A stretch of 64,000 nucleotides of DNA from NCBI GenBank assembly GCA_905221615.1, contig CAJNDT010005813.1, positions 377,501-441,500 of the forward strand. Direction: 5' to 3'. The DNA is from Symbiodinium sp. CCMP2592 (lineage: Eukaryota > Sar > Dinophyceae > Suessiales > Symbiodiniaceae). The position numbers were made by a program, and so were the translations under genes. Positions 1 through 64,000 of this stretch are shown here, piece after piece. The notes beneath the pieces were generated by a model. That model saw nothing but the letters and a program-made list of their open reading frames with translations. It was not told where the DNA came from and did not search any database. Within the stretch, counting starts at the first letter, position 1, and every line of letters begins with the position of its first letter.

Positions 1-1
1 C

Positions 2-2869
2 AGTATTCTGATTCGAAGAGCTGAGCAGATCCCCCAATTTACTCTTTTAACCAAAGAGCTGTGGAGTCTTTACAGGCCGTATCGGTCCATAGGCAGATGC
101 AATAGGCAAAACATCCTTCGAAAATGGAGATTGTGGACCCAGTTTAAGCGAGCATCCAAACAGCTGCGGGACCGCGCCAAGACGATCAAACGACAGAAGA
201 TCCAAGACATTATGTGTGAACTGGAGCAGGCTGCCAAGCGAGGGGACCAAGGAAGCACCTATGCTGCCGTTCGCAGACTGGCCGCCTGGAAACCAGTGGC
301 AAAGCCCAGCATCCGTGGGCCGTCAGGCGAGCTCCTCACGCCAACACTCCAGTTACAGGCCCTTACGGTGCACGCCCAGGACAAATTCTGCAAGGGCACT
401 GACTACCGACCAACAGGTGTGCTCCTGGAGGGTCTCGCCATCACGAGTGATCAACTTCAGTCTGCCCTTAGCAGGCTGCCGATTCGGAAGGCCGCGCCGG
501 CGGGAGCGGCACCGTCTGCTTTATGGAAAAACAGCGCCGAGGACCTAGCCGAGACCTTCCTTTACCCGGTCACCCACATGTGGAGCTCAGGTCAAACTGG
601 AAGTGCACCCTCCATCTGGAAAGACGCCAACATGGTCTGGATGCCGAAGCCCAATAAGGATCCCAGCCTGTTAGCCAATCTTAGACCCATTGGATTGGTA
701 CACCCCATGGGCAAATCCATCTGCACCCTGCTTAGGTCCCGACTGCTGCCCGTCCTCACACAGGCATTGATCACACGCCCGCAGTTTGCGTATGCCAAAG
801 GCAGATCCACCCTGGACGCCTTGTTGCGAGCACATGGGCACCTCACTCGGACACGCCAGGAGATCGAAGCTCAGCGCACATCCATTTATGCAAGACATTC
901 AGGCCAGGAGCCTAAATCTTGCTTTGGAGGCATTTGCTTCAGCTTAGATCTTAAAGGTGCCTTTGATGCGGTTCCGAGGCACAGGTTGGCCGAGAGTCTG
1001 TTCAGACTGCAGGTGGAGCCGGATCTAGTACATCTCATCATGCAACAACAGCACCAGTCACAGTATTGGACAAGGATCGGAGCCGATACCCGGCCCGTAA
1101 TGCCCACCCAAGGCATAAAGCAAGGCTGCAACATCGCGCCCTATTTGTTCATTGCGTACACCATCCTGCTCATTGATAAAATCTGTGAGAGCACACCAGA
1201 CCGATGGACTGAGGACGGACTCACCTGGTACGCGGACGATGCCTTCGCCGCCTGGACGATCCAAGATGCTGCAAGCCTTCGCCAGGCGCTCGGGGACATC
1301 CAGCTTATTATAGCAGTCCTTGAGGAACACGGCATGGCGATCGAGCCAAGCAAATGCGCTGTACTGTACAACCTGCAAGGCAAGGAAGTCGAGAAAATCC
1401 TCAGGCATGCTAAGGTGAGACGCCAAGAGCAAACATACCTTCTGGCCCGGGAGTCTCCAGAAACATTAGTGCCAATCAAGAAACAACATGAATACCTAGG
1501 CACGATCCTGGCCTACAGAGATCCACAGACACTTACCTTGCATCATCGGCTTGGTAAGGCCCGGGGACAGTATGCATTGCTGCGGAAAACACTTCATGCC
1601 AAGAGGCTTGTCACATGCAAACACCGTTATCGCATATGGAAGGCAGGCGTCCAGGCCAGCGCATGCTACGGGTTGCTGGCCACCGGCCTCACCGTCACAG
1701 GCCGTACACAACTTCTCGCCATGTCGGCGAGGCAGCTTCGCTCTATCGCAGGTCGCCCAGCACATTTAACGCACGAATCCAACGCTGAGATTAGGAGCCT
1801 GTTCGACTGTGTCGAGTGGACCGAAGATCTGCTCACGTTGGCTAAGAACCGGCTCGCCGAGCTTCGCACACTGCAGGAGACACAACCCGAGAACATTGTC
1901 ACCAGGCCCCAGGCACTGCAACAGCTGACACATGCCATGGAAACCTTCCAGCAGGTGATTCCGATCGAGCGGCCCAAGCAGGACGGCGTGGAGGGTATAG
2001 GCGTGCCGTGTCCGGTTTGTGGGGTTTACTTTGATAATCAGACCAGCGTTCGCAAGCACCTTAGGCGAAAACACCCCGAACACCAGAGGCCAGAAATCAA
2101 GTTCGACCCGGCTGAACATGCCATTGGAGGCCTGCCGCAGTGTGCCGGTTGCAAGCACAGGTTCCAGAGTTGGCAGGCGCTTAAGACCCACATTGAAAAA
2201 GGTCAATGCCACCAACAGGGAGAGGACAACCCGGAGCCGAGCACCGGCCCTACACAAGCTACAGCCCCCCCTCCGGTAAACCTCACCCCGGCAGCCCAGG
2301 CCACCGAGGAGCAGCCACGATTGCCACCGCATCGAAACCTTCAAGTCACGGACTTGATTCGTGACCAAGGGTGGGAAGACCTGGTGAACAGCGAGCATGC
2401 AGAGGACTTAAAACAGCACTGCTGCATTTGTGCCAGATGGATGGTTGACACAACGTCCATCAAACGACACATGAGATACTCCCATCCTGAAATTTGGAAG
2501 CAGGTCTCGGAGCGGCTCGAAAGCACCTGCTCTGTCTTCAAGCCCCGGCTCACGCGAGACGGTGTCTGCCCGTATTGCCAACGCACCTCCTACAATCGTC
2601 ACTTTAAGCAGTGCTGTGTCATAGTTCAGTCCGCGATCCTTGGACTCATTCCCAGCCATGGCGACAACACAGGAACAAATCCAGATGTTCGGCTACCTGC
2701 TGCCGGGTCTGAGCGAATCCAACAAGCGACCTCCAGCAACGCCGCAACAGCAGAACCACAAGGGAGACGAGTCCGGCAAAGGCGGGGGCAAGAGACGACG
2801 CACACGCCGAGGACAGGGGGGGACAGTGGGGACAGGGGAGCCGAAACTCGGCCCCAGCGGAGGCACTGA
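2..2869 (+). CDS. LINE reverse transcriptase with C-terminal zinc fingers (5' partial)
   Basis: RNA-directed DNA polymerase of a non-LTR retrotransposon, expected to act by target-primed reverse transcription. The frame is open from base 2, so the true start lies outside the window; the first codons have no ATG. RT motifs in order: LRPIGL (about 680), motif A FSLDLKGAFDAV (about 928-970), motif B region QGIKQGCNIAPYLF (about 1108-1150) and the catalytic YADD box at 1229-1240. After the thumb come four Cys/His fingers: CPVC...H..KH (about 2005-2075), CAGC...H (2140-2205), CCIC...H..SH (2420-2480) and CPYC...H...C (2565-2615), which probably bind the element RNA or target DNA. It ends in TGA at 2867-2869, whose A is the first base of the next ATG. 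Motif B is unusual for the QG..SP consensus, but the fold is clear. Confidence 0.93.
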   Translation, partial: SILIRRAEQIPQFTLLTKELWSLYRPYRSIGRCNRQNILRKWRLWTQFKRASKQLRDRAKTIKRQKIQDIMCELEQAAKRGDQGSTYAAVRRLAAWKPVAKPSIRGPSGELLTPTLQLQALTVHAQDKFCKGTDYRPTGVLLEGLAITSDQLQSALSRLPIRKAAPAGAAPSALWKNSAEDLAETFLYPVTHMWSSGQTGSAPSIWKDANMVWMPKPNKDPSLLANLRPIGLVHPMGKSICTLLRSRLLPVLTQALITRPQFAYAKGRSTLDALLRAHGHLTRTRQEIEAQRTSIYARHSGQEPKSCFGGICFSLDLKGAFDAVPRHRLAESLFRLQVEPDLVHLIMQQQHQSQYWTRIGADTRPVMPTQGIKQGCNIAPYLFIAYTILLIDKICESTPDRWTEDGLTWYADDAFAAWTIQDAASLRQALGDIQLIIAVLEEHGMAIEPSKCAVLYNLQGKEVEKILRHAKVRRQEQTYLLARESPETLVPIKKQHEYLGTILAYRDPQTLTLHHRLGKARGQYALLRKTLHAKRLVTCKHRYRIWKAGVQASACYGLLATGLTVTGRTQLLAMSARQLRSIAGRPAHLTHESNAEIRSLFDCVEWTEDLLTLAKNRLAELRTLQETQPENIVTRPQALQQLTHAMETFQQVIPIERPKQDGVEGIGVPCPVCGVYFDNQTSVRKHLRRKHPEHQRPEIKFDPAEHAIGGLPQCAGCKHRFQSWQALKTHIEKGQCHQQGEDNPEPSTGPTQATAPPPVNLTPAAQATEEQPRLPPHRNLQVTDLIRDQGWEDLVNSEHAEDLKQHCCICARWMVDTTSIKRHMRYSHPEIWKQVSERLESTCSVFKPRLTRDGVCPYCQRTSYNRHFKQCCVIVQSAILGLIPSHGDNTGTNPDVRLPAAGSERIQQATSSNAATAEPQGRRVRQRRGQETTHTPRTGGDSGDRGAETRPQRRH

Positions 2870-3582
2870 TGAAGGACGGCGGCAAGCTCCTCAATCTGAT
2901 TTCGCGCATCTGGCTCCAGCACGAGGACAGCATCAACGCCGCAAAGATGGATCGGGGCTTCACGGTCTTCATGGCCCAGACGGGACCGGCAGGACTGCTC
3001 ACCAGCCTTTACAATGCAAGTATCGCTTGGAATCAAGTCAAGGACAACGAGCCGGCGAAGATCACGCAACCGCTGCGGATCACACTGCTAACCCTGATGA
3101 TCGCGGAGCTCAAGGTACGCCTCCAGAATCTGGAAAAGAAGCCAGAAGCCAAGCAACTGGCCATCAATGCAGGTTGGCTGGACCAGCAAGACCGGCTTCT
3201 GTACCAAAAGTGGGACGCAGAGAATGCAAAGCTGGTACCTCATCCCACGATGCCGGGCCTCGTGACAACAGAAGTGATGCAAACCCTGACGGAGATCGAG
3301 CCGCTCATCCTGGAATCCTTGGTGCTGCGATTCCATGCGCCACGAAAGATCAAGCCCACACCGGAGACGGAGAACAAGGCGGTTTTCAAGTTGGAGGTTT
3401 CCCTCAGAAGCACAGAAGCGGATCAACTTTACCAGAGCCTCGCGAAGCTGGAGAACAATGCAGTATGGCAGCTCATAGGATGCCAACTCAGAAAGGACGG
3501 AATGCGCCGATCCAACCCAGTGCAAGAGCTGATGAAGCTGCTCAGCCAGGAAGGCCGGCCACTAATCATGTACAACACTTGA
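2869..3582 (+). CDS. LINE ORF2, 237-residue protein of unknown function
   Basis: I do not recognise a domain. The ATG at 2869-2871 overlaps the preceding TGA by one base (TGATG), the arrangement used for termination-reinitiation in polycistronic retroelement RNAs, which fixes this start well. The protein is mostly helical in appearance, with a leucine-rich stretch near residues 70-95 and a charged middle, and it lacks a signal peptide or membrane segment. It could be a nucleic-acid-binding or structural partner of the RT, but nothing in the sequence shows this. The frame is fully open and ends in TGA at 3580-3582, which sits against the USP-like frame in the same geometry. Confidence 0.75.
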   Translation: MKDGGKLLNLISRIWLQHEDSINAAKMDRGFTVFMAQTGPAGLLTSLYNASIAWNQVKDNEPAKITQPLRITLLTLMIAELKVRLQNLEKKPEAKQLAINAGWLDQQDRLLYQKWDAENAKLVPHPTMPGLVTTEVMQTLTEIEPLILESLVLRFHAPRKIKPTPETENKAVFKLEVSLRSTEADQLYQSLAKLENNAVWQLIGCQLRKDGMRRSNPVQELMKLLSQEGRPLIMYNT

Positions 3583-4382
3583 TCCTGCAAGCCTCCCTCC
3601 ACAATAGCTCCAACACGTGCTATCTCAATGCCTTTCTGCATGCACTTATGTGGCAGGTGACAATGATGCAGAGTGAACTTGCTTTGCCTCAGGCTTGGCT
3701 AAATGCCATTAGTACAGCAGAAACCAAACCGCTCGCTCTTCTCAGGTTCCACCTGCTGGGGTGGGGACAACCACATGTGCAACACGATGTGGCTGAGCTT
3801 GCATCGCATCTGCTTCGAAGCCTGAGCTGGGTACCCAGTGTAGTTTCGTGGTGCCGTCGAGTGCAGGTGGACGGGGTCTACCAACACCTGCAGCCAATGC
3901 AGGACTCCCGATTGTTAATCCTCGATCCCGCAACTGGTCTGCAAACACCGATTCTACAGGAAACGATTACCTCCTGGCACGGGGTCATCGCGGTGCAGGC
4001 ACTTGTTGAAGCGCCACAAATGCTGTGGATCCAATTGCCGAGGTTTGTGCAAAACGGAGCACGGACTCAGAAAGCTAAGCAGTCAATCCACCTCGATACC
4101 CAACACCGTTGCATCAGCATACCGGTGTTTGCATCAACCGATGCCTCGAGGGATGACTCAATCAGGTGGTGTGCTTACCGGGTGAATGCAGTGATCTATC
4201 ACCTTGGTGCAACAGTCAGTGCCGGGCATTATCGCACCATGCTGTTCCACCCGCAGGCAAATGGGGGCTGGCACACCGATGACGGAAAGCCAGCTGCCTG
4301 GTGCAAAGCAGTGCCCAAACAAGTAGAAAAGAACTGCTACCTGGTGTGTGCAACCAGGTTGGTCAACAGTGAAGGGCTGTGA
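3582..4382 (+). CDS. LINE ORF3, ubiquitin-specific-protease-like (C19) domain
   Basis: A cysteine protease domain of the USP deubiquitinase type, about 266 residues, encoded by the retrotransposon. The Cys box reads SSNTCYLNAFLHAL, with the nucleophile codon at 3618-3620; the family usually has GNTCYMNS..Q.L. A middle segment, LWIQLPRFVQN, matches the conserved L..L.RF strand. The His box reads GATVSAGHYRT (His codon 4227-4229) and is followed by W-H-T-D-D (Asp at 4278-4283), so all three triad positions are present. The frame is also open upstream inside ORF1/ORF2, but that part looks like shadow translation. There is no ATG before the Cys box: the codon overlapping the ORF2 stop is ATC (TGATC), where ORF1/ORF2 has ATG. 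Translation therefore needs a non-AUG restart or a -1 shift, or this copy has lost it. Confidence 0.8.
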   Translation: MLQASLHNSSNTCYLNAFLHALMWQVTMMQSELALPQAWLNAISTAETKPLALLRFHLLGWGQPHVQHDVAELASHLLRSLSWVPSVVSWCRRVQVDGVYQHLQPMQDSRLLILDPATGLQTPILQETITSWHGVIAVQALVEAPQMLWIQLPRFVQNGARTQKAKQSIHLDTQHRCISIPVFASTDASRDDSIRWCAYRVNAVIYHLGATVSAGHYRTMLFHPQANGGWHTDDGKPAAWCKAVPKQVEKNCYLVCATRLVNSEGL

Positions 4383-4715
4383 CGCAGCTAGGGTAGTTTT
4401 GGTAGCTTTTGGGTGCCGTTCCTCGGCCCCATACAGTACAAAGTAGGGTCAGCGCTCAGTGCGCTGGAGTTCCGTCCTGAGTAAGACATTCGTGTCCTCA
4501 GGATACGGGGTAGGGGACACTTAGTTTGCTGCCACTGAGCAGCCGTGGCGAAAGGTCACGTAGTTCGCTAGACAGAGAGACTCTCGTCTGCGGTTGAAAG
4601 TGGAAAAAAAGTGATGATCCGAGTCGCTTTTACTTCCAACGACTTCACAAGCTTGGTGCTGCGAGAGTTCTGCTTGACGAAAGCTGGGTCGCGAGCCTCG
4701 TTTTGGAAGCGGGGT
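4383..4715. other. Non-coding 3' region downstream of the LINE
   Basis: No convincing frame. It probably contains the LINE 3' untranslated region, the part normally recognised by the RT. A run of seven or more A occurs near 4603-4610 and could mark an insertion end, but no target-site duplication was found. Confidence 0.4.
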
Positions 4716-4905
4716 GAGGCGACCGGGAGGCTCGACGAAGGTTTCCCCTTCTCGCAACCAAGCTCTTGTGTGAAGGAAAAAGAGCGACGTCTGGATCCGG
4801 CAGATTGCGAATTTTTATCATTATCACTTTCGCCATAAATACGATTGGAATCGATTTGATATCTGCGCGAGAAACTTTAAGCACGGTTTGTGTTTGGAAA
4901 CATAA
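4716..4905 (+). repeat. 190 bp direct repeat, copy 1
   Basis: Begins TGAGGCGACCGGGAGG and ends GTTTGGAAACATAA. It is repeated 509 bases downstream at 5225-5417 with only a few substitutions and a 2-base insertion (GATTGCG versus GATTGTGCG). Copy 1 runs into the foldback sequence, whereas copy 2 runs into an ATG-started frame. Confidence 0.9.
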
Positions 4906-5011
4906 GTGCCATTTCACCGGAGGTGACAATCACCTTATTTTTCCAAACACAAAATTTCAAGAACCTTTCGGTTTTGAAATAGTGCTTGCGAAAGTTTCTC
5001 CTTTTCCGATT
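4869..5011. repeat. Foldback (inverted repeat) overlapping the end of direct repeat copy 1
   Basis: The inner arms TGTGTTTGGAAA (4889-4900) and TTTCCAAACACA (4940-4951) are exact complements, with further pairing through ATAAG..GTG and TCACC/GGTGA toward the loop. Outer arms GAGAAACTTTAAGCAC (4869-4884) and GTGCTTGCGAAAGTTTCTC (around 4983-5001) also pair, with an extra self-complementary segment of about 28 bases inserted in the right arm. The whole resembles a foldback or MITE-like structure. Confidence 0.75.
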
Positions 5012-5224
5012 TTGCACTTTTCCGTACGCATGTCATTTGTTTTACATTACATGTGTGGTGCTTGCGGTTGCTTTCACTTTGTGAGCCGCCGAAGCACTGG
5101 CTCTACGCTGGTGGAAGTTTTTGCCCGCCCTCCCGCCCCTTTTGTACCTCTTGGAGGTCGTGGGGTTGTGCTCGCATGGTGCTGTGGGCACCGTGGAGCT
5201 GTTTATGCACCTATCCCGGCCGTT

Positions 5225-5417
5225 TGAGGCGACCGGGAGGCTCGACGAAGGTTTCCCCTTCTCGCAACCAAGCTTTTGTGTGAAGGAAAAAGAGCGACGT
5301 CTGGATCTGGCAGATTGTGCGAATTTTTATCATTATCACTTTCGCCATAAATACGATTGGAATCGATTTAATATCTGCGCGAGAAACTTTAAGCACGGTT
5401 TGTGTTTGGAAACATAA
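5225..5417 (+). repeat. 190 bp direct repeat, copy 2, just upstream of an ORF
   Basis: Second copy of the 4716-4905 sequence. It ends three bases before the ATG at 5420, so it would form the 5' leader of that frame. The high identity points to a recent duplication or to terminal repeats of a small element. Confidence 0.9.
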
Positions 5418-5419
5418 CG

Positions 5420-6133
5420 ATGAAAGCTGCAGCAGCAGCTGTTCCCGCTACCACCGAAGAAGAACAGGAAGCAATGGAGACGGAAACGGTTGCAGAGCCA
5501 GAGATGGAGTTGCCTGAAGCCGACGAGGACGTGCCGATCTCTGAGGCCGAGCAGGAGCCGGATGCCGAGATGACAGATGAGATCGAGGAAGAGCATGGAT
5601 TCGACGACGATGTCCCTGACAATGTGGCTGAAGAACGTCGACCTGTTTTCATTCCTGGACACTCGCTGACCATTGACCCCGAACTCCAGATCGCACGCAC
5701 GGCGATGCAACCACCGTACTACCACAACAGAGGATCTGGATATTGCATCGATGCGAACAGGATTGCATTTTCCTACATGGCCTACGTCTTGGTCAGGACC
5801 ATTTACAAGACATGGCCTGGATTATCAAAATGGCTTACAGTGCCACTGGTCCAAATGCAGGAATCGTTTGCTCAAGGGAATCGATATGATGTTCTTGGCG
5901 GATGGCCGGGCGCTTTGTCGCAGGTCGGTCATGGCACAGGAGTCAGCAGGGAAGTGACTGATGAGGAGATCCTCCAGTACGCAAGGGAGAAACGGGATGC
6001 GGAAGACCCCAATTTCAATGGTGTCTACCTCCTGAAACGCTTCCGTACTAACCAGATCGTTTGTGGAGTGATTCGAGGATCGGTCCAGATGGGCTACAGC
6101 CGAGAAATCTTCAATCCCCAGACGTACATTTAA
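5420..6133 (+). CDS. Unrecognised 237-residue protein with acidic N-terminus
   Basis: ATG at 5420 follows the second direct repeat; a GTG further upstream at 5402 is in frame but lies inside the repeat. The first 75 residues are Ala/Glu/Asp-rich and look disordered. The rest (about residues 85-237) is a balanced globular sequence with a conserved-looking aromatic segment (SYMAYVLVRTIYKTW). No family is recognised. The frame closes at TAA 6131-6133. An overlapping frame continues immediately downstream, so the real gene may be spliced or frameshifted into it. It is flanked on the left by the duplicated leader and on the right by two short frames of similar composition. Confidence 0.5.
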   Translation: MKAAAAAVPATTEEEQEAMETETVAEPEMELPEADEDVPISEAEQEPDAEMTDEIEEEHGFDDDVPDNVAEERRPVFIPGHSLTIDPELQIARTAMQPPYYHNRGSGYCIDANRIAFSYMAYVLVRTIYKTWPGLSKWLTVPLVQMQESFAQGNRYDVLGGWPGALSQVGHGTGVSREVTDEEILQYAREKRDAEDPNFNGVYLLKRFRTNQIVCGVIRGSVQMGYSREIFNPQTYI

Positions 6134-6446
6134 GCGAGACGACAACACGAAAGTCTTGCACTTCAGCTGCTTGAATGTGCTCTGCGAGATTGTCCCTAAG
6201 ATCACGGGATATACGCAGTTTTCCCCTGTCAAGCCAACTCCAACTGGACTAGTGGATTTTCTCTACATCGATCCTGTGGGCGTCCTCATAATGGCAAGCA
6301 CCAGGGACAGTTCCTCACAGGCGATTGCGATGCTCATTGACCACAACATCCAGGTTCCGGCGAAGTTCGTCGATAAGCTCACTGCGAGTAAGCTCGAGAA
6401 GAAGACGAACCCTCAAGCACATCAAGCACGTCCTGCACTTCACTAG
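6072..6446 (+). CDS. Possible continuation frame of the preceding protein
   Basis: Open frame without an early ATG, overlapping the end of the 5420-6133 frame by about 60 bases. It encodes a balanced sequence (LNVLCEIVPKITGY, then a Val/Asp/Leu-rich stretch) up to TAG at 6444-6446. The missing start and the even composition suggest an exon or a frameshifted tail rather than an independent gene. No domain recognised. Confidence 0.3.
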   Translation, partial: FEDRSRWATAEKSSIPRRTFKRDDNTKVLHFSCLNVLCEIVPKITGYTQFSPVKPTPTGLVDFLYIDPVGVLIMASTRDSSSQAIAMLIDHNIQVPAKFVDKLTASKLEKKTNPQAHQARPALH

Positions 6447-6493
6447 ATCACATCTCGGCCTCTGATTATCTTCCAAGTGGGCAAACGTCCATC

Positions 6494-6727
6494 ATGGATA
6501 CTTCGATCACGGCTGAAGAAAGCGAACGAGTCGCAGCTCCCAAGGCCGCTCCCAAGGCATCAACACAAGATCGAGATCACCGACGGGGATGGAACACCAA
6601 CTCTTACCATGATGCCAAAGGCAAAGGCAAGTGGAAAGGGAAGTCCAAGAACCCTGAGGAGAATCTTCGGCCATGGGAACGCGATGATCCCGCTCGTACT
6701 CGCAATTGGTACAGGGACAATGCCTGA
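6494..6727 (+). CDS. Small Lys/Gly-rich protein or terminal exon
   Basis: ATG at 6494, 77 codons, TGA at 6725-6727. Alternating GKGKWKGKSK in the second half is a low-complexity pattern that I associate with RNA-binding tails in dinoflagellate proteins. It may be the last exon of the 5420-6446 gene, because spacing and strand agree. No domain recognised. Confidence 0.35.
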   Translation: MDTSITAEESERVAAPKAAPKASTQDRDHRRGWNTNSYHDAKGKGKWKGKSKNPEENLRPWERDDPARTRNWYRDNA

Positions 6728-9700
6728 GCTGGAACAAGTCGTGACAATGACCTCGCCTTTATGATCGTGATCTTCAATCGCGAATGCCTTTTCTTCGGTG
6801 ACGCCTGATTCTGTATGTCATTTCGGGGGATCGTCACTGACGTGGATGAGTGTCATGTCATTTCTAATTGGGATACAATCGGATACAAGGCTCTTGTTTA
6901 AAACATGTCAAAGTTGCGGCGGATCAATCCCTAGTGTTTCCAATCGCGCCATCTTCCGGTTGAGTAGTTCTGGAGGCACGACTCATGGGGGGTGCGAACG
7001 CACCTCGATACCTAGTCCGATTCTGTGGTGTCGCTATAAGAGCTATGAGTTCTAGCATGTGCAGCTAAGAGCAAGGGGACGCTTCGCGTACCTTGTCTCT
7101 AAGTGTTCGCCTGTGGGCACGCTTCGCGTGCCACAGTGCAGCACTATGTTCTGTATCCCGCCAACGCAACTTCGGCTCAAGAAACTGATGCCACAAGTTT
7201 ACTATAGCTTGTAGCCTTCTGTGACCTCAAGAGGAACAGAGCCATCCCGTGCATAGACGACTCGTCGCGTCTCTCGAACGAGAAAACCAGCGAGTAGCGA
7301 GTCTGCCTGCCAGGGAATCGGGTCTGAAGCGTGGAAGTGGAAATGAAAGATTATCGAGTCTGTTGAGGGCAACCACACATTAATTAGCTCGGTGGGGTGA
7401 GCCAACAAGGGCAACATCAAGATCAAATCCCCACGCACATTCGTGAATGCCCTAATAGTTGGAAATAAATAAGCTTTTTCGCTTGCGAGACAGCATGTTA
7501 TTTCCCAAACTATTTTCTGATGTGCAGTGATTTTGTGCTGCTTGGAATGATGTCGTGTTTGAACCACACTCCTTGCAGCTTTTGGGCTTTGTGCAGCCAT
7601 GAGATTATGTTTGTTCCCGCCCGCCCGCCCTGGGGTGGGTGAGAGATGACGGAATGCACATCATCCGCATGTGCATTGGCATATGCTGCGTGCAATGTGT
7701 TGGGTGTGTGCACCCTTTGGTTTTCACTGTGCAGGCTTTGCTCACCGCGACACACCCCGCCTGTTGTGAAAAAGAGAGGGTCGACTCGCCAGGGTCGACC
7801 GAGTGCTTGAGTTGCATTGACATGTAGTGTTTGCGATGCCGAACATATGCTTTGATTCCCTTTGGTGAATGCCTTAATAGTTGGATATAAATTTAGTTCG
7901 TGCTCTGCCCCAAGTCCCCAAGATTTCAGTATTGGGGAAGGGATTTGAGGCCACCAGACAGAAGCGACGGCATTCACGTTCGAATGCCATCGCTCCTGTC
8001 TGTGTAAACAACCAAGAAAAGACTGCCTGTATAAGGGGTCCACATAGTTCAAATGACCAATTTACTTCAATTGGGGCAGTATTCGGTTCCACAGTATTGA
8101 GGAAGTGTATTTGGAAGCGCCTCCCAGACATTGAGCCAGAAGGCTTCAAGTACGACTCCCCAACCGGACGCTATTTCAAAGCCAGTTTGAGGCCGGCTTC
8201 AATAAAGCTTCAAATACGATTCCCCAATATTGACGGTATTTGACATCAGTTTGAAGCCGGCTTCAATAAGGCTTCAAATACGTATCCCCAATGCAGGGAC
8301 GGTATTTTAAGCCGAAGGGATTCGGGATTTTTGAAATTTCAAGTAGACGAGTAACAATCAAGAATCGTCTTGGGTCAGCCGCTGGCCCCGGGATGCAACC
8401 AGCAGAATTTTAGTTCGCGGCCTGCCCCAATTCCCCAAGACTTCCAGTATCAGTGAATTGATTTGTGTATAACAGGTCCAAATCACCAATTTACCAAGCG
8501 ATCGCTGGTTCTCTTCCACATAGATGTCAAAGCAGCACTTCCTTCGCCTGTTTAGGAAATCTTCCGAATGATGGTGCAGTTCGCGGCCCACGTCATGGTG
8601 AAGTTCACTGTTTTACTCTTGTGGAGGGATTGTTGGCATTCGAAACAACCCTCACAGGTTTGGAAAGGTTTCAAGTGTTCTAGTTCGTTTGGTCCGATAA
8701 CATGTTAGGGGCCATCAGTTTGCAGCGATAGGTTCGTGTCAAGGTCAGTGCACATCGCTCAACAGTCACGCTTAGAACGAGCCTGAATCCTTCAACCTTG
8801 TGATATGCTTTGTTGATTGGACAGCAGCCGCTGTCACCGAACCAGCACACGCCAAATGCGTTGCCAGCATGACGTGTGGCAGGCTTGCTTGAGTGTTTGG
8901 ATGTGGAACTGGAGGCCATTTAGCTTTTGCCTGCAGCTTTTTTCGGCATATTGACGCCATGAAATTAGATGGCGCCAGACACCTCCTGGCCGCACCCAGT
9001 GAAGCCGTTCGCAAGTTTGATTTATGCGGTAGTGCACTCGCCATACCTTGGCGGATTTGCATTCCGTGGAGGAGAATTTCGACAATACCGTTGTGATGTT
9101 CCGTTATGATATCGTAATATTGGCAGGAATTCGTCTCTCACAAATGACTCGTGATCGAAATATGTTCAGTTCTCGTGGTGATGTTTGCAACAAATTTGTG
9201 AAGCAATAACGTTACATCTTCGTCGATGCCCTGGTTCGTTGATGAAATGGTGACGGGGTCCTGTGCACTATAACATGTGCTGATTTGTGTGACCATGTGA
9301 ATGGGTGCTTTGTCAGTGCTGTCGATATGTGCCTTCAGTGTTTAATTTTTGGGAGTGCGAAAATTCCTAGCTACACACTACACACAAAGCGCAGTGTCTA
9401 ACTTTGAACACTGTCATAACAGATGTCATCGTTGACAGGCCGTACGTTTTTCGCCAGTCTTCTCCCATTTCCCGACTTGGTCACTTGAGTCGCAACTCCC
9501 ACCGGCCCCGCCCTACCTGTAGACGGCCTCAGACTTCGAGGTTTGATGCTGGTGGAGTCTTCAGCGACTCTTGGGGTTAGTTGTGCCCTTCCCGAGCTCG
9601 AAGCACAGCAAGACTTTGCAGCACCGGCCGCAGCCTTTGGCTTGTCGGTACACAGATTGTTTGCACCCTTTGGCGTTCCTCGTGTTGGCAATACCGCCCG

Positions 9701-11273
9701 GATGCAGGCAGGCGATTGACTTCAGAATTCGAGACCCGTCGCAAACAGAAAGTTGCTGGAGGATGGAGGACGACCAGCTTTTCCAAGACAAATTTGATGC
9801 GGACCTGGAAGGCTAGGTAAGCCCAGTCAGCCTCATATAATGCATGTTGGGCATGGCAGGTTTTTACAATGGAACGAGGGCAACTGTGAACTTGCAGTTC
9901 GTGCCTGAAGAACGAGCAGCATGTTGTTGCATTGTCGAGCAATAGTTGTTAAGCTGGATGGCTTTGTTGTCCTAGGCAGCAACCGACTACTTTTGGAGGA
10001 TTCGAGGTGGATCAGGGCTGGGCGGATCGAGACGGACAGAGTTTCATTGCCACATGCGGACATGTCAGGAAGCGCCGAAGATTGCAGCAGCCAAAGAGTC
10101 AGCACGAAGCCTGTCAGTCTGCATGCTGGTCTCCACTCGGAGATGTTGGATGGGTTCAAGGCTGATACTTCCTCCCAAACCTCGGGCTTCGCTAGCTTGC
10201 TAGGCATGGAATGCTGCACATGTCAGATAGTGATCAATGCGACTCGCTGCAGGGCGGCTCAGCGTACTGCAGACGTTTGGAACCGTCCTCGGCAAGATCC
10301 TCAGACTCAGCCGTACTTGAGAAGCAGATTGGATTGGATGGCTTTCTTCCGGCGAGGTGCCTCTACCGAGCAAGTAGTCGGTGCGTCGGTTCCTACATCT
10401 TTGGGATCCGCAGCTGAGCTGAGTTGGATGTGAGATGTTGGAGTCTTGCCGTTTCGCATCAAAGCTGCAAGCAAGGTCAAGGACCAGGTGCCGACGGAGC
10501 TGCTTGCTGCTGTTCTTGCTATCATGTGCATTTTCCGGCATGGCCATGTGGAGGCCAGTAGCTTCATGTCGAAAGCGCAGTCCGGACCCAAGATGGCAGA
10601 GGCTGTTTCTTGGGCTCAGCTTGCAAGTCGACCCAGGCCGTGGCGTCAGTTCGTGTGGCCACTCTCGGCCCTCCGGATTTTTTTCTGCAGGGCGGGTGCA
10701 AGGGAACCGGGGGGAAGGCTGTGAGATGCTGAACGCCAGGTTCCATCTGCGAACGAAGGTTGCTCGCGAATTTCTGCTGAACACTGAGCCCAAAGAGGAG
10801 CTCGGCCGCTTCGTCCAAGTGAGCTGTTTTTTCTTGAGGCGAACGTTTTCAACTTCCAGACAAACTACGCCATCCTTTTCGTGGTGCGCTCCCTGAGCAG
10901 CTCGCTGTTCAGCTCGCTGCTCCGCAGAGTCGAAGTGCAAGGTTCAACTTGTTCTCTCCGTCATTCTCCAGCCATCTGCGCTGATGTGCATCATAGTTAC
11001 GGCCGCCGGCTTGGCGTTGGAGGGATTTGGGTTCTCTCGAAGGGAAGATCCTAGCTCAGAGGCCATCACGTGGATCTTGTTCTTGAAGAAGAACGAGGAT
11101 CCGGACTGGGCGCCTAAGCTGGGCGGCGTCCGCCGCCGAGCCGGAGCTGCCCCCCGGAGCCCAAAGCTGCCCCCCCAAAGAGGAGCCTGAGAGAGCGGAG
11201 AGAGCGCCGGAGCAGCGCCGGAGCAGCGGAGGGCGCGTGACACCTCAGAGGTCGTCCTGTCGCCACTGCAGAG
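6728..11273. other. Long region without a recognisable gene
   Basis: All frames are short and none has a recognisable domain. The region holds degenerate dispersed repeats (related segments at 7436-7470 and 7865-7895; related segments at 7895-7940 and 8410-8462), a three-unit tandem repeat at about 8136-8315, and paired GGGACGCTTCGCGTACC / GGGCACGCTTCGCGTGCC segments near 7076-7140. A minus-strand frame of 246 codons at 10200-10940 has no protein-like features. Confidence 0.5.
8136..8315 (+). repeat. Tandem repeat, about 60-65 bp unit, three degenerate copies
   Basis: Each unit contains GGCTTCAA(G/A)TACG, TCCCCAA, ACGGTATTT and AGTTTGA(A/G)GCC in the same order. Units begin near 8141, 8192 and 8255. 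Copies differ by several substitutions and small indels, so the array is old. Confidence 0.7.
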
Positions 11274-11621
11274 ATGGCTTTTGTTGGCTGCCGGCCCAGC
11301 AGTGCAGCAGTGCGGCCGGCTTTAGGGGCTTTGGGTTTTCAAAGTGTGGCCGCCATCTCTGAGGCTGCGATCACAACAATTGTTCTGCTTCTTTGGGTTG
11401 GCGGGGTGATCTTCAATGCTGTGCGGACCTTATACCTTCATGTTCATAGATACGAGGAGTCATGGAATGTAGAGAGAATGCAGGCTTTGATGTATCTGCT
11501 TTTCTTCCTGGCACATGGCCTGTTACATGATCCTGGCCGAAGCATCGGAGGAGGCGGGCTTGATTTCACTTGCTGCAGGGACTTGGCTTGTGTTTACATT
11601 GACATGTGTGGGATTCTGTAG
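11274..11621 (+). CDS. Possible small membrane protein (weak)
   Basis: ATG-started frame of 115 codons with a hydrophobic stretch at about residues 27-48 (Ala/Ile/Thr/Val/Leu-rich) and another at 71-82. No family recognised. It stands alone and no neighbour supports it; it may be a chance frame in moderately GC-rich sequence. Confidence 0.2.
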   Translation: MAFVGCRPSSAAVRPALGALGFQSVAAISEAAITTIVLLLWVGGVIFNAVRTLYLHVHRYEESWNVERMQALMYLLFFLAHGLLHDPGRSIGGGGLDFTCCRDLACVYIDMCGIL

Positions 11622-12235
11622 CTTTAGTTCGTGGTGGCGAACAAGGCCTCAACTTGCTTGAGAGTTTCATCTCAGCTCGGTTTGCATGGGCGGCTCCTTC
11701 TGCGAGCTATTTGGAATCTTGCTTGGATTGCCGGGTGCTTGCTTCTTTCAAGCTCGTAGGCGCAAGTCGTCAGATCATGAATGCCTCCGTTCCCGGTGTG
11801 CGCCGAAGAGGAGATCCGGTGCCCATTTGATGCAGTAAGCATCGCGGGCACTAGAGCAGAGACCGAGCTCCACAAGCTCCATCGCGAAACTGCAGTTTAC
11901 TCATCTGAAGCTTGGGCTTTGACTCGCCTGCAGTGTGAACTTGAGAGACCGCTGCTCTCGGCTCAAAGGGGATGTATGAGGCCAAGGCCCCTGGGTGCGC
12001 TGGGAGCGTGGCCGGGTACTGCTGGGTTCTCAGAAAGCTGCAGAGCAGAGCACGTTTTTCTCCGTGTGCTCTCTATGCGTCTTTGAGGCCAGGGTCCAAT
12101 GCGCCGTTCAAGGCTCACGCGTGTGCTGGCTCCTGCGATGCGTCGTTATTGCTGCCTTTTGAGAGGCGCCTCCTTGTGGTCTCACTGGCTGTGGCTTTGG
12201 TGATCCATCTCAGGCCTGAGGTGTGTGTGTGTGTG

Positions 12236-12608
12236 TGTGTGTGTGTGAACCTCCCTAGCACATGGGAGCAGAGGGTCACTCCTACACTGTTTGCAATCTT
12301 TGCTTTTCAACTCAATCAGACATTAGACATTTACCAAATCAACTGTTGCAGGGGGACACAGCATGTCACTGGGACTGTGTCCAACGAAGCTACCAGTGAC
12401 ATGGGAGGAGAGGACTGATCATCCTCTTGTACCTGCATGGCAGCCCCCTGTGGTGCCAAGATTAGTCTGAGGACAGGCCCCCTGTGGTGTCCAGATTAGA
12501 CAAACAATTTTTGTACGGTTGCCGCAATCTGACAAACTTTTACAACATGAACAACATGCCTCTCTTTTTCCTCTTGCACTCGTACTCTTGGCCGAATCCA
12601 TCAGTGTG
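12236..12608 (+). repeat. Left terminal direct repeat (pseudo-LTR)
   Basis: Identical to 22739-23111 at an offset of 10503 bases, with no indel from AACCTCCC onward and a single C/T mismatch (CGTACTCTTGG versus CGTACTTTTGG). It is preceded by a longer TG run than the right copy. It contains an 11 bp perfect inverted repeat (CATGTCACTGG at 12362-12372, CCAGTGACATG at 12393-12403), an interleaved 8 bp one (GGACACAG 12354-12361, CTGTGTCC 12375-12382), and a duplicated CCCCCTGTGGTG motif. Confidence 0.95.
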
Positions 12609-12909
12609 ATCAGCGTGGGTCGATGAGACTCCAGAGCAACGGCTTTCCGTCATGGCGCCGTGGTGACCCTCCGGGGAGACCGGTGATGAACCGGGTGTTC
12701 AGCCTTCGTTCAGATCGTTCAGAATCTCCCGATGCTACTTTATCTCTCTCTCTCTGATGCTCGCATGTGAGTCTGACATGAGTGCAGGTGCAGTAAGGGA
12801 CGGCTAATGCAGTAAAGTGCGTCTAGTGAGCAGGTGCTACCTCTCTAGTCTGCCCCGTATTTTATCGCTTCTTTATTCCTCAGGGACTGCAAGGGCATGT
12901 GCATCTGAC

Positions 12910-15087
12910 ATGAGTGCAGACGTGGTAAAGATGTCTACAGCAAGTGAAGCAGCGCTCTCTCCGGAGAGTACTCGGCCCTCTCTTCCTTCTCTCCGTCTAC
13001 GACCTCTCAAATCAGTCCAGCAGGGACAATCAGGACAGCCTGCACTTTGCTTGTGCAACTGTGTTTGTTTCACCCGCTTCGTTGTAGCTATGTGGCCGGA
13101 TTATTTTGCCGCGCAGCCACCAGCAACACCATATGCACCAACAGCCCGACCGGTGCTTAATCAATTTCACCAGAACACCTGGGTACCGCAGTCTCAAAGC
13201 TACCCAGCAATGATGCCAACCGGCATTGCTGCCACTCAGCAGCCCACACTGCCGACACAACCCACTACGATTCCTGTTGAGCAAACGCACGGCTTCCCCA
13301 TGATGCCGTGTGGACACACCGCTCCTATTCCACAGCATCCGACGATCTACACACATCTCAGCACACCACAACCCCAGATGCCACAACAACCTCCACCCCA
13401 GCAATTCATGTCACAACACCCCACCCCGTTCATGAACCCTGCTCTTTTGCCTACCCATCCAACAGCTTTTCCCATGAGCCCATCTGCTTTGGCACAGCAT
13501 CAGGCCCAACCTACCACATTCAACCTTCCTTTTACACCACCTGCCCCACAACCCCAACTTGCACCTTGCAACATCCCTCCCACACAACCCATTCAACAAT
13601 CCCACATACCGCCGCCAACAACAATCCAACAAGCTCCACAACCACACCCCACCAGTGTTCCCACTGCCGATGCTGCACACACTGCCCCGCAGACACCGGC
13701 AATGACGCCCCAACAACAACCAACAAACACAGCCAACACCCCTTCCGTCAATACAGTGCCACCCGCACAACCACCCCCAGATACGGGATCGGCAGACACT
13801 GACCAGCTCGCAGCACGTACTTCTCCCCATCACCCTCCGCTGCCACGCAGACGACGGCACTCACCCACACGCAGCAGAACTCGCACCGTGAGCACTAGAC
13901 GTCGACGACACACACGCAGCCGAGCACGACCTGCAAGCAGCGGCAGACAGCACCGCCGACGCAGACACCACCGATCCCGCGACACTCGCAGAAGCCGTTC
14001 TCGCAGGGACACCAGGCGAGCTTCATCGACACCTCCTCGGACCTCGGTTGTGCTCCGCAGCTATTCTACAGTGCGTGATGATGATGCCAACAAGTGGCAT
14101 TACAGAGCCACACAGCCACGTCAAAGGCCACCTACCCCACCCAAGGTCCCACAAAAAACATTGGCTTCGCAGGTTCAGCGCATCGCCCTCCGCATCAAGG
14201 GCAGCCAAGCAGCACAACAGCAGCCCCCAACAAGCCAGGGCACATCCTCGCGCCAACAGCTTCGGCACAATCCCCCCAGCTCTGTTCGGACACCTGCTCC
14301 GACTTTCGATGCATCCACAACTGCTGCCCCATCGGGTCAGCCAACCCTCGAACAACTGGGCAAACAGAGCAGACCACCACAGATTGACGTGGCGCCTTTC
14401 TCTGAGCTTTATGATCATGAAAAGCCGACACCCCACGCTGTCGACATGGAGGAAGCGCACAAACTCGCCAAAACTTTGGGCGAGATAGCTGCTGACAGCG
14501 ATTTCAGGCAGGAGACTTTAGCCGAATTCGCGCATGCCGTATTACAGTCGGGCACGCGCTCAGCGTGCAACGAATTGGGGGCAACGCTGACGCCAATATC
14601 GGACGGCGTGCATACTATGTTATTCATCCCGTGGGCTGGAGAGACTCGCAGAGCATTCGGCACTCGTGCCACTGACCCACCAGGGGAAACATACATCTAC
14701 ACCGCCGGACACGGCACGAGCATTGCAAGTGCCGCACGCATAATGCGTGAGGACTTGGTCCGCCCAAGTTCTGTCAGCCATTGCTTCGACGACAAGTCCT
14801 ATCCACCCATTCCCTCTTGCGTCATATACGGGAATGCGACCCCAGGAGATGTGTCGGAAAGCACGGTACATATAGTTACCGATCAATGTACGCGGCGGCC
14901 CAAGGGCCAACAGGGAGTGATCGTCATCGGGACAATACGGACTAAGTATCAGCATTACAAGATGACGTATCGGGACATGTACAGAGAAGCCTTCATCGTG
15001 GGGCGAAAGGGTGTTGTGCGGACCCCGGAGAAGTGGGGATTCCACTCCGGGCACTTCAGCATCGTTGGATTCGGCCTCATTCAGTGA
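12910..15087 (+). CDS. Pro/Gln-rich, RS-rich protein with C-terminal HGT-motif domain
   Basis: The first in-frame ATG is at 12910 (another at 13090 starts MWPDYFAAQ and may be the real one); the frame is open upstream to 12817. The first 270 residues are Pro/Gln/Thr-rich. A block of RS/RR/RH dipeptides follows at about 13846-14030, resembling an RNA-binding or nuclear-targeting RS domain. The last 180 residues are globular and contain YTAGHGTSIASAARIM, then L-V-R-P and later VIYGNATPG. This recalls the HGT-type motif of ADP-ribosyltransferase-like folds, but the remaining catalytic residues cannot be assigned. Its early segment MPTGIAATQQP resembles MPTGIIGTA in the next ORF, so the two may share an origin. 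Role in the element unknown. Confidence 0.6.
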   Translation: MSADVVKMSTASEAALSPESTRPSLPSLRLRPLKSVQQGQSGQPALCLCNCVCFTRFVVAMWPDYFAAQPPATPYAPTARPVLNQFHQNTWVPQSQSYPAMMPTGIAATQQPTLPTQPTTIPVEQTHGFPMMPCGHTAPIPQHPTIYTHLSTPQPQMPQQPPPQQFMSQHPTPFMNPALLPTHPTAFPMSPSALAQHQAQPTTFNLPFTPPAPQPQLAPCNIPPTQPIQQSHIPPPTTIQQAPQPHPTSVPTADAAHTAPQTPAMTPQQQPTNTANTPSVNTVPPAQPPPDTGSADTDQLAARTSPHHPPLPRRRRHSPTRSRTRTVSTRRRRHTRSRARPASSGRQHRRRRHHRSRDTRRSRSRRDTRRASSTPPRTSVVLRSYSTVRDDDANKWHYRATQPRQRPPTPPKVPQKTLASQVQRIALRIKGSQAAQQQPPTSQGTSSRQQLRHNPPSSVRTPAPTFDASTTAAPSGQPTLEQLGKQSRPPQIDVAPFSELYDHEKPTPHAVDMEEAHKLAKTLGEIAADSDFRQETLAEFAHAVLQSGTRSACNELGATLTPISDGVHTMLFIPWAGETRRAFGTRATDPPGETYIYTAGHGTSIASAARIMREDLVRPSSVSHCFDDKSYPPIPSCVIYGNATPGDVSESTVHIVTDQCTRRPKGQQGVIVIGTIRTKYQHYKMTYRDMYREAFIVGRKGVVRTPEKWGFHSGHFSIVGFGLIQ

Positions 15088-15293
15088 TGTTGCTTTCTTC
15101 TTTCTTTCTTCCGTGTCTTCCTGTAACTTTCTAGTACTTTTTCTTCCAGGCCTGAATCCCTGTACACATAGTTGTTTGCAATCAGGCATTCGCTCCGACC
15201 CCGCTTTTGAGCCAAAGAAGATTCGATGCAGCTGCATGCTGGATGCCCCGCACAAGTTGATGTGGACGCTCAAGCCAACCATGTTGCTCATGC

Positions 15294-16910
15294 ATGTTCC
15301 ATGTGCAGCTTTTGCAGTCGCAGGCAACTGTAGTGCCCCACTGTGCAACCATGTACAAGCCGACACAGCCTCAGTGGCAGACAACAATGCCAACAGGCAT
15401 CATCGGTACAGCAATCAGTACCATGCAGCGTCAAACCACCTCGACCAGCAGCACCCCTTTGCACCCGATCTCCCCACCACCAGGGATCCACAACATCCCA
15501 CCACACACCTCATCGCTAGCCCCAACTACTTGGGGTTCAGCTCACACTTACAGCCACAACAACACATTCCCACCTTTCCCTCCACCCCCTCCCCCACCCC
15601 ACCTGTTTCCCGGCCCAATTTCACCCACCACACTGCCAACCCTCACACCTGCCACTCCCCAACACACATTTGTGAGTCCATCTTCGATGACGACTCAAAA
15701 CCCCAGCATTTCGTCACATACAGTACCTCAGACCACCGCCGCAACCCAACAACAGCAACACCCCAATCCCACACATGCAAATCCCCAGATACCAAACGAC
15801 TTCGTTCAAACACCAGAGCATTGGGACAACAGGCAGCTTTTTGGCCTCAACCTACCCAAACACATTCAATCCACACCACATTCAGTGCATAACCGCACAG
15901 CAGGCATGCCAATCGCAACAGCACCATTGGTCGCATTTTTGCGACACAATTGGTCTTCCTACTGGCTGCGGTACGCTGCACATGGCTTCGACATCCATCT
16001 TACATGCAGCAAACACGTCAGCGAAGCCGTCTTTACCACTGAACTTATGGGTCAACTCCGAGCAAGGAGAATTGATCTGGACCAAGCAGCCACTGCATTC
16101 TGCTGGCAAGAAAAGCTCACACTCGCAAAACGACCAGCAATGTCACACCTCATCAAGGAATTGGTGTTGTACCTGCAAGAGTTGCAGGACCAGTACAATG
16201 ACGGCAACAAAAAGGACAAGCAAGATGTTAAAGCAGACACAGACAACACACAATCGCAACCCACCGAATCTCCAACACCACCACAATCCGGCAAATCACA
16301 ACCTCATCTCCCACTTCAACCTTCGCAGCCGACAGAGACAGACACTCTGGCGGCCCATCGCATCAGCGACCTTGAAGCACGACTTTCAACAGCACTGGAG
16401 ACAATCGAAACTCTCCGTGCTCCCGACGCACACAATGAGGCACCCAGCACACCAGCATCAAAGAAACCAAAACGAACCACCGCGCCCAGCACTCCCATCA
16501 ACACGCCCTCCCCACCACCTCTCTCACTTTCCACAATTGAGATCTCCCCCACCACAACCACCCGTGGACAAAAACGAGCCACCATCGATGACCCTACACA
16601 CACTGACACCAGGCCTACCACTGAGGGCCTATCCCCTTCACCACAACCGCTGCAGAACAAGACAACAACCCGTTACACGCTTCCCCAGCATCGTCATCCA
16701 CCACAGGTATGCACTTCCCGGGACGCTCCACTCTGGGCGCCAAGCGACAGAAGCAGTCAACTCTTACACCAACGAAGGCGGCACCCCTTGATCCCAAGAT
16801 GGATCCCCAGCGCATCTTTCAGCAGCCTACAAAAGCCAGTGTCTGGTTTCAAGATCACTTCACTGGCGTTCACTCCGGATCCGGCATCACCAGATGGTTT
16901 GGTGCCATAA
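15294..16910 (+). CDS. Gag-like Pro/Thr/Gln-rich protein, first frame
   Basis: ATG at 15294 (a second at about 15351 precedes YKPTQPQ). The N-terminal 180 residues are Pro/Thr/Ser/Gln-rich. A compact globular segment of about 120 residues at about 15795-16190 (PLVAFLRHNWSSYWLRYAAH through LVLYLQELQDQ) could be a capsid-like or RNA-binding domain, but no family is recognised. A second low-complexity linker with KKPKR and a short coiled-coil (SDLEARLSTALETIETL) follows. After about 16625 the frame still reads but its composition worsens, while the -1 frame becomes protein-like and continues to 17113. A frameshift, an intron or a mutation around 16625-16705 is therefore likely. Confidence 0.6.
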   Translation: MFHVQLLQSQATVVPHCATMYKPTQPQWQTTMPTGIIGTAISTMQRQTTSTSSTPLHPISPPPGIHNIPPHTSSLAPTTWGSAHTYSHNNTFPPFPPPPPPPHLFPGPISPTTLPTLTPATPQHTFVSPSSMTTQNPSISSHTVPQTTAATQQQQHPNPTHANPQIPNDFVQTPEHWDNRQLFGLNLPKHIQSTPHSVHNRTAGMPIATAPLVAFLRHNWSSYWLRYAAHGFDIHLTCSKHVSEAVFTTELMGQLRARRIDLDQAATAFCWQEKLTLAKRPAMSHLIKELVLYLQELQDQYNDGNKKDKQDVKADTDNTQSQPTESPTPPQSGKSQPHLPLQPSQPTETDTLAAHRISDLEARLSTALETIETLRAPDAHNEAPSTPASKKPKRTTAPSTPINTPSPPPLSLSTIEISPTTTTRGQKRATIDDPTHTDTRPTTEGLSPSPQPLQNKTTTRYTLPQHRHPPQVCTSRDAPLWAPSDRSSQLLHQRRRHPLIPRWIPSASFSSLQKPVSGFKITSLAFTPDPASPDGLVP

Positions 16911-17113
16911 AAGGCATCAGCGACAAACAAAAAACACAGGTAAAAAAGTACCTTGACATTGTTGCTTCGGAATTCCCTTCACTCAGCAACTCACAAGAGC
17001 AAACACTGCAGACCGCTGCAGTCGCCTGGGGTGTCCCACCTAAAGCCATCGACAAATTTGGCTCCCCAGCACTGATCAAACTCGTCGCCATCATCAGTCA
17101 GATGACAGAGTGA
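16625..17113 (+). CDS. Gag-like protein, second frame, ending in UGA before the RT
   Basis: Lies in the -1 frame relative to the preceding ORF and opens after a TGA at 16622. It reads through an Ala/Ser-rich linker and a basic patch (GAKRQKQ) into a folded C-terminal domain of about 100 residues (WFQDHFTGVHSGSG ... ALIKLVAIISQMTE). There is an ATG at 16709. The stop TGA at 17111-17113 is followed by C and is in the same frame as the downstream RT. I see no classic slippery heptamer in the overlap; CAG|GTATG at 16703-16710 could instead be a splice donor. Confidence 0.55.
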   Translation, partial: GPIPFTTTAAEQDNNPLHASPASSSTTGMHFPGRSTLGAKRQKQSTLTPTKAAPLDPKMDPQRIFQQPTKASVWFQDHFTGVHSGSGITRWFGAIKGISDKQKTQVKKYLDIVASEFPSLSNSQEQTLQTAAVAWGVPPKAIDKFGSPALIKLVAIISQMTE

Positions 17114-19891
17114 CTCCGGCAGTACTTGATTCAACACCGACAGACACTTGATCACACAACAATTTTCCGACAAAAACAATTCAAGAACATCACACGCATT
17201 CTGGATCAAGGTAGATCCATCTTACAATTCGTCGCACCTTTGGCAGAACCAGTCTCCACACAATTCTATCAAATCATACTCTGGCTTCAAGGCCTAACTT
17301 TGTTACTTCGCACACAGCATTTCTACCTCAAACATGAGGAAGGACATTTCTCCAACCTACAGAGACTGTTTGCACATTCAAACATTTCTTTTACATCGTA
17401 CACACTCTCTTTCTTTCGTCAGCCACAGGTGGTATACTGCAGAGTCACCACGCAACAACCTTTTCGTGGCTACGTTTACATCGGCAGCACAAGTCACTCT
17501 CTCACACAACGAGAGGGCACACGCAATCCAAAATTCAAGCAACTTCAACAACACAAAATTGTACAAGCCGAACTTTCTTTACGATGGTGGCATAAACACA
17601 AATGCTACCACCAATACACACCAATTGTACTACAAGCCAACATACCCACCGAGCAATTAGAAGCCACGGAGAACACTCTCATACAACACCACCAATCCAA
17701 GCTCAACTTTCCCTACATCACATCACACATGAAAGGAGCTTTTTCCGGCTTCACAAAAGCAGCCAACAACAAGCACAACGGCACAGCCACTTTATGGGCG
17801 AAGCAACGCCGAGGCAAACTACACCACTCCATTCGAAGCTTCACTAACTCCACCTTATTCAACACCAGAAAACAGGCATGGACCACAGTCTCACATCTTA
17901 CTTCCAACACTCGCACCAGATTCGACACAACAAAACAACTGCTTCGCTCAGACACACCAGCAGCCACAGTGTACGCTTTACACAAACTCTCAAACAACTT
18001 ACCACGACGCGACCGCAGACACGCTCACAAAGCGCTCAACACCGTCTTCAAGAAGCGACGACTTAAACCACCTCCGGTCACAAAACCCATTTACCTACAG
18101 CCCCTCTTACACCCCACCTTCACCCAACAACTACGACAATTTTTGCGCTCTCAGTTAACAAGCAACAAACAACACATTCCACCATTCCATCTCCCCAGCA
18201 CAAAACCCGTCTTCAAGAAACACCCACCCATGCAACAACTTCTACACAATTGGCGCGACGCCCACACTACATGGCAACCCGATTCACCACCACCCTGTAC
18301 CTGCTCACCATTACACTCACAAGTTCCCCAGGAGCATATATTCCACAATCACATTGCTATCCAACTTGCAGAACTACAACCACAACATCAATTTTTGGCA
18401 TACTCCGGCAAAAGCAATTGCCTTCAGAAGCCCACACAGTTGGCTTCACAATTATGCCGAGCCATACGCACATGGCATCGATACTATGGACTGCCTTACA
18501 ACCATCAAACTGCAAAGCAGTTTGTATCTGAACAAATACCACAACACAACACACACTGCAATCAACACAACATACTACAGGTTAAGATGATCAAGCAAGT
18601 CCAACACAAAATACCATCGGGCATCATCCATTGCGAAGATCACTTTCCGAACCGACTCATGTGGTACTGCCCAGCACTATATCACCGTGCCATACACAAC
18701 ACTTTTTTAGACAAGGAGATCTTTCGGATCTCGCAGCACCAACCTCTACAACACCACTTTGATGTCTACACAGACGTCCGCAGTCTTCTACCAGCCTACA
18801 TATGGGCTTTTCCACAATGGGGACGCATCCCACGCGCCTACATTTTACCGAAAAGAAAGAAGCAATTCACAAAAGGCCGCCCTATCGTGGCGTTCATCGA
18901 CACCATGGGCAGGAAATTGTGGGAAGCCTTAGCAGACGTACTGCAGCTGATGACTTTTCAAGCATGTCCAAACTCCTTTCACCAAGGAGACGGGATAACA
19001 CAGCTCAAACAAACAGCACTCTTCCTGCATCAGCGCAGGAAATTACACGATTCAACAGATTACATCCTGTACAACCAGGATTTGGCTGGCTTCTTTACAT
19101 CGGTCGATCAGAGCCGGTTTCTTTCAGCGTACAGCATTATGGTTCGATGGTACAGAGAGAAGAACCCACTACACTCTTCCAAATTCTTCATTGACCACTC
19201 ACAGAAAGACCCCACACATCGAGTCCACAGGGGCAAAAGCAGACAAAAGAAGCAAGAAGCCTCTTCCGGCAACAAACTTTGCATACAATTACAACATATA
19301 CCACAACTCATCATTGCAGTGCTCCGACTCAACTATTTCACTGTTTGTACATCACTTATTGAGCAATTTCGCGGTGCACCTATGGGCTCGCCCTGCAGCC
19401 CGGCCCTATGCAACATCGTGGTTGCCGTCGAAGAACAGTGTTGGCACCACACATACAAACAACTTTTCACGAATCACAAGCATTTTCCAGACCACAACAA
19501 GCAGGATCAAGCTGTCTTTTTTGCTACCAGATACGTCGACAACCGCGTCCTTCTTTTACCTGCACAGCTGACCCGACTGCCTCCTTTTGCACAGCTTACT
19601 GACGCATCTTTCTACAAACCACCGGTTCAGCTTGAAACTGAACCGGCCAACATTTTCCTGGGTTTCGCCATAAACCCTCTGCACAGCAGCCTTACGCATC
19701 AATGCACTTTGCACAAGGCGGATATTTTACACCCACAGTCAGCCACCTCTGTTGCAATACTTCGCAGCAGTTTTCAGGCCCGCACACGCATGGTACGCAG
19801 AGTGACAACACCATGCAGCGAGGCCACATCAGCCATTCGAGCCATGCGCGATCTCTACATCGCTGCCGGCTATACTGATCAACAGCTGTAA
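17114..19891 (+). CDS. GIY-YIG endonuclease plus Penelope-like reverse transcriptase
   Basis: Catalytic core of the element. Residue numbers count from the TTG at 17126. Nuclease domain: VVY (102-104), YIG (118-120), catalytic Arg candidates at 129/133, Glu in ATENTLIQ (182) and Asn in LNFPY (194), the full GIY-YIG order. RT domain: basic finger ILPKRKKQFTKGRPIV (573-588), motif A QDLAGFFTSV with Asp 652, motif B FRGAPMGSPCSPALCN (748-763), motif C RYVDN (802-806) in place of YVDD, and FLGF (844-847). The C-terminal helix ends GYTDQQL. MGSP.SP..CN and RYVD are typical of Penelope/TERT-type RTs. An N-terminal nuclease is the permuted order known from the Naiad/Chlamys PLE group. A Cys/His cluster (CTCSPLH...H...H, 391-409) may bind zinc. 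The first in-frame ATG (residue 202) lies after the nuclease, so expression by readthrough of the UGA at 17111 is likely. Confidence 0.85.
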   Translation, partial: LRQYLIQHRQTLDHTTIFRQKQFKNITRILDQGRSILQFVAPLAEPVSTQFYQIILWLQGLTLLLRTQHFYLKHEEGHFSNLQRLFAHSNISFTSYTLSFFRQPQVVYCRVTTQQPFRGYVYIGSTSHSLTQREGTRNPKFKQLQQHKIVQAELSLRWWHKHKCYHQYTPIVLQANIPTEQLEATENTLIQHHQSKLNFPYITSHMKGAFSGFTKAANNKHNGTATLWAKQRRGKLHHSIRSFTNSTLFNTRKQAWTTVSHLTSNTRTRFDTTKQLLRSDTPAATVYALHKLSNNLPRRDRRHAHKALNTVFKKRRLKPPPVTKPIYLQPLLHPTFTQQLRQFLRSQLTSNKQHIPPFHLPSTKPVFKKHPPMQQLLHNWRDAHTTWQPDSPPPCTCSPLHSQVPQEHIFHNHIAIQLAELQPQHQFLAYSGKSNCLQKPTQLASQLCRAIRTWHRYYGLPYNHQTAKQFVSEQIPQHNTHCNQHNILQVKMIKQVQHKIPSGIIHCEDHFPNRLMWYCPALYHRAIHNTFLDKEIFRISQHQPLQHHFDVYTDVRSLLPAYIWAFPQWGRIPRAYILPKRKKQFTKGRPIVAFIDTMGRKLWEALADVLQLMTFQACPNSFHQGDGITQLKQTALFLHQRRKLHDSTDYILYNQDLAGFFTSVDQSRFLSAYSIMVRWYREKNPLHSSKFFIDHSQKDPTHRVHRGKSRQKKQEASSGNKLCIQLQHIPQLIIAVLRLNYFTVCTSLIEQFRGAPMGSPCSPALCNIVVAVEEQCWHHTYKQLFTNHKHFPDHNKQDQAVFFATRYVDNRVLLLPAQLTRLPPFAQLTDASFYKPPVQLETEPANIFLGFAINPLHSSLTHQCTLHKADILHPQSATSVAILRSSFQARTRMVRRVTTPCSEATSAIRAMRDLYIAAGYTDQQL

Positions 19892-20014
19892 GCAAAACAC
19901 TGTGCCAAGTTGCCGTGCGTGTGTCCAGAGTCATGCAACTTTGCAACATGAGAGCCGCCTTGTTTCAACACAGTGCTTCCCGCAGCCATTTACAGGGTTA
20001 ACTGAGGCATCATC

Positions 20015-20506
20015 ATGTATAAAAGTGCCATGACTGGCAGATTGCAGCCCAGCCACAAAGCGCTGAGCGGCCGTCCTCGGCCATCCATCTCCAAGCATAG
20101 CAGACGCCGCAACGAGCAACCTGCGGTTGGCAGCCACAATCCACAGCCGGCGCTTTTGCGCTCTCAGTTCCTACGTGTTGCAGAAGACGAAGATTTCCAA
20201 GATTACCAAGAGCAACACCAAGATCCGGAAGAACAGCAGGACGCAGCAGTGGCTGCACCGGCGACCCCGCCATTTCCACCTCCGCATCACCCTGATCCGG
20301 ATTCATCGACTGAGATTATGGCAGCAATAACGCAGTTTCACAATTCGTTGCTTGAATCGAATGCCAAACTCGAGCGCCTGATACAACAGGCTACAACGGT
20401 GCTGACTACTCAACACGAGGCTACCACGGCGATCCTCGCCTCGTGCAAACAGCAGCTCGACGTACTCGAAAGCCTCATCAGGCAAAACGCGCCTGATTGG
20501 TCGTGA
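20015..20506 (+). CDS. Element small ORF: basic N-terminus, C-terminal coiled coil
   Basis: ATG at 20015, 163 codons (a second ATG at 20030). The N-terminus is Arg/Lys/Ser-rich, followed by a Pro-rich and acidic linker, then a heptad-like segment (ITQFHNSLLESNAKLERLIQ, continuing to residue 157) likely to form a coiled coil. No family recognised. It is the first of a set of small plus-strand frames between the RT and the right repeat, packed with short gaps, and it shares the coiled-coil end with the next ORF. Confidence 0.5.
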   Translation: MYKSAMTGRLQPSHKALSGRPRPSISKHSRRRNEQPAVGSHNPQPALLRSQFLRVAEDEDFQDYQEQHQDPEEQQDAAVAAPATPPFPPPHHPDPDSSTEIMAAITQFHNSLLESNAKLERLIQQATTVLTTQHEATTAILASCKQQLDVLESLIRQNAPDWS

Positions 20507-20526
20507 ATATGCTGATAAGGTACGCT

Positions 20527-20537
20527 GGTATAAAAAG
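20527..20537 (+). promoter_or_regulatory. TATA-like sequence upstream of the 86-codon ORF
   Basis: TATAAAAAG at 20529-20537 lies about 120 bases before the ATG at 20656; a similar TATAAAAG occurs at 20018-20025. Dinoflagellate genes generally lack TATA boxes, so this could be an element-specific promoter or chance in A-rich sequence. Confidence 0.2.
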
Positions 20538-20655
20538 AGCCAGGTAGTGCACATTTCTCGCATTTCAACACATGTTGCTTTCAGACACACACCACAACTT
20601 TGCCTTCTGAAGTTTTGCCTCAGAGTGACACCTATCGGAATCCCGACATCGAGCC

Positions 20656-20916
20656 ATGAGCGAAGCATCTCTTCCGACCAACACAGTGACTACAGATTCG
20701 CCACCCGTCGATGAGTCACGACGTGAAGCTCTCTCCGCGGCCCTCATGGAGATTTTGACACAGCATCGGGACTATGATTCCGAAACTGGAAGTGAACCTT
20801 CCACATTCAGTGACGAGGCTCTACGCGACCAATTAGCTGAGTTTATTCTGCAAACAACCCGGCAGATCACAGAGCTAAAGCAACGAGTGGAAAGACTCGA
20901 AGCTTCGCAACAATAG
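20656..20916 (+). CDS. Element small ORF: 86-residue acidic coiled-coil protein
   Basis: ATG at 20656, stop TAG at 20914-20916. The N-terminus is Ser/Thr-rich and acidic; the C-terminal 30 residues (LAEFILQTTRQITELKQRV and onward) show clear heptad spacing of Leu/Ile/Val, like the end of the preceding ORF, so the two may dimerise. The next ATG is 10 bases after this stop. No family recognised. Confidence 0.5.
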   Translation: MSEASLPTNTVTTDSPPVDESRREALSAALMEILTQHRDYDSETGSEPSTFSDEALRDQLAEFILQTTRQITELKQRVERLEASQQ

Positions 20917-20926
20917 GTGATCAACC

Positions 20927-21325
20927 ATGTTCATACCACCATCGGGTGCTTCGCAGAGGACGGTAAAAACAACGATTGTCGTTGTTGCCAACTGTGACAG
21001 TCACTGCACTCACTTCACATATGTTTGGCATGCAGCGATTGATGCACTTTTTCCCGCAGCATTTTGCAAAACAACCAGTTGTGTTAGCACCATGGAACAA
21101 CGCACCAGATCGCGATCTCCCACGGCATCACAATGGAGATGGCATTGGGCCACTAACGGCTCTTCATGGTGGCGGGAGTACTTTATCGCATCTCAAGAGT
21201 GGATACGAAAGCATGCGGAGCAACCTGATCAGCGTCCGACATCAACGCCTCCGACCCAAAAGGAGACAGTATCTACTACATCAACTCCTACATCCAACAA
21301 GAGAAAGCGGTCAAGAACTCCGTGA
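20927..21325 (+). CDS. Element small ORF: basic, Trp-rich segment
   Basis: ATG at 20927, only 10 bases after the previous stop; an internal ATG at 21092 begins MEQRTRSRSPTASQWRW and may be the actual start. The distinctive part is WRWHWATNGSSWWREYF, followed by a Thr/Ser-rich basic tail ending KRKRSRTP, which looks like a nuclear-localisation signal. No family recognised. Confidence 0.4.
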   Translation: MFIPPSGASQRTVKTTIVVVANCDSHCTHFTYVWHAAIDALFPAAFCKTTSCVSTMEQRTRSRSPTASQWRWHWATNGSSWWREYFIASQEWIRKHAEQPDQRPTSTPPTQKETVSTTSTPTSNKRKRSRTP

Positions 21326-21614
21326 GCAACATTGCTGAGTTGACAATTAGATGCACATTTGCTGCCCCTGGCAGCCAACAACCACACAGCAAAGCTGTGC
21401 TGCGAACTCCATCATCCCTGATGAGGTTCAACATTAAGAGCACCATATTGAAAGGTCATGCCGGTCGGTGAGGTTGCTCAAGTGATGTATCTTTGTACAT
21501 CTCTCTCTCTCTCTCTTCTGAAGATCAGCGTATGCACACGCCTTAATGCAGTTGTGACTCCGCAGCCATTTCTCAGAACTACAGTTGTTGAAACATATTT
21601 AGGATCGCACACAG

Positions 21615-22139
21615 ATGGACGAGGACGACGACAGCAGCCTATGGGGATCCGAAGAGATTGATGCCTTCCTGAGGAAGGATGACACCACCACATCCTCCCA
21701 TGCAGTCAGTCACACACACAAGCAAAAAACAAAGCACACAACGAAGACAAAAAAGAAGAAAGACAACAAAGACAAAAAGGACAAAACAGTCATGAAAACA
21801 AAGAAAACACGCAACATCTCACCAGCATCCCAATCCACAACACAGCAACGACGCCAACATCCACATACTACAAGACGAAAGAGGACACACTCTTCGCACT
21901 CAACATCATCAGCGTCACCTACGGCAACTTCACACATGGCTGAGGACGCACACCGATCTCCATCGCGAGATCCTTGGTCTTCTGACTCGATTGCACCTTA
22001 CGATATTGTGCATCCTACTATTCAGCATAAGCGGTCCAAAACCGCTTGTGCAAAAATGCTGGTACGTGCAGGTTTTAGATGTAGATGCCATTTCAAGATC
22101 ATGAGTGACTGTCCCAACAAACTCGCTGTTGGATCCTAA
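21615..22139 (+). CDS. Element small ORF: acidic start, Lys-rich middle, Cys-containing end
   Basis: ATG at 21615, 174 codons, TAA at 22137-22139. It begins MDEDDDSSLWGSEEIDAFL, then has a long Lys/Thr/Asp-rich low-complexity stretch, a Ser/His/Arg-rich linker and a short conserved-looking tail (KTACAKMLVRAGFRCRCHF) with three Cys and a His. Probably a nucleic-acid-binding accessory protein; no family recognised. Confidence 0.45.
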   Translation: MDEDDDSSLWGSEEIDAFLRKDDTTTSSHAVSHTHKQKTKHTTKTKKKKDNKDKKDKTVMKTKKTRNISPASQSTTQQRRQHPHTTRRKRTHSSHSTSSASPTATSHMAEDAHRSPSRDPWSSDSIAPYDIVHPTIQHKRSKTACAKMLVRAGFRCRCHFKIMSDCPNKLAVGS

Positions 22140-22304
22140 TACTCAGGACGGATTAGGGCTGCAAGATCCGCTAAACGTGACAAAAAAGCCTGCGCATGCG
22201 AGTGTCAGCACGACACCACTTGGTTGTTTCTCCTGAGCACACAGCATATCCATGTTGTTTTGCATTCCTTGTTCAAGCGTTTGTCGGTTGGTAGCAGCAA
22301 AAAT

Positions 22305-22652
22305 ATGACAAAGAGAAAGGCTGCCGAGGCCGGCCTTCCATGGTACTCTATGGCAGGACAATGTTTTCGGATGACTGTTGAAATTCCACCCGACCGCATC
22401 ACCAGAGACAAGCACATGCTCTTACACGTGGTGCTTTGTCTGGGTGACAACGTTCTACAAGCTCGCAAGATCTTCTCCTACCGCATCAAGGAGATCACCG
22501 GCAGAACTCCTAAAATCCCAGCTTTCTTCTTCGAACAAAACCGTCGACGACTACATGATTGGGATTCAGTCACCACATTAGCCACGTTGAAGCCGGTGCT
22601 TTTTGTTAGAACCTGTTCGGATCAGGAAATACGACAATCACCCGATCGCTAG
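22305..22652 (+). CDS. Element small ORF: 115-residue globular protein
   Basis: First ATG at 22305 (the frame is open further upstream but without ATG), TAG at 22650-22652. The composition is balanced: MTKRKAAEAGLPWYSMAG, then FRMTVEIPPDRITRDKHM, then a hydrophobic core (LLHVVLCLGDNVL). It does not look like a shadow frame and is the most globular of the small ORFs. No family recognised. It ends about 70 bases before the palindrome that borders the right terminal repeat. Confidence 0.45.
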   Translation: MTKRKAAEAGLPWYSMAGQCFRMTVEIPPDRITRDKHMLLHVVLCLGDNVLQARKIFSYRIKEITGRTPKIPAFFFEQNRRRLHDWDSVTTLATLKPVLFVRTCSDQEIRQSPDR

Positions 22653-22738
22653 TGACAGCGAGAAAAGTGCGCCATTCACTCCTTTTGCCACGCATCAGAC
22701 CTTTCACTCTACTTGAAGCATGTACGCCCCATTGGGGC

Positions 22739-23111
22739 TGTGTGTGTGTGAACCTCCCTAGCACATGGGAGCAGAGGGTCACTCCTACACTGTTTGCAAT
22801 CTTTGCTTTTCAACTCAATCAGACATTAGACATTTACCAAATCAACTGTTGCAGGGGGACACAGCATGTCACTGGGACTGTGTCCAACGAAGCTACCAGT
22901 GACATGGGAGGAGAGGACTGATCATCCTCTTGTACCTGCATGGCAGCCCCCTGTGGTGCCAAGATTAGTCTGAGGACAGGCCCCCTGTGGTGTCCAGATT
23001 AGACAAACAATTTTTGTACGGTTGCCGCAATCTGACAAACTTTTACAACATGAACAACATGCCTCTCTTTTTCCTCTTGCACTCGTACTTTTGGCCGAAT
23101 CCATCAGTGTG
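22739..23111 (+). repeat. Right terminal direct repeat (pseudo-LTR)
   Basis: Second copy of the terminal repeat, with the same internal hairpins. It is preceded directly by the palindrome GCCCCATTGGGGC (22726-22738), which marks the internal border of the element. The right flank begins TTGCATTCTGATC. Confidence 0.95.
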
Positions 23112-24770
23112 TTGCATTCTGATCTCCTTCGACTGCAGTGCAAAGCTGCGCAGGCTTGGGTCCCTCTTCGTGACCCTCGGCCGTGCAGAAGGCAAGCGAT
23201 GCGATCACAACGTAGAGTTTTCAGCTGGGAGCAATCGCAGGCAAGTGCAGCCATTGTGGGAGTGTGCGTGTTAATGTCAACAGTGTCAGCTACAGAAGTA
23301 CACGTTAGAGAATCTATCCGTCGGGACAGCGCCTTCAGGTCCACGTCGGTTGCTGCTGGGAGCAGTGGGCAGTTTGCTAGGCCTGGACTGTGGTTTTCAC
23401 AGATGGATAAAATTGGAATCATAACTCGGAATCAACTGTTGTGACCGCCGTAGTTGGCGTCAGTCGTCGTCTTGTAATGCTGCTCTACGACCCAAAGCTT
23501 GTGGTTGAGGTGTAAGGCCGGTGTTTATGCGCGAGTCGGCACCCGCGATTCGAGCACGTCGATGCAAGCAGCAGTAATTCAAGCACCCCACTTGCTTTGG
23601 CTCGTGCACCGCCGATTCAAGCAGCAACCAGATTCAGGGACACGCGCGCTGTTCAGCCACGAGTCAATGACCCTTCGGGTTTGGTTTCGGGTTACTCTGG
23701 GGGATCTAGGGATAGGTATTGAGGGTTCGGAGTATCTCAGGCTCGGAAGAGCCAAGTATTTGAAGTTCTAGGTTCCGGGCTTCAGAGTCTTAAGCTTTGA
23801 GATTCGGGATAGCATTGATAGAGCATTCGGGTTTGAGGGTTTAGGTTTGCTTGGTATCTCAACATTAGTCCTGAAGTCATATTGAACACCATAATTGCAG
23901 AGCTTGCCTCTTTCCGCTTTATGCCTTTAAAACCTTAGGTTTCTTTGAGAGCTTGAGAAACCGCATTTAGCATTGTTCGCACTTCATGTCTCTTGAAGGC
24001 TTATCATAGACCGGGCTCATTTCCGATTATATCTCAAGGTAGGGTGGGAGGGAGGGAAAGTGCTTGACCTCCTGCGAAACTTATGAATCTGCCGAATCTG
24101 CCCTTATCAAAGGATGCACGCATCGGACTGCACATGTGACGTGGGGCTTTGACTCTTCTGGATCCCCGGTGAGGCTGTGCCAACAATCCAGGAGTATGAA
24201 GACATCTTCGAGCCGAGTTATTGTCATCGATGATGTGAGTAGTCTACCATCCAGCTAGAAGGCCTCGTTTTCTCAGCCCGCTCCGCGAATCTTTGTTCTA
24301 GTGCACGCTTGGTTCTTCCAGCGCGCAAATCGGTTTATTGCCTTAACCCTGCACACAAAACGTCTCTGGGCTGCAAAACGAATGCTTGTTTGTTGTCATC
24401 GGTGTTGTGATCATCTTTGGCTCATGTGAAGTCGTTTGTGGCCGCAGGTTTTTCCCGCCAGTCTGCGCAGGCTTCGATCTTATCGTCCTTTTCTCGTAAC
24501 AAGCTTTGGCTGTGACCAATGGAGGCGCAGAGCAGCTTCAGCACAGAGAAATGGGATGGTTCGTTTCTGGACACCAGCAGAGACTGCAAGGAGAATGCCT
24601 GGTGCCCAGAAATGGCATTCCACTGTCACCGTCTTTATGACTGGTCTGGCAGGCTGAGTTAGGGACCCCAGAAGGTGTGCAGAACTCAGGAGCGTCAAGA
24701 CGGGTAGCAGGGTGATTAGAGTCTGACTGCCTTGAGACTTGCCTGCGGAACATTGATGCGCTGGGCGGGT
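23112..24770. other. Intergenic stretch with degenerate telomere-like tract
   Basis: No recognisable gene. About 23680-23860 is rich in GGGTT, GGTTT and TTAGG words, ending GAGGGTTTAGGTTTGC, resembling decayed TTTAGGG repeats. The remainder is unremarkable mid-GC sequence with short frames. Confidence 0.4.
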
Positions 24771-24779
24771 ATGCCACGA

Positions 24780-25260
24780 TCTTGGGGAAGGCCCGGCTGT
24801 CTCCAAAGCATTCAAAGCAGCCATACGGGCCACGGAAGGACTCGCCAAAGGGCGACGTGTGGGAGTGCCTTGCTGAGTGCCTCGGCCTGGCATGGCCGAG
24901 ACTTCGCACTTGAGTAGCAGCCTCCCAGGTATGACGACAAAACGATAGAAGTTCCCTTCAAGGAGAAGGGAGGCAAAAAGGCCAAGGGAAAATGGTTCAG
25001 CAACAAGAAGCTGGAAGTGAAAGGAATCGAGCTCGGGCCTCCACTTCTTTTGGTGCTGCTCCAGCCTGCTCTGGCCGCTCCTCTTTGCTAGAGTGCCAGA
25101 GGTGGGAGGATGGTACCGTCTGGGAAAAGATGGAGTACAAGGCCAGGATCTGAAGTTTCAATCGAAGAGGCTTCTGCCTCGTCTTTCAGATCATCAACTC
25201 CCCGAACGAGCAGATGGATCCGCTTGGCCTGGCTCGCCTTCGCATGATTTGCAAGTAGTA
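24780..25260 (+). CDS. Candidate exons of an unidentified gene
   Basis: Three short protein-like segments lie between AG acceptors and GT/GC-like donors. They read AVSKAFKAAIRATEGLAKGR (about 24797-24860), YDDKTIEVPFKEKGGKKAKG followed by KWFSNKKLEVKGIE (24930-25030), and QIINSPNEQMDPLGLARLRM (about 25191-25250). Codon composition is even and Lys-rich in the middle exon. I do not recognise the family. They may form a gene upstream of RRS1 on the same strand, or unassigned 5' exons of it. Confidence 0.35.
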
Positions 25261-25888
25261 GCATGGGCATGGGTGCAAGCCCTGTGCGTGCCATCGTTGT
25301 TTTGCCCGTGTCTCATCCTATCGGCTGCCAGACCGCAAGAAAGGGTGAGAAGGAGAAGGCAGAGGGAAAGCCAAAGTGACCTGGTCTGATGCGGCATCTG
25401 AGCCTCAACGCTCAAGCTTCCAATTTCCACGTGATCGTGGCTGTGTGAAAGTCTCCAATATCTCTAGCTTCGTCTTTGTGGTCTTGTCCACACCCGTCGT
25501 TGCCTTTGTTTCACGCGGATGTGTAGTCTGTGTAAGAGCAATTTTCTAAAGCGAGTCGGACCTGAGATGTCCAGACGACGCCAGACCCGGGCCCGGAGGC
25601 CTCGTCGTTTCAATTATTGTGCGCCGGCGCTTCTCGGCCTGCAGTCTTTGCAAAAGAAGCCAAGCCCTGTGCGCTTCCGCCGCCCCACGGTGGACCTTGG
25701 GACTCTGCAATCTTGGCAAAGTCGCCTCTCGTGGCTCGAAGTCGAAGGTAGCGGGCCCGGTGGAGGCTTCCGGCTGACGATGCCTGGGTCGGAGGAAGAT
25801 GCCGTACCTGTCCCAACGGCCGGGAAGCACAGACTGCAGGACTGAAACAGAGCAAGTCGAGCAGCGTGACCTATTCTGCCAGGCATCC

Positions 25889-28871
25889 AGGGAAGACAAC
25901 CTCGCGTATGACCTCAAGAACATGGCGGCCTACGACATCTCGCCCATGCGCCGTCCAGCAGTTTTGCAGTCTACCTCTGCCTTTGTAGCTGCCAGTCTTC
26001 GTTGAGGTCTTCCGGGATGGATGTTGCAGCCTACAGCCGAGATTCTGTTCAGCCGTGGGCCCAAGAAGCTGGGAATATTGGAGATGACAGCATGCATGCA
26101 TGGATGGATGGATGGATGTATGTATGTATGCATGTATCACATTGGCAAGACAAGAAGCCAGTATGAACGCGGTCTGACCTGGATGGCTTCCAGGCGTGAG
26201 TTCGGTGTCGTGGGGCCCGTACTGTGTCGAGAAAAGAACAAGACGAACCTGGTAGACAACACAGAAGGAGAAGCCGAGAAAGGTAGAAATTGCAAGTTTT
26301 GTGGATGGTGATTTCGTGTGACAAAAACTTATCACATGATCACGACAGGAAGAGAAACACCAACGAAGAAGTTGGTGTTTATGATTTGCCAGACGTAGAG
26401 GAAGCATAAAGTACGTAAGCTGTATGCAGGCAGTTGCTTGAAGCGCGATTTTCCACACAGAGCTGGCTTTTCTTGATCGTGTCATGATGGTGTAAGCATG
26501 CCCGAGATGTTTGTTTACAAGACCGCGATCATAAGTATGAACGTTGTGCTGTATGGAACAGCTCCGGGATTCGCATCGACCAAAGAATCAGCTTGGGCAC
26601 CAGAATCACTGGAAACTGGAAACAGAGGCCGCTCCTGGATCTGGATCCGAGGGAATGATCTCATGTGATGCGTGAGCCGACTTCAGGTTGTGGTGAAGAG
26701 CAGCGTTTGTCTGGTGAAGAGAGTCTGAGAGAGGGCCATGCGACGTGACTCTCTTCGAAGCGCGGTCCGCTTTGCGGCGGTCTCTGTCTGGTGAGGCTCC
26801 TGATCAACAAGCTCTTCCTGCTGCCGAGGACGCAGGCCGACGGCCGGAGCCGGAGCTGGAGCGGGGAGCTTCCGTGGAGCAGTCGCAGACGCTGTGGAGC
26901 GGTCGCTGTGATCTCATCTCTCTTAGCGTCAGCACGCCATGGCAGGGTGAGGAAGGGACGATGGTGTCACTTCCTGCAGAGGCCCCCCGGGCGGCTTGGA
27001 TAGACCCGTCAGACGCAAAGAGCCCTTTGCGGTGCAAATTCCTCAGGACACATTCCGGCTACCCCGGTCAAAGCCTATACCGAAGGAGAAGCCGAAGACA
27101 AGGTGGCAAAAGTTCATGGAGGTCCGTGTCCTGTCACATAGCCAGCAGAGTAGGTACGGGGGAAAAACTCAGGAGAGGAACATGAAGAAGCGGAAGCGAA
27201 GTCGGCTCGTGTGGGACGAGGCCGCCCCTAAATCTCCCGCCTGAAAGACCTAAATCTCCTGCGAGCTACGGGCTTTCTCGGCTCTCTCTCTCCCTCCGCA
27301 CCCTGCACCGTCCGCATCTGGGCTCAGATCGAAGGGGACTGGAAGCCTCGCTGGGGCCACGGGCTCGGACGATAGGAAGGGCCAGGAAGGGCCTCAGCGG
27401 CCTCGGAGGGGCGGGGCCTCGGCCTCCGATGCAGTGACTGCGGCCGCCGGCAGGTTACAAGAGCATCAAGAAGTCTGAGGACAAGGCGAACTGGGTGCAC
27501 GAGGCAAGGGATGGGCCGGGACAAAGCCCCGCACGCTTTTGCTGGGAGCATGTATGAGGTTGGTCAGCACGAGGATCCCAACGAGAATCCCTTCGACAAA
27601 GCTGGGGCCCCAAAGGAGCTTTCTGCACAGACACCGGATGCGGCTTGTGCAACAAGAAGCATGACTGTTGAACCAAAGGGAACTGTGCAAAGCTTCGCGA
27701 GTTCTCGTTCTTGCAAGCCTGGTGTCCTGGTCCTCGTCCCTTCCCTTGTCTCGTCGCTTTTCGTCTGTCCTGTCTTTGGAGCCATTTGCCTCGGGCATCT
27801 TTCCCGGTGAGGTCTTTGTATTTGGCGAGTCTTCGGAAGCTTTTTTGCAACCGAGGCCAAGGCGGAGCAAAGACTTGTGAAAGCCCGACAGAAGATGCGG
27901 GAAGCAACCCGGCTGCGGCAAGTGCACTTGGTCACTAGGTCCCTAGGGGTACAGTCTATGCCGCCTAGCGAAGCAGAGAGTGAGACCGGGCTTCTTTGAC
28001 GGCTGCCATCACCAGGTTCGAAACCAAGTGGAGGCTGCCGGAGGCAGTGGCATTTTCAGCACCGGCAGGAGCAAGCAGAGGACCAAGAGAGGGAGAGAGC
28101 ATTCTGCGAGGCAAACTTCGCGCCTCAGTGCCAGATCTCGTTGGCAGCCAGACAAAGCCTCAGTCATTCACAGGAGCCGCTTCCGCTCGACACTTGTTTC
28201 GCTTTGGCAGACACGTCATTCCTCTCAGGAAAAGAGGGAAGGATGGGCTAAGGGAGGCTGTGAAACGAGCACAGGCTTGCAAGCTCTTCAAGAAGGGGTG
28301 AGCGCAGGTCATCTTGGACCGCTTCAGGTGTCGTCTGCCTCCTACGGCAAATTTGACAGGATAGCGCCGAACGAGGCGAGTCATGGACTTCGGAAGTCTC
28401 ACGTTTCACAGTGTTTCAACTGCTGCTTCTCAGCAGAAGGCTACAAACTTGCAGCCCACGCGCAAGAAGGGCATTGCGCCTGTCAGCAGCAACGCTGAGA
28501 AGGAGCCGCTGTGGCGAGTGAGTGAATCGGACATATCCGAAAGTGCGGTGCCAGGACAGCTACCTGAAGACAGTAGGTCGCGTGCTGTCCGGCGATGGCT
28601 ACATCGACAAACACAAGGCCGCGAAGGCCTGACGGCGTTCTGTCGGCCCCTGGTGGGCTTCTTTCGGTTTGGGCGACGAAGTGGACAGGTTGGCGTGACG
28701 CGGGAGCGCCGCAACGACGCAGCGGACCCAAGCGTTCGATTCGACGTGTTTGGTGCCTCGGCCTCCTGCCGCGGCTGCCGTGGTGCCTAGGCACGCTCGC
28801 AAGCGAGCGGGAAGAGCGGGTCCAAGCGGCGCAGCAAACAAGGTGGAGGCAAAAAGAAGGGCCGACGGTGA
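25889..28871 (+). CDS. RRS1: Ribosome biogenesis regulatory protein RRS1, multi-exon
   Basis: RRS1 works in the nucleolus in 60S assembly, recruiting 5S RNP proteins with RPF2. Read exon by exon, with approximate borders: NLAYDLKNMAAYDISPM (25895-25948); RLLINKLFLLPRTQ (26791-26835); VQIPQDTFRLPRSKPIPKEK to RWQKFME (about 27028-27121); MKKRKRSRLVWDE (27173-27220); GDWKPRWGHG (27328-27366); YKSIKKSEDKANWVHE (27454-27503); MYEVGQHEDPNENPFDK (27550-27602); AEQRLVKARQKMREATRLR (27856-27921); GKDGLREAVKRAQ (28229-28273); VSTAASQQKATNLQPTRKK and onward (28413-28517); YLKTVGRVLSGDGYIDKHKA (28555-28626); a basic tail ending GGGKKKGRR and TGA (28803-28871). The RWxxF, LVWDE, W..RWG and VSTAS landmarks are in RRS1 family order. 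Introns are about 50-850 bp with GT, GC and possibly GA donors. The 5' end is unassigned. Confidence 0.85.
26091..26135 (+). repeat. ATGG/ATGT microsatellite inside an RRS1 intron
   Basis: Tandem GGAT and GTAT tetranucleotides flanked by GCATGCATGC. Confidence 0.9.
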
Positions 28872-29334
28872 CGACAAGCCTGAGTCCGAGACCTGGAGGC
28901 AAGTCTGAGACTGCTTCACGGCTTCACGGCTTTCGTGGCGTTTCACCTCCATTAGCGCCGCTTTTTTGCCACTCAGCAACTCAGCCGTCGGAGAAAGCCT
29001 CGAGCTCGCCCAAAGCGTCGTGTTTTTTTTTTTTTGGGGGGGGGGGGGGCATTGCTGTGTCTCTTCAAGGAAGAAATCGTTGCCGGGCTCAGCGTTGTAG
29101 TTAGGTGAATAGGATCATGGCTCCTGGGATCGCAGCGAGTCCTTCCTGAGACATGTGGCCCCTGGCATGCTTCGGCTTCGCTATGCTTCGCTGCTTCGGC
29201 TTTGCGTCGGCTCTGGTGCATGGCCTTTGCTGGCAGGTCGGAGAGGCCACAGTTCGTGAACAGGTCTGCTCAAGAGCACCTGATGTGGGGCGCCACAGTC
29301 CTCTGCTCTGGCATGCGCTGCCCCGTTTCAGGCA
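28872..29334. other. Gap after RRS1 with a T13-G14 homopolymer junction
   Basis: No gene recognised. Thirteen T (29023-29035) are followed directly by fourteen G (29036-29049). The remainder may include introns or the 3' untranslated region of RRS1. Confidence 0.5.
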
Positions 29335-29500
29335 GGAAGCACGAGAGACTCCTGCTCAGGTACATACAGGAAAAGGTGAATCCGGTGTTGGAGGCCTCAT
29401 GGGGAGCCAGGTGGAATTGTTTGGAGACCGTGAATGTGCAGGCGCTGGTGACTGCAGTTCTTCTGGAGCGCCCCGACGACCCTTCCTTTTTCATGCTTAG
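29335..29500 (+). CDS. Dpy-30/RIIa-type dimerisation-docking motif, two exons
   Basis: Exon 1 (about 29335-29393) encodes KHERLLLRYIQEKVNPVLE; exon 2 (29442-about 29500) encodes ALVTAVLLERPDDPSFFML. The intron of 48 bases is GC-AG. Joined, they match the pattern Y(L/I)...V.P.L..AL......RP.DP..F of RIIa/Dpy-30 docking helices, which dimerise and bind amphipathic helices of AKAP-like partners in PKA, flagellar or chromatin complexes. Other exons of this gene could not be assigned; the frame continues past 29500 without recognisable features. Confidence 0.6.
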
Positions 29501-29923
29501 GTGTGCCAGAGAATTTCTGCAAAGTCACGGGCGCTTGCTTGCTCTCGGAAGGTGGCTCTGCGAGCAGACAAAGTCCTTAGATGGTCCAGAGCAGGTGGCA
29601 GAGATCCGTCAGAGGCTTCCTCGATTCTTTTGTTGAGAGGGCGGCGGCCAGCGGGCCAGCTCCATTGCCGAGGAGGCGCTAAGCCCGGCCTGCCAATCTG
29701 GGGCCGGAGCTGCACAGAAGCGACCTCTCTCCCTTTTGCCTCGAGCGTGCTATCACGGATAGCACGGCTTTTGTGAGATGTCTTCTGACGCATCGTCTGC
29801 ATTCGGTGTCTCAATGTTGTTGTTGAAGGTCCGTCATTGTCTCTACGGCAAAGGCGGTGATGGTAGTCTGACAAGAGTGTTATCAGCGCTTTCCCACTAT
29901 ATTGCTAAACCGTACCATCTGCC

Positions 29924-30011
29924 ATGGCCCTTCCCGCGAGCTTGAGTGGCAGCGACATCTCCCTGGCGGACGTGCTTCGTGAAGTGTCGGACATCATGAG
30001 CAATCCCAGGC
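29924..30011 (+). CDS. Possible first exon (MALPASLSG...)
   Basis: ATG at 29924 starts a protein-like sequence (SDISLADVLREVSDIMSNP) followed by CAG|GC, a plausible GC donor. It could be exon 1 of the helical-repeat gene downstream, but linking exons between 30011 and 30650 are not clear. Confidence 0.3.
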
Positions 30012-30649
30012 GCTTCTCGTTTCGGTGTTCAGGGTCTCGGTTTCAAGTTGAAGAGTGTCAGGGGTCGGCGTGTTTTTTTAAGAGTAGATCCTTGGAGCCT
30101 GGTGTTTGCAGATCCTGGGAGAATCGCCGCGAGACAATATTCGAGTTGCTGCGGCGATCTGTCATCCAAAGCGGGCGGCCGGCTCCCCGGACGTTGGGCG
30201 CTTGCATGCGGTTGCAGTTGCTGTTCAAGTCAAGTAGTGAGGAACGGCTGCTTGGACTCCAAGCTACATGGTCCAGAGAGCAGCCTCGAGACTGCTTGGG
30301 TTTTTCTCTTGACGCAGCTCGGACCAGTTCGGTTTGGGTGCTCCCACTTTTGGCAGCCGTGGCAGTCCCAGGTTGCGGCGACGAAGCCCAGTTCGGCAGA
30401 GGCGCATCGACGAGTGTCTGAAGGCGCTCAGCTCCTCTGACAGGCCGGGTCGCCGGGAGGTCCGGCGGGTTGTCTCCGACTCTGCGGCCGCTGAGGTGGA
30501 TGCAGATCCTCAAGCAGTCCTCCAGGGCACAGGAGCTGCTGCGGGATCAAGCAGGAGCCTTGCCTTCTCCGTTGTCCCTCGAGGGGGTCGGAGTGGCAGA
30601 AACGGCCCATGAAGCCCACCCCAGATTCGGCAACCTGAGTCCCAAAGCA

Positions 30650-31513
30650 ATGGCTGGCACCGCGGTTTTCTCAGCGGCAATGCAAGCAAGTTCAGGGCCA
30701 AGCTCACCTGCAGGTGCCTCACGAGCGCAGGATCGTGATCGAAACTTGGACAGAGAGGCGGATAAGATCGAGGAAGGTGTCAAGCAGCCGCAGCAACACG
30801 TCACTTCGAAGGTGGTTGGGGCCACACAGTCAGCGTTCCAAGCAGCGCGGGACACCAATCAGAAATACGGGGTCACCGACAAGATCGGTGAAGGTGCGAA
30901 GGTTGCATACACGAAGGCGAGAGACTTCGAGCAGCAGCACCACGTCACTTCGAAGGTGGTTGGGGCCACACAGTCAGCGTTCCAAGCAGCGCGGGACACC
31001 AATCAGAAATACGGGGTCACCGACAAGATCGGTGAAGGTGCGAAGGTTGCATACACGAAGGCGAGAGACTTCGAGCAGCAGCACCACGTCACTTCGAAGG
31101 TGGTTGGGGCCACGCAGTCAGCGTTCCAAGCAGCGCGGGACACCAATCAGAAATACGGGGTCACCGACAAGATTGGTGAAGGGGCGAAGGTTGCATACAC
31201 CAAGGCGAGAGACTTCGAGCAGCAGCACCACGTCACTTCGAAGGTGGCTTCTGGGCTTAAAGCCGGGGTTAGTGGTGCTGCATCGGCGGCTGGGTCGCTG
31301 GCAAAGGGTTCGAACCCATTTACCCACAGTGCAACAGAGGTGGAGGCCCAGGGGATCAGGGAGGGAGCAGGTGCTGCTTCTGCACATTTGCTGTGCTCGC
31401 TTACTACTCGTCAATCTAGTGACTAGTGCTTGTTGTGCTCATACTATTCCTCAGCGCAGGCCAACTCCCGGAATCCTTTCCGGGAGGCGCGCAATGGCAA
31501 TCCGTTCCGGTGA
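30650..31513 (+). CDS. Helical tandem-repeat protein with C-terminal NPF motifs
   Basis: The open frame (ATG at 30650; open further upstream) holds three 48-residue repeats HVTSKVVGATQSAFQAARDT ... VTDKIGEGAKVAYTKARDFE and a partial fourth. Each repeat is two amphipathic helices with YGVTDK / HHVTSK turns. The frame runs through AKGSNPFTHSATE to 31339, followed by GTGGAGG. A GT-AG intron (31340-31459) would then join, in phase, an exon reading ANSRNPFREARNGNPFR and TGA at 31511-31513. That gives three NPF motifs, the ligand of EH domains in endocytic traffic. Without splicing the frame ends at 31426. The function is unknown; helices of this type often bind membranes. The upstream part is unsure. 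Confidence 0.6.
30797..31250 (+). repeat. 144 bp in-frame tandem repeat, 3 full copies plus a partial
   Basis: Units start at 30797, 30941, 31085 and 31229 with exact 144-base spacing. Units 1 and 2 are identical by eye over most of their length; unit 3 has a few synonymous or conservative changes. This is a recent expansion inside a coding exon. Confidence 0.95.
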
Positions 31514-32321
31514 CGCCGACTTCCGATTCCGATGACCCCGAAGGCTCGGCGCTGACCTCGGAGGCCAGTGGCCAGTGTGCCTCTACGATCCCTGCGACGA
31601 GCATCTACAAGGATACTGCCCGAAGGCCCTCTCAGAGCCTCTAAGCTGGAGAATGCCGAAGCAAGGCGCGGGGTGGAGTGCTTCTCCTCGGAGCGCGCCA
31701 GCGATGGCGCCGGGCCAGCGATGGCGCAGCCGTGTCGCACAGCTGTTGCACATATCTCGGTACAAGCATGATTTGACGGGCGTGCCTGCTAGTGAAAAAG
31801 CACGCTGACGCAGTGTCAGTGTGCAGAGCTGGTTAATCTCTGTCCCACGCGAACTCATGCTCGCGCAGATCGAGACGGTTCAGGCAGAGATCAAGAAACT
31901 GAAGGTGCACGGCCATCCGTGCATGGTTGTCGACTCATAGTCCTCGCTCGTTGGAGGAGCGGAAGTCGGAGTTGCAAACTCTGCTGGGCTTGGAGGAGGC
32001 TTTGGGAGTGTCATGCGGAGGGCGAGGTGCTGCTGTCTGTTGCGGTGACAGGAGGTGTTGCCCTCAACGGACCCAGCATGAGCACTTCGAGAGGCTCGTG
32101 CTTTTGAATTTTGTGAGCTCGGGGTTTAGACACCAGCGGGTGTGCAGGTGAACGGTGGGGGTGGCTTCTGACGCTTCAGGAGCAGGGTGTCGCAGCACGA
32201 GTCTAGACGCCAGGAGACTGCAAGCAGATGGGTGGAAACGTGAAAAGGTGCAGACTGCAGTGCTTCAGAACTGCAGAGCTAGCGCCGATGGGAATGCCAC
32301 CGAACCTTCCATCTTCTGAGC
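31514..32321. other. No recognisable gene
   Basis: Short frames only, with no domain and no clear exon borders. A Glu/Leu-rich frame at 31855-32000 may be incidental. Confidence 0.4.
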
Positions 32322-32867
32322 TTAATCACTTCTCGTCATTTTCGCTTGTTGATGCTTCATGGTGTCAAGTTGCACCAGAAGCGAGGAGTGGTAGAAAGTA
32401 GTGGGATTATACAAGCTATCTCCTTGAGACGGCTGCAGAATCTGAAGGAATCGCGAGGGACACAGCATGGCCCAGGCTGTGAGCTTCCGTGCCTGCAGTG
32501 GCGCTGTCGCCTGAATTGCCCGCAGCGTGACATCCGCCCTCGCAGTCATGAGGGCTCTGAGATCGGACCGTGCTCTTTCAGACACCCCGTCGTAGATCTT
32601 GGAGGCCGAAAGACTCTCGCTTGTTTGCTTGTCTCTCTTTGTCGGCTTCGCAACTTGAGAGATTTTTTGTTCTTCAACCGCACGATACTCACCAACCTTA
32701 ACGACAAATCTTGAGAAACTGGGATCAGCAGATATCTTCGTCAGAGCATCCGCTATCAGCTGTCTTGTGTCCACGCAGTTTGTGGTGCATAGATCATGCC
32801 TGACAAGAAGCATGTCAATCGCTGATGATCCCATCTCCCTGGCTGTGATCATAAATTGGCCTCTCAT
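32322..32867 (-). pseudogene. Ty1/copia-type polyprotein 3' remnant (RNase H end)
   Basis: Minus-strand frame with CVDTRQLIADALTK (about 32738-32780), which matches the W-V-x-T-x-x-Q-x-A-D-x-L-T-K signature closing the RNase H domain of copia polyproteins, preceded by an M-L-L-V-R-H-D-L helix. Upstream on the minus strand (beyond 32867) I cannot recover integrase or RT motifs, and the frame is broken near there, so this is a truncated fragment. The tail after the motif (KVGEYRAVEEQKI) is unremarkable. Confidence 0.55.
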
Positions 32868-35800
32868 TAATTGTCAGGAACATCTTGATGCGCTCGCGGC
32901 ATGCTGTGTCTCGTTCCAGCCTTCGGCCACGTCCCTTGCTAGCGACATCACCTCGTCCGTGTCGGACGCGTCGAGAACCACGGAGTGGGGCAGACGGGCG
33001 CCCACTGCCGCCCGTTTCAGATGGCACTGTCACTGCACCGGGGTGAGGTGCTCTGAAAAAGGCGTGACTATATATCCGACGACGGAGACAGGCGCGGAAC
33101 CCACGCCTGGGCAGCGGCTGGGGCCTCCGAGCGCTCCGGCTCCTCCTCCTTAGGCGTGCCTGCGTACGACATGAACGCATCAAGGCCCGAGACCACTCGA
33201 GCGTCGAGGCTGTCGACCACACTGAAAGTTTCTGAGGGGGTGCTGATTTCAGCCGCCGGCACCTCACCCCTCCAGGTATGCGCGTTGCCACTGCGTCTTC
33301 TCGACGAACTGTCCGCCAGAGGGACATCCGGGTTGTCCTCGGCGAGCCTTGGCCGCGCTCGGCACAAGCCGCGGGCGCCTCAGGTGCCATGAGGCCTTCC
33401 TCGGACTCGGGTGCCCCCTTGTCATCGAACACTGCTTTAAGGGTTGCGGCTTGAGGCTGTTGCTCGCCCTCCTCACGTGCTTTGCTGGCTTTTCCGAAAC
33501 CGCTTTGCTGCTTGAAGTTGTCTGCCTTGCAGAGGGCGTAATTCAAGCAAGCGACGTCTCCGAACATAGCCACATGTTGTGCCGAGAGTTCAAGGTCCCA
33601 GGAAATCGCCGCAGAGGTAGCAGTGGATCGTGACGGGGCGGTGTTGGTTCCAACCTTGACCCTCTGCGTAGCAGTTTGCATTGGGCGGCAGTCCTCCCAG
33701 CTTGGCCCCGGCTGCGTGCATGACTTTTCACAGGGTTGTCGCGAGCTTGAGTATGTCAACAGGGGTACTTCGCGACGTTTGCCATGACGAGCGCGAGTGT
33801 TAGATAGAATACATGCCACGCACGTCGCCATCAAGACTTGGGGCACACCTCTCTCACATCTGCCAAGGCTCGGTTCCGGCCCACATCTTGTGTGCCCAGT
33901 GGCTCAGCAAGCGTGGCGCCGGCTTTTTCGTAGCTCGATCGGAATCTAGGACGGAAAACAGCACGTTCTTGCGAAGCACGTGGCTCATTGCCTGTAAAGC
34001 CGGCCTGACATTCTGCGGCCGGTTGAATGATATCACTGCCCAGTGAAATGACTTCGCCATCGAAAAGTCTGAAACACAAAAAGCTGCTGCCGCAACGTCA
34101 ATGCTCAGATTTGGGCCAGGCTGCCTCCCATTTCACAAACCCAGCAACTTTTGGAGTTTTCGGTGTCGGTAAGTTTCCAAAATTTCGATATGAGACAGCA
34201 GATGCGACGATTGCAGTGTGGGTTCCGATTCGTCCTAAATGTATAGGATCATGAGGCTCTCCAATGCGCTCCTTAACCTCAAGAATCGAGAAGCCACAAC
34301 CCGGAAATGCGTATGCCTTGCACTTCACGCTTCATAGCAGCTCCATGGTTCATGTGATATCACGTGATCTTTAGCTCAAGCCGGCCTCCATCATTCGCAT
34401 CCTCGCGTGGGCCGACGCTTGTGCAAGGATGTGTTGCCTTGCTACGCCTTGCTAGTTTTGCGAGTGTTACATCAGTGATGGGGATCATTGTTCAAAGTGG
34501 GCATCCAGGACATGATCCGTGTCCTGGCTGCGTTGCCCTCAATGGCTCTGCCTTGCAACCTTTCTTGGGACAATGTTCGGTGTAAGGTGAGCTGGAGGCT
34601 CTGAAGAAGGACATGGTGATCATTGGCCAGTGTTTGCGTCTTAGCTTTAAGGCCGCGATCTGTGCTGTGGCGCTGCGATTGTTGCGTGCACTCTGTCAGG
34701 CTTGGGGTTGCCGGTGCAAGCGGTCTGGGGGCCCGAAGGGGCTCGAGTTCACAAGTAGCTCACGTTTGTCGACTCCGTTTGCCTCCAAGGTTCCCTTCAT
34801 GAAGCCTCCCAGCGGCCAGGCAAGGTCTTCACTCGCTGTGTGATGCGTGCAAACTCGCTCTCGGGCAGGATATGGTAGAGCCACCATCCAGCTGCCTTCT
34901 CGGATACCCATTCGACATCGTTCGACTGTGAATTTCAAGCGGAATCTGAGGCGAGGTTGATGAGCTCTACGTGATGCTCTGCGATATTTGCAAGAGCAGC
35001 AGGCTCAGACTATGTAGGTTTGTTTGGCTTGACTTGCTCTCAGACTCATAGCATGGCAGCCGCACGCTCGTTGTATGATCGCACCTGGCGATCTGGCCCG
35101 CTTGAATTGCAGAAACGACTCAGATTTGTTGCTTCGCCCACGTTCTGGCATGTTGATCTGACGTTTTTAATGCCTTGGTCAAAATGAGGCCTGGGGTTGG
35201 ATGACCTGGTGAGGGCGGGGCGCCCAGTGCCAATCCATGCGCAGCATTAGCATATTGCCAGATCAGGAATCAACAATAGTCTTTGTCATTCGGCGCGCTC
35301 CGCACCAATTGTCAAGCTATTTCATTGAATCTATTTTCCTGTGTCGCTGTTGCGGAGCTTCTTCCTGCTCGAGGGTGGCTCTAGGCGAACTGATCAACTG
35401 ATCGGCCCCACGCATGCTCCTCGAACGGTTTACGGGGGCAGAGTCCACGAAAGGCAACGAGAGCCAGAGGTTGGACCAGTTGTGGGCATCTGAATGCTGA
35501 GTTTCGAACGACTCTTCAGCACTATGTTGCCAGCACAAGCTGCGTGTCCCCGCCCGAAAAGCCGTCGTGTCAGCAGCGCAGAAGCCGGCAGTGAACCTTG
35601 CTAGTAATGACCTATGATAGCCTGCAGTGTAGTACAGACGCAGGTCGATGCAGATGTGCCTGATAACTTGGACAAGGTTACTGGCCAAGAGAACGGAGTT
35701 TTCAGGGGATGGAGTCGCCCGCACATTGCCACACATGCAAACCGGCAGCTTCCCCGCTTTGCCTGAAAGTTGCAGAGCTCCCGCGGTGCAGGCCGGATCT

Positions 35801-37690
35801 GGAGCGGTGCTGCCTGTGCCCAGACCCATCATCTGTGGTCTCCTCTGTGCTATCTTGCTTCCAGGTGCGGGGTTGCTCGCTAATTAAGTGAAGTTGCAAG
35901 TTTGGTGCAAGATTCAAGTCTTCTTTGTTTCGCAGTCACGAACAGCAGTTCGAAGGCCACCAATTATGTCTGCCCTGGTTGCCATGTCCACTCCTGAGAC
36001 GTCGACCGCCGTGTCTACGCTAGTGAAGCTGCAACACTGTCAAGAGAAGCGTTCATTCTGTGAATGATGAAATCATGTCTGAACTGGTGAGATCTTGCAG
36101 TGGTGGAGAAGCAGTTCGAGCTAGAGGGTTCTTTGCTTTGATCAGTCAGGCCAGCATTTATGATAGCTGCGCCCACACCGAGCTGTCAGAGCGACGTTGC
36201 CCTGCATGTGGTGATGCCGGGGCCTCACTGATCTGTTTGTCGAGTCGGGATCGCGAGAAGGGCGAGAAGATTGTGGAACTCGAAAGCCATTCACTGCAGC
36301 AGAGGTTGAGAAGGACGCGGAGCCCTTGCGCTGCTACCTGGCGAGGCACAGAGGAACCTGCGCCAGGGCACTGGTCACCTGGGTTGAGACATCCAGGGAC
36401 CCGAATCCGAAAAGGTGGGAGGAACTCGAGGGTTTTGAAGGTTACCTAGTGGTACACGAGCATTGTCCACAGCGTCTTCCGTTGCATCCGGATCCCTGTT
36501 CACGTCATCACTACGACTCCTTGTTCCCCTCTCACACACACATCAAGCGCGGGGTTGCGCAATCACTCTGGCCTTCGATCACAACCAATTCTGACACTTG
36601 CAACAACGGGCAATGACCTTATCTTCGGCACAAAAAGTCTTACCAATACGTTGATTCCACTCATGGCTATGCTTGTTTTAGCGAAGATTCATTTAGTCCT
36701 CAAGCTTCTTGTAGCGTTTAGCTCGGCTTCCTTGGCCAGTCGGAAACTTCGCATGGCCCGGATCTGAGCGTGCCTTTTTGCCTTTGGAGGCCTGGGAGGC
36801 GGGCCCGGCAAATCGTGCCGGCGAGGCCTGCACCAAATCTCTGGCGATTCCAATTCAGCTTTCGGCGCCGAAGGCTCTCAACGAGGTGGAGGAATCTGGG
36901 ACGCGCATCGGGCCCAGCTGGACTCAAAAATCTCGGCATTGCAAGAAGCTCGGACTATGTCTTTGCTCCTGCTGCACTGGCCCCGGAACGGCCCCCGTTC
37001 GAAGGATATACCAAGAGTCGCTCAGGTCCCGGTTGCAAGGACACCGAAGTTTTCAATGCTGAGCCCCAAGCTCTCGGAGAAGAGACTTGCATAGATAATA
37101 TGGCAAATATGGCCTTGTGCCAAGCTGCCAAGGTGGCAGACCAGAGTGCACAGCAGATCAGCACTTCCGTGCCGAGCCTCGGGTGCCGGTGTCCCTTACG
37201 GAAAAAACACATTCCCGCAGACATTCCAAAACCAGACACAACGATAAGCACATACATGTACTTTTTAATTGAAAAACATGAGAATATCATAAAGCTTCTG
37301 GCAAAAAAGGAGAGAAAACCGTAAAACGCACCTAAACAAAACATACTTAAATACAGACCATACAGAAGATTCAATACAGTAAACAACCAAAAAACCCAAC
37401 CAAAATCAAAACAATAAGCAAACTTTAAAGCATCCAGGATCCCTCTTATTAATAGAGTAGCCCCACATCCACATCGCTTTGTGTGGGGTTCTTACTTTGG
37501 GGGCTCTCCCGCTCCTTCTCCCTCGCCTCCTCCTGCCCGCCTCCTCCGCCGTCTGACTCCATGCACACATCACGCACTCATCCTCATGGTCGCTCACACC
37601 GCACGCATCATTGTCACTGCATGCACTCATCCTCATGGGCACTCACACCATCACACCACGCACATCACTGCCAGCACCGCGCGCTTCGAG
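32868..37690. other. Long region without an assignable gene
   Basis: Many short frames on both strands, none with a recognised family. A minus-strand 343-codon frame (32815-33846) is Arg/Ser-rich without structure. From about 37200 to 37450 the sequence becomes markedly A-rich, unlike its surroundings. A plus-strand frame at 36770-37324 (184 codons) has no recognised motif. Confidence 0.4.
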
Positions 37691-37696
37691 GCCAGC

Positions 37697-37995
37697 ACCC
37701 TCCGGAAGACTGTAAGCCACTAAACGCTCTGTTGCATGCCGCGCGCGCGCGCGCGTGCGAGCCCGCGTGGCGGGCTCGCCGGCCCAAACCCTCCAGAAGA
37801 CTGTAAACGTCACGAAACGCTCTCTCCAGAGTGCTCTGGCACGCGCTTCGGGGCGACCGCCCTCCGGAAGATTGTAAATTTTAAACGCCATCAAACGCTC
37901 TCTCCAGCATGCTCTGTGGGAGGCCGTGGCGACCGCCCAGCGGAAGACTGTAAGCGCCACTAAACGCACTCTCCAGAGTGCTCTGTTGGAGCACG
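37697..37995 (+). repeat. Degenerate tandem repeat with CGGAAGACTGTAA core, four copies
   Basis: Four units share CC(T/A)(C/G)CGGAAGA(C/T)TGTAA and AAACGC(T/A)CTCTCCAG(A/C)(G/A)TGCTCTG (starting near 37697, 37790, 37860 and 37938). A CG-dinucleotide run (37740-37754) and a perfect hairpin lie between the first and second units. Confidence 0.75.
37755..37777. repeat. Perfect hairpin, 10 bp arms
   Basis: GCGAGCCCGC, loop GTG, GCGGGCTCGC, directly after a run of alternating CG. All-GC-rich arms make a very stable stem. Confidence 0.85.
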
Positions 37996-38054
37996 CCGCG
38001 GGAGTCGAACAAAATCTCGCTGCCGCAGTTCTGCTTGTTGCATGCTGCACAGCT

Positions 38055-38150
38055 CGTACACACTCACTCACTGACTCACTCACTCACTCACTCACACTGA
38101 CGCGCGCCCTCGCTCCCTCACTCACTCACTCCTTTACTCGATCACTCCTC
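38055..38150 (+). repeat. CTCA-type microsatellite
   Basis: Imperfect tandem ACTC/CTCA tetranucleotides in two blocks (38060-38098 and 38115-38135). Confidence 0.85.
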
Positions 38151-39400
38151 TTCACTGTATCTTTGCCAAAAGATGAACTACACATGTGGGGTTATCCGGT
38201 CGTTTAATTCTTGCAGGACGCAAGAGCTTCAATTTGCTTGTGTTTGCTCCTGTGAGCTTCAAGGCTCTTTTTCGCAACAAAGCTGCCCAAGCTGACTGGT
38301 GGGCTGCAGCCCAAGCAGTTCTGATTCAAAACTCCGACTTTCCGTCATGTTGGGTCAGTGATTCCATGCGCCAGGCTTGGGAGCGCCTGTCGTAAAGAAC
38401 GCGGGCCGTGGAATCCTTCGGGCGGCCGTGACTGAACTACCGTAAGACCATAAAGCTCATGCGCTGTGTAAATACTGCAAGCTACTGTGTGGCCGTGTGC
38501 TTCAAGCCTGTACTTGCGTCGACAAGGATTCAACATAACCCCCTTGATGCATGTTCAGCTCTAGCTCTGTCCGAGAAAAGCTTGGACAGTCCCATCGGCT
38601 CGCACTGTTTCCGTTGCGAACTTGTATTGGAAAAAGGCCAACTTGATCTAGTGCTCACTTCGTCCAGTGCAGCTGCTTGAACCCACAAGAACAGCAGAGA
38701 TTCAATATCGATGCCGGATCCATCGCCTTCGAGAAACCTGTCGGAAGTTCGGTTCTCCTTTAGGATGCTGCGCTTTGGGCGAGTTTTGCATGTGTTCCTT
38801 TCCGCCGAAGCGATGACCCGAGCTCTCAGCTATTCCTTGAAGCTGCTTTTCCGTTTCTCTCTGGGTGTTGCTCTCAGACTCCCAGCATTGCGTTTGCACC
38901 CGGTCTTTGCGCTCTGGGCATCCCTCGCTTCTTATGTCTGGATTCTTGGCGTGTCTTTCTGTCCCAGAACACAGCCGTGAAGGATGGAGCCTTCCGCTCC
39001 GCAGTTGATTCGGTGCTGGGGTCCGGTCCGTGAGTTCTTGGGGCTTGAATGCCGACGCAAGCGGAAGCCCGGGTTACAGTGGCAACATCAAGACGGTTCT
39101 CCAAAGTGTTGCAGGAAAGTACACCCTCTCAGTTGTACTGTTGTACACTACAGAGAACGCAGAGCCGTGACCCTGTTGGGGAGCACTCGGGGGCAAGCCA
39201 TGCCGCTTTGGATTCCAACGGTCCACAGACGATCGATGCCATGGAATGCCTTTTGCGGCGCAAGTGGAGTGTGGCGGTCTTGGGCTGCTACGCAATTTTC
39301 GGTTTCGTGGGCTTCCTGGGCTCCTCGCTCCCTTCGCTTTCCATCTGGTGTTTTTGGTGGGTCGGAGCCTGCTTCTCGGAGTCCCAGCGGCACTGCGCCT
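38151..39400. other. No recognisable gene
   Basis: Frames are short and without motif. A plus-strand segment at about 39403-39605 (SLWLPTEIEMHHFALRSREE and onward) looks protein-like and may be an exon of an unknown gene. Confidence 0.35.
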
Positions 39401-39603
39401 TGATGTCTCTCTGGCTGCCCACGGAGATCGAGATGCATCACTTCGCGCTGAGGAGCCGTGAGGAGTTCGCAGAGAGGAGGAGCTGGGTCATCCAGGCGGA
39501 CGGCCATGACGTGGAGGCAGAGTTCCGCCTTAGGGACGACATCAACTCCGCCTGCGCGGCACCGCAGCGCATCCGGCGCTTTGTGCCGAGCTTGAAGGCT
39601 CAG

Positions 39604-39645
39604 AGGCGCGGAGCGGAGCGGAGCGGAGCGGAGCGGAGAGAGAGG
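39604..39645 (+). repeat. GGAGC pentanucleotide microsatellite
   Basis: Five to six tandem GGAGC units followed by GAGAGAG. Confidence 0.9.
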
Positions 39646-39968
39646 TGAAAGAGGGCTTGAAAGACAAGGGGGTGACGGTAGAGGGAGACGTAGTGACTAG
39701 TGGGCAGCAGGACGGTTGGGAGAAGGCAAAGGTAAAGGCTTCGCCAGAAGCGCTACTGTGAGCGCTATGTTGCTTCCATGCAAGGGCGCTGCCTTGGTCG
39801 GAGCGGAAGGCTTTGTACGAGAAGCCTGCAGCCTTCTCACGCAAGCACTTTCTCACAGCATTGGCGGAGGTCAACTTGGTCACGCCGGAAGACGATTATT
39901 TGCTTGACACTGGGGCGTCACTACGGCAAAGGCGTAAAGTTGCGTAAAGACGAGTCTGTACAAGGTAA

Positions 39969-40790
39969 GAGTCGGTGTGTGCCATTGAGCAGACAGTAGA
40001 GTCCCGAGATGGCCTTGTAGCATTGAAATGTGTGCCTTGCACTGAGGAATGGATCGACTTCCATTTGCTTGTCGGGTTTGACTACTTTGTGATTTATGAT
40101 GCCAAGAACCTCACCAGCACAAGACATGCACTGGAGGAGTACATCTCTCATGGGTATGTGGAGTTAGTGCCATGTCGAGTGGATGCAGCAGGCAATTGTT
40201 TGCCTGTGGAGCAACTATCGAGATCTGGAAATCAGGAGTTTGACTGGAGGAGATATGCCGTTCTGAAAATCGCAAAGGAGAGATCAACGCATTGGATCGC
40301 CTTGATGGACATCGACGACGAGTTCTTCTTCCCACGGCGCTTTGCATCCTTGAGAGACATTCTTGTACCGGAATCAGAACCAGCCGGTATCAATGGCTTC
40401 TTCATTTGGCAACTAAACTTTGGATCATCGGGTTGGCAAACAAGACCTGCTCAACTGCAGATAGAAGCATACAGCCGCAGTGCTTCTCAAAGGGACTGGA
40501 ATGGAAAAAGCATCGCCCAAGCCGATGCTTTGGTTCTCAATGGAACTTTGGCCTACAAGGGCAATCCCCATCTCTTGTTGTCAGGGAGTGAGCCAGGAGT
40601 GAAACGCTGCGACGCTCACATGCAGGATTTTCAAGGCAAAGTTCATTGCATTGAGAACCCTGCGCGGATGTTCGACGTTGTCGGCATTGGTTTATGCCTG
40701 GCCAACTTCCTTGTCTTTGCCGCGCTGGGGGCAGCTCCTTGCATTCTCCGGTCCCTGGCAGATACCGGGCGAGTTTTGAAGACGAGCTGA
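39969..40790 (+). CDS. Glycosyltransferase family 92-like (DUF23) domain exon
   Basis: A single long exon. Landmarks are EEWIDFHLLVGFDYFVIYDA (about 40047-40105), the Y-I-S-H-G-Y-V strand, F-D-W-R-R-Y-A-V-L-K, and THWIALMDIDDEFFFP (about 40287-40335), whose D-I-D-D-E-F corresponds to the D-x-D-E-F metal/nucleotide-sugar site of GT92/GT2-like transferases. Later H-M-Q-D-F-Q-G-K-V-H fits the conserved C-terminal His region. The frame has no ATG near its start (TAA at 39966), so at least one upstream exon exists, with an AG acceptor likely near 39990. The coding match fades after about 40677 (TTCGACGTT|GTCGG), a probable donor. Such enzymes are usually Golgi or secretory, but no signal peptide is visible in this exon. 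Confidence 0.75.
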   Translation, partial: ESVCAIEQTVESRDGLVALKCVPCTEEWIDFHLLVGFDYFVIYDAKNLTSTRHALEEYISHGYVELVPCRVDAAGNCLPVEQLSRSGNQEFDWRRYAVLKIAKERSTHWIALMDIDDEFFFPRRFASLRDILVPESEPAGINGFFIWQLNFGSSGWQTRPAQLQIEAYSRSASQRDWNGKSIAQADALVLNGTLAYKGNPHLLLSGSEPGVKRCDAHMQDFQGKVHCIENPARMFDVVGIGLCLANFLVFAALGAAPCILRSLADTGRVLKTS

Positions 40791-40799
40791 AGAGTATCT

Positions 40800-41809
40800 C
40801 GCGAGCAGCGCAGAAATGGAGCTTGAGCGGTCCACGATGGAACACGACACGGCAGCGACTTCTGACCTCGCTTCGGGAGAGGTTTGGTGACTTCGGCAGC
40901 ATGTCGAGTTGTTTGTCGAATGGGTTGTGTGCTCCTATCAGCAGAATTCTAGGGAGATATGGGACACTGTGGGAGCTGAGCGAAGGTCTTCCAGTCCTCA
41001 CCACAGATTTCCAGAGTTGCAACCGCTTGCAACCAGAAATGGCCTACAGTAGAGACAGCGTGAGTTTGGTGACATTTCCTGATCCTGAATAATGCCAGCA
41101 CGAGATGTGATCCTCGTCCTTTTTATTGGCACGCTCCTCCTGGAGACTTTTCCATGCTCGCGTGTTTTCAACAGATGCTTTTCCTCGCGGGCTGGCAGAT
41201 GCATTCAACAACTCTTGCTCAGTTTGGGTCCCTGAGGTCAGAGCGGAATGCGTCAAGCTGTCTTGGCAGACGGCGGATGGTCAAGGTCCAGGCTGAATGA
41301 GCGAATCTGATTCTGGGAGGGCGGTTCGAACCCTCCCCATCTCGGTACTCCTGGGCGGCGCTCCAGAGTGCAGACTGTGCCGCGGAAGACGGCACGGCGA
41401 ATCCAGCACGACAAGCCCAAGGGAGACCCGTCATCAGGCGCCTCGCACTGGGACAGGTCTCAGTCTCCGTAATCCTTGGCTGGCAAGCACGTAAGACGTA
41501 AGCTCGACTTCCAACCTCCGTTTAAAATTGGAGCATACGGAGCTCGTGAAAAAGAGCAGTGCCGACTGAAATATCAGGCTGAGCTTCCATACAGTTGCGT
41601 CCCTGCAAGTCTTTTGATCTTGGAGTTGTCCAATTGTGTTTAACGTGGCTCAAGGTTCAAAGTGACGTTGGCTTGTTTTCCAGCCTGGCATCAAGCACCT
41701 GCATGAAAGCACCTGTTGCATTAGCTAGTTGTTGAGCTTAATCTGGTAGCGGTTAGGTTGGTAGTGCGCTACCTGGAAAGTCCGCGACGATGCTGGGGTC
41801 CCGAGTTGC
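40800..41809. other. Intergenic or intronic sequence
   Basis: No recognised domain. A GGTTCGAACC element at 41323 resembles a tRNA B box but no cloverleaf can be closed. Further exons of the GT92 gene may be here. Confidence 0.35.
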
Positions 41810-43670
41810 ATGGACGACAGAGCTGCGGAGGTCCATGCACCGCGGAAGAAGGTACAGGCACCGCGACCAGGTGCAATCAAACCAGATCCTTCCGATGGCG
41901 GCGTGACACGTCGCGTCTTTGTGTTTGATTTGACGCTGGACCGTTTCTTTGCTGCGTGGCATGCTGTCAGCATCGATGCTCGTCACTATGGGAGGTGTCG
42001 ACGAGACGCGAACTCACGAAAATGGTTGGGGACACAATGCTCGACTCGGTTCTTGTGGAGCCTGGTCGCATCTTTGCAGTGCTTTGTTGATAAGACTCTG
42101 CCAGCAAAGTTGTTTCGGGGAATGCGCTGCCGGCACATATCGACCCAGAATGCGGGAACGTTTCTGTCAAGCAGTGAAAGAGGTATTTGTAAGGTCGTGT
42201 TTGACAACGAGGCGGAGCCTACATTAGTTCCGATGGTGCAGCTCGTCCGGGTTTGTGTGGTGCCACATCCTTTCTTGGCCGGGTTGGCGTTTCTGGCTTG
42301 GGCACTGGCTCATGCGCAGCAGGAGGACTTGAAGATTGACAGCATGCGCACGGCCTTGATGTTCAAGCAAGTCATGGGCAAGTCTTCGGGCCAACTGACC
42401 ATGCTCGCGGTCATGCAAGAAGAGGCGGTGAAAGGCTTGAAGTTTTGCTTTGCTGCCTGGAAGAGAACCGTGAAACGCAAGGCCCAGGCATTGCGGAAGT
42501 TCTGGCTGAATGGTTTGAAGGACGCTTTCAAAGCCTGGCTGGAGACCCTGTTGCTTGAGCGACACGACCGGGCCCTGGAACTGCTGACCCGGACGCAGGC
42601 CGCGGTTTGCGGGCTTTGAGAGAGGGTGAGCGAGTGAGCGAGCCATGGGAGCCCTTGGGTGGAGAAAGTCTGGGCAGTAGAGTTTAGAGGGGTTCAGCAG
42701 AGGCCGACCTGAAGCAGCTGCAGATCACGGCCTTGGCGAGGCAGGCGCAGGCGGAACGTCTCAAAGGATGCGTTCTCGAACTACGGCATGGGCTTCTCGG
42801 CTCGGAGTCTGTATGTCCTGGGCACTTCGGCCTGAGCAGTCCGGCAGTCCTAAAGCTTTGACCCTTGCCAAGGTGTTTCAGGCAGTTCTTCCGGCGGGTC
42901 CTGTTCTCCTGGAAGCGTGTCTGTTCACGGATCCGTCTGATGGCAGAGAGCCGTGTGCGGGCACGGCAGGCTCTGGCAGCTTCAGCGCTGCAGGTGGCCG
43001 AAGCCATGGGGAAGCTTACAATCACTTTCTTGCGACCCCACCTGCAAGCATGGGTACCCTGGTCGCTCTGGCATCTGTTCATTGCAGTTGTTACATGCTT
43101 GTTTCATAAACTGCTCATCCCAGGCCAGTCGCACAAGTCAAGCACGGAAACTGAAGCATGCGGCACATAACACGATCAAAGCACTGGTGAGCAGCTCTCT
43201 TTCGACGGTGTTTCGCGCCTGGAAGCAAATGAAGTTGAGCAACTACCAGACACTGGTTGCCAAGCTACATCAGCGCGAGCGCGAGTACTCCGAGCTCCAT
43301 GAGCTATCCGAGTCCTTCTTTCAATGTTCGAGAGAAGGCTCCCAGCGTCTGAAGGCCATGGAGTCCGCTGCGCAGGCCGCGGATCGAGTTCTACAGAATC
43401 CCAGTGCCAAATTAGCCGGAAAACCTTTTCGCCTCCTCGGGCCTCAGGGCTTTCAGCGATGGGAAAAGGGGGAAAGGCTCTTCCCTGCTCTCAGGATCGG
43501 TGCGGCCAGGGCGGACTCCTTGGAGGCCGAGGCGAAGACGCTGCGCCAGACGCTGCCCCTCGGCCCTCGGCTCCCTTCGGCTTTGGTCCCTCCTTTGAGA
43601 GGAGCGGCCTTCGAGCCTCCGCTTGGTGCGCTTTCCGTGCGCTTGCAGTGCGGTGTTTGAGGCTGGAGCA
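41810..43670 (+). CDS. Sfi1-like tryptophan-repeat and coiled-coil protein, several exons
   Basis: The plausible start ATG is at 41810. Tryptophan-centred motifs recur: DRFFAAWHAV (about 41938), FLAWALAHAQ (42290), CFAAWKRTV (42448), AFKAWLETL (42525), VLFSWKRVC (42898), HLQAWV (43050) and VFRAWKQMK (43208), separated by basic helical stretches. This F/L-x-x-W-(K/R/L) spacing resembles Sfi1-type centrin-binding repeats found in basal-body and centrosomal proteins. Exons lie in different frames, consistent with introns near 41985-42240, 42620-42720, 42770-42865 and 43060-43120. After 43240 the protein is coiled coil (LHQREREYSELHELSESFFQ). Family assignment rests on the W motifs only. Confidence 0.5.
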
Positions 43671-44720
43671 GATGCGAGAAGGCGCAGCCAGCCGCGGTGG
43701 CGGTGGCATCGGTGGCCCTGCCCTGCAGGAGATGGAAGAGAAGTGCCAGAGGCTCAGTGCCGAGGCTGATGCTGAGACGCGATGCTCTCTGGACCTGGAG
43801 GTCGGGAGGAGCTCTTGGGTTTGAGCCGAAGAGCTGAGACGCTGGAAGCCGAGCTGGAGGCAAGCCGTGGCATGGAGGCCCAAGCAGAGCCGAGAGAGAG
43901 AGAGAGAGAGACGTATATACGCAGCAAGGAAGCCACGCTCTCTGCAGGTCAAGCTGAGGCTCGGCGAGGCCAGGAGGTTTAGGGACCCCTTTGGGCGCCA
44001 GGCCCTAGCCTTCTCGGTGGTTGGCTTCTGCAGGCTCAAACACTTCGAGCTGGGGCTCAGTCGGCCTTGGCCGACGCTGCGGCGGAGGCTCGGGACCTGC
44101 GGGAGGCCGCTGCCAGGGCCGAGCGCCAGGAGGCGCCTGCGAACTTGGCGTGTGGGAGGGGTGCAGTAGTCTGTAGCGGGGGGCGACCTTCCAGAGTGCC
44201 GCTAGGGGAAAGCTAAGTAACGCTTTTGAACAACTTTCCCTTGCTCGAAATGAACCAGCAGTCTACTGATATCATCAGCATCAGCGAAGACGATTGTTTG
44301 AAATCCACTGACATATGCTGACGGTGATGTCGATGTCGTAGTGATGAGGTGGTGATATGGTGGTGGCGATGACGGTGATGCACCAGGCAGTGGTGCATCT
44401 CATTCTTCTTGTTCTCGGTCCTGTCGCTTGCTTGCGACTGCTGTTGTGGCTGCGATTTTTTGTTTGCAAAGCTGCTCTTCAGTACCATCACTGGTACCAT
44501 GCCGCACACTGCTCTGATCGTTGGCACACTGATGACTCTGATCTTGTGTCAGATCTCCGTGTCGAGGTCGAGCTGGCGCAGCTGCAGAGAGCAAGGAGCC
44601 TCGCGGCGACGGCTGGCAGAGACGCCGCGGCGGCGGCGGCGGCCGCGGCGCAGCAGCGGGCACTGGAGTCCTTGGCTCTTCGGCAGCAGCCCTGCAGCCC
44701 TGCAGCCTCCTCTTGTCTGA
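43670..44720 (+). CDS. Coiled-coil exons of the same gene, with GA repeat and introns
   Basis: Short helical segments in changing frames: ALQEMEEKCQRLSAEADAET (43722-43780), SRRAETLEAELEASRGMEAQ (43824-43885), and VEVELAQLQRARSLAATAGR leading into a poly-Ala helix (44560-44660). Between them is non-coding DNA, including a GA microsatellite at 43894-43910. The poly-Ala stretch coincides with GCG/GCC trinucleotides. Confidence 0.35.
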
Positions 44721-44989
44721 AGCTCCTGCTTAAGCTCTCGAACAGGAGCTTCAAGTCCAGCGCAGTGCGGAAGAAGCGGCTCCCGGAGTGCGGCGGCACG
44801 GGGCGCACGCGGCGCACGCGGCGCCCGCGGCGGGGGGCGCGGCCGCCTCGAGAGCCGAAGCCGCCGAAGCGGCCTCGGCTTCGGCTCGCTTGGGAGACCG
44901 CGCCACGCAGACGTCGCTGCCTCCGGGTTTGGCTTCGGCTCCTCCCCCGGCGGCGGAAGCTGCTCCGTCTGGCTCGCGGTCCTTGGATC

Positions 44990-45258
44990 ATCACCGCAAG
45001 TTCGTGAATGCCTGGAAGCCAAACGGCCGGGATCTTCCCGACACCGCAGATGAGAAGGCCATGAGCTTCGACCTCGCCAGCAACATCTTGAGAACCGGAG
45101 CTTACTTCAAGAAGAAAGCTGGGCGGCGCTCTTCCGTGACGCGCTACTTCTTCGTGGGCGAGCCGGGCAGTGCCCAAGGGTTTCTCAGATACTTCCGAGA
45201 CCACAAAGCGGCTGTGTCGGCGGCGACGCCCCGGGGCGGCTTCGATCTGGTCGACCTG
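44990..45258 (+). CDS. PH-like domain exon
   Basis: Encodes LRTGAYFKKKAGRRSSVTRY, then FFVGEPGSAQGFLRYFRDHK, then AAVSAATPRGGFDLVDL. This follows the strand pattern of a pleckstrin-homology domain (G-x-(L/F)-x-K-K ... R-Y-F ... L-x-Y-F ... P-x-G-x-(I/F)-x-L). The exon ends at CTG|GTGAGG (donor 45259). The C-terminal half with the invariant Trp helix would be in downstream exons; segments around 46090-46200 (SRVFKSSSHLDLQTKRDEES) are candidates. It probably targets the coiled-coil protein to membranes or partners. Confidence 0.5.
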
Positions 45259-46249
45259 GTGAGGTGCAGGGCAAAAAACATATTGCAGAGAACGTCATAA
45301 TGGCTGTAACTATGTCTCAATTTGTATTTAACTCTGTATCCATATTTGCCTGCAGGGTCTCTGTTTGTTAATTTTCCCCGTTGTGCCAGCCAGGGCCAAC
45401 TGGGATGGCCTGCAGTGCAGCATCACTCTGACGCAATCGACCAAAACAGATGCTTCGGAAAGGGGCTTGGTGGAAATTCCACAAGCTTTCTTTCAGGCTC
45501 TTCTTTTTGCCGTTCATGAGGCGGAGTTCCGACGCCAGCATCCTGACTGTAGAGACGGCTGATACCGCTTGCCCACGAGTCTGAGCTCTGAAGCCCATCC
45601 GGCTAGACTCTGACGCAGCAGTGCGTTGTTTAAACAGGGTCGCCGTGCAAGCCCAAATCTAGTTGTGACTTCGTGGTGTGACGACAGTGACGAGAACCAC
45701 CTCAGCTCCTTGCCGCAGTGTTTTAGTTATCCTTCCCAAGGTTGTGTGATTCAGTGGTGGTGTGACGCAGTGACACCTAAGTTAACAGCCCATGACGCAG
45801 CGGAATCCATGGCAACGGTCAGCATCTGTTTTGAAGCACAGCATACACAGCACAATACGGTGCGGCGCGATGATCCGGCCAGGGGCTCAATCGCATCTTT
45901 CGTGCAGGGATCGTAGAGCGAGTGCTGAGTGTGAGGCCTGTCACGCGACGCAGGGAGGAAGGCTCCAGCCTCGTGTCCATGTTCTCGCCAAGGCCGGGAG
46001 CGCGGCTCTTTGTTGGGAAGGTTATAGCTCTTCGAATATTTTTTGAGGTGACGGCGAAATGGAGGGATCCCGTCTTCAAGTGCGGCAGCCTCAGTCGGTG
46101 CCCGCGGAGAGGCAGGTGCAGTCTCAGTGCTCCGAGGTCCAAGAGCCGAGTCTTCAAAAGCTCGAGCCACCTGGACCTGCAGACCAAGCGGGATGAGGAG
46201 AGCAGTTTCTGCCCACTCCGGGCAAACGGGAGGGGAGATCTGAACAGGA

Positions 46250-46550
46250 AGAGAAGGTGAACAAGCCGAAGACGCCCAAGACACCGAAGACGCCGAAGAC
46301 TCCGGGGTCCCGAGATGCCATGCAGGCGACGCACTTCGTGGGCCGCCCCAGCAGCCGAAGAGACGCGTGCGACGCGATCGTGCGCGCGATCGTGTTGCGA
46401 ACAGCAGTTGCAGCTCCACGCTCCCGAGGCGAAGCAGCGCATCGCCGCCCTCAAGCGCTTCCTCCCGACGCCCGTCTCCGCGCAGAAGGCGCTCAAGGAG
46501 GCGCTGGAAGCCGAGGAGGCGCGGCCGCCCGGCGCAGCCGAAGACTGAAG
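46250..46550 (+). CDS. Exons with PKTPKTPKT repeat and helical segment
   Basis: A 9-base tandem (CCGAAGACG-like, 46262-46308) encodes PKTPKTPKTPKT. Further on CEQQLQLHAPEAKQRIAALK (about 46403-46465) and AQKALKEALEAEEARPPG are helix-forming. They belong to the same strand as the PH-like exon and may link it to the cNBD gene. Confidence 0.35.
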
Positions 46551-47189
46551 TCGCTGCTGGAGAGGGCAACAGGTGTTGCGTGCTCCGGAAGCGTGTGCCA
46601 CAGATTGACAGGATCCCGGAGAGGTTTCCATGGCCGCGGGCTTGGTCTGCACAAGTGCGGTGCGGTGGTGCAGTGCGGTGCTCTTGGCAGGGCCGGCCGC
46701 CGGCGCCGGAGCCAGACCCGGACCGAAGCTCCGCCCTGTCCGAGCCCCGCAGCGCACCGCCTTTTTCCTCTCATTCCTCTCCTCTCCGGCCTCCGGCTCC
46801 GCCTTTTTCGAAGGCTCCGAGCCATGGAGCAGAGCCCGCTCTTCGAAGGCTGCGCTGCTGAGTTCCTGGAGGCCGCGACTCTCTCTCTGTTTCTCTCTCT
46901 CTCTCTGCATGCCTCTGAGTCTCTGTCTCTGCAAGCTTGAGAGAGGCGGTTTGACCAGTGCAGCTAGAAACGTACGGTAGACCGGACCTGGGCAGCGCCC
47001 GTGTCGGCCCGTGTCTTGTCCGAGCAGGTCCTGCTCCGAGAGTCGAAGCGGAAGTTCTTGGCTCCCGGTGAAGCCAGGGCCCCTGCAGGGCCCCAGACCA
47101 AGCATCCCCAAGACACGTCAACGTCGCAGCCATCACGTTTGCCCGCGACGACGCATGAGCCGTGCAGCGGAGTGCATGGAACAGAGTTG

Positions 47190-63900
<16,711 letters not shown>

Positions 63901-64000
63901 CCTGCCAAGCTCCCAGCGAGGCGGCGAGGCCAAGGTTGAACGACGATCCGGAGTTTCTTTTTTAACGCTCTTCTGCTCTTCCACGCTCCGCCGTGCCGAG

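Follow-up and report, generated by a model that had tools for sequence, protein, structure and literature searches.

A probable multi-gene Penelope-like element inserting at TG microsatellites in the dinoflagellate Symbiodinium sp. CCMP2592

The DNA analysed (the window, 64,000 nucleotides of the Symbiodinium sp. CCMP2592 genome) contains a 10.9 kb unit with plus-strand open reading frames (ORFs) between two terminal repeats. With a probability of roughly 0.8, the unit represents a complex multi-gene, endonuclease (EN)-bearing Penelope-like (PLE) family of a dinoflagellate, inserting at (TG)n microsatellites. Few groups of retroelements are as poorly understood as the PLEs, which have a common ancestry with telomerase. 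The sequence-only reading had interpreted the unit as a giant multi-ORF Penelope-like element, and this interpretation is supported, with PLE membership taken from motifs and domain order.

Architecture of the unit and its genomic copies

The window copy, whose start lies at about base 389,700 of the contig, has the following non-coding features.

12221-12247, plus strand: TG microsatellite adjoining the left repeat (target/host side), 27 nt, of which the last 12 are also the start of the repeat
12236-12608, plus strand: left terminal repeat (pseudo-LTR), 372/373 identical to the right copy
12609-13089, plus strand: leader from the left repeat to ORF1, colinear in copies, CT tract at 12743-12755
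22726-22738, plus strand: boundary hairpin GCCCC-ATT-GGGGC, directly 5' of the right repeat
22739-22750, plus strand: element-encoded 12-nt TG tract, opening the right repeat
22739-23111, plus strand: right terminal repeat (pseudo-LTR), 3' end CCATCAGTGTG, pseudoknot at 22857-22906

Recomputation of the terminal repeats, first described as about 373 bp long and 10503 bases apart with one mismatch, gave the same result (373 bp, 372/373 positions identical, offset 10503). Direct terminal repeats are present in the complete copies fetched. The whole 10.9 kb unit is colinear at other sites of the window's own 1.1-Gb genome, so the frames are not due to chance. Seven of the 11 further copies compared match along the full unit, at 97-99.4%. 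Eight plus-strand ORFs, with verified start and stop codons, recur in the copies. At least nine frames had been claimed; the frames are present, but eight are supported as genes or likely genes. Purifying selection is clear for at least six of the eight, and its signs are weak for two (those starting at 20015 and 20656).

In the genome searches, the best 40-150 matches were scored each time, and the counts are lower bounds biased to close copies. ORF8 lies about 7.86 kb downstream of ORF1 in 102 of the 150 scored ORF1 matches. Of 49 scored reverse transcriptase (RT) matches, ORF1 is found at the expected distance from 41 and ORF8 from 38. The copies covered by these searches thus keep the ORFs in one order and spacing between the same repeats; the pattern that the initial reading had named as refuting, copies with the RT alone, is not what they show. 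Scans of viral contigs with the RT, the RT alignment, ORF2 and ORF1 found no relative.

The extra ORFs might be mere passengers, host genes taken up on a single occasion by an ordinary small RT-only PLE, and according to PMC6431247, transduction of DNA between terminal repeats is possible for PLEs and LTR elements. Such an origin is very unlikely, since the extra ORFs recur in the examined subfamilies at fixed spacing and under selection. Besides, in public sequences, relatives of ORF2 (34-53% identity) and of the RT are listed on contigs of identical sizes: the longest contigs of the RT relatives P0001 and P0002 and of the ORF2 relatives P0007 and P0017 are given as 66033 and 261736.

It is extremely improbable that a single locus gave rise to all the copies, as haplotigs, segmental duplicates or an assembly artefact. 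Some of them do lie on short contigs, and neighbouring repeats occur in C424, C2268 and C277. The sites of C424 and C1902 are indistinguishable within the 70 bases printed, because these flanks consist only of TG on either side. However, the remaining printed flanks differ, divergence between copies reaches 7.1% in one segment, and seven pseudoknot variants occur in coherent pairs. A short derivative at C277 retains a relative of 12560-12993. An arrangement of tandem elements sharing one repeat at C277 was rejected; the intervening DNA includes a short derivative.

Coding content and the in-frame UGA

The coding features are given below; pN/pS values are followed, where available, by those of the shifted frames (vs).

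13090-15087, plus strand: ORF1, 665 aa, N-terminal part both Pro/Ser-rich and RS-like, C-terminal HGT-motif domain (14425-15084) conserved
15351-17113, plus strand: ORF2, 587 aa in relative L049, ending at the UGA 17111-17113, frameshifted in the window copy
17111-17113, plus strand: in-frame UGA separating ORF2 and EN-RT, next base C
17114-19891, plus strand: EN-RT, 925 codons, with GIY-YIG-like YIGST at residue 122, CTC (CxC) at 395 and RYVDN at 806
20015-20506, plus strand: ORF4, 163 aa, 4 N and 7 S changes, pN/pS 0.24 vs 0.68 and 4.35, weakly supported
20656-20916, plus strand: ORF5, 86 aa, 5 N and 6 S, pN/pS 0.35 vs 1.83 and 0.54, weakly supported
21092-21325, plus strand: ORF6, 77 aa, basic, 11 N and 13 S, pN/pS 0.32 vs 3.06 and 1.34
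21615-22139, plus strand: ORF7, 174 aa, Lys-rich after an acidic N-terminus, 18 N and 27 S, pN/pS 0.26 vs 1.89 and 1.51
22305-22652, plus strand: ORF8, 115 aa, 4 N and 11 S, pN/pS 0.15 vs 2.71 and 2.16

The RT domain was detected by short matches to the Pfam model RVT_1 (E=1e-4) and to a group II intron RT model (1.6e-4). The motifs read are PK..K....GRPI, DLAGFFTSV, GAPMGSPCSPALCN and RYVDN, a set which we take to be PLE-like; motif C is YVDN, not YVDD. In the N-terminal region, the alignment conserves VYC...YIGST with an E (TENT) and an N (KLN) after it, and this pattern presumably constitutes a GIY-YIG motif. Neither Pfam nor a PDB profile search found GIY-YIG in EN-RT; the putative EN is called from its motif, and the AlphaFold model of this part was too poor to be used (pLDDT 31). 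The CTC motif is common to the window, P0001 and P0002, and P0003 reads CTT there. The domain order is thus an EN-like motif at the N-terminus, CxC, then the RT, with the identity of the EN derived from motifs. Motifs and domain order suggest the placement of the element as Penelope-like. EN-RT has homologues at 53-62% identity and a pN/pS of 0.17, and its stop-to-stop frame is 925 aa long in 48 of the 49 scored genome matches; an open frame of 2592 aa in one RT match was produced by N runs in C2806.

The near-identical direct repeats, alike within copies, and the in-frame stop of the Gag-Pol type could also point to an LTR retrotransposon or a retrovirus-like element, the repeats then being true LTRs. 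This assignment is unlikely: in ten ORF translations, no Pfam family of integrase, protease or RNase H was found at E<=1, and EN-RT carries the GIY-YIG-like motif and RT motifs of the PLE type. By eye, no polypurine tract precedes the right repeat, where the hairpin and the fixed TG tract are found instead.

ORF2 of the window is broken near 16.63 kb by a one-base frameshift that none of the 12 other copies covering the site shows. For this reason, the frames of 549 and 162 aa, at first taken as separate, are to be read as one gene: they form a single ORF2 in 12/12 covering copies. Its pN/pS is 0.12 in 15810-16256 and 0.04 in 16640-17110, and the homologues are 34-53% identical over the alignment. 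By its position only, ORF2 may be called Gag-like.

The UGA between ORF2 and EN-RT is found in 16/16 copies (the window and 15/15 fetched copies covering the site). The ORF2 relatives P0008, P0011 and P0017 have the same endpoint, (Q/T)M(T/S)E. The first Met of the window RT frame is residue 206, downstream of the EN-like motif at 122. The presence of the UGA in all 16 copies with a shared frame suggests readthrough. ORF2 would then be made together with a minor ORF2-EN-RT fusion, in a layout resembling Gag/Gag-Pol.

It is possible, though not the favoured explanation, that EN-RT of the same element is expressed via selenocysteine insertion, an unusual start or reinitiation and not via plain readthrough of the UGA. 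Selenoprotein Naiad PLEs are said to have been reported by Craig et al. in 2021. On the other hand, no Rfam family, a collection that includes SECIS models, reached the gathering score anywhere in the window, and the RT frame has no Met upstream of residue 206. The remaining ORFs may be separated by spliced-leader trans-splicing of the host. The spliced leader has 429 exact matches in the genome and its reversed control has 0, which marks the host as a dinoflagellate.

The C-terminal domain of ORF1 has a pN/pS of 0.07 and relatives at 35-56% identity. A search with whole ORF1 found no relatives; low-complexity words probably swamped the query, since a later query did find them. The best 150 of 359 candidate ORF1 matches in the genome are all 97-100% identical in amino acids, 148 of them without a stop. 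For ORF8, the best 150 of 618 candidates are all 95-100% identical and none contains a stop. A 2-base length difference at 12982 accompanies the extra N-terminal residues of the window's ORF1; these bases are missing in 10 of 11 copies, and the eleventh has two more. The proteins initially described as 'gag-like' and 'HGT' gave no notable Pfam or NCBIfam match. The HGT motif is reminiscent of ADP-ribosyltransferases; this fold is not assigned to ORF1, as it found no Pfam or PDB support and the AlphaFold model was too poor to be used (pLDDT 37).

Structured repeats and TG microsatellite sites

Each repeat contains a pseudoknot, described here for the left one.

12354-12403, plus strand: H-type pseudoknot of the left repeat, with compensatory stem replacement across variants
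12354-12361 with 12375-12382, plus strand: pseudoknot stem S1
12362-12372 with 12393-12403, plus strand: pseudoknot stem S2
12383-12392, plus strand: conserved pseudoknot junction AACGAAGCTA
12409-12427, plus strand: hairpin S3, 3' of the pseudoknot, loop CTGATCA (GACG in other variants)

The pseudoknot motif has 356 exact matches in this one genome. Its sequence is fast-changing while the structure is kept: among seven variants, the pseudoknot and hairpin stems have been substituted by compensating changes, 99.2% of the counted cells being paired vs 57.5% in shuffles. In S3, both sides have changed at 6/6 pairs among the 7 variants, with 100% pairing. The RT is present with all seven variants (A, window; B, L076; C, C102; D, C36 and C908; E, C150; F, L075; H, L074). 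Of 33 repeat pairs, 30 have one and the same variant at both ends of the copy; shuffles gave 5.7 on average and at most 14 in 10,000. The three mixed pairs resemble the outcome of template switching from one subfamily to another. No hammerhead matched in Rfam at the gathering threshold in the window, nor at E<=5 in 12200-12950 or 19880-23130. An HDV-like ribozyme was considered, as the strands of S1/S2 follow each other in a way reminiscent of P1/P2, and rejected: P3 and P4 were not seen and Rfam gave no match.

On its outer side, each of the 25 left repeats inspected is bordered by 18 nt or more of TG/GT. The right sides are TG-rich in 13/21 cases, and the other 8, the window's included, have no TG-rich flank. 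Apart from the tract at the left repeat, the window contains no perfect (TG)10 or (CA)10 outside the element. A GCCCC/GGGGC hairpin with a variable loop precedes 22/22 right-type repeats, as judged by eye, and the TG tract at their start is exactly 12 nt long in 22/22. Inside a microsatellite, a target-site duplication is not definable.

A mechanism compatible with these features can be proposed. The RT complex would recognise the pseudoknot, and the EN would nick a TG microsatellite, whose free (CA)n 3' end would pair with the RNA 3' end ...CAGUGUG and prime the cDNA. At the RNA 5' end, the cDNA would switch to a right repeat, either that of its own template RNA or that of a different one. 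Copying of this repeat would extend as far as the 12-nt UG tract, stopping at the GCCCC/GGGGC hairpin, and the resulting (CA)6 end would pair with the TG strand of the target. Such a switch would rebuild the left repeat and make both repeats of a copy alike. Recombination between copies could be an alternative source of alike or mixed repeats. A point against the proposal is that in three copies (C345, C1902 and C277a) the divergence between left and right repeat, 1.1-1.7%, is slightly above that of the interior from the window's, 0.9-1.4%.

More speculatively, and with considerable doubt, this may be telomerase-like logic at interstitial DNA, in which a PLE RNP with a pseudoknot, a short UG template and a telomerase-related RT attaches a virus-sized 10.9 kb gene set to TG microsatellites. 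The fast compensated stems might then serve as private subfamily tags by which the RT picks its own RNA, or form a self-cleaving ribozyme of a type not yet described, where other PLEs have their hammerhead.

Relation to known Penelope-like elements

Naiad/Chlamys elements are reportedly (Craig et al. in 2021) PLEs with an N-terminal EN, having a GIY-YIG-like region before the RT, CxC between them, pseudo-LTRs and microsatellite insertion. The present element resembles that clade in the N-terminal GIY-YIG-like region, CxC, pseudo-LTRs, no hammerhead found and insertion at microsatellites, but differs in the size of 10.9 kb, seven further ORFs, the UGA separating ORF2 and EN-RT, the covarying pseudoknot and the dinoflagellate host.

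Canonical PLEs (Penelope/Poseidon), as described in PMC11167929, have a single ORF, a C-terminal EN and a hammerhead ribozyme, and their reverse transcription begins at an internal position of the RNA that has no homology to the cut DNA. Pseudo-LTRs and structured RNA in the repeats are common to both, and so, going by motifs, is probably a GIY-YIG EN with a telomerase-like RT, whereas here the EN-like motif is N-terminal, several ORFs are present and a hammerhead was not found. Terminons of bdelloid rotifers are, according to PMC6431247, EN-less, telomeric and hammerhead-bearing, with accessory exonuclease, esterase and Rep. They are likewise giant PLE-related units with accessory ORFs and structured RNA beside a short simple repeat that pairs with a matching DNA repeat, as is proposed for the present element. 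The present element, in contrast, has an EN-like motif, TG microsatellite sites, no hammerhead found and different accessory genes. Chlamys PLEs of the brown alga Ectocarpus belong to the TSAR supergroup, as does the dinoflagellate host, and PMC12477816 says that PLEs were previously unreported in TSAR.

The element is much more elaborate than usual PLEs. If the interpretation is true, dinoflagellates would join the hosts of PLEs, with an element whose gene set matches that of a retrovirus or Terminon in richness but includes an endonuclease, and a Gag-Pol-like stop would be present in a PLE. The seven stem variants and 356 motif matches would then constitute natural comparative data, making template recognition and pseudo-LTR rebuilding testable.

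Recurrence and gene order of the unit

The sequence-only reading proposed direct terminal repeats of about 373 bp with one mismatch, enclosing a chain of plus-strand frames, and both are present in the Penelope-like (PLE) element. The two repeats, identical at 372 of 373 positions, lie 10503 nt apart.

12236-12608, plus strand, left terminal repeat
13090-15087, plus strand, ORF1
15351-17113, plus strand, ORF2
17114-19891, plus strand, EN-RT (endonuclease and reverse transcriptase)
20015-20506, plus strand, ORF4
20656-20916, plus strand, ORF5
21092-21325, plus strand, ORF6
21615-22139, plus strand, ORF7
22305-22652, plus strand, ORF8
22739-23111, plus strand, right terminal repeat

Elsewhere in the window, positions 30786-31247 hold a tandem repeat, in which a 174-nt reference is matched three times by overlapping copies that are spaced 144 nt apart and are 97-99% identical, and positions 4715-5417 hold a near-identical duplication with a spacing of about 510 nt.

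The 1.098-Gb assembly of the same genome (5383 contigs, with the window on C4967) was searched with the repeat, the RT, the C-terminal part of ORF1 and ORF8, as that reading had suggested, and the unit was found to recur, these ORFs mostly standing at the expected spacing on the same strand. The dinoflagellate spliced-leader motif gave 429 exact matches in this assembly and its reversed control gave 0, from which the host is taken to be a dinoflagellate. The terminal repeat had at least 42 matches (best 40 of 728 candidates scored). The RT was located at 49 places (best 49 of 1313 candidates scored), 46 of them without stops, the C-terminal part of ORF1 at 150 (best 150 of 359; 148 without stops) and ORF8 at 150 (best 150 of 618; all stop-free). 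With a tolerance of 400 bases around the expected distance, and on the same strand, at least 41 of the 49 RTs have ORF1 and at least 38 have ORF8, while at least 102 of the 150 ORF1 places have ORF8 at 7.76-7.98 kb. For these three pairings, 8, 8 and 40 places, respectively, lack a partner among the matches listed, and 0, 3 and 8 have one at another offset.

Stretches of ten contigs yielded 11 copies besides that of the window, and a partial twelfth on C2806. Over the whole unit, the match is 97-99.4% in seven copies; for C277a and C3358 it is 94-98%, with repeats at 88%. The C5320 copy is devoid of 20186-22296, and that of C277b is limited to roughly the first 6 kb. The 70-base flanks are unlike from copy to copy, save those of C424 and C1902, which consist of TG alone on both sides. 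The C3 copy is followed, immediately past its right end, by a 72% terminal-repeat relic (C3:638089-638217, piece L022), an older relative.

Coding content, selection and relatives

The reading of EN-RT as a GIY-YIG plus RT protein was upheld for the RT (RVT_1, E=1e-4), and no profile match supports the GIY-YIG call, which is a motif seen by eye. The N-terminal region contains VYC, YIGST and later E and N, and is followed by a CTC motif and RT motifs ending with RYVDN; by motif, these are presumably GIY-YIG-like and PLE-type. RYVDN also occurs in three inspected copies of other variants. UGA-CUC separates ORF2 from EN-RT in the window, as it does in each of the 15 fetched copies covering the site, and the C2806 relative has ORF2 and EN-RT in one frame. 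The stop-to-stop RT frame is exactly 925 aa in 48 of the 49 best matches, the remaining one running into N, and in the window its first Met comes not before residue 206, past the EN-like motif. Three ORF2 relatives from ENA (P0008, P0011 and P0017) have the same end point, (Q/T)M(T/S)E. It seems that readthrough of the UGA would be the simplest way to make the endonuclease.

Variable positions among copies were classed in each frame and compared with what the mutation spectrum of the element itself predicts. The pN/pS ratio was 0.07 for the C-terminal domain of ORF1 (5 N and 31 S changes) and 0.17 for EN-RT (58 N, 134 S); two ORF2 segments gave 0.12 and 0.04. In the shifted forward frames of these ORFs it was 1.3 to 8.5. 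One antisense frame of each was low as well (0.17 to 0.58), as expected, because third positions coincide in that frame. With 16 further 3' pieces added, the ORFs at 20656, 21092, 21615 and 22305 gave 0.35, 0.32, 0.26 and 0.15, and two tested spacers 0.9 to 1.6. The case is weak for ORF4 (11 changes, 0.24) and for ORF5, which also has 11 changes and gives 0.54 in one of its shifted frames. Judged by these ratios, purifying selection appears clear for six ORFs. Variation is lowest at 19.5-21.5 kb, which may reflect either constraint or recent shared ancestry.

Among ENA proteins, three were matched by the RT (53-62%) and 20 by a chimeric query that joined parts of ORF1 to parts of ORF2, eight of them ORF2-like and twelve ORF1-like by inspection. 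The longest contigs listed for the ORF2-like P0007 and P0017 (66033 and 261736) have the same figures as those of the RT relatives P0001 and P0002, and we take the pairs as lying on the same contigs; the third RT relative's contig (15500) has no ORF2-like partner among the matches listed. Ten ORF1-like proteins on ENA contigs (P0012-P0016 and P0019-P0023; 35-42%) are maybe another clade of such elements. Pfam and NCBIfam gave no match of note for ORF1 and ORF2.

Terminons, giant PLE-related units of rotifers, are treated in PMC6431247, and a canonical PLE in PMC11167929. According to PMC12477816, PLEs were unreported in TSAR before Ectocarpus. Such an element is described in no title or abstract opening of the literature found on PLEs in dinoflagellates, Symbiodiniaceae or Symbiodinium, nor in those on dinoflagellate retrotransposons with GIY-YIG. 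PMC9506716 concerns a PLE scar in corals, and the match in PMC6722697 was an author's name.

A covarying pseudoknot in the terminal repeats

Repeats of different subfamilies (variants A-F and H) diverge most at one place, the region of two interleaved stems, S1 (8 bp) and S2 (10-12 bp), in the order S1a-S2a-S1b-AACGAAGCTA-S2b. Across subfamilies, stem strands are swapped jointly with their partners. In nine distinct rows, which include the recombinant C2633 with broken stems and variant E, one column out of register in S2 and so counted against pairing, 92.1% of cells are paired (shuffles 63.3, slides 31.5 to 38.2) and 47 are doubly changed (shuffles 14.0, slides 4 to 8). Seven hand-chosen representatives, one per variant, with C2633 omitted, the following hairpin S3 added and only the four S2 pairs that the aligner held in register countable, gave 99.2% paired and 53 doubly changed cells (shuffles 15.8, slides 1 to 8). 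By eye, variant F has a single mismatch in S2. Variant H was first known without S2b; the expected strand, formed before sequence retrieval and written down afterwards, was TTGCGTAATGG, and pieces L070 and L071 read ATGCGTAATGG (10 of 11). After S3, window positions 12439-12499 and the right copy show by eye two hairpin modules with the common loop GCCCCCTGTGG followed by AGATTAG, their stems varying between modules and between variants.

The framed motif occurs 356 times in the genome (reversed control 0). The 100 places listed include 33 pairs on the same strand at a distance of 9.8-11 kb, two of these pairs having a common member. Both ends carry the same variant in 30 of the 33, point variants being counted as the same (5.7 by shuffling).

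Ends, TG target and proposed rebuilding of the repeat

All 25 of 25 left repeats are preceded by a TG/GT tract that, with phase slips tolerated, is 18 nt or longer. In 22/22 right repeats, recognised by the element interior or the hairpin before them, the repeat opens with a TG tract exactly 12 nt long, preceded by a GCCCC-loop-GGGGC hairpin. Past the right end, CCATCAGTGTG, flanks are TG-rich in 13/21 cases and not in 8/21, including the window's. A flank counts as TG-rich if its 30 bases have 0.45 TG/GT steps or more, a limit chosen after viewing the flanks, and three internal rows flagged as flanks are omitted. No perfect (TG)10 or (CA)10 occurs elsewhere in the 64-kb window. C424 and C2268 carry a second repeat, head to tail, within the same TG tract.

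In the ten copies compared, the two repeats of each show 0-6 differences over 358-373 positions (mean 0.87%), and interiors differ from the window's by 0.6-4.2%; in C345, C1902 and C277a the repeat-repeat difference slightly exceeds the interior one. By this rough clock, transposition looks recent. A short derivative (C277:60051 to about 58770, piece L027) joins the beginning of the left repeat to a segment that resembles window 12560-12993 at 81%, followed by the boundary hairpin and the beginning of the right repeat. It is probably non-autonomous, and its composition hints that cis signals reside in the repeat plus leader. CT-rich tracts at 12743-12755, before ORF1, and 21500-21519, before ORF7, would suit as candidate spliced-leader acceptor sites.

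Because the TG tract is fixed, the hairpin precedes it and repeat pairs match, a template switch ending at the hairpin is argued for. Three pairs are of mixed variants (C65, C397 and C411), the trace that switching between two RNAs would leave; recombination between copies could also be their source, as it would yield the same trace. With template switching, the switch ending at the hairpin would rebuild the left terminal repeat.
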